From positions 1 to 23,654 of the IMG/VR virus record IMGVR_UViG_3300037459_000027: a DNA stretch of 23,654 bases; one strand, written 5' to 3'. The notes beneath the pieces are model-generated. The model was not told the DNA's origin. It saw nothing but the letters and a program-made list of their open reading frames with translations, and did not search any database. The DNA is from a virus. This document shows positions 1 through 23,654 of this stretch, one piece after another; within the stretch, counting starts at the first letter, position 1; every line of letters starts with the position of its first letter. Both the position numbers and the translations under genes were made by a program.

Positions 1-2455
1 TCGCTGCGTCCACGCTCATGTCGAGCTTCATCACCTTGCCGCCGCTATTGTACAGGTCGTCTACTTCCCGACTGGACATGCGTATCATCTTACCCGTATC
101 CGGGTCTAGGTACGAGCCGCTCGGCACGCTCTCGCGCGCCAGCTCGTCGCCATGAAATATAGGCAGGTCCGGGTTACGCGGACGGGCTGTCTTGTAGCCC
201 AGTGCTTGGAACTCTCGATATAGCTTACGATTAAACAGCTCATGCAGAGTATCGTAGCCCTCTAGGAGCGATACCAAACCGCTGACTTGCGGCTCTGTGA
301 TACCGTCGTATCGGGCCATAATCTCACCCAAGTCCGGTGGGCGTCCGTGGTTCTTACCGAAGTCCTCCATCCACTCGAAGGTCGATGTGACAAACTGCTT
401 GTCTTGCAGCGACAGATCGTGAAACGGCTTGAACTGTATTTCGAAATTCTTTAGTACCTGTGCCTCTCCCATATACGACTTCACGAATGAAGCGTAGATG
501 TCGTCGCCAAACCTAGCGTTAGGCGCTAGCAGAGCACGGGGTGTCATGCCTGTATCCAGAAAGGTGTCCGGAGCCAGCACTTCTTTGTCTACTGCGTGCC
601 AGAAGCGATCCCGGTCATACACAAGGTAGAAGCTTTCGTCGGTGGTATCTCCACCAGCGATACGGCCTGCTGTATCCGCCGAAACCTCTTGTTTCGTGGC
701 AGCTCTAGCAAATTCGTCGGGGGTTAGGAAGACGTCTTCAAGTTTACCCGTTGATCCTACGCGCATGATACGCACGTTCTCTAGATTCGGGTCGATATCC
801 AGAGCTTCGTCTATGATATCTTCGATGTTCTTCCAACCACCGTCGGCGGTCTCGCCTACGACTACCCGCATCTTAAAGCCGGTGTCGTTCTCAAAGCGTT
901 CTAGTGTGTTCATTCGGCCTTGAACAAAAGCGCCGTCGTCGAGATCGAGGTCTGATATCACTCGATTAACGACGTTGGTACGGTCGGCTTTATTTAAGGT
1001 CAAACCTGTAAGGGCATCTGTTGACTCTAGCGATTCAGCTCGGATGCGCTCAGACTGGCGGATGACTTCCTTTGTACCATCCGGTAGATCGTCGATGTCA
1101 TCTGCGAAGCGGGACTCCTTAGCGAGCAGGGTCGGTACAGCCTCGTCCGGCTGTATGTCGAACGGAAGACTGATGTCTTGGTCCAATAGCAGCTCATCAA
1201 ACTTCGATGCTACGTTGGGCCGCCCGGTCGCTGACATGACTTGCCTTGTGCGTAGTGCGTTAGTGCCGCGCATTGCTGCCCGGCCAACTGCACCAATAGG
1301 TTTCGCTACCAGCATGATAGAGAACAAGCTTTCAAGCACTGTCTCCATGTTGCCTACTACCACATCCACTGTGTCTTTCGAATCAAGTCCGTAGAATACC
1401 TCGGGTGTGAATACAGACTCTAGAATCTCTAGTACGTTGTAATTAGTAACGTACTTAGCCATCCCTTCGTTCCTGTTTAGCCAGTCACCGAGCTGGGAGA
1501 ATCTATGGAAGATTTCTTTCCGCTCTGTGGCACTAGCATTGACAAGGGTCTCCCGCATTTTCTTGCGGGCGGAACCTAGCCACACACCACTGAAACCCCC
1601 TTGTGGTTTCCCTTCAAGGGTCTCCAGAAATTCTCTGTTGAGACCGATGCGGGAAAGCAGCGGATAGAACGGCGTCATATCCTGTAGTCCTGCCTCGATA
1701 AACATCTCGCCGTAGTTATCGTAGTCTCTCATCGCAGCTATGTCATTAGCTACATTTCGGATTTCATCCAGACCTTGTAGGGAGCGTTTGATACGCAGGT
1801 TCGATAGATCGCCCGGCACTGCGGTACGTACCGCTCTCTGGAATTCGGGTAAGGGCACGTCGCCCTTGCCTGCTCGGAACGCTTCGAACAGCGCTACGTC
1901 GAACAGGTTGACAGAATCGTGAAGCATCCGTACACGGTCCAGCTCTAGCAGTGTGACGTCGAACAGCTCATCCATTGTCATTCCCGCAAGGCGTTCTGGA
2001 TCAAGCTGTTTGGTCGGTAATAGGTCCTGCTCTTGCTGGATAGAACGTAGTCGAGAGTGAGTCTCACTCCGGACGTTGCTTTCGAACTGCACCTTACGCT
2101 CTATGAACTGTGAGTGGTCGCCAGTTACAAAGCCCTCTGCGTGGGCCTGATTCGCGGCGATGTTGCCCGCGACTCTAGGTCCCGAGCTATCTGTAACGCC
2201 AAAGAGATCGTCGATACTCGCTTGGCCGAACAGGGCTTTAGGCTGCCCGCCCTCCTCTGCTATGGGAGGGGCAGTCATTAAGGTTTCAATCGGGGCATCA
2301 CCAGCCCGCACAGCCTGCACTTGATTCTGACGGTTAGTCTGAATCGCTGCCTCCTGCACAGTTCGCGGCTCTTGTGCCGCTCTAATCTGGGCTTCTAGTA
2401 CCTCGGGGTCTGCTCCCTCGGCATCTAAAACCTGCTGTCCGAATTCTGTGGTCAT
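1..2455 (-). CDS. Large internal virion / structural protein (3' end outside window)
   Basis: A single open frame of about 818 codons runs leftward from an ATG at 2455 to the window edge with no stop, so the protein is larger than what is visible. I do not recognise a specific enzyme domain. It is mainly charged and helical-looking. One moderately hydrophobic stretch (about residues 370-390, containing SIMLVAKPIGAVGRAAM) is the only candidate membrane-interacting segment. Its position after the nozzle gene and two small genes matches where T7-like podoviruses encode internal core or ejection proteins, usually their largest virion proteins. The start lies 6 nt after the stop of the preceding 130-aa gene and has only a weak ribosome site (TAGGT), suggesting translation by re-initiation. 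The role is inferred from gene order and size. A fused lytic domain could lie in the unseen part. Confidence 0.6.
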   Translation of the reverse strand, partial: MTTEFGQQVLDAEGADPEVLEAQIRAAQEPRTVQEAAIQTNRQNQVQAVRAGDAPIETLMTAPPIAEEGGQPKALFGQASIDDLFGVTDSSGPRVAGNIAANQAHAEGFVTGDHSQFIERKVQFESNVRSETHSRLRSIQQEQDLLPTKQLDPERLAGMTMDELFDVTLLELDRVRMLHDSVNLFDVALFEAFRAGKGDVPLPEFQRAVRTAVPGDLSNLRIKRSLQGLDEIRNVANDIAAMRDYDNYGEMFIEAGLQDMTPFYPLLSRIGLNREFLETLEGKPQGGFSGVWLGSARKKMRETLVNASATERKEIFHRFSQLGDWLNRNEGMAKYVTNYNVLEILESVFTPEVFYGLDSKDTVDVVVGNMETVLESLFSIMLVAKPIGAVGRAAMRGTNALRTRQVMSATGRPNVASKFDELLLDQDISLPFDIQPDEAVPTLLAKESRFADDIDDLPDGTKEVIRQSERIRAESLESTDALTGLTLNKADRTNVVNRVISDLDLDDGAFVQGRMNTLERFENDTGFKMRVVVGETADGGWKNIEDIIDEALDIDPNLENVRIMRVGSTGKLEDVFLTPDEFARAATKQEVSADTAGRIAGGDTTDESFYLVYDRDRFWHAVDKEVLAPDTFLDTGMTPRALLAPNARFGDDIYASFVKSYMGEAQVLKNFEIQFKPFHDLSLQDKQFVTSTFEWMEDFGKNHGRPPDLGEIMARYDGITEPQVSGLVSLLEGYDTLHELFNRKLYREFQALGYKTARPRNPDLPIFHGDELARESVPSGSYLDPDTGKMIRMSSREVDDLYNSGGKVMKLDMSVDAA

Positions 2456-2461
2456 ATATAC

Positions 2462-2854
2462 CTACGCTGATGCTAAGAACAAAGATGATCCAGTAGCGAA
2501 CACATCGCTAGCGAACCCTAACTTCGCAGCATCTTCTTCCTTTGATTCTGCCCGTACTAGCAATCTCTCTTGTTCAATGTTCTCGCCTAGTGCCACGCCA
2601 CGCTGTGTTACGTTCGAAGCTTGCTGACCACGGAGAGCTGAACTCTCTAGTCCAGCACCACTAGCTTGGCCTGCCACTAATGCTTGTGCTTGAGCCGTTC
2701 TGAACTTATTCAGAAACGACCGTCGCTGCTGCACTCGTGATATCTTTCCTATTTGTTGTCGCGCACGCGCGGCCTTCCGCTTCTTGGAAGCGGCTGATGC
2801 GCCGAAGCCAAGTGAGATTCCGCCTAAAACCGCCGCAGCGACAAAGAAAGGCAT
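2462..2854 (-). CDS. Small internal virion protein (gp14-like in position and composition)
   Basis: This 130-aa protein has a hydrophobic glycine/alanine-rich N-terminus (MPFFVAAAVLGGISLGFG), then a basic segment (KKRKAARARQQ), then an Ala/Gln/Ser-rich helical stretch. A membrane-active head followed by an Ala/Gln-rich body is typical of the smallest internal ejection protein of podoviruses (T7 gp14 class). The gene sits between the nozzle and a very large virion protein, as in those phages. Its ATG shares one base with the stop of the upstream 70-aa gene (TAATG), so the two are translationally coupled. The gp14-like assignment is inference from composition and context. No catalytic motif is visible. 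Confidence 0.55.
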   Translation of the reverse strand: MPFFVAAAVLGGISLGFGASAASKKRKAARARQQIGKISRVQQRRSFLNKFRTAQAQALVAGQASGAGLESSALRGQQASNVTQRGVALGENIEQERLLVRAESKEEDAAKLGFASDVFATGSSLFLASA

Positions 2855-3066
2855 TACTTCTTAACGACTATACGTGTGGATGGTGTCGGATTAGCTACGC
2901 CACTGCGTGGCCCAGCATCACGACGACCGCGACCGCTCGTGTCACGAGTACCTGACGTACCTTGGCGTTTGCCAGAGTCGCTAGGTCCGGGTGCTACGGG
3001 GACGAGTTGTGGTACTGCTGGTGCTTCATGACCTGTTCCGGATTGACCCGGTAGATGTACTGGCAT
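2854..3066 (-). CDS. Small Pro/Gly/Ser-rich basic protein, probably disordered
   Basis: This 70-aa frame is joined by TAATG overlaps to the nozzle gene upstream (3066) and the gp14-like gene downstream (2854), which argues strongly that it is translated. The product is rich in Pro, Gly, Ser and Arg, with segments such as GTSGTRDTSGRGRRDAG and a basic tail ending RIVVKK. It has no hydrophobic core, so it is probably unstructured. I recognise no family. Small linker-like proteins between nozzle and internal virion protein genes are common in podoviruses, and a minor virion role is possible but unproven. Confidence 0.6.
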   Translation of the reverse strand: MPVHLPGQSGTGHEAPAVPQLVPVAPGPSDSGKRQGTSGTRDTSGRGRRDAGPRSGVANPTPSTRIVVKK

Positions 3067-5516
3067 TATGCTGCCCTCTGTATTTTATAGTTCGTCGAGT
3101 AGCCAAGGATATGGGTATCCTTTGTAGGCGCCCCTTCGAACTTGAGTTGAAGTACCCGGCCCCTGCCGCGTACTTTATTTCGGGTGGTGACTATTGGATA
3201 GCCATCGTTGTATGGACCCGCGCCTGCGGGCTGGAAAGCCCGTACGTGCCGGTACACTTCTCGGGGCGTAGTAATCTTCCCCGATATTTCATCATCTGAC
3301 CAGTCCCAAAGCGCTGTTATGAGACACGAGCTTTCATTGACTGGATCGAGTCCGTTCCCGGCGACCACAAACTCTGTCTCGGTACGTTTCTGATGTACGG
3401 TAATAATCGGGGCTTGCCGTCGGCGCTGGAAGTCTCCCAGACTATCGTGGCCCGTAAACATGAAGGGTAGGGGTGACTCGGCTCCATCGAAATCGACAAA
3501 GTCGAGTTGTTCGAAGTCTGCCGTATCTATACTATTCGTAGCTTGGATTGACCACTTAACCTTCTTCCTTGAATCCGAGCTATCCGAATCGGTAATCGCG
3601 TAAGCTGTCAGGACTGCACTTGTACCAGACGCATTGAACTTGTACTTGTAGAATGCCCCGACTCGGAGGTCGAGGATCAGAGTATTAGCGTACTGGTTAA
3701 TATTGTCGCCGTCATCTCCGTACAAAAGATAGACTCGCTTTAGCGCGTCGTCGTATACACTCTTGACAACTTGCTGTCGGGCTGTGGGAATATCATTCCA
3801 GAGACTCTGGACAAGATTCTCTCCGATATTCTTAGACTCTAACAACCCAGTGAATTCGGCTGGGGCAATCTGAAAGATGCCTTTCGGTCCCGTGAAGATC
3901 GCTGTATTTCCGATCAAGATCGGACTGAAGGTTGACGTACACTCATCATCCGTGATCTTTCGGACAGAGTATCCGTCGGCGGTGAAGACACCGCGACGTC
4001 CGCCTCCTATCTCCCAGATTCCGTTCTCCGCGAAGACGAGGAGAGAACTCCGAGTCGAGAGGAGAGCCTTGACCGCTCCCATTTGGGGGATGATAATTGT
4101 ACCCCCATCGTCAGGCTGGAGCTGATTGAACGTAGCGTCTGTCGGGTCCTGCTCTTGGTGAGCCTTGCCATAGGCAGTGGGCTTCTGTGCGATACGAGAG
4201 AAGAAGACTGTGTCGATCCACTCTTGGTCGCGTATCCCTGCGAAGAATATACGCCCCGCATGGAACTCTGTGGCTTCCGGACCTACTGATAGGCGTACGC
4301 CGTCGCTCTTGTTGATCGCGTCGCCGCCACCTACAGACCCATCTTGGGTGGTGGTGACGAACTGATTAAACTGTGTATGGATCGAGGGGACGAAGATATC
4401 AATCGTATTGACATCGACGATGTTGGCCTCTGCAAACGTAGTCGGAAGGCCCCCGGCATTGATCGTATACGTTCTATTGTAGGTGAACGAGAATATGTTT
4501 CCGGTGGCCAGATACGTCCAGCTATGGCCCGTAATGGTAATCTCGTCACCGTTCGAGCGACCGTGCGCCGTAATAGTCAAACGAAACGTACCACCTGTGA
4601 CACCGTTGCCTGTATTGAATGCGTTAAGTGCAACGTCAATCGGAAGCGTTAGGCCACCTGTTGCTGTGCTTGCAGCAAAGCGGGTATCCAGTGGGTCCAA
4701 GAAGAGCGAGCCTTGTGGCGCAGTAGAATTACCAAACGCCTCGTTGTCGATCTTGTCAGAGTCAAACTCTTGCAGGCCGTCGGCATCGTAGAACGTGCCG
4801 CCCGGCGAGCGCCGGTAACCCTGATACCATAGCGAATTCTTAGCAGGATGCTTAAACTTATCCGAGAAATACTGATCCATGTCTTCCTGCTTCCAGCCAC
4901 GGTTACGGATATTGTATCTGTGATCCTCGGTGATCGTGCCAAACGGCTCGACGTCTACTTCGATCCCGTCATTGATCCCGTCGAAGTCCCGAATTAGAAT
5001 CGTGATACGCTCCACGATAAACGTATCCGTCTGTGCATCGTATGCGATGTAATGTGCCGGAAGGTCTCTGTGCGTGAAGAACAGATGTCCCCGACCGCTT
5101 GAGAACTGACACGGGTTTGAAGCTACCTCATCGTCGGTGACTGCTAGGTCAAGCCGAAGATTAAACAAGCTGATGGTCGTACTGTGGTACGTGGTACTGA
5201 TAGTCTCAGCATCGTCAGTGAAGAAAAGGGTAGAGCCAATCTGATGAACAATAAAGTTCTTATCCGGATTGCCGTCTACCGCTCTCCACTTAAACGAGCA
5301 CAGCGTAGTATCCGCGTTGATAGTGAAGCCGGTCGCTTTGGGAGCGCCTCCACTTTCACGGGCTAGTCCTTTCCTACGTCTGCGGGAACCATCAACCAAG
5401 AGTTCATAATTTTGCTCGTCGGTCGTGAAACCGTCGGGAAAATTGATCTCGTTGGCTTCGGTGTTAAGCCCCTGATTCAGTCGGAAGAAGTTCTTTTGCG
5501 TCTGTCTCTGCGGCAT
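3066..5516 (-). CDS. Tail nozzle protein (tail tubular protein B-like)
   Basis: This 816-aa protein is close in size to T7 gp12 (about 794 aa), the nozzle at the distal end of the short tail. The N-terminus has the layout common to this class: an FRLNQGLNTEANEINFPDG segment, then a small conserved DGSRRRRKG motif, followed by mostly beta-type sequence rich in Thr, Asp and Phe. It lies downstream of the adaptor gene with one small gene between, and upstream of the internal virion protein genes, matching the podovirus tail order. The start overlaps the end of the 142-aa gene by 53 nt. The initiating ATG has AGAAGG almost directly adjacent, so the exact start is less certain than the product. 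Confidence 0.75.
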   Translation of the reverse strand: MPQRQTQKNFFRLNQGLNTEANEINFPDGFTTDEQNYELLVDGSRRRRKGLARESGGAPKATGFTINADTTLCSFKWRAVDGNPDKNFIVHQIGSTLFFTDDAETISTTYHSTTISLFNLRLDLAVTDDEVASNPCQFSSGRGHLFFTHRDLPAHYIAYDAQTDTFIVERITILIRDFDGINDGIEVDVEPFGTITEDHRYNIRNRGWKQEDMDQYFSDKFKHPAKNSLWYQGYRRSPGGTFYDADGLQEFDSDKIDNEAFGNSTAPQGSLFLDPLDTRFAASTATGGLTLPIDVALNAFNTGNGVTGGTFRLTITAHGRSNGDEITITGHSWTYLATGNIFSFTYNRTYTINAGGLPTTFAEANIVDVNTIDIFVPSIHTQFNQFVTTTQDGSVGGGDAINKSDGVRLSVGPEATEFHAGRIFFAGIRDQEWIDTVFFSRIAQKPTAYGKAHQEQDPTDATFNQLQPDDGGTIIIPQMGAVKALLSTRSSLLVFAENGIWEIGGGRRGVFTADGYSVRKITDDECTSTFSPILIGNTAIFTGPKGIFQIAPAEFTGLLESKNIGENLVQSLWNDIPTARQQVVKSVYDDALKRVYLLYGDDGDNINQYANTLILDLRVGAFYKYKFNASGTSAVLTAYAITDSDSSDSRKKVKWSIQATNSIDTADFEQLDFVDFDGAESPLPFMFTGHDSLGDFQRRRQAPIITVHQKRTETEFVVAGNGLDPVNESSCLITALWDWSDDEISGKITTPREVYRHVRAFQPAGAGPYNDGYPIVTTRNKVRGRGRVLQLKFEGAPTKDTHILGYSTNYKIQRAA

Positions 5517-5892
5517 CCTTCTCTGTTACCATTTCCTTTACGAATTCTACTTCTTCAGGCGTGGCTTCCGAACTGGCAACCAAGCCGACATCGACTGACT
5601 TCGAGTCTGTCTCCACAACGGGTCGTGGTGCAGACTTAGCTTGCGCTGTCTCAGCCTTGTCCCATGAACGGTTCAAATGCAAATTCAATTGATTTTGCGC
5701 GCGTTCCGGGTGTGTGTACTTGCCTTGAAACACTGTGGGGATTTGGGCATCCTCACGATCTGGGTCCGGTCGGACTGTGTACAGAGTCGTGTGTTGGATA
5801 TGCTTGATTACCCACTTCTTGCCAAGGGCGTCGATGTTATTTGCGATGCAATTATCGCGGTCGATCTGTGCTTTCGCTTGTTCAAGTGACAT
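5464..5892 (-). CDS. Conserved-position hypothetical protein between adaptor and nozzle
   Basis: This 142-aa protein starts at an ATG preceded by GGAGACCAACT, a good ribosome site 11 nt after the adaptor stop. The N-terminal 85 residues look folded and mixed alpha/beta (MSLEQAKAQIDRDNCIANN, then an HTTLYTVRPDPDR strand-like region). The C-terminal 50 residues are acidic and low in complexity (EATPEEVEFVKEMVTEKD). The last 53 nt overlap the nozzle start in another frame. I do not recognise a family. Location suggests a tail-associated or assembly factor, which is inference only. Confidence 0.65.
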   Translation of the reverse strand: MSLEQAKAQIDRDNCIANNIDALGKKWVIKHIQHTTLYTVRPDPDREDAQIPTVFQGKYTHPERAQNQLNLHLNRSWDKAETAQAKSAPRPVVETDSKSVDVGLVASSEATPEEVEFVKEMVTEKDAAETDAKELLPTESGA

Positions 5893-5902
5893 AGTTGGTC
5901 TC

Positions 5903-6706
5903 CTACTGTCGTCGTCTAGTCAGCGCTCGGCCATCACCTCGACGTCGAAAACGTCCGAAGTCTTGGCCAGTTTGTTTCTCTACGTTATCCATCTTTGTCA
6001 GATGTCGATGGCGCTGCTGACGAACTTCTGAACGCCGATCAAGTTGATCGACCTTCGCTGTCACACCATCTTTATAGAGGTCAAAATACAAAGCCCGTGC
6101 TTGGCTCTTGAGCGAATTGAACAGGTGATCCGGTAGATCAGGGACTGCTAAATCTGTCAAGGCTAACACAGGCTGCGTTTTTCCATAGGCCAGCGACTTG
6201 CTAGCCTGTAAATTTGAGTCGAGAGTGCGGTCGTACGAATCGAAGATGAAATGATCTGGGCCTTCTAGGAACGTCCAGAATGTGGGCGCTATGTCGTTAC
6301 GGACCAGCATCTCGTAGCCGCTCTCCAGCGTTACTTTCTCTGTATCAGAGTCGTCGCTGGCGCGGCTCATTATCCAGCTCAAGAATTCATCGGAGTCCTG
6401 ATAGCGTACCTTCTGGTAGCGCTCTGGATCAGTCGTTTCGTTCTTGATGTTGTAACGCACCCATTCGACATCATAGAAGCCTGCGGGTCTTAGCATTACA
6501 TTGGGTGTTGCGGGTGAGGTAGCGTCTAGCTCGACGATACCTTCGTGATAGGTGATATCTGAATTGTCTACCAGATGATCGAAGATAGTACGTACTACTC
6601 GCGCGGCCTGTTCAGATTCCACTGTAGCCGCGATAGTATTCACGGGATCGCCATCCGAATCGGATAGGATACCTTGTACGATATCTAATAGTGTCTCTTT
6701 TGCCAC
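5903..6706 (-). CDS. Head-to-tail adaptor (tail tubular protein A-like)
   Basis: This 267-aa protein sits between the capsid genes and the nozzle gene, the position of T7 gp11, the dodecameric adaptor linking portal to nozzle. Supporting features are an N-terminal helical region beginning with DIVQGILSDSDGDPVN and continuing EQAARVVRTIFDHL, a central beta-rich domain (LRPAGFYDVEWVRYNI), and a late helix with the pattern LPDHLFNSLKSQARALYFDL, typical of this family. The last 60 residues are very rich in Arg, Gln and His (RRSEVRQQRHRHLTK, ending RRRGDGRALTRRRQ), a basic tail longer than usual for gp11 (about 196 aa). The gene follows the hairpin at 6729-6746. Confidence 0.7.
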   Translation of the reverse strand: MAKETLLDIVQGILSDSDGDPVNTIAATVESEQAARVVRTIFDHLVDNSDITYHEGIVELDATSPATPNVMLRPAGFYDVEWVRYNIKNETTDPERYQKVRYQDSDEFLSWIMSRASDDSDTEKVTLESGYEMLVRNDIAPTFWTFLEGPDHFIFDSYDRTLDSNLQASKSLAYGKTQPVLALTDLAVPDLPDHLFNSLKSQARALYFDLYKDGVTAKVDQLDRRSEVRQQRHRHLTKMDNVEKQTGQDFGRFRRRGDGRALTRRRQ

Positions 6707-6728
6707 TTACTTCTCCATGAAAAGGTTC

Positions 6729-6746
6729 GAGGGGCCGAAGCCCCTC
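6729..6746 (-). terminator. UUCG-loop hairpin, probable (leaky) terminator between capsid and tail genes
   Basis: On the minus strand the transcript reads GAGGGGC, loop UUCG, GCCCCUC: a perfect 7-bp GC-rich stem with the very stable UUCG tetraloop, followed by GAACCTTTT. It lies in the 54-nt gap between the capsid-associated protein gene and the adaptor gene. The T-tract is short and offset, so read-through into the tail genes is likely. It could instead be an mRNA-stabilising 3' end that raises capsid expression. Confidence 0.6.
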
Positions 6747-6760
6747 TTACCATTGGGGTA

Positions 6761-7258
6761 CTATACCGGAGGCTGGTATTTAATTACAATACGAGCTTTG
6801 CCTGCCGTATAAGCAGCCGTGTCAAACGTAGCCGCGTACTTCACGCGCTGTGTTACCACAGCACCGATGTCCGCACCTGCGCCTGCAACGACGGCGTTCA
6901 ACGACAATGCACCGAGAGCGGTGGCAGCGAAAAGGCTGTCATCGTCTACAGCGGCAGCAGAGTCCGCGTCGTAACTACCAACATCAAGGACGGCAGCGCC
7001 ACCGGACGTAAACGCCTCGGTAACTACTAACGTCGCACTGATGATAAGACTTCCAGCGGGGACTTCTGCACCGTTCACAACTGCATTACCATCGACCGCT
7101 TGCACGTCCTCTAGTTCTACTGCTGCGTTCAGATCAAGAACCAACTCTTCAACCGCGCCTTCTACTGCGATTTTCTTAGCTGAGTTCTCTGCTACTTCCC
7201 GTTGGCCGAAGCCTACAACCAGCCCATCTTGGTTAGTCCAATACTCTTCTCTAGACAT
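6761..7258 (-). CDS. Capsid-associated beta-rich protein (candidate decoration / head protein)
   Basis: I place the start at ATG 7258 (MSREEYWTNQDGL) because AAGGAGG lies 8 nt upstream. A longer in-frame start would overlap the capsid gene. The product is 165 aa, acidic, and rich in Ala, Val and Gly, with a beta-sandwich look and a motif run reading VPAGSLIISATLVVTEAF, then GGAAVLDVG. Proteins with this pattern directly downstream of the major capsid gene are common in marine podoviruses and are usually annotated as capsid decoration, fibre or hypothetical head proteins. Function here is inferred from position and pattern. Confidence 0.6.
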   Translation of the reverse strand: MSREEYWTNQDGLVVGFGQREVAENSAKKIAVEGAVEELVLDLNAAVELEDVQAVDGNAVVNGAEVPAGSLIISATLVVTEAFTSGGAAVLDVGSYDADSAAAVDDDSLFAATALGALSLNAVVAGAGADIGAVVTQRVKYAATFDTAAYTAGKARIVIKYQPPV

Positions 7259-7271
7259 TTGACTTTCCTCC

Positions 7272-8225
7272 TTAGACTTGGTCGGTATCCGACAATACAA
7301 CAACCAGATTTTCCGGTCGGAAGACCTTCAATCCGTAACGAGCAGTCGTAACATACTCTTCACGTTGTTTGTTGTAGTTATAACCACCATCAACTTTCGG
7401 AAGCTGACGCATTGCGCCCATGTAGGGCATAATGTCGCCACCAGCCGCGCTGAAGAACGCATTCGCTTTACCAGCAGTGGTTGTTACACCGCTAATGGTT
7501 TCGTTTGCATCCGGTAGGTAGTTCGAGACAAACACGTCAAAGCCGAAGATGTTCTTGATGAACGTCATGCCTTGGCCTATGCCTGTTTCGATGATTCCTT
7601 CCCAGCGAGGGTTGTTGCTGATATTAGTGATGTTCGTAATCGTATTGATAGCGAACTCCACCGAGGGATCAACGATAGCGATCATGTTTGTCTGCGGTAC
7701 ATTGGCTTTCTTCAAGCCGTATAACGCTTTAGCAAAATCGTTAACTGTGATCGTTTCATCAGTGCCAGAGGCAACGAATCGGTGATCAGCATTGTTGATC
7801 TCATTGACGTCGTTAGCGGTTTGGCCGCCTGACGCTCCACCGGCATTCAAGGCAAGAATATCCGTTTCTATCTTCTCGGCTAAAGCGCGCGCCTGCTTGG
7901 GCAGGAACGATGCTTCAAGACGAGCAGCGTAGAAAAGGTCTTGACGAGCCTTTTCGGTGATGTAGTGACCTGAACTCAGGTACTCAGTGATTGTGAAGGG
8001 GAACTCACCAAGATCAAGGGCGTCATACTGAATGTCAGTATCTTCCACATAATCTCGTACGTTCGATTCACCAATCGACGGGATGGTAAACTGGTCCCCG
8101 TCAGGGAACTCTGTTAACCAATTGACCCATCCTTGGGCCATTAACTCGTCTAGGAGAACTTCTTTGAGTTGTGTACTCCAAATCTCTGAGCGAATGAGAA
8201 TGGCACTATTTTGGGTAGTGTGCAT
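7272..8225 (-). CDS. Major capsid protein (HK97-fold type)
   Basis: The 317-aa protein follows the scaffold gene, the normal head-module order, and has a good ribosome site (GAGGAAA, 8 nt from ATG 8225). Features consistent with podoviral HK97-fold capsid proteins are an early helix (EIWSTQLKEVLLDELMAQGW), then FTIPSIGE and YDALDLGEFPFTITEY (E-loop region), a long spine-like helix (LPKQARALAEKIETDILAL), an IAIVDPSVEFAI segment typical of the P/A domain, and a C-terminal strand region ending in YGLKVFRPENLVVVLSD. No cleaved prohead peptide or protease gene is seen, in keeping with separate scaffold use. Confidence 0.85.
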   Translation of the reverse strand: MHTTQNSAILIRSEIWSTQLKEVLLDELMAQGWVNWLTEFPDGDQFTIPSIGESNVRDYVEDTDIQYDALDLGEFPFTITEYLSSGHYITEKARQDLFYAARLEASFLPKQARALAEKIETDILALNAGGASGGQTANDVNEINNADHRFVASGTDETITVNDFAKALYGLKKANVPQTNMIAIVDPSVEFAINTITNITNISNNPRWEGIIETGIGQGMTFIKNIFGFDVFVSNYLPDANETISGVTTTAGKANAFFSAAGGDIMPYMGAMRQLPKVDGGYNYNKQREEYVTTARYGLKVFRPENLVVVLSDTDQV

Positions 8226-8249
8226 TTAACATTTCCTCTCATGTTGAGA

Positions 8250-8978
8250 TTAGTTGTTGAAACGCTCACCCAGTGCAATGGCGTCGGCCATAAGTTCATT
8301 CTGCAACTTACGGTCGTCCAGATACTTGTGAACACCCATCTCCTTCTTTAAGCGGTCGTAATGGGCTTTGGTCTTATGACCTTCCACTTCCTCTACGACA
8401 ACCGGCTGAAGGTTGTTGGTATCCACACTAGGTAGCTGCGCCGTTCCTTGGGGAGCAGTACTAGTATCGAGTTCCATAGCTTTGGCAAAGAGTTCAGGAC
8501 TATCTTCACTCAGCTCGCGCAGCTTAGCAGGTGTAGTGCTAAGCGCTGTAGCGCGCTCTGCTACATAGAGTCTGGCGGCTTCAACATTGCCTTTGACTTT
8601 CTGTAGTACTAGCGAGTTGCCCTTATCACGATTGGCGTCACGGGTCGCAACATCCAAATCTCCTTTGACAATGGTTCGTACTCTCTCTTGAAAATCCTCA
8701 TCAGACAATGGTTGGTTACCCTCGTCGTCTGTCTTCTGCGCGGCTTTCACAGCTTCCACTAGATCAGCTAATGTCTTTCCTTTGACATCGTCCTTCTGGA
8801 CTTCAGCGAGCGCATCCATCGCTTCTTGCTTCTCTTTCTTCAGTTGTTCTATGAAGTTGTCCGAGTCCTGCTTCCCTTTCGCAAGGGCTTCATTATCGGC
8901 AAACTTCTTACCTTCGCCTACCAGCTCTTCAAGAGCACTGGTAGTGTCACTGTTGTCAGTGTCAAACACGTCGGCCAT
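8250..8978 (-). CDS. Capsid scaffolding protein
   Basis: This 242-aa, strongly acidic, helix-rich protein lies directly upstream of the major capsid gene, where podoviruses encode their assembly scaffold. An N-terminal ELVGEGKKFADNEALAKGK segment, followed by IEQLKKEKQEAMDALAEV and a long predicted coiled-coil with no hydrophobic core, is characteristic of this class. The C-terminus is basic to mixed (HYDRLKKEMGVHKYLDDRK), consistent with a capsid-binding tail. The start ATG 8978 has a strong AGGAGGT site. It should be absent from mature virions. Confidence 0.8.
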   Translation of the reverse strand: MADVFDTDNSDTTSALEELVGEGKKFADNEALAKGKQDSDNFIEQLKKEKQEAMDALAEVQKDDVKGKTLADLVEAVKAAQKTDDEGNQPLSDEDFQERVRTIVKGDLDVATRDANRDKGNSLVLQKVKGNVEAARLYVAERATALSTTPAKLRELSEDSPELFAKAMELDTSTAPQGTAQLPSVDTNNLQPVVVEEVEGHKTKAHYDRLKKEMGVHKYLDDRKLQNELMADAIALGERFNN

Positions 8979-8989
8979 GGTCGGACCTC

Positions 8990-9262
8990 CTATGGTAAGA
9001 TACTTGCGATCTCTCGCAAGGTTCTGCGTCTAGCATTAAGAGCTAGGATGCGCTTCTTCCAGCCGGGGCTTTGGAAGTCATCTTCGAGCTTAATGCACTT
9101 CTCGTATTCTTCTTCGAGAATTGCCTTGAGTCGTCGTGACATCAAGGTTGAATTTCGTAAAGCCACTTCACTGGCTTCTTTGGCTTGTTCTCTTTCGTCT
9201 TTCGGTAATGCTCTATCTTCCTTAAACCAGCGTTGGTCTAGCTTCTGTTTAGGTTGGTTCAT
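8990..9262 (-). CDS. Small helical protein between portal and scaffold
   Basis: The start is placed at ATG 9262 (MNQPKQKL), with GAGGAG 10 nt upstream. An in-frame TTG at 9289 would overlap that site and is less likely. The 90-aa product overlaps the portal 3' end by 14 nt. It is highly charged and helical (SRRLKAILEEEYEKCIKLED, ending LNARRRTLREIASILP), with no transmembrane segment. The family is not recognised. Small charged proteins at this position are frequent in podovirus head modules, perhaps as assembly co-factors, but no function can be read from the sequence. Confidence 0.6.
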   Translation of the reverse strand: MNQPKQKLDQRWFKEDRALPKDEREQAKEASEVALRNSTLMSRRLKAILEEEYEKCIKLEDDFQSPGWKKRILALNARRRTLREIASILP

Positions 9263-11069
9263 CGACAGGAATCTCCTCTGAGTCTTCAAGTTCCGATTCT
9301 ACGTCCAGCGATTCCTGACGGTTCAGGATTTCGGCGGCTCCGTCTTCTTGCGCTTGCGATGCAAGCGACTGGGTCTCTTTCTGCTCAGCGACTCGAATAT
9401 TGTCTTGGACAAGTTCGAATTCGCGGAGGCCAAGATTCTCTTCAATTAGTTTGGCTAGCTTCTTGCCGCTGACGTGGGTCTGTACCGCTGGGTCTTGGTA
9501 CAGTGCCGAGTTAGCGAACCCAAAGATGTTCTGGATAAGCTGGGCCTGCTTGGAGAAGTGGCGTGCGCCAATGGGATATAGTCTCCCTTGGTTGCCGATC
9601 ACTTCTGGCGAGATCGTCAGGAACTTCTGAAGACCGAAGTCTTCGTCGAGAACCTTCACGACCTCGATGCCGCTGATGTTGCGGCGGGCTGACTCAAGCA
9701 TCTGGTTCAGCAGTGGCTCAACGAGATGCTCCTCGAATTTCTGAATCTTCTGCTGGAAGATTCGACCAGCCGCATTCTCCAGTGACTGGACTTCGAACGC
9801 TGTCTTCTCACCGGGGGTGCGGATACCCATCGCCTCGCGGGGCGCACCCGCTAGCTCTTCCATGTCCCGCATCAAGCGGTCCATCTGGAAGTCGGCGTTT
9901 AGGGCCGTCGCATCAGGCCGCAGTACTTGGACATCTGAATCGACGTCACCGAAGATTCTTTCGCCCGGACCCCAGTCCCATTCTTCAACGTATCCTTTTT
10001 GATATATGACTGGGTGTGCAATCTGATCCATCACGTCCGCTCGGAGATTCTCCAAGTGGTCAAGACGGTACTGCATTCCTACGAGGTTGTCCAGAGGACC
10101 CATGCCCATCAAGTTGTCAGGCCGGTCTCTCCATGTTACGTGCTCTTTGTTCGACGTGCCGAGCCACGAGTCGAACGGCTCGTCGGATACTACTACCCGC
10201 CGATCCATTACTATCACGCGGCGTCCTGTCTGCACTTCGCCTGTTCGGATGTCGAACGTATCTCCTTCGAACTCCAGCAGCTCAATCAAATCGGAAGAGT
10301 AGTAACTCGACAAGGTATGGAACCCGTCGATTTGTATGCCTTCCGATTTGTCTATGTCGCTGTCGGCGTAGTTTCTGAGATACGTGCGAACGCCTACTGT
10401 ATTCTGTAACGCATCCTCTACCCACGCGAAGGCTGCTGGGTCTATATCAGCAGCGTGCTTGAGCGTGCCCATTGACACTACTCGTCGTGTGATCTTTGCC
10501 GTGCTCTTAAAACTTGACGCTGAGATATCAAACGTCAGGTCGAACGGGCTGATGCGGTGCGCTCGGGGTCCATTGTAGATTGCTACAGTGAGACCGTCGG
10601 GGGTGACGTGTACATCGTTCTCGTACGTGACTTCGCCAAACGCATTGCCGTAGTCAATGTAATCGTAGAGCAGATCGCCTATCACCCGCTTGAATTCTGA
10701 TTCCCGAATCTTCTGCTTCATGTACGCTTCGATGAGGGTTGCGTTTGCTAGCGTAGCCCCATCCTGCGTGGCCGCCTCCCACTTGAACCAGTTGTCATTA
10801 GGGAACAGTGCAGCCATATAGTTGGCGTGCAGGTTGTCCCGTAACTGGCAAATCTTGGGAATGGACGTCGTGTTCTTCCACGGCAGCGTCTTGTTCGTTG
10901 TCTGCGAAGTGTCTGTCTGGAAGACGTAGTTCCGCAGCTCCTTCGCGTCTTCTACCCAATGGCGGCGACTAAGGCGCCATGTCGTGTATTTATTTGTTAC
11001 GAAGTCCGATAGATCATCGTGCCGCATAAGCGTATTGATCTCTTGTACGGCTTTAGCAATTCTAGGCAT
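9249..11069 (-). CDS. Portal (head-tail connector) protein
   Basis: This 606-aa protein is in the expected size range for podoviral portals (T7 gp8 is about 536 aa) and lies between the large terminase and the scaffold. Recognisable features include the N-terminal clip/stem-forming helical region (YTTWRLSRRHWVEDAKELRN), an ALFPNDNWFKWE segment typical of this family, a DYGNAFGEV region, and a late GIRTPGEKTAFEV motif followed by a long helix (QKIQKFEEHLVEPLLNQML), as seen in the stem/crown region. The C-terminus is acidic. The ATG shares a base with the terminase stop (TAATG), so the two are coupled. Confidence 0.85.
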   Translation of the reverse strand: MPRIAKAVQEINTLMRHDDLSDFVTNKYTTWRLSRRHWVEDAKELRNYVFQTDTSQTTNKTLPWKNTTSIPKICQLRDNLHANYMAALFPNDNWFKWEAATQDGATLANATLIEAYMKQKIRESEFKRVIGDLLYDYIDYGNAFGEVTYENDVHVTPDGLTVAIYNGPRAHRISPFDLTFDISASSFKSTAKITRRVVSMGTLKHAADIDPAAFAWVEDALQNTVGVRTYLRNYADSDIDKSEGIQIDGFHTLSSYYSSDLIELLEFEGDTFDIRTGEVQTGRRVIVMDRRVVVSDEPFDSWLGTSNKEHVTWRDRPDNLMGMGPLDNLVGMQYRLDHLENLRADVMDQIAHPVIYQKGYVEEWDWGPGERIFGDVDSDVQVLRPDATALNADFQMDRLMRDMEELAGAPREAMGIRTPGEKTAFEVQSLENAAGRIFQQKIQKFEEHLVEPLLNQMLESARRNISGIEVVKVLDEDFGLQKFLTISPEVIGNQGRLYPIGARHFSKQAQLIQNIFGFANSALYQDPAVQTHVSGKKLAKLIEENLGLREFELVQDNIRVAEQKETQSLASQAQEDGAAEILNRQESLDVESELEDSEEIPVDEPT

Positions 11070-12610
11070 TAGGCTGCGACTCCTCCGAATCTAGGATGAC
11101 TGACGACGGTACTACGAGGGCGGCGCCTCTGAGCTTTATTAGGTACACGGATAATTCCCATGACGGAATGGAGGGCATCTTTGATATCATCAAATGCAGG
11201 ATTGTATTGGATAAGCTCCTGCTCCAGTTCTTCGCATAGTCCACCAGCATAGTGCCAGATTGAATGGTTCTCATACCTAGGTGTAAGAGCAGCATGTATC
11301 CGTTCCTCCTTTGTACCCATCGTGCGGGTTGGCCGAAAATCATCGACTGACAGCAATAATCCGTCGCGGCGGATATCATCCTTAATCCGCTCCGCGATTA
11401 CCGCTTGACCAGCCGTGACTTCGGCCCGTATTTTTCTGAACCCCCACTTCATGTGGGCGTCGTAAATCATTTGATAGTAGTCGGCGGTTTTGTTCGTGCG
11501 CTTGCGCTTAATGTCAAGGACATAGACATTACCTTCTGCATCAACACCAACAACGACCACGACTGTGTAGTCGGCTGTTTTGCGAAGAGAGAAAGCAAAG
11601 TCAACTGCCGCGAAGATCGTAAGTGGTTTGCCGTTAAAGGTCCAGACGCCATCTCGCTTCCTGAGAAATTCTCTATCATAATGCTGGAAGTACTCACTAC
11701 TTATCGCCTCTGAACCCGGATCGTTAGGGTTGTTGTAGTACTGTGCGTAGTACTGGGTGCGGTCCAGATACTGGCCTCGTTTGAGAGCGAGTATCTTAGC
11801 GTTGAAACCGAACCATCTACCGTCGCCCCGTTGCTGGCGGGGCCATAGGTACTGGCCCGTGCCATCTCCCATGTCCTCTACTTCTTTCTGCCACACTTCA
11901 TAGATAAGCTCAGAGTCGATGACTTCGCCATCCTCTGTAACCACATCTTTAGTCGCTGTAACGAGCGTCCCGTAAAGGTCTTTCGGATGGTATCGTGTTC
12001 CCACGATCCATTCTTGAGCGTCAGTGGTCTCGATTGACGACAAGAGAGAGTACTGGGACTCAACCTTTTCCCGTCCATCGTTGGTGTAAGCGTTCTCCTT
12101 GATGACAACATCATCGAGTACGGCGATGTTGCAATGGAGTCCTGTAATCTGAGTTGTAAGGCCAGCAGCATAGACAGTCGAGTCACGGACCCCTTCGGCT
12201 TTCCGCAGCGGATGGTCAACCATGATCTCTGTGTTGGTCCACTTCTCACGCTTGCCCTCGTCTGGATGGATCATGTCCGGCCAGTACTTACGGTACTTCG
12301 GATGTTCAAGGATGTCCTTGATGAACTTAAGCTGCTTCTCTGCGAGTCCGGAGGTGGCGCTGATGTACAGCACCGTCACTGCGGGGTTGCGCGTGATCTC
12401 CCACGCTACGCGGTAGGCAACCATTGTACTCTTCTGGTGATCCCGTGGCAGTAGACACATCTGATGTGAGCCTGCTCCGTCGCGGAGCCACCACTTGATA
12501 AGGTCTCTGTGTGCGTGCCCGAGCACCCGGTGGGGCGCTACAAGGGCTATGAATGTTAGGAGATCATCCTCGGCTGCCTGCCGGATGTCATCCGCAGTAA
12601 CCTTGGGCAT
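11069..12610 (-). CDS. Terminase large subunit (packaging ATPase and nuclease)
   Basis: The 513-aa protein has the two-domain terminase layout. The ATPase domain has a degenerate Walker A (LPRDHQKST, residues 54-62), as in other podoviral terminases, a Walker B IAVLDD (162-167), and a coupling motif GTRYHPKDL (203-211). The RNase H-like nuclease domain has its first catalytic Asp in FAAVDFAFS (D336), VYVLDIKR (D365), RAEVTAGQ (E396) and a final acidic pair in FDDIKDAL (472-479). It pumps DNA through the portal and cuts concatemers. The gene starts at a TAATG junction with the propeller-like gene and ends at a TAATG junction with the portal gene, so translation is coupled on both sides. Confidence 0.92.
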   Translation of the reverse strand: MPKVTADDIRQAAEDDLLTFIALVAPHRVLGHAHRDLIKWWLRDGAGSHQMCLLPRDHQKSTMVAYRVAWEITRNPAVTVLYISATSGLAEKQLKFIKDILEHPKYRKYWPDMIHPDEGKREKWTNTEIMVDHPLRKAEGVRDSTVYAAGLTTQITGLHCNIAVLDDVVIKENAYTNDGREKVESQYSLLSSIETTDAQEWIVGTRYHPKDLYGTLVTATKDVVTEDGEVIDSELIYEVWQKEVEDMGDGTGQYLWPRQQRGDGRWFGFNAKILALKRGQYLDRTQYYAQYYNNPNDPGSEAISSEYFQHYDREFLRKRDGVWTFNGKPLTIFAAVDFAFSLRKTADYTVVVVVGVDAEGNVYVLDIKRKRTNKTADYYQMIYDAHMKWGFRKIRAEVTAGQAVIAERIKDDIRRDGLLLSVDDFRPTRTMGTKEERIHAALTPRYENHSIWHYAGGLCEELEQELIQYNPAFDDIKDALHSVMGIIRVPNKAQRRRPRSTVVSHPRFGGVAA

Positions 12611-13701
12611 TAGGGTATGCTCAGTACTTGCATTCTTTGATTGGCTGATCCTGACTTCAAAGAATCACCCAGAGTAATATCGCCATTATCATTGCGGTAT
12701 TGGAATCCTGCTGGGACAAAGAAATTTGATCCCGCGTTTAATAGGGGTCCGCTTGTGTCCTGAAACTCTACCACTGACGACATATCAAAAGGATTAGCAA
12801 ACTCCCATGACACTAGCCGCTTGTCAGAATTTCGTGCTGCGTACAAGAACAATCCATCTCCCGATATACAAAAACCTTGTATTCCACCTGTATCTGCAAT
12901 GGGATCAAAGTCGAATCCCGCAACTGCACCTGTTAAAAGAGATGGTTGCGGAAGTGCATATTTTCGTATGGATGGTGTCGCGCCGCCTAGTGCCACAAAA
13001 ACTGATTCTTCATCTGGACCATACCTTGATATACCACCGCCAGCCCCGAGAATTGTAAGTGCAGAATTTGTTACTAGTGCCGAAGTCGAAATATCGTGTA
13101 CTGTTCCTAGTGCAAAGGTTTGCAGAAACGTATTGCCGCCACTAGAAATACCGCGTAAATACCCTGTTCCATCAGCGAATATTTGTAAGCAGTTTCCGTT
13201 CGTGCCTTGAACTGGAGTGTTCTGAAAGGTTCTACGGTTAGTCCAAGTGCTAGGTGCGCCGGGATCGACCGACCATGCAGGAGACACATCGTATTGATCG
13301 TACCTTGGTGACGTGCTTCTGTAGGTGTAGACTTGCAGTCCGGACTGATCCCACCAGATATCGGAGCGTGTTGAACCGCTTACACCTTCGGGATTATTTG
13401 TGACTCCGTTTGATACGTAGTTGTCAGCACCTCGGCCTGCGACGATTGCTGCTTCTAAAGCAAAGTCAAATGGCTCTGCTGCATTAACTAGCCCTACGCT
13501 GTCAAGGTACAGTCGCCACATATCGTCAGTCGATGTCGCTAGTATCTTGTCATCGGACAGGCTTAAGAACTGGCCCAGTGCTCGACGGAAGTCTCCGTCA
13601 ACACCAAAGCCAAAGGGACCACCTTGCGCTGCTATAGCGTCGATGATCCGCTGGTCGTCCGCGCGGGGCGGAAAGATGTGTGCGCCGTCTGATGCTGTCA
13701 T
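12610..13701 (-). CDS. Beta-propeller-like repeat protein inserted between terminase subunits
   Basis: The 363-aa protein has an N-terminal region of about 150 residues with DGAHIFPPRADDQRIID and FSLSDDKILATSTDDMWRLYL segments. Three or more degenerate repeats of roughly 40-50 residues follow, each with the pattern aromatic-x-DG-(F/Y)-L then a strand and a turn. Examples are FADGTGYLRGISSGG...ALGTVHDIS, GPDEESVFVALGG, and SGDGLFLYAARNSD...FANPFDMSS. These read like beta-propeller blades, in the style of phage proteins carrying DG-x-x-(F/Y) and P-(F/W)-D-(V/M)-S motifs. The gene is coupled to both neighbours (ATGA at 13698-13701 and TAATG at 12610). It has no catalytic signature. Receptor binding, virion decoration or a cargo role are all possible. 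The propeller assignment is moderately supported and the function is unknown. Confidence 0.6.
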   Translation of the reverse strand: MTASDGAHIFPPRADDQRIIDAIAAQGGPFGFGVDGDFRRALGQFLSLSDDKILATSTDDMWRLYLDSVGLVNAAEPFDFALEAAIVAGRGADNYVSNGVTNNPEGVSGSTRSDIWWDQSGLQVYTYRSTSPRYDQYDVSPAWSVDPGAPSTWTNRRTFQNTPVQGTNGNCLQIFADGTGYLRGISSGGNTFLQTFALGTVHDISTSALVTNSALTILGAGGGISRYGPDEESVFVALGGATPSIRKYALPQPSLLTGAVAGFDFDPIADTGGIQGFCISGDGLFLYAARNSDKRLVSWEFANPFDMSSVVEFQDTSGPLLNAGSNFFVPAGFQYRNDNGDITLGDSLKSGSANQRMQVLSIP

Positions 13702-14282
13702 GCTGCTTTGATACCTATACGTTCTGCGTCTGCGGTGAGGTCTTCAGACTCCTGCTGGAGTCGTCTTAGGTGCGTCGCTTTTTCTTCTTTCGACGGGCGC
13801 CCTCTTTTTTTGACTTCTTTTTCTTCCTCGCCCCACCTTTCCGCGAGGAACTTCGTGGCTGGGAGTGAACGGGCATTGGCTAACCTCTTGGCTTCGTAGT
13901 AGCGCTCAGAGTCAAGTTTGATCTTGAGTTCCTCCCGCCATCCTATTACGTGTTCTTGAAACCACTTAGCGCTGCATAAAGCAGTCCAGTGGTCCCAGCT
14001 CCCGAGAAGCCTGATTGCGACTTGATATTCTGTGGGGTCGCTTATCTCCATGTACTTCTCGTAGAGACTGATGTATGTCTTGCCGTCCCGCTCTATGGGC
14101 CGCTTCTTCAAAGTGAAGTGGGCCGGATACGATTCGTGTCTGCGCTCCCAGAATAAGGACTGGGTCCGGAATCGACCCTGAGAGTCCTTGAGCTGATCAA
14201 AGATTTCCGGCCCAACTTCGTCAGGCGGGTCACCCCCTACGGGGGTGTCTGGCAATTGATTGATGAGATGATCCAAATTCAT
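13698..14282 (-). CDS. Terminase small subunit-like DNA recognition protein
   Basis: This 194-aa protein is the first gene of the packaging module, with ATG 14282 preceded by GGAGATTGA. Its motifs match a class of small terminases found in podoviruses: FTLKKRPIERDGKTYISLYE, then SDPTEYQVAIRLLGSWDHW, then WFQEHVIGWREELKIKLDSE, then a late KKRGRPSKEEKA basic segment (about residues 157-168) often seen near the C-terminus of these proteins. It is expected to form a ring that recognises phage DNA and loads the large subunit. The stop overlaps the next start (ATGA). A perfect 3-nt-loop hairpin lies in its 5' coding region at 14231-14247. Confidence 0.7.
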   Translation of the reverse strand: MNLDHLINQLPDTPVGGDPPDEVGPEIFDQLKDSQGRFRTQSLFWERRHESYPAHFTLKKRPIERDGKTYISLYEKYMEISDPTEYQVAIRLLGSWDHWTALCSAKWFQEHVIGWREELKIKLDSERYYEAKRLANARSLPATKFLAERWGEEEKEVKKRGRPSKEEKATHLRRLQQESEDLTADAERIGIKAA

Positions 14283-14294
14283 TCAATCTCCGTG

Positions 14295-14371
14295 TGGTAG
14301 CTCGGGTGGGATTCGAACCCACGATCTCTGGGATATGAACCCAGCGGGGACGGCCTCTCCCCTACCGTGCA
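14295..14371 (-). tRNA. tRNA with CAU anticodon, initiator-like features
   Basis: On the minus strand the 77-nt element folds as a cloverleaf: acceptor TGCACGG / CCGAGCT, D-stem GGGG/CCCC with GG in the loop, anticodon stem CTGGG/CCCAG with loop TTCATAT (anticodon CAT), a 5-nt variable loop, T-arm GTGGG-TTCGAAT-CCCAC, discriminator A and an encoded CCA. The acceptor has U:U at the 1:72 position and an A:A mismatch. A non-Watson-Crick 1:72 pair plus three G:C pairs (GGG/CCC) next to the anticodon loop are hallmarks of bacterial initiator tRNA. It could also be an elongator Met or an Ile (lysidine) tRNA. It sits 13 nt before the small terminase ATG. Confidence 0.85.
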
Positions 14372-14388
14372 GTCGTTACAATAATGTA

Positions 14389-14450
14389 GACGGCAGACGG
14401 GAATCGACCCGTCATCACTGTGTGCCAATCGAACACCCGTATGTGCCTCC
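14389..14450 (-). other. tRNA-like element, probably a decayed or truncated tRNA
   Basis: On the minus strand, upstream of the CAU tRNA, GGAGGCA could pair with TGCCGTC (one G:U and one mismatch). Between them lie a D-arm-like hairpin GTGT-TCGATTGGC-ACAC (with GG in the loop) and a T-arm-like hairpin GACGGG-TCGATT-CCCGTC. No credible anticodon arm is present: only 6 nt (AGTGAT) separate the two hairpins. There is no CCA. It may be a tRNA that has lost its anticodon arm, or a coincidental structure. Confidence 0.3.
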
Positions 14451-14558
14451 ACTTTTCATCCGCAGGTACAAATCCTTCTGGACTGGGCTTCACAGGCTGG
14501 GCGAACTCTTGACTGGCTTCAGCATCTCACCAGAGATGCCGTCACTAAAATTCTGTTG

Positions 14559-14993
14559 TTATAGCGTTATGGTGAACCATCTGGTACACATAGGCGCTTG
14601 ATTGCGGACCATTATACCAGACTTCTCTGCTTGACGCAAGTATGCGTTCTGCACACCATACGCTTCCACCTCCCGCTGATTAGCCTGTTCGCAGGCTAGG
14701 CGACCGAACGAATTGTAGTCATTGTTCAAGTCCTGTAGCCAATGCGTGATCTCATGCACTAAAATGGACCTAGCGTAGATACTCTCGCTAAGGTCCTGCT
14801 CTTCGTCTAGGTATATCTTGCCATTGTGGTATACGCCTAGTATCCCGCACCCTTTAGGGGCGCTGGGGCATATCATGTGGTTGAGCTGGGCGGCGGGGAC
14901 GTAATTGATGTCCGGGTAGCCGCCGGGGTCCGCATACCCTGTCAGGAGTATGGTCCACATCATAAGGGACTTCATCATCTCTGCGAAGGCCAT
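14559..14993 (-). CDS. Secreted HExxH metalloprotease-like protein
   Basis: The 144-aa product has an N-terminal hydrophobic segment (MMKSLMMWTILLTGYA, residues 6-21) that looks like a signal peptide ending near TGYA. The core carries a zincin motif, HEITH (residues 80-84) inside ILVHEITHWLQ, with CEQANQREVEAYGVQNAYL (101-119) supplying possible third-ligand glutamates E108 or E110. Four cysteines after the signal region (42, 49, 101, 136) fit an exported, disulfide-bonded protein. The pattern resembles a family of small uncharacterised HExxH proteins (DUF6647-like, from memory). The ATG overlaps the lipoprotein gene stop (TAATG), so both are made together. Roles in cell-envelope passage or lysis are plausible but not shown. 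Confidence 0.65.
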   Translation of the reverse strand: MAFAEMMKSLMMWTILLTGYADPGGYPDINYVPAAQLNHMICPSAPKGCGILGVYHNGKIYLDEEQDLSESIYARSILVHEITHWLQDLNNDYNSFGRLACEQANQREVEAYGVQNAYLRQAEKSGIMVRNQAPMCTRWFTITL

Positions 14994-15322
14994 TAGTAGA
15001 ACAGTCGATTGATTTCTGCCCTGTCTGCACAGCCTTCATTGTATCCGATCACCACCCAGACCCTTTTTTGAACTGAACACAGCTCTTTCCGGGCCTCAAT
15101 CTGTGATTCCTCGAAGGCGCGGTCCTCTCGCATGAGGACTCGCGTCTTGCACTTATCTATGTCTTTCGGCTCTGAGAAGTAGGCTGGGCAGTCATCCTGC
15201 ATGGCAGGCGTCGCGGTACAGCCGGTCACACTGAAGAATAGCAGCGCGCACGCAGCTATAAACAGTAGCTTAAAGGGCCAACGGGCCTCCTGAAGCAAGA
15301 TAGACCATACCTTCTCAAACAT
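14993..15322 (-). CDS. Small lipoprotein, first gene of the leftward operon
   Basis: The 109-aa protein has a basic/aromatic N-region, a hydrophobic core (LLFIAACALLFFSVTGC, residues 19-35) and a lipobox SVTGC with Cys35 as the predicted lipidated residue. The remaining 74 residues are hydrophilic with four further cysteines. The N-region before the core is long (about 18 residues), with an aromatic-rich WPFK segment. The ribosome site is AGAGGAGA just before ATG 15322. It is not Pro-rich, so it does not look like a classical outer-membrane spanin, although a lysis function is possible given its pairing with the exported HExxH protein. It could also act in superinfection exclusion. Confidence 0.65.
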   Translation of the reverse strand: MFEKVWSILLQEARWPFKLLFIAACALLFFSVTGCTATPAMQDDCPAYFSEPKDIDKCKTRVLMREDRAFEESQIEARKELCSVQKRVWVVIGYNEGCADRAEINRLFY

Positions 15323-15539
15323 GTTCTCCTCTATGGGAGCGCCGACGAAGTCGGGCGCGAACCTAGAGATAGCCCCAAGTGTACTGAGACATATCTAGAA
15401 TGGTAGCAATCTAGTGATTGCATAAACCGTTCTTTTATGTATTAGACAATATTCAGATGGAAAAGTTCCCCATTTCTGTGAGAAATTAACGACCTCGCTT
15501 TCGTCGAAGACGATGCTTTTCGACCCCTCCCCCTCCCCC

Positions 15540-15566
15540 TTAACATAATCCTCTGGATTATGTTAA
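15540..15566. repeat. 12-bp inverted repeat with 3-nt loop
   Basis: TTAACATAATCC and GGATTATGTTAA are perfect inverted copies separated by TCT. Neither side carries a T-tract, so it is not a standard terminator. It directly abuts the C-run tract on its left. Confidence 0.7.
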
Positions 15567-15635
15567 ATAAAGAAAGATTATGGTGAATGGCACGATTATT
15601 GCATCGCGCAGGCGATAATATCGCACACGTATATG

Positions 15636-15657
15636 ACATATCAACATGTTGATATGT
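15636..15657. promoter_or_regulatory. Operator-like perfect 22-bp palindrome
   Basis: A 22-bp uninterrupted perfect palindrome centred on CATG contains half-sites TATCAAC (15639-15645) and GTTGATA (15648-15654). The same half-site recurs at 15693, next to the promoter. The symmetry and size fit a dimeric regulator site. No regulator gene is in the window. Confidence 0.55.
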
Positions 15658-15688
15658 TTACCAATTCGGAAACTTCCATACTGCTCAA

Positions 15689-15719
15689 GACTTATCAACT
15701 ACAGAGTAGTTGACAAGTC
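15689..15719. promoter_or_regulatory. Second operator-like inverted repeat overlapping the -35 box
   Basis: Arms GACTTATCAACTA and TAGTTGACAAGTC (13 bp, one mismatch) flank CAGAG. The left arm holds the same half-site, TATCAAC, as the 22-bp palindrome. The right arm's single change (GTTGACA instead of GTTGATA) creates a consensus TTGACA -35 element. A protein bound here would block sigma70 recognition, so this looks like a repression switch for the rightward operon. Confidence 0.55.
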
Positions 15720-15739
15720 CGTACACGTTACGGTATCAT
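15710..15739 (+). promoter_or_regulatory. Sigma70-type early promoter
   Basis: TTGACA (15710-15715, six of six consensus) and TATCAT (15734-15739, five of six) are 18 bp apart. Transcription would begin near 15747, giving a leader of about 100 nt before the first rightward gene. It is likely read by host RNA polymerase early in infection. Confidence 0.65.
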
Positions 15740-15780
15740 ACCGCGTATCGCGCCCGGTAACTACCACGCGAGGAGAACTT

Positions 15781-15831
15781 GGGGACTAGGATTCCCCCCA
15801 CATCACTTTGTGATGGGGGGAATCCGTCCCC
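15781..15831 (+). other. Strong leader hairpin just before the first rightward gene
   Basis: GGGGAC pairs with GTCCCC, GGATTCCCCCC with GGGGGGAATCC, and CATCAC with GTGATG around a TTT loop, leaving only small bulges. The stem ends 2 nt before the ribosome site AGGAG (15834-15838). An 18-codon TTG-initiated frame (15779 to TAG 15835), preceded by AGGAG with too short a gap (3 nt), spans the whole hairpin. Attenuator, RNA stabiliser or processing site are the options. There is no T-tract for termination. Confidence 0.6.
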
Positions 15832-15844
15832 CTAGGAGAGCAAA

Positions 15845-16078
15845 ATGACCAACCTCGGAGCAAGTCCAGCAGAGCTGGCTCATCTAGCTACGCTAGATGT
15901 AGAGCAAGGCCCCAAGGGACAGGGCATAACAGGACACCAAGGGTGTCCTGAAATGGACCTGACCCAAGTCGTCGAACATGACGGAAGTCACATAGTGACT
16001 TACGACGACATCATTGCAGCACACGACCAAGCTATCTACGATAGCTTAAAGGAGCTAGACGATGCCGATGACAGTTGA
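15845..16078 (+). CDS. First early-type gene, 77-aa acidic protein of unknown function
   Basis: ATG 15845 has AGGAG at a 6-nt gap. The 77-aa product is acidic, rich in Asp and His in its second half (VVEHDGSHIVTYDDIIAAHD), ends in ELDDADDS, and has no membrane segment. I recognise no family. As the first gene after a strong sigma70-type promoter it is probably a host-takeover protein, which is inference from position. The coding sequence is packed with perfect short hairpins (stems at 15866, 15881, 15930, 15985 and 16029), several with stems of 7-9 bp and 3-nt loops. Its end overlaps the next gene by 17 nt. Confidence 0.65.
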   Translation: MTNLGASPAELAHLATLDVEQGPKGQGITGHQGCPEMDLTQVVEHDGSHIVTYDDIIAAHDQAIYDSLKELDDADDS

Positions 16079-16310
16079 TGCAGCACTTCGTGCTGCTGCC
16101 GCCGAGTTCATGGCGAACCGTGCCCCTCCAGTGTTCATCACAGATGAACAAGTGGAGCGGGAAATGCAGACTCACATGCTCCAGTGTAGTTCCCAATGGG
16201 AACGACTGGAGTTCTACGGTCTACCTTTGGTAGACGACGAAGGATACTACGATGATACCCCAGTTTCACTGGGGATCATCTCACTGGATTCGCCGCCTCC
16301 CGCGTGGTAA
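16062..16310 (+). CDS. 82-aa acidic protein of unknown function
   Basis: The start is ATG 16062 (MPMTVDAAL), with AAGGAG 7 nt upstream inside the end of the previous gene. ATG 16068 is an alternative. The product begins with an Ala-rich helix (MTVDAALRAAAAEFMANR), has an ITDEQVEREMQTHML helix, and ends with an acidic, aromatic and Pro-rich segment (LVDDEGYYDDTPVS...SPPPAW). No known motif is seen. Its reading frame holds five strong hairpins: 16080, 16126, 16179, 16219, and a 13-bp stem with one bulged base at 16251. Conserved structure rather than free codon use may therefore constrain this gene. Confidence 0.6.
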   Translation: MPMTVDAALRAAAAEFMANRAPPVFITDEQVEREMQTHMLQCSSQWERLEFYGLPLVDDEGYYDDTPVSLGIISLDSPPPAW

Positions 16311-16336
16311 TCACCGCGTACGAGGCTCCGAAACTT

Positions 16337-16383
16337 CCCCTCTCGCAAGGGAGGAGTCTTACGACTCCCTTGCTAGAGAGGGG
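16337..16383 (+). other. Long intergenic hairpin
   Basis: CCCCTCTC pairs with GAGAGGGG, GCAAGGG with CCCTTGC, and AGTC with GACT around loop TTAC, separated by a 2-nt and a 3-nt bulge. This 47-nt, 19-bp element fills the gap between the 82-aa and 115-aa genes and has no T-tract. The architecture resembles the RNase III processing hairpins between T7 early genes, though that comparison is structural only. Confidence 0.6.
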
Positions 16384-16435
16384 AGAGAATGATGATGCCC
16401 AACAGACGAGGCCAAATGGCCCGAAGGAGTTGAAA

Positions 16436-16783
16436 ATGGGTGACAAGAGAACGTCCTTAAAGGACGTAATGGCTGCCATTGAGCAGCAAGCGACCAGCAT
16501 TGATGCGCTGGTCACGGCGTTGACCGCTGACGCTATTGCCCCGGCTGCTGCTAAAGCAGCACCGGCAGTTGGTGATACGCCGAAGGTGGAGGTAGCCGAA
16601 GGCTACTTGGCCAAGATGAACGAAAAGGCCGCAGCTCACGCCACTTCCAAAGGAAGTGAGGTCGTGCTTTATGCACGGAAGAACCAGCGTGGCGAGACCA
16701 AGCTGGCCTACGCATTGAGGGAGCGTTTCGATGCCCTCAATGACCGGGGCATGATTGGTCCGGTAGGCACGTTCCAGCCGTAG
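16436..16783 (+). CDS. 115-aa Ala-rich protein of unknown function
   Basis: The start is placed at ATG 16436 (MGDKRTSLKDVM), with GAAGGAG 8 nt upstream. An in-frame GTG at 16304 would place the long hairpin inside the gene and lacks a ribosome site. The N-terminus is helical (KDVMAAIEQQATSIDALVTALT). An Ala/Pro-rich linker (IAPAAAKAAPAVGD) follows, then a basic helical C-terminal half (YARKNQRGETKLAYALRERF). No family is recognised. A small DNA- or RNA-binding C-domain would fit the charge but is speculative. The gene contains about eight hairpins, and its TAG stop begins in the loop of the last one (16773-16789). Confidence 0.6.
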   Translation: MGDKRTSLKDVMAAIEQQATSIDALVTALTADAIAPAAAKAAPAVGDTPKVEVAEGYLAKMNEKAAAHATSKGSEVVLYARKNQRGETKLAYALRERFDALNDRGMIGPVGTFQP

Positions 16784-16798
16784 GCTGGAGCTACCATC

Positions 16799-16825
16799 GA
16801 GCACACTCTTTGAGTGTGCTCTTTT
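16799..16825 (+). terminator. Rho-independent terminator-like hairpin
   Basis: A perfect 10-bp stem GAGCACACTC / GAGTGTGCTC with a TTT loop (16799-16821) is followed by TTTT and lies 16 nt after the stop at 16783. It is the best terminator candidate of the rightward arm and would end the first early transcript. The T-tract is short, so termination may be partial. Confidence 0.7.
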
Positions 16826-17401
16826 GGTGGTCCCGTGATGGATTACCCGTGCCCATCGTAATGGGTTTGCTCTCGGCCTATGGCCGGTTGGACAGAAGGT
16901 AGCTAACTTAAAAGCCCGGCTATGTATCGGTATGTCTACCTGAAAGTCGTCGCTACAGTGCCTTATACAAGCGCACATCTAGGCACAGTACCATAGGTAC
17001 TGTGTCCTTGCTCATAGGTGTGGTCGGCGTGGCACTGGCGGCGCAGCTATATGTATGTGTGCGCTCGCGCGTACGCTTTGGTAGTCCCACAGAACGTGTG
17101 TTTTTTAATGGTGGCATCCAGTCTCAACTAATCGAACGCGGAAGGTGAACGGACACAGTAAGAAGGCGCCATAACTATTCCAACTAGCCGTGCTATTCTG
17201 CAAGTAGACTGACCGAGTGGAAAACTGGAGCCACCAGTTAAAGAACATAAGGGGGACCTGCCCTCACCAAGTAGCTATGGATATAAGATACACCACATAT
17301 CTGCACTGTCGCTGACAAGGTCTTACTAGACTACGTCCTGTGGACCAGAGGTCGAGTGTAAAGGCAGGCCCCCGCCTATTAACCCACCATTGGAGAGACC
17401 A
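16826..17401 (+). other. Gap of about 580 bp without a convincing gene
   Basis: This stretch between the terminator and the pseudopilin gene contains short stems at 16852-16865 (CCCAT/ATGGG), 16874-16886 (CGGCC-TAT-GGCCG) and 16984-17004. It also has two 24-26 codon frames near 16922 and 17051 without ribosome sites, and a T6 run at 17101 without a clear stem. TATAAG near 17279 could be a -10 box for the downstream operon, but no good -35 is visible. A 173-codon frame on the opposite strand (16457-16978) overlaps the 115-aa gene and has no start signal. A small RNA or a promoter region is possible. Confidence 0.4.
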
Positions 17402-17896
17402 ATGAAGAAGCAACAAGGACTGACCCTGCTCGAACTGTTGATAGGACTGGTGATTGCCAGCATCCTATTGATCATGGCTAATGCCACGTTCGGTAACGCA
17501 GGCATTGAGTGCAAGCCTGACGGCGCACGACCCGGCTATGTAACACGAGCACGTATTGCCAACGCTATTGGCAAGCTGGGCGAGGTGAACCTCAAGATAC
17601 AGAGGTTTGAGTTGATGCACAACAGGTTCCCTGTTAGCCTCGACGAACTCAACCTACCAACACCCACTGACCCGTGGGGTAATGAGTACGTGTTCCTCAG
17701 CTTCAAGGATGTCAATGGCAACGGACCCAAGCGCAAGTACAAGAGTCAAGTACCTGTGAACAGGTACTTCGATGTGTATAGCATGGGACCAGACGGTAAG
17801 ACAGCCACACCTATGGTGTCCCAACCCGGATGCGATGACATTCTCGTAGCTGGTGATGGGTACTATGTAGGTGTAGCCTACTGGTTCAATGACTGA
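17402..17896 (+). CDS. Type II secretion GspG-like pseudopilin encoded by the phage
   Basis: The start is ATG 17402, with GGAGAG directly upstream; an in-frame TTG at 17390 overlaps that site and is unlikely. The 164-aa product has a textbook prepilin leader: MKKQQG, cleavage, then LTLLELLIGLVIASILL, with Glu at mature position 5 (E11) and a hydrophobic helix to about residue 27. The globular part has the GspG hallmarks: a short helix and FPVSLDEL, then PTDPWGNEYVF (88-98), FDVYSMGPDGK (123-133) and GCDDI (143-147), the last resembling the calcium-binding loop. C37 and C144 may form a disulfide. Processing would need the host prepilin peptidase. Roles such as disturbing host secretion or pili, or superinfection exclusion, are inference. 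Confidence 0.85.
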   Translation: MKKQQGLTLLELLIGLVIASILLIMANATFGNAGIECKPDGARPGYVTRARIANAIGKLGEVNLKIQRFELMHNRFPVSLDELNLPTPTDPWGNEYVFLSFKDVNGNGPKRKYKSQVPVNRYFDVYSMGPDGKTATPMVSQPGCDDILVAGDGYYVGVAYWFND

Positions 17897-17967
17897 TGAA
17901 CTACCACAGCATCGAGGACTACTGGTTCTGGTATGTACATATGTACCAGCATTTTGAAAACTACTAA
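17896..17967 (+). CDS. 23-aa aromatic-rich micro-ORF coupled to the pseudopilin gene
   Basis: ATG 17896 shares its first base with the pseudopilin stop (TGATG), a standard coupling arrangement, and the frame ends at TAA 17967. The predicted peptide begins MNYHSIEDYWFWYV and ends HFENY: about half of its residues are aromatic (Tyr, Trp, Phe), plus three His, and it has almost no basic residues. A palindromic stretch around GTACATATGTAC lies in its second half. I recognise no family. Translation is supported only by the coupling, and it could be a regulatory leader for the next gene. Confidence 0.45.
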   Translation: MNYHSIEDYWFWYVHMYQHFENY

Positions 17968-17978
17968 AGGACACGACC

Positions 17979-18107
17979 ATGACCAAGCTATGGTTTGGCC
18001 CGCCTCTCAATAACGAGGGGCACTGGTTGCACGGCAGCATACCTGTCTTGCGTAACGGACGCCACATTGGGTGGATACGAGAGCATGGTGGATGGTGGGC
18101 ACTATGA
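17979..18107 (+). CDS. 42-aa small protein of unknown function
   Basis: ATG 17979 follows AAAGGACACGACC. The peptide is rich in Trp, Gly and His (MTKLWFGPPLNNEGHW at the start, REHGGWWAL at the end) and has a LRNGRHIGWIREH strand-like region resembling a small beta protein. It overlaps the next start by 4 nt (ATGA at 18104-18107), which supports translation. No family is recognised. Confidence 0.55.
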   Translation: MTKLWFGPPLNNEGHWLHGSIPVLRNGRHIGWIREHGGWWAL

Positions 18108-18298
18108 CTGGTGAGTACAAGACAGTGGTCAACAGGTTGAAGTGTCACTTGAATCAAGTGATCACTCAACGTGACTCCGTAACACAGGATGGTCAGGTAG
18201 TAGCTACTGAGATCATCATGTCTACACCCGACACACCCATAGTATCGCTCGATGACCTTGAGCTAATGGACACAGGTGACTTCGATGTATGTGATTAA
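18104..18298 (+). CDS. 64-aa small protein of unknown function
   Basis: The start is ATG 18104 (MTGEYKTVVNRLK), coupled by ATGA to the 42-aa gene. An upstream in-frame ATG at 18071 would overlap that gene and lacks a ribosome site. The product has a helical first half (TVVNRLKCHLNQVITQ) and an acidic C-terminus (VSLDDLELMDTGDFDVCD). A 3-nt-loop hairpin (TCACTTG-AAT-CAAGTGA) lies at 18145-18161 in the coding sequence. Family unknown. Confidence 0.6.
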   Translation: MTGEYKTVVNRLKCHLNQVITQRDSVTQDGQVVATEIIMSTPDTPIVSLDDLELMDTGDFDVCD

Positions 18299-18482
18299 GA
18301 ACGACCACCGCAAGGCGTTCCAAACCTACGATGGATGGACCACCATTGAGAATGGTGTCCTCACTGGGCTACAGAACGTGATCCGTTTCACCTCGCGTGA
18401 GGTGGAGCTTAACGAGAGCCGACTACCTAGTGGTAGCCGGTTCGTTTATTTTCCACGACGTAGATGGAGAGATTTGAAATGA
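18285..18482 (+). CDS. 65-aa basic protein of unknown function
   Basis: ATG 18285 (MYVIKNDHRKAFQTYDGW) has AGGTGA upstream, and the gene overlaps the previous one by 14 nt. The product appears beta-rich and ends in a strongly basic segment (SRFVYFPRRRWRDLK), suggesting nucleic-acid or membrane-surface contact, though this is not diagnostic. Hairpins CACCATT-GAG-AATGGTG (18341) and CACCTC-GCGT-GAGGTG (18389) lie inside. Its stop overlaps the next ATG (ATGA). Confidence 0.6.
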   Translation: MYVIKNDHRKAFQTYDGWTTIENGVLTGLQNVIRFTSREVELNESRLPSGSRFVYFPRRRWRDLK

Positions 18483-18913
18483 GTACAAAGAAACTGAACA
18501 AGAGACTGGCTCGCAAGTGGTGTGATGCACTGGAGTCAGGTGAGTACGACCAGTGCCAAGGACAACTGGGTGAGTATGATCCAGTGAAGGATGAAGATTC
18601 ATTCTGTTGCCTCGGTGTACTGTGCATAGTGGAAGGCTTCACCACCACTGAAGAGGAACCTAAGTCATGGACTGGATTGTCGAAGGAAGAACGTGATGTT
18701 CGGCCTCGTCAACTGACCTTCAATGACCCGAAGTACAAGACGGACAAGGCACTCAAGAAGTACGGTCGCACTGAACAGTATTCAGTGCCGTCATGGTCCA
18801 AGCTCAACCTGCCCAACACTCACATGGACAAGCTCGTCCAGATGAATGACCTCCACAACAAGAGCTTCAAGCAGATCGCCAAGTACATACGCAAGCATGT
18901 GATTGGTGAGTAA
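18479..18913 (+). CDS. Conserved phage-type protein with FCCLGVLC motif
   Basis: ATG 18479 (MSTKKLNKRLARKW) has GGAGAG upstream and overlaps the previous stop (ATGA); ATG 18464 in the same frame overlaps the ribosome site and is disfavoured. The 144-aa product has a recognisable layout: WCDALESGEYDQCQGQL (residues about 15-31), SFCCLGVLCIVEG (42-54), and a C-terminal MNDLHNKSFKQIAKYI (122-137). I know this pattern from many phage and prophage hypothetical proteins, but no function is established that I can name. The Cys cluster might bind metal. Confidence 0.75.
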   Translation: MSTKKLNKRLARKWCDALESGEYDQCQGQLGEYDPVKDEDSFCCLGVLCIVEGFTTTEEEPKSWTGLSKEERDVRPRQLTFNDPKYKTDKALKKYGRTEQYSVPSWSKLNLPNTHMDKLVQMNDLHNKSFKQIAKYIRKHVIGE

Positions 18914-18929
18914 GCAACCACCCTGCAAC

Positions 18930-19115
18930 ATGACCCGTTCCGCACTGGAACGGGAAGTGTTGGAGCTACGTGACGGTACGTGTCGCTTCAACTGTCGAAC
19001 AGGCAAGACACAGTTCGCGCGTGGTGTGGAGTGGGCCATTGGGTTTCTTCCCGACGATTGGGAAGCGACATTCGCTGAGCTAAAGGAACGAGAGAAATGG
19101 AAGACGACCGACTGA
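18930..19115 (+). CDS. 61-aa small protein of unknown function
   Basis: I choose ATG 18930 (MTRSALEREVLELRDG). Upstream in-frame GTG (18906) and TTG (18903) overlap the previous stop and would give 69-70 aa. None has a clear ribosome site, so the start is uncertain. The product is helical and charged (ARGVEWAIGFLPDDWEATF, then AELKEREKWK). A CCCGTTCC/GGAACGGG hairpin (18934-18954) covers the first codons. No family is recognised. Confidence 0.5.
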   Translation: MTRSALEREVLELRDGTCRFNCRTGKTQFARGVEWAIGFLPDDWEATFAELKEREKWKTTD

Positions 19116-19180
19116 AGCAAGCACGGGTAGTGCTCGGGCTACTGCTCATCACTATCGTGTGTCTCCATGCTGTGCTATAG
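19097..19180 (+). CDS. 27-aa single-span membrane micro-protein
   Basis: ATG 19097 is preceded by AAAGGAACGAGAGAA, a usable ribosome site, inside the end of the 61-aa gene. The peptide has a charged N-terminus (MEDDRLKQAR) and then one hydrophobic segment (VVLGLLLITIVCLHAVL), giving a plausible transmembrane helix. Single-span micro-proteins of this kind are common in phages as regulators of host membrane complexes or lysis, but no specific function can be assigned. Confidence 0.5.
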   Translation: MEDDRLKQARVVLGLLLITIVCLHAVL

Positions 19181-19487
19181 GGACAGGACATGGTGCAGCC
19201 AACGACAGTGCGGTAACATGGAGTGTGCCCGCAACATAACACCCAAGGTGCATATGGCAGCCATTAAATGGTGGGGTGGTGTCAACTATCCCGTATCAGT
19301 GGGTGATTTGAAATCAGATGACTGTGGCTATGTGCCACTGAAGGAGGACGTATGCGTTTTAAGGACAGGTGGATGCGGCACGCCGTGGCTATCTCAAGTA
19401 ACGGACGGCCAGTCACACGCAGCTTTGAACGCCACACTAAGAGCAATGACGGCAAGACTATTGTTAAGGTGCAGGTCGAAGAGGTAG
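19167..19487 (+). CDS. Cys-rich phage-type protein with overrunning C-terminus
   Basis: ATG 19167 overlaps the micro-protein gene by 14 nt and has no good ribosome site, so coupling is likely. Residues 1-60 have a familiar layout of small phage proteins: MLCYRDRTWC, CGNMECARN, AAIKWWGG, PVSVGDLKSDDCGY, with Cys spacing that suggests zinc binding. After residue 60 the frame continues about 45 more codons as an unconvincing Arg/Ala/Leu-rich tail that overlaps the next gene by 136 nt. That gene has a strong ribosome site. The tail may result from a lost stop codon or frameshift. Confidence 0.6.
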   Translation: MLCYRDRTWCSQRQCGNMECARNITPKVHMAAIKWWGGVNYPVSVGDLKSDDCGYVPLKEDVCVLRTGGCGTPWLSQVTDGQSHAALNATLRAMTARLLLRCRSKR

Positions 19488-19582
19488 TGTATGCTCACGA
19501 TGTGTACCGCAAGAAGATTGATGGCAAGAAGAAGGCCGACCCTATACTGTGGCATCGTGGTGCTAAGGTAGGCACAGTCTAG
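19352..19582 (+). CDS. 76-aa basic protein of unknown function
   Basis: ATG 19352 has a perfect AAGGAGG site 4 nt upstream, the strongest signal in this stretch. The product is strongly basic (MRFKDRWMRHAVAISSNGR at the start; DVYRKKIDGKKKADP near the C-terminus) and looks like a small mixed alpha/beta protein. The 5' 136 nt overlap the Cys-rich gene in another frame. The stop TAG shares its G with the GTG start of the next gene (TAGTG). Function unknown. Confidence 0.6.
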   Translation: MRFKDRWMRHAVAISSNGRPVTRSFERHTKSNDGKTIVKVQVEEVVYAHDVYRKKIDGKKKADPILWHRGAKVGTV

Positions 19583-19677
19583 TGTTCCTCGGCCTTGCTG
19601 TATGCTGCGGGTTGTATGGCAACGCAGCCCTTGCCATAGTATTCTTTATTCTTTGGTGCTTAGAAGGAGAACAGTAA
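19582..19677 (+). CDS. 31-aa membrane micro-protein with GTG start
   Basis: GTG 19582 overlaps the previous stop (TAGTG), and its TAA overlaps the next ATG (TAATG at 19675-19679). The frame is fixed on both sides by coupling junctions, the main evidence that it is real. The peptide is almost wholly hydrophobic: FLGLAVCCGLYGNAALAIVF followed by FILWCLEGEQ, with three Cys. It likely spans the membrane once. The end of its coding sequence carries the ribosome site (GAAGGAGA) of the next gene. Confidence 0.55.
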   Translation: MFLGLAVCCGLYGNAALAIVFFILWCLEGEQ

Positions 19678-19907
19678 TGTACATCATGAAGATAACTGAA
19701 GTATCGGGTACTGAACCATGGTTCAGTGGTCCGGGTTGGTATTACACCGACGAGCAGTATGAGTATCATGGCCCCGCTGACACTGAGCGTGAGGCATGTG
19801 AAGGGAGCGCCCATATTGTCAATGATCTTTACGACAGGCTAGTGGCCTTCAACAAGGCCGTCAACTCACCGAGCCTTATCATACCTGAACGGAGCATCCT
19901 CCAATGA
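19677..19907 (+). CDS. 76-aa small protein of unknown function
   Basis: The start is ATG 19677 (MYIMKITEVSG), with GAAGGAGA upstream. The product is acidic and aromatic (GPGWYYTDEQYEYHGP), with a helical C-terminal half (AHIVNDLYDRLVAFNKAV). An 18-bp perfect palindrome centred on CCATGG lies at 19710-19727, about 35 nt into the gene. The stop overlaps the next start (ATGA). No family is recognised. Confidence 0.6.
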   Translation: MYIMKITEVSGTEPWFSGPGWYYTDEQYEYHGPADTEREACEGSAHIVNDLYDRLVAFNKAVNSPSLIIPERSILQ

Positions 19908-20095
19908 ACAGTAACAACTGGTGTCACTATGTAATACTCAACTTCATAGTGGTAGCACTATGCCTCATTAGCTACCGCATATGGGAAGTCGGTGAGCTAT
20001 TACGTGATCGTCACGAGGCAGCAGTAACGGCAGAGTGTACTGCCCCTACTGTATGTCGTAATGAGTTCGGACAACGGAAGGAGTGTAACAAATGA
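19904..20095 (+). CDS. 63-aa membrane-anchored protein
   Basis: ATG 19904 overlaps the previous stop (ATGA). The N-terminus carries one hydrophobic helix (CHYVILNFIVVALCLISYRI, residues 7-26), followed by a charged helical segment (WEVGELLRDRHEAAV) and a Cys-containing tail (AECTAPTVC...KECNK). The layout of short cytoplasmic lead, single span and soluble tail resembles an inner-membrane spanin or a superinfection protein, but no lysis gene is confirmed nearby. Competing hairpins (CATAGTG-GTAG-CACTATG, and an upstream CACTATG copy) lie at 19925-19962. Confidence 0.55.
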   Translation: MNSNNWCHYVILNFIVVALCLISYRIWEVGELLRDRHEAAVTAECTAPTVCRNEFGQRKECNK

Positions 20096-20292
20096 ATAAG
20101 ATCATGGAGTACATGTTAATAGCAGTCATCGTAGGTATCATAATGGTGACCCTACTCATAGCTGGAACGCTGCTCTTACCTGTCTTTGTATTGGGCTGCG
20201 GCACACTGGCAGTAGCTTGGGTGGTGACGAGGTTCTCCTCTCTCTTTTCCGTCGGAGCGAAGCGACGACGGAAAGAGAGAGAGGAGGGATGA
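20092..20292 (+). CDS. 66-aa membrane protein with basic tail
   Basis: ATG 20092 is coupled to the previous gene by ATGA. The first 45 residues are hydrophobic (YMLIAVIVGIIMVTLLIAGT, then LLPVFVLGCGTLAVAWVV), long enough for two closely spaced spans. The tail is strongly basic (GAKRRRKEREEG). Two spans plus a basic cytoplasmic tail would be compatible with a class II holin, but no adjacent endolysin supports this. The tail-coding DNA forms the hairpin at 20235-20286. Confidence 0.55.
   Translation: MNKIMEYMLIAVIVGIIMVTLLIAGTLLLPVFVLGCGTLAVAWVVTRFSSLFSVGAKRRRKEREEG
20235..20286 (+). other. Long hairpin covering the ribosome site of the next gene
   Basis: CTCCTCTCTC plus TTTTCCGTCG (20235-20254) pairs with CGACGGAAAGAGAGAGAGGAG-type sequence (20266-20286, one small bulge), giving about 19 bp with an 11-nt loop. 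The right arm contains the AGGAGGG ribosome site of the 139-aa gene. Ribosomes translating the upstream gene would open it, so it should enforce coupling. Confidence 0.6.
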
Positions 20293-20295
20293 TTG

Positions 20296-20715
20296 ATGAT
20301 GCGACTCATAATGAGGGTGAACGAGTACGACGACCAGCATACTATTAGTCAGTATGTTGGAGACCGGCAGCCAATGTTCGACACGATGAACGACCTTGAT
20401 AACAAGTGGCCCGGTGTATTGAGCCACGATGTGTGGTTCACTGACCCAGTGTTCGGCAAGTACCACACCCTAGAAGAATTGCAAGAGCTGGAAATAATGG
20501 CAGCCGAGGAAGAGACCGATGAACACATGGATGCGACAGCACTTAGCAAGACCAATGAACTTGCCGCCCTCATGGAAGAACCGTTCGTCACTGAGGATAA
20601 AGAGGGGAGCAACATACCCAGCCTTGCTGTGGAAGCAGAACATGAGTGTGAGGATGGAGCAGCAGTTACTAAGCGGACCCCTCTACCTCTCATTGACCTC
20701 AAGGTGCGTTCATGA
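20296..20715 (+). CDS. 139-aa acidic protein of unknown function
   Basis: The start is ATG 20296 (MMRLIMRVNEYDDQ), 7 nt after AGGAGGG, which is buried in a hairpin. The product is acidic, with YHTLEELQELEIMAAEEE and ALMEEPFVTEDKEG segments and a preceding folded-looking part (PMFDTMNDLDNKWPGVL). There is no membrane segment. The 3' end overlaps a zinc-ribbon-like frame (from 20654), and its stop overlaps the next start (ATGA at 20712). No family is recognised. Confidence 0.6.
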   Translation: MMRLIMRVNEYDDQHTISQYVGDRQPMFDTMNDLDNKWPGVLSHDVWFTDPVFGKYHTLEELQELEIMAAEEETDEHMDATALSKTNELAALMEEPFVTEDKEGSNIPSLAVEAEHECEDGAAVTKRTPLPLIDLKVRS

Positions 20716-20794
20716 GTGGCTCAAAACCGGAGACCATGACACCCTCGGTAGAGAGTGGACTTGCCGCAACTGTGGTGCGAAAGCACACGAGTAA
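20654..20794 (+). CDS. Zinc-ribbon-like small protein in an overlapping frame
   Basis: In a third frame, ATG 20654 opens a 46-aa product whose C-terminal half reads RCVHEWLKTGDHD then REWTCRNCGAKAHE: Cys-x-His, a CxxC pair and a final His, the layout of a small zinc ribbon. It overlaps the 139-aa gene end and the 83-aa gene start. The ribosome site (GTGAGG) is weak and close, and upstream in-frame ATGs exist. I consider the C-terminal motif too regular to be a shadow of the other frames, but the exact start is unsure. Confidence 0.45.
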   Translation: MEQQLLSGPLYLSLTSRCVHEWLKTGDHDTLGREWTCRNCGAKAHE

Positions 20795-20963
20795 GCAGAT
20801 CATCGACTCACTGGAACGTGAGAACTTTGACCTAGTAGCGAAGGTCATCTACCTAATTAACGAGCGACCCGGTTGGAGTGAGGACGACACGTTCACATTC
20901 CCTGACGGGGACACATGGCACAAGTTTGAACCAGAAGGAGACAAGAAATGTCTGACGAAGTAA
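20712..20963 (+). CDS. 83-aa protein of unknown function
   Basis: ATG 20712 overlaps the previous stop (ATGA). The convincing part begins near residue 27: SKQIIDSLERENFDLVAKVI, then YLINERPGWSEDDTFTFPDGD and WHKFEP. The first 25 residues (Thr/Ser/Glu-rich) share DNA with the zinc-ribbon-like frame and look less protein-like. GTG 20775 is therefore an alternative start. It overlaps the next gene by 16 nt. No family is recognised. Confidence 0.6.
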   Translation: MSGSKPETMTPSVESGLAATVVRKHTSKQIIDSLERENFDLVAKVIYLINERPGWSEDDTFTFPDGDTWHKFEPEGDKKCLTK

Positions 20964-21178
20964 AGACCAAGGACATTGGCCTTGCTGATCAGCTAGTGAT
21001 GGACGACTTCGTTCGCACACTGATAGGGTTGATGTTCGATTGCGACAACGACACGGCAGAGCTAGAGGTCGTGCTCAATAACACAGACGGTGGTGAAAAG
21101 CCTCGCCTGCTGTTGGAACTTAAACTCACCGCCATCAATGGCAAGCCGACACAAGGAGCAGATGATGCCGCAGGGTAG
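20948..21178 (+). CDS. 76-aa acidic protein of unknown function
   Basis: ATG 20948 (MSDEVKTKDIGLADQL) has GAAGGAG upstream within the previous gene. The product is acidic, with a helical first half (LVMDDFVRTLIGLMFDCDND) and a beta-like second half (AELEVVLNNTDGGEKPRLLL). Its end overlaps the AAA+ gene start by 14 nt and carries the ribosome site (AAGGAG) of that gene. It may be a partner of the AAA+/VWA pair, by position only. Confidence 0.6.
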   Translation: MSDEVKTKDIGLADQLVMDDFVRTLIGLMFDCDNDTAELEVVLNNTDGGEKPRLLLELKLTAINGKPTQGADDAAG

Positions 21179-22253
21179 CTCACTCAAGGGTAAGTATGAC
21201 AGTGATGTGATCGCTGCCATTGTCGAGACCCGACAACAAGAGGAAATGGCTAATGTCACCGACCCCCTCACCGAGATTGCTGAGTTCAAAATTGACAAAC
21301 CCGAAGGGTTTGTGCTCTTCAGCGACGTATTCTGGAAACCCAAAGAGATACCGGACATTGCCTTCCCAATGTTCAAGCTTGAAGATTGGGATGAAGAGGC
21401 CCAGTTCCATATCCCGGCTGTCGATCCCCACTGGATTTGGAACAAGAAAGTTACGGAAAAATTTGCGCTCGCTATGTCTTGCGGAGATACCACATTGCTT
21501 CACGGTCTCCAAGGGACTGGTAAGTCTTGCCTCGCTGAACAGTGGTGCGCTAAGTTTATCATCCCGGCGTGGCGCATGTCATGTAACCGAGAGACCAGAG
21601 AGGGACACTTCCTTGGTTCACCCGGAGTAGAGTATGATGCCGAAGGTAAGATGTTCATCAAGCAGGAGCCAACACTCCTTACTGACTCGCTCAAATACGG
21701 TGGTATGTTCATCGAAGATGAAGCGTTTCGACACAATGCAGCGCTCGTGCTTCAGTCGCTCCGAGAGAAGAACACTCGCAGCCTTATGCTCCCAGATGCA
21801 CCGGGTCGGACCAGCGCTGACCGTAAACTCACTGCACCTGTCGGTCGATGGTGGTACGTTCTTACGGATAATACATGTGGATCAGGTGATGAAACGGGTA
21901 TCTTCGATGCTGAAGTCCAAGACGCATCTACGCTTGACAGAGTGGGTGCATCTATCGAAGTTAAGTACCTTAGTAAAGCGCAAGAGAGGCGCATACTCAA
22001 AAAGCATTGCGATCTGAACATACAGATCATTGACGGTATGCTGGAGTTCGCCAAGCTAGTGCGCCTAGCGTTTGAGGACCAGACCCTACTGTCTACGTTC
22101 AGTGTCCGATCCCTGTTAGCATGGGTCGAGAAGACTGCAATGACAGGCAGCATAGAGCTGGGCCTCCAACTCACATGGTACGACAAGCTGTGCGGTGACG
22201 ACAAGGCCACCGTCAGAGATATGTTTCATCAGGTATTTGAGAGGACGCTATGA
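21165..22253 (+). CDS. AAA+ ATPase of the CobS/MoxR type
   Basis: The start is ATG 21165 (MPQGSSLKGKYDSD), 6 nt after AAGGAG; ATG 21162 has too short a gap. The 362-aa protein has Walker A GLQGTGKS (114-121), Walker B MFIEDE (181-186), sensor 1 VLTDNT (N236), a DRVG arginine-finger region (R259) and a sensor 2 FSVRSLL (R315). This layout matches the CobS and MoxR clades, whose members work with VWA-domain partners as chaperone or chelatase machines. The partner gene follows with an ATGA overlap. No cobalamin gene is present, so cobalt chelation is unlikely; protein remodelling is the better guess. Hairpins with GAA loops occur at 21295 and 21708. Confidence 0.88.
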   Translation: MPQGSSLKGKYDSDVIAAIVETRQQEEMANVTDPLTEIAEFKIDKPEGFVLFSDVFWKPKEIPDIAFPMFKLEDWDEEAQFHIPAVDPHWIWNKKVTEKFALAMSCGDTTLLHGLQGTGKSCLAEQWCAKFIIPAWRMSCNRETREGHFLGSPGVEYDAEGKMFIKQEPTLLTDSLKYGGMFIEDEAFRHNAALVLQSLREKNTRSLMLPDAPGRTSADRKLTAPVGRWWYVLTDNTCGSGDETGIFDAEVQDASTLDRVGASIEVKYLSKAQERRILKKHCDLNIQIIDGMLEFAKLVRLAFEDQTLLSTFSVRSLLAWVEKTAMTGSIELGLQLTWYDKLCGDDKATVRDMFHQVFERTL

Positions 22254-23654
22254 CTAAGATTGCATCCGTATTGGATGTTGACCACATCACCAGTGTACTC
22301 CATCGTAGATGCCAGTCACATGGTGTCACGTTGGAGTGGACAAACTCTGCTAACGTAGCCATGACCAATGGGGAGCGCATCATACTCCCCAAGATTAAGC
22401 AGCCCGTCACTCAAGAGGCGCTCGATAATCTGTACGGTTACGTGATACATGAGTGTGGTCACCATTCAAGGCCCGAAGCGTTCACCATTATGAACGCAGC
22501 TAAACCACCCGATGCAGTATGTGCTATGTACAACATCATTGAAGATGATGGGATGGAGCGAGAGGTAGCACAGATGTACAGTGGTGACGCCAAGGCACTA
22601 GGTATGCACAACTCACGGACTATCAAAGAGATTAGTGAGAAGTGGACCTCTAGTGCTCATGAGTGGCCCGAGAATTTAACGGAGCAGGACATAGCTCCGA
22701 TGGCAGTCACTACATTGGGGCAGCTATCCCGCATGGCGTGGGACAGTTGGTCCAATACCAACCGACACCTCTTTATGAATAGCCTGCCGCCAGTAGCCGG
22801 GAAACTGGTGGATGATCTAGTGAACGAGGGTTGGGTCGAGCGAATGGAGCAGACACAGGACCCATATGAAACATGGGACGTAGCAATAGACCTAGTGAAG
22901 CGGCTGTACCCTGACGTTGACGACGAGAAGCTTGAAGAGTGTCGCCAGAAGGGACACGATGGCCCACCTGAAGAGGACGACGAGTCAGGTAAGGAACCCG
23001 GTGAGGAAGGAGAAGGTGATGGTCAAGGTGAGGGTGAAGGTCAACAGGGCAAGGATGAATCGAATGATGACGGCGGCGATGGTGGAGCAGATGCACCAGC
23101 ACAATCGGAACAAGGTAAATGTGGCCCACTTACTGATGCGGAAGGCAAGCTACCCGGCGAGGGCAAAATTATACATTGGAAGGAAGCTGTCGCCTCCCAG
23201 CATGACGAATGGAAACCTAAAGACCCAAATGCACCGGCTGGGAATGTCGGGATTGATTGGACTGACTACTCAAGAGGTAGTGTCGTACTTATGCCACAAA
23301 AGCTAATCAATGTGGTGGACTGTACCAAGCACGGCAATGAGCCGGTGTCGCATGATAGCTACCACAGTTGCGGTTCACCGGGCAGTTTCATGCCTGACAA
23401 TGCGTCGAGCCGATCATTTGCCAACCAAATCAGACGCTACATACAAGCACAAGCCCGTGTCCAATTCGATAGCGAGAAGTTTCATGGTCGGCTTGACAAG
23501 CGTGGGATTGTGAGGTTGGCACTACCACCCATTGATGGTGGTGAGTGGAACAAGAAGATATTCTACGAGATGCGATTGGCCGATGCGAGGTCCACCTGCA
23601 TCATGGTACTCACCGACTGGTCCGGTTCAATGAACGGGATGAAGATGGTACATG
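22250..23654 (+). CDS. CobT-like VWA-domain protein with HECGH metalloprotease-like motif (3' end outside window)
   Basis: ATG 22250 overlaps the AAA+ stop (ATGA), and the frame stays open for 468 codons to the window edge. Residues 60-100 hold a zincin-like signature: YVIHECGHHSRPE (HExxH at 67-71), then YNIIEDDGME (94-103) with a possible third ligand E98. Residues about 225-290 are an acidic low-complexity linker (PGEEGEGDGQGEGEGQQG). At the end is a MIDAS motif, VLTDWSGSM (DxSxS, D456, S458, S460), opening a von Willebrand A domain. CobT-like partners of MoxR/CobS ATPases have an acidic linker and a VWA domain, and many also keep HExxH. The pair probably forms an ATP-driven remodelling or proteolysis complex. 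Its substrate is unknown. Confidence 0.85.
   Translation, partial: MTKIASVLDVDHITSVLHRRCQSHGVTLEWTNSANVAMTNGERIILPKIKQPVTQEALDNLYGYVIHECGHHSRPEAFTIMNAAKPPDAVCAMYNIIEDDGMEREVAQMYSGDAKALGMHNSRTIKEISEKWTSSAHEWPENLTEQDIAPMAVTTLGQLSRMAWDSWSNTNRHLFMNSLPPVAGKLVDDLVNEGWVERMEQTQDPYETWDVAIDLVKRLYPDVDDEKLEECRQKGHDGPPEEDDESGKEPGEEGEGDGQGEGEGQQGKDESNDDGGDGGADAPAQSEQGKCGPLTDAEGKLPGEGKIIHWKEAVASQHDEWKPKDPNAPAGNVGIDWTDYSRGSVVLMPQKLINVVDCTKHGNEPVSHDSYHSCGSPGSFMPDNASSRSFANQIRRYIQAQARVQFDSEKFHGRLDKRGIVRLALPPIDGGEWNKKIFYEMRLADARSTCIMVLTDWSGSMNGMKMVH

Follow-up and report, generated by a model that had tools for sequence, protein, structure and literature searches.

Why should the first early genes of a phage be crowded with short, perfect hairpins, and does selection act on them as DNA, as RNA or not at all? 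The question is raised by the window analyzed here, a virus record of 23,654 bp, for which an initial annotation described about 24 inverted repeats between positions 15866 and 17004, thirteen of them with perfect stems of at least 7 bp and loops of exactly 3 nt. All thirteen were found there, and a scan of the whole window gave 22 such stems where 1.4 are expected. Dinucleotide shuffles of 15866-17004 contained a mean of 0.06 stems (maximum 2 in 500 shuffles) against the 13 observed, and synonymous-codon shuffles within genes, the control by which the annotation proposed that its claim could fail, produced only 0.08-0.24 stems per gene where 2-4 are seen, which rules out composition or codon usage as the cause. 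Single-strand folding is likewise far from random (z = -12.5 as DNA and -11.8 as RNA). The figure of about 24 is fair once imperfect stems are admitted; our own count is 19 triloop stems with 6 bp or more, accompanied by one stem with a 4-nt loop and several interrupted larger stems (Table 1). The proposed boundaries are too narrow: the array extends over approximately 15472-17004 and starts ahead of the predicted early promoter, in non-coding DNA. A spacing of 35-55 bp had also been claimed; intervals of 45-55 bp occur within 15.88-16.15 kb only and later gaps reach 193 bp, and strongly regular spacing is not supported (median 51 bp, CV 0.8).

The stems in the window all differ, the loops vary and the loop centers fall in every codon phase, just as had been described, which rejects both a peptide repeat and a dispersed repeat; copies of a dispersed or tandem repeat family share sequence, and the listed stems are mutually different. 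Nor is the array a series of terminators, as the hairpin that follows gene 3 is alone among its stems in having a good run of T residues on the + strand, and that one could be an ordinary terminator. Relatives carry equivalents of the large 5' untranslated hairpin that precedes the first gene. A long imperfect hairpin of about 20 bp (16337-16384) directly precedes the point where early gene 3 probably starts.

Table 1. Features of the hairpin array and its surroundings in the window (a dot marks features given no strand).
Feature	Position	Strand	Remarks
Hairpin ATTTCT-GTG-AGAAAT	15472..15486	+	ATTTCTNTGAGAAAT-like, before C-rich tract in relatives
C-rich tract	15521..15539	+	Probable start region of terminal repeat, by analogy with ICBM1
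Hairpin, 12-bp perfect stem, loop TCT	15540..15566	.	Upstream of early promoter
Hairpin, 9-bp stem, 4-nt loop CATG	15636..15657	.	Upstream of early promoter
Hairpin, 8-bp stem, loop AGA	15695..15713	.	Overlaps -35 element of early promoter
Predicted sigma70-type early promoter TTGACA-18-TATCAT	15710..15739	+	11/12 matches
Large 5' untranslated hairpin GGATTCCCCCC...CATCAC-TTT-GTGATG...GGGGGGAATCC	15790..15825	+	Directly before first gene
Early gene 1, 77 aa	15845..16078	+	No family match; 4 triloop stems of at least 7 bp
Triloop hairpin CATCTAGC-TAC-GCTAGATG	15881..15899	.	
Triloop hairpin CAGGACACC-AAG-GGTGTCCTG	15930..15950	.	
Triloop hairpin AAGTCAC-ATA-GTGACTT	15985..16001	.	
Triloop hairpin AAGCTATC-TAC-GATAGCTT	16029..16047	.	
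Early gene 2, 82 aa	16062..16310	+	No family match
Triloop hairpin GCAGCAC-TTC-GTGCTGC	16080..16096	.	
Triloop hairpin TGTTCATC-ACA-GATGAACA	16132..16150	.	Same in L071; compensated GTATTCATC-ACT-GATGAATAC in L073
Triloop hairpin GTTCCC-AAT-GGGAAC	16189..16203	.	Same in L071
Triloop hairpin GTCTACC-TTT-GGTAGAC	16219..16235	.	Site lost in L071, another hairpin nearby
Triloop hairpin CCCCAGT-TTC-ACTGGGG	16258..16274	.	Compensated in L071: CTCCAGT-TAC-ACTGGAG
Early gene 3, 115 aa from ATG 16436 (open frame from 16304)	16436..16783	+	Kept in closer relatives
Triloop hairpin ACGTCCT-TAA-AGGACGT	16451..16467	.	
Triloop hairpin GTAGCC-GAA-GGCTAC	16592..16606	.	Same in L071
Triloop hairpin CACTTCC-AAA-GGAAGTG	16642..16658	.	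L071 T-A to A-T compensated: CACTACC-AAA-GGTAGTG
Triloop hairpin TCCAGCC-GTA-GGCTGGA	16773..16789	.	Same in L071
Triloop hairpin GAGCACACTC-TTT-GAGTGTGCTC then TTTT	16799..16821	+	After gene 3
Triloop hairpin CACAGTACC-ATA-GGTACTGTG	16984..17004	.	Last of the array

The window is a fragment of the genome of an uncultured Zobellviridae-like podovirus that is kin to the cobaviruses. Its terminase matches those of cobaviruses at 55-57% (about 57% for ICBM1 and P12053L) and those of ICP2 and GP100 at about 49%, and homologs of the terminase, portal, tail and internal virion proteins are found together with shared core genes. The genome plan of its clade is also that of the Zobellviridae cobavirus group (SIO1, P12053L, ICBM1, ICP2, GP100), as are the lack of an RNA polymerase, a trait that was checked on the relatives because the window itself is a fragment, and the terminal repeats at a module junction, as known from ICBM1. 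In the window the modules lie on opposite strands, with structure and packaging genes running leftward and early and replication genes running rightward, and the array is located at the junction between them. The terminal repeat of ICBM1 sits at the junction of two gene modules and begins near a C-rich tract, and a similar tract occurs at 15521 in the window and in all of the relatives. Since both the tract and the position of the junction correspond to those of ICBM1, the tract probably marks the start region of a direct terminal repeat and thus a genome end, although the ICBM1 repeat itself gave no significant match to the window by direct BLAST. Repeats at the contig ends of G001 and G003-G005 were considered as markers of the genome end and discarded, as they are inexact and lie at differing places and hence do not locate it. 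In most of the relatives read, a motif resembling ATTTCTNTGAGAAAT directly precedes the C-rich tract, and a similar sequence precedes the mapped ICBM1 terminal repeat at a short distance; this motif is a candidate for a terminase cutting or recognition signal.

Several neighboring genes deserve comment in their own right. Adjoining the genome-end region on the - strand (14559-14993) is a gene for a small protein with an HEITH metalloprotease-like motif, which gave only a weak match to Peptidase_M64, below the cut-off. The early module includes a gene on the + strand (17390-17896) whose product matches T2SS protein G and bears the N-terminal methylation motif of type IV prepilins and pseudopilins, which is unusual for a phage early region. 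Adjacent genes for a CobS-like AAA ATPase and a CobT-like VWA protein (21090-23653, + strand) are kept in the array-bearing relatives, and more weakly in ICP2, and are probably of the MoxR/VWA type rather than involved in cobalamin synthesis.

Relatives were gathered from viral contigs with terminase, portal and early genes as queries, and seven lineages (the window, L071, L073, L074, L075, L098, and L090) have the array, each with 18-33 triloop stems that are 6 bp or longer. It spans the same -250 to +1500 bp relative to the conserved C-rich tract in all seven, with sharp edges, and is the sole dense cluster in each of five near-complete genomes of 45-50 kb. An eighth lineage, L143, was found later with the CobS-like ATPase, a gene outside the array, as the query, and it too has an array, in which 13 of 15 closing pairs are C-G. 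Over all of these lineages a stretch of about 1.5 kb at the start of the early genes holds 15-33 short, perfect and mostly different hairpins. The same scan found no array in isolates outside the clade, namely cobaviruses, ICP2 and GP100, nor in phage N4. A further candidate, L054, was rejected because its densest stretch has many hairpins of all loop sizes, an abundance that follows from the AT-richness of that stretch (25% GC). Early gene 3 of the L075 lineage gave no BLASTP match among the open frames compared in L090 or L098, while the array persists in both, which speaks for a property tied to the location rather than to the genes. No homologs of early gene 3 were found in the annotated phages or in bacterial genomes. 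Lineages have few stem sequences in common. Many hairpins are at different positions from one lineage to another, such that density rather than any single site seems to be kept. In L090 a predicted early promoter (20039-20067 of the reverse complement) has its 17-bp spacer inside a hairpin with an 11-bp stem, ACATAGACCCC-AAA-GGGGTCTATGT; when an N4 hairpin was inserted into an Escherichia coli promoter in a like arrangement, that promoter was switched off under supercoiling (PMC4496689).

While the sequences differ, the hairpins follow a strict grammar, with the most frequent stem length being 7 bp and the loop 3 nt. Stems of 5, 6, 7, 8, and 9 bp number 30, 48, 65, 33, and 14, against 8.8, 2.2, 0.6, 0.1, and 0.0 expected, and there are 122 perfect 7-bp stems where 0.7 would be expected. 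The closing pair is C-G in 127 of 153 cases, the remainder being T-A (17), G-C (7) and A-T (2). The loops GAA (27), TTT (26), ATA (14), and TCT (13) outnumber their complements TTC (12), AAA (11), TAT (4), and AGA (3), an asymmetry that favors the early-gene (+) strand (permutation p = 0.00015, n = 170) but which alone cannot separate DNA from RNA, as the mRNA carries the same strand sequence. The flanks have no consensus and share no sequence beyond the closing pair.

The grammar raises the issue of which molecule is folded. If the hairpins were structures of the early transcripts, serving in mRNA stability, processing, translation control, evasion of RNA-targeting defense or as sites for RNA-binding proteins, then G-U pairs should be common, because the inner pairs are A-T about half of the time, as often as they are G-C. 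They are excluded instead. Among 7-bp stems with a single inner mismatch there are two with G.T and six with A.C, near chance, beside the 122 that are perfect, and one-sided changes between relatives lead to G-T no more often than to A-C (16 and 15, respectively). Two-sided changes keep Watson-Crick pairing in 36 cases and break it in seven, these counts of changes not being independent as they include reciprocal comparisons and two identity thresholds. The initial annotation had looked to uncompensated stem substitutions in relatives as evidence against its proposal, and compensated ones are seen, as in CCCCAGT/ACTGGGG to CTCCAGT/ACTGGAG, CACTTCC/GGAAGTG to CACTACC/GGTAGTG, and CATTGTC/GACAATG to CATCGTC/GACGATG. 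In addition, 39 hairpins lie upstream of predicted transcription starts and 26 of these have the 5' C at the closing pair, the promoters being consensus matches of which those in L073, L075, and L098 are weak; where the prediction is good, in the window, L071, L074, and L090, a hairpin overlaps the promoter. A search of Rfam gave no match up to E = 1. Most of the hairpins do lie within the predicted early transcript, whose RNA also folds far better than chance and whose strand carries the favored loops, and the 5' untranslated hairpin and the T-tailed hairpin after gene 3 resemble ordinary RNA elements. Nevertheless, we regard selection at the RNA level as rather unlikely, and the suggestion of a selected mRNA architecture in the initial annotation is not borne out. 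From the lack of G-U excess, the retention of Watson-Crick pairing and the hairpins upstream of the predicted starts, we infer that DNA rather than RNA is the acting molecule.

The main rival to selection is mutational. Intrastrand template switching, in which quasi-palindrome correction perfects near-palindromes, could have been boosted here by heavy early transcription and R-loops and have left hairpins with little or no function. Transcription-associated quasi-palindrome mutation has been documented in yeast (PMC3820800). Such mutations, like the array, feature perfect inverted repeats, small loops and arms that evolve together, and template switching would account for the strictly Watson-Crick stems, their mostly unrelated sequences, the turnover of positions and the coordinated change of the two arms. 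However, quasi-palindrome mutations are known as scattered hotspots, while the array is bounded, at a fixed place, and fixed in loop size and closing pair. By itself the process leaves unexplained why the hairpins are sharply confined to the same interval in seven lineages, why 3-nt loops and C-G closure are strongly preferred, and why cobaviruses, ICP2, GP100, and N4 have no arrays. Stems also diverge less than their flanks in several comparisons, though not all: 0.112 against 0.218 from the window to L071 (p = 0.003), 0.112 against 0.307 from L075 to L073 (p = 3.6e-05) and 0.053 against 0.293 from L074 to L073 (p = 0.0006), with the difference from L071 to the window not being significant. 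Hence template switching, which the initial annotation had also put forward, may contribute but is unlikely to be the origin of the array. Were it so, the process would have left in the array a natural record of unusual density.

A DNA-hairpin function, the option of the initial annotation that is best supported, calls to mind the promoters of the N4 virion RNA polymerase. These are hairpins whose GRA triloops are closed by C-G; they extrude at superhelical densities lower than the physiological level, and at the early promoters SSB leaves the hairpin of one strand standing (PMC4496689). The array resembles them in stem length (5-7 bp), 3-nt loops, GNA-type loop sequences and C-G closure (127 of 153), and in its place at the first early genes near a genome end. 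The scan that detected the arrays recovers single hairpins of this form in N4, including AAGAAGC-TCC-GCTTCTT, whose complement has the promoter form with a GGA loop and is, we presume, a mapped N4 promoter. It is nevertheless highly improbable that the array is a set of single-strand hairpin promoters, many in place of three, for an injected polymerase of the N4 type. N4 has three promoters of shared sequence and a giant virion polymerase, while the arrays have 15-33 hairpins of mostly unshared sequence, with variable loops and flanks that lack conserved start-site bases, and no such enzyme was found. None of five genomes gave a PF00940 match to a phage-type RNA polymerase, and N4 as the positive control did, with a strong match for RNAPII and a weak one (E = 0.007) for the frame of the giant polymerase, which leaves some room for a very diverged enzyme. 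Moreover, the match of the large virion protein is to a family of internal virion proteins, and the strand with the GNA loops would template leftward transcription. Another possibility is that the zone, through single-strand hairpins at the genome end, signals a step of DNA processing, be it the resolution of concatemers, the formation of terminal repeats or packaging. The array does surround the conserved C-rich tract, which resembles the start of mapped cobavirus terminal repeats, but it extends, on just one side, some 1.5 kb into coding sequence, well past a terminal repeat of 160-170 bp, and no array accompanies the terminal repeats of related phages, such that this role is distinctly unlikely.

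We therefore propose, as a tentative reading whose chances we put slightly below even, that selection maintains the array as a structural element of the DNA itself, a zone of some 1.5-1.7 kb beside the probable genome end. The zone is seeded with short, strictly Watson-Crick, C-G-closed triloop mini-hairpins, and by analogy with the N4 hairpins the early-gene (+) strand would fold into a string of stable hairpins upon negative supercoiling or strand displacement. The likeliest occasions would be early transcription and the onset of replication, in which the + strand would be the displaced non-template strand or, with a rightward fork, the first lagging-strand template. The hairpins could then hold the displaced + strand folded and hinder its re-annealing, and they may also influence the early promoter, itself overlapped by a hairpin. 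The interpretation given in the initial annotation thus stands in part, in its DNA option and not in its mRNA option.

Function by way of hairpins in an exposed DNA strand has precedents in the leading regions of conjugative plasmids and in phage G4-type origins. Such single-strand initiation sites and promoters consist of one or a few specific structures, while the array has dozens that are mostly unrelated. To our knowledge there is no described counterpart of a DNA-level hairpin array of this kind, and a full-text search on phage hairpins, triloops and early regions yielded no paper. The array also differs from the viral inverted repeats of a survey of 118,019 genomes, which was confined to arms of at least 10 bp and in which viruses prefer spacers of 0 or 4 and an intergenic concentration (PMC13155455). 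The cobavirus isolates examined, for all their likeness to the window clade in genome plan, terminase, portal and tail proteins, lack an array.

Selection on DNA, rather than RNA, secondary structure inside coding genes can rarely be demonstrated, and here the signal from the pairing rules, the loop grammar and the position is clear in no fewer than eight phage lineages. It is possible, and we hold this broader view with somewhat more reserve, that an array of DNA mini-hairpins fixed in position but free in sequence, located at the entry or replication end of a phage genome, represents a new class of viral genome element, one selected for strand-specific folding and overlaid on coding genes and the early promoter as a structural switch driven by supercoiling or strand displacement. 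If so, the physics of the N4 hairpins would apply not to three promoters alone but to an entire zone of a genome, and this would bear on supercoiling, strand displacement and the start of replication in phage DNA as it enters the cell.
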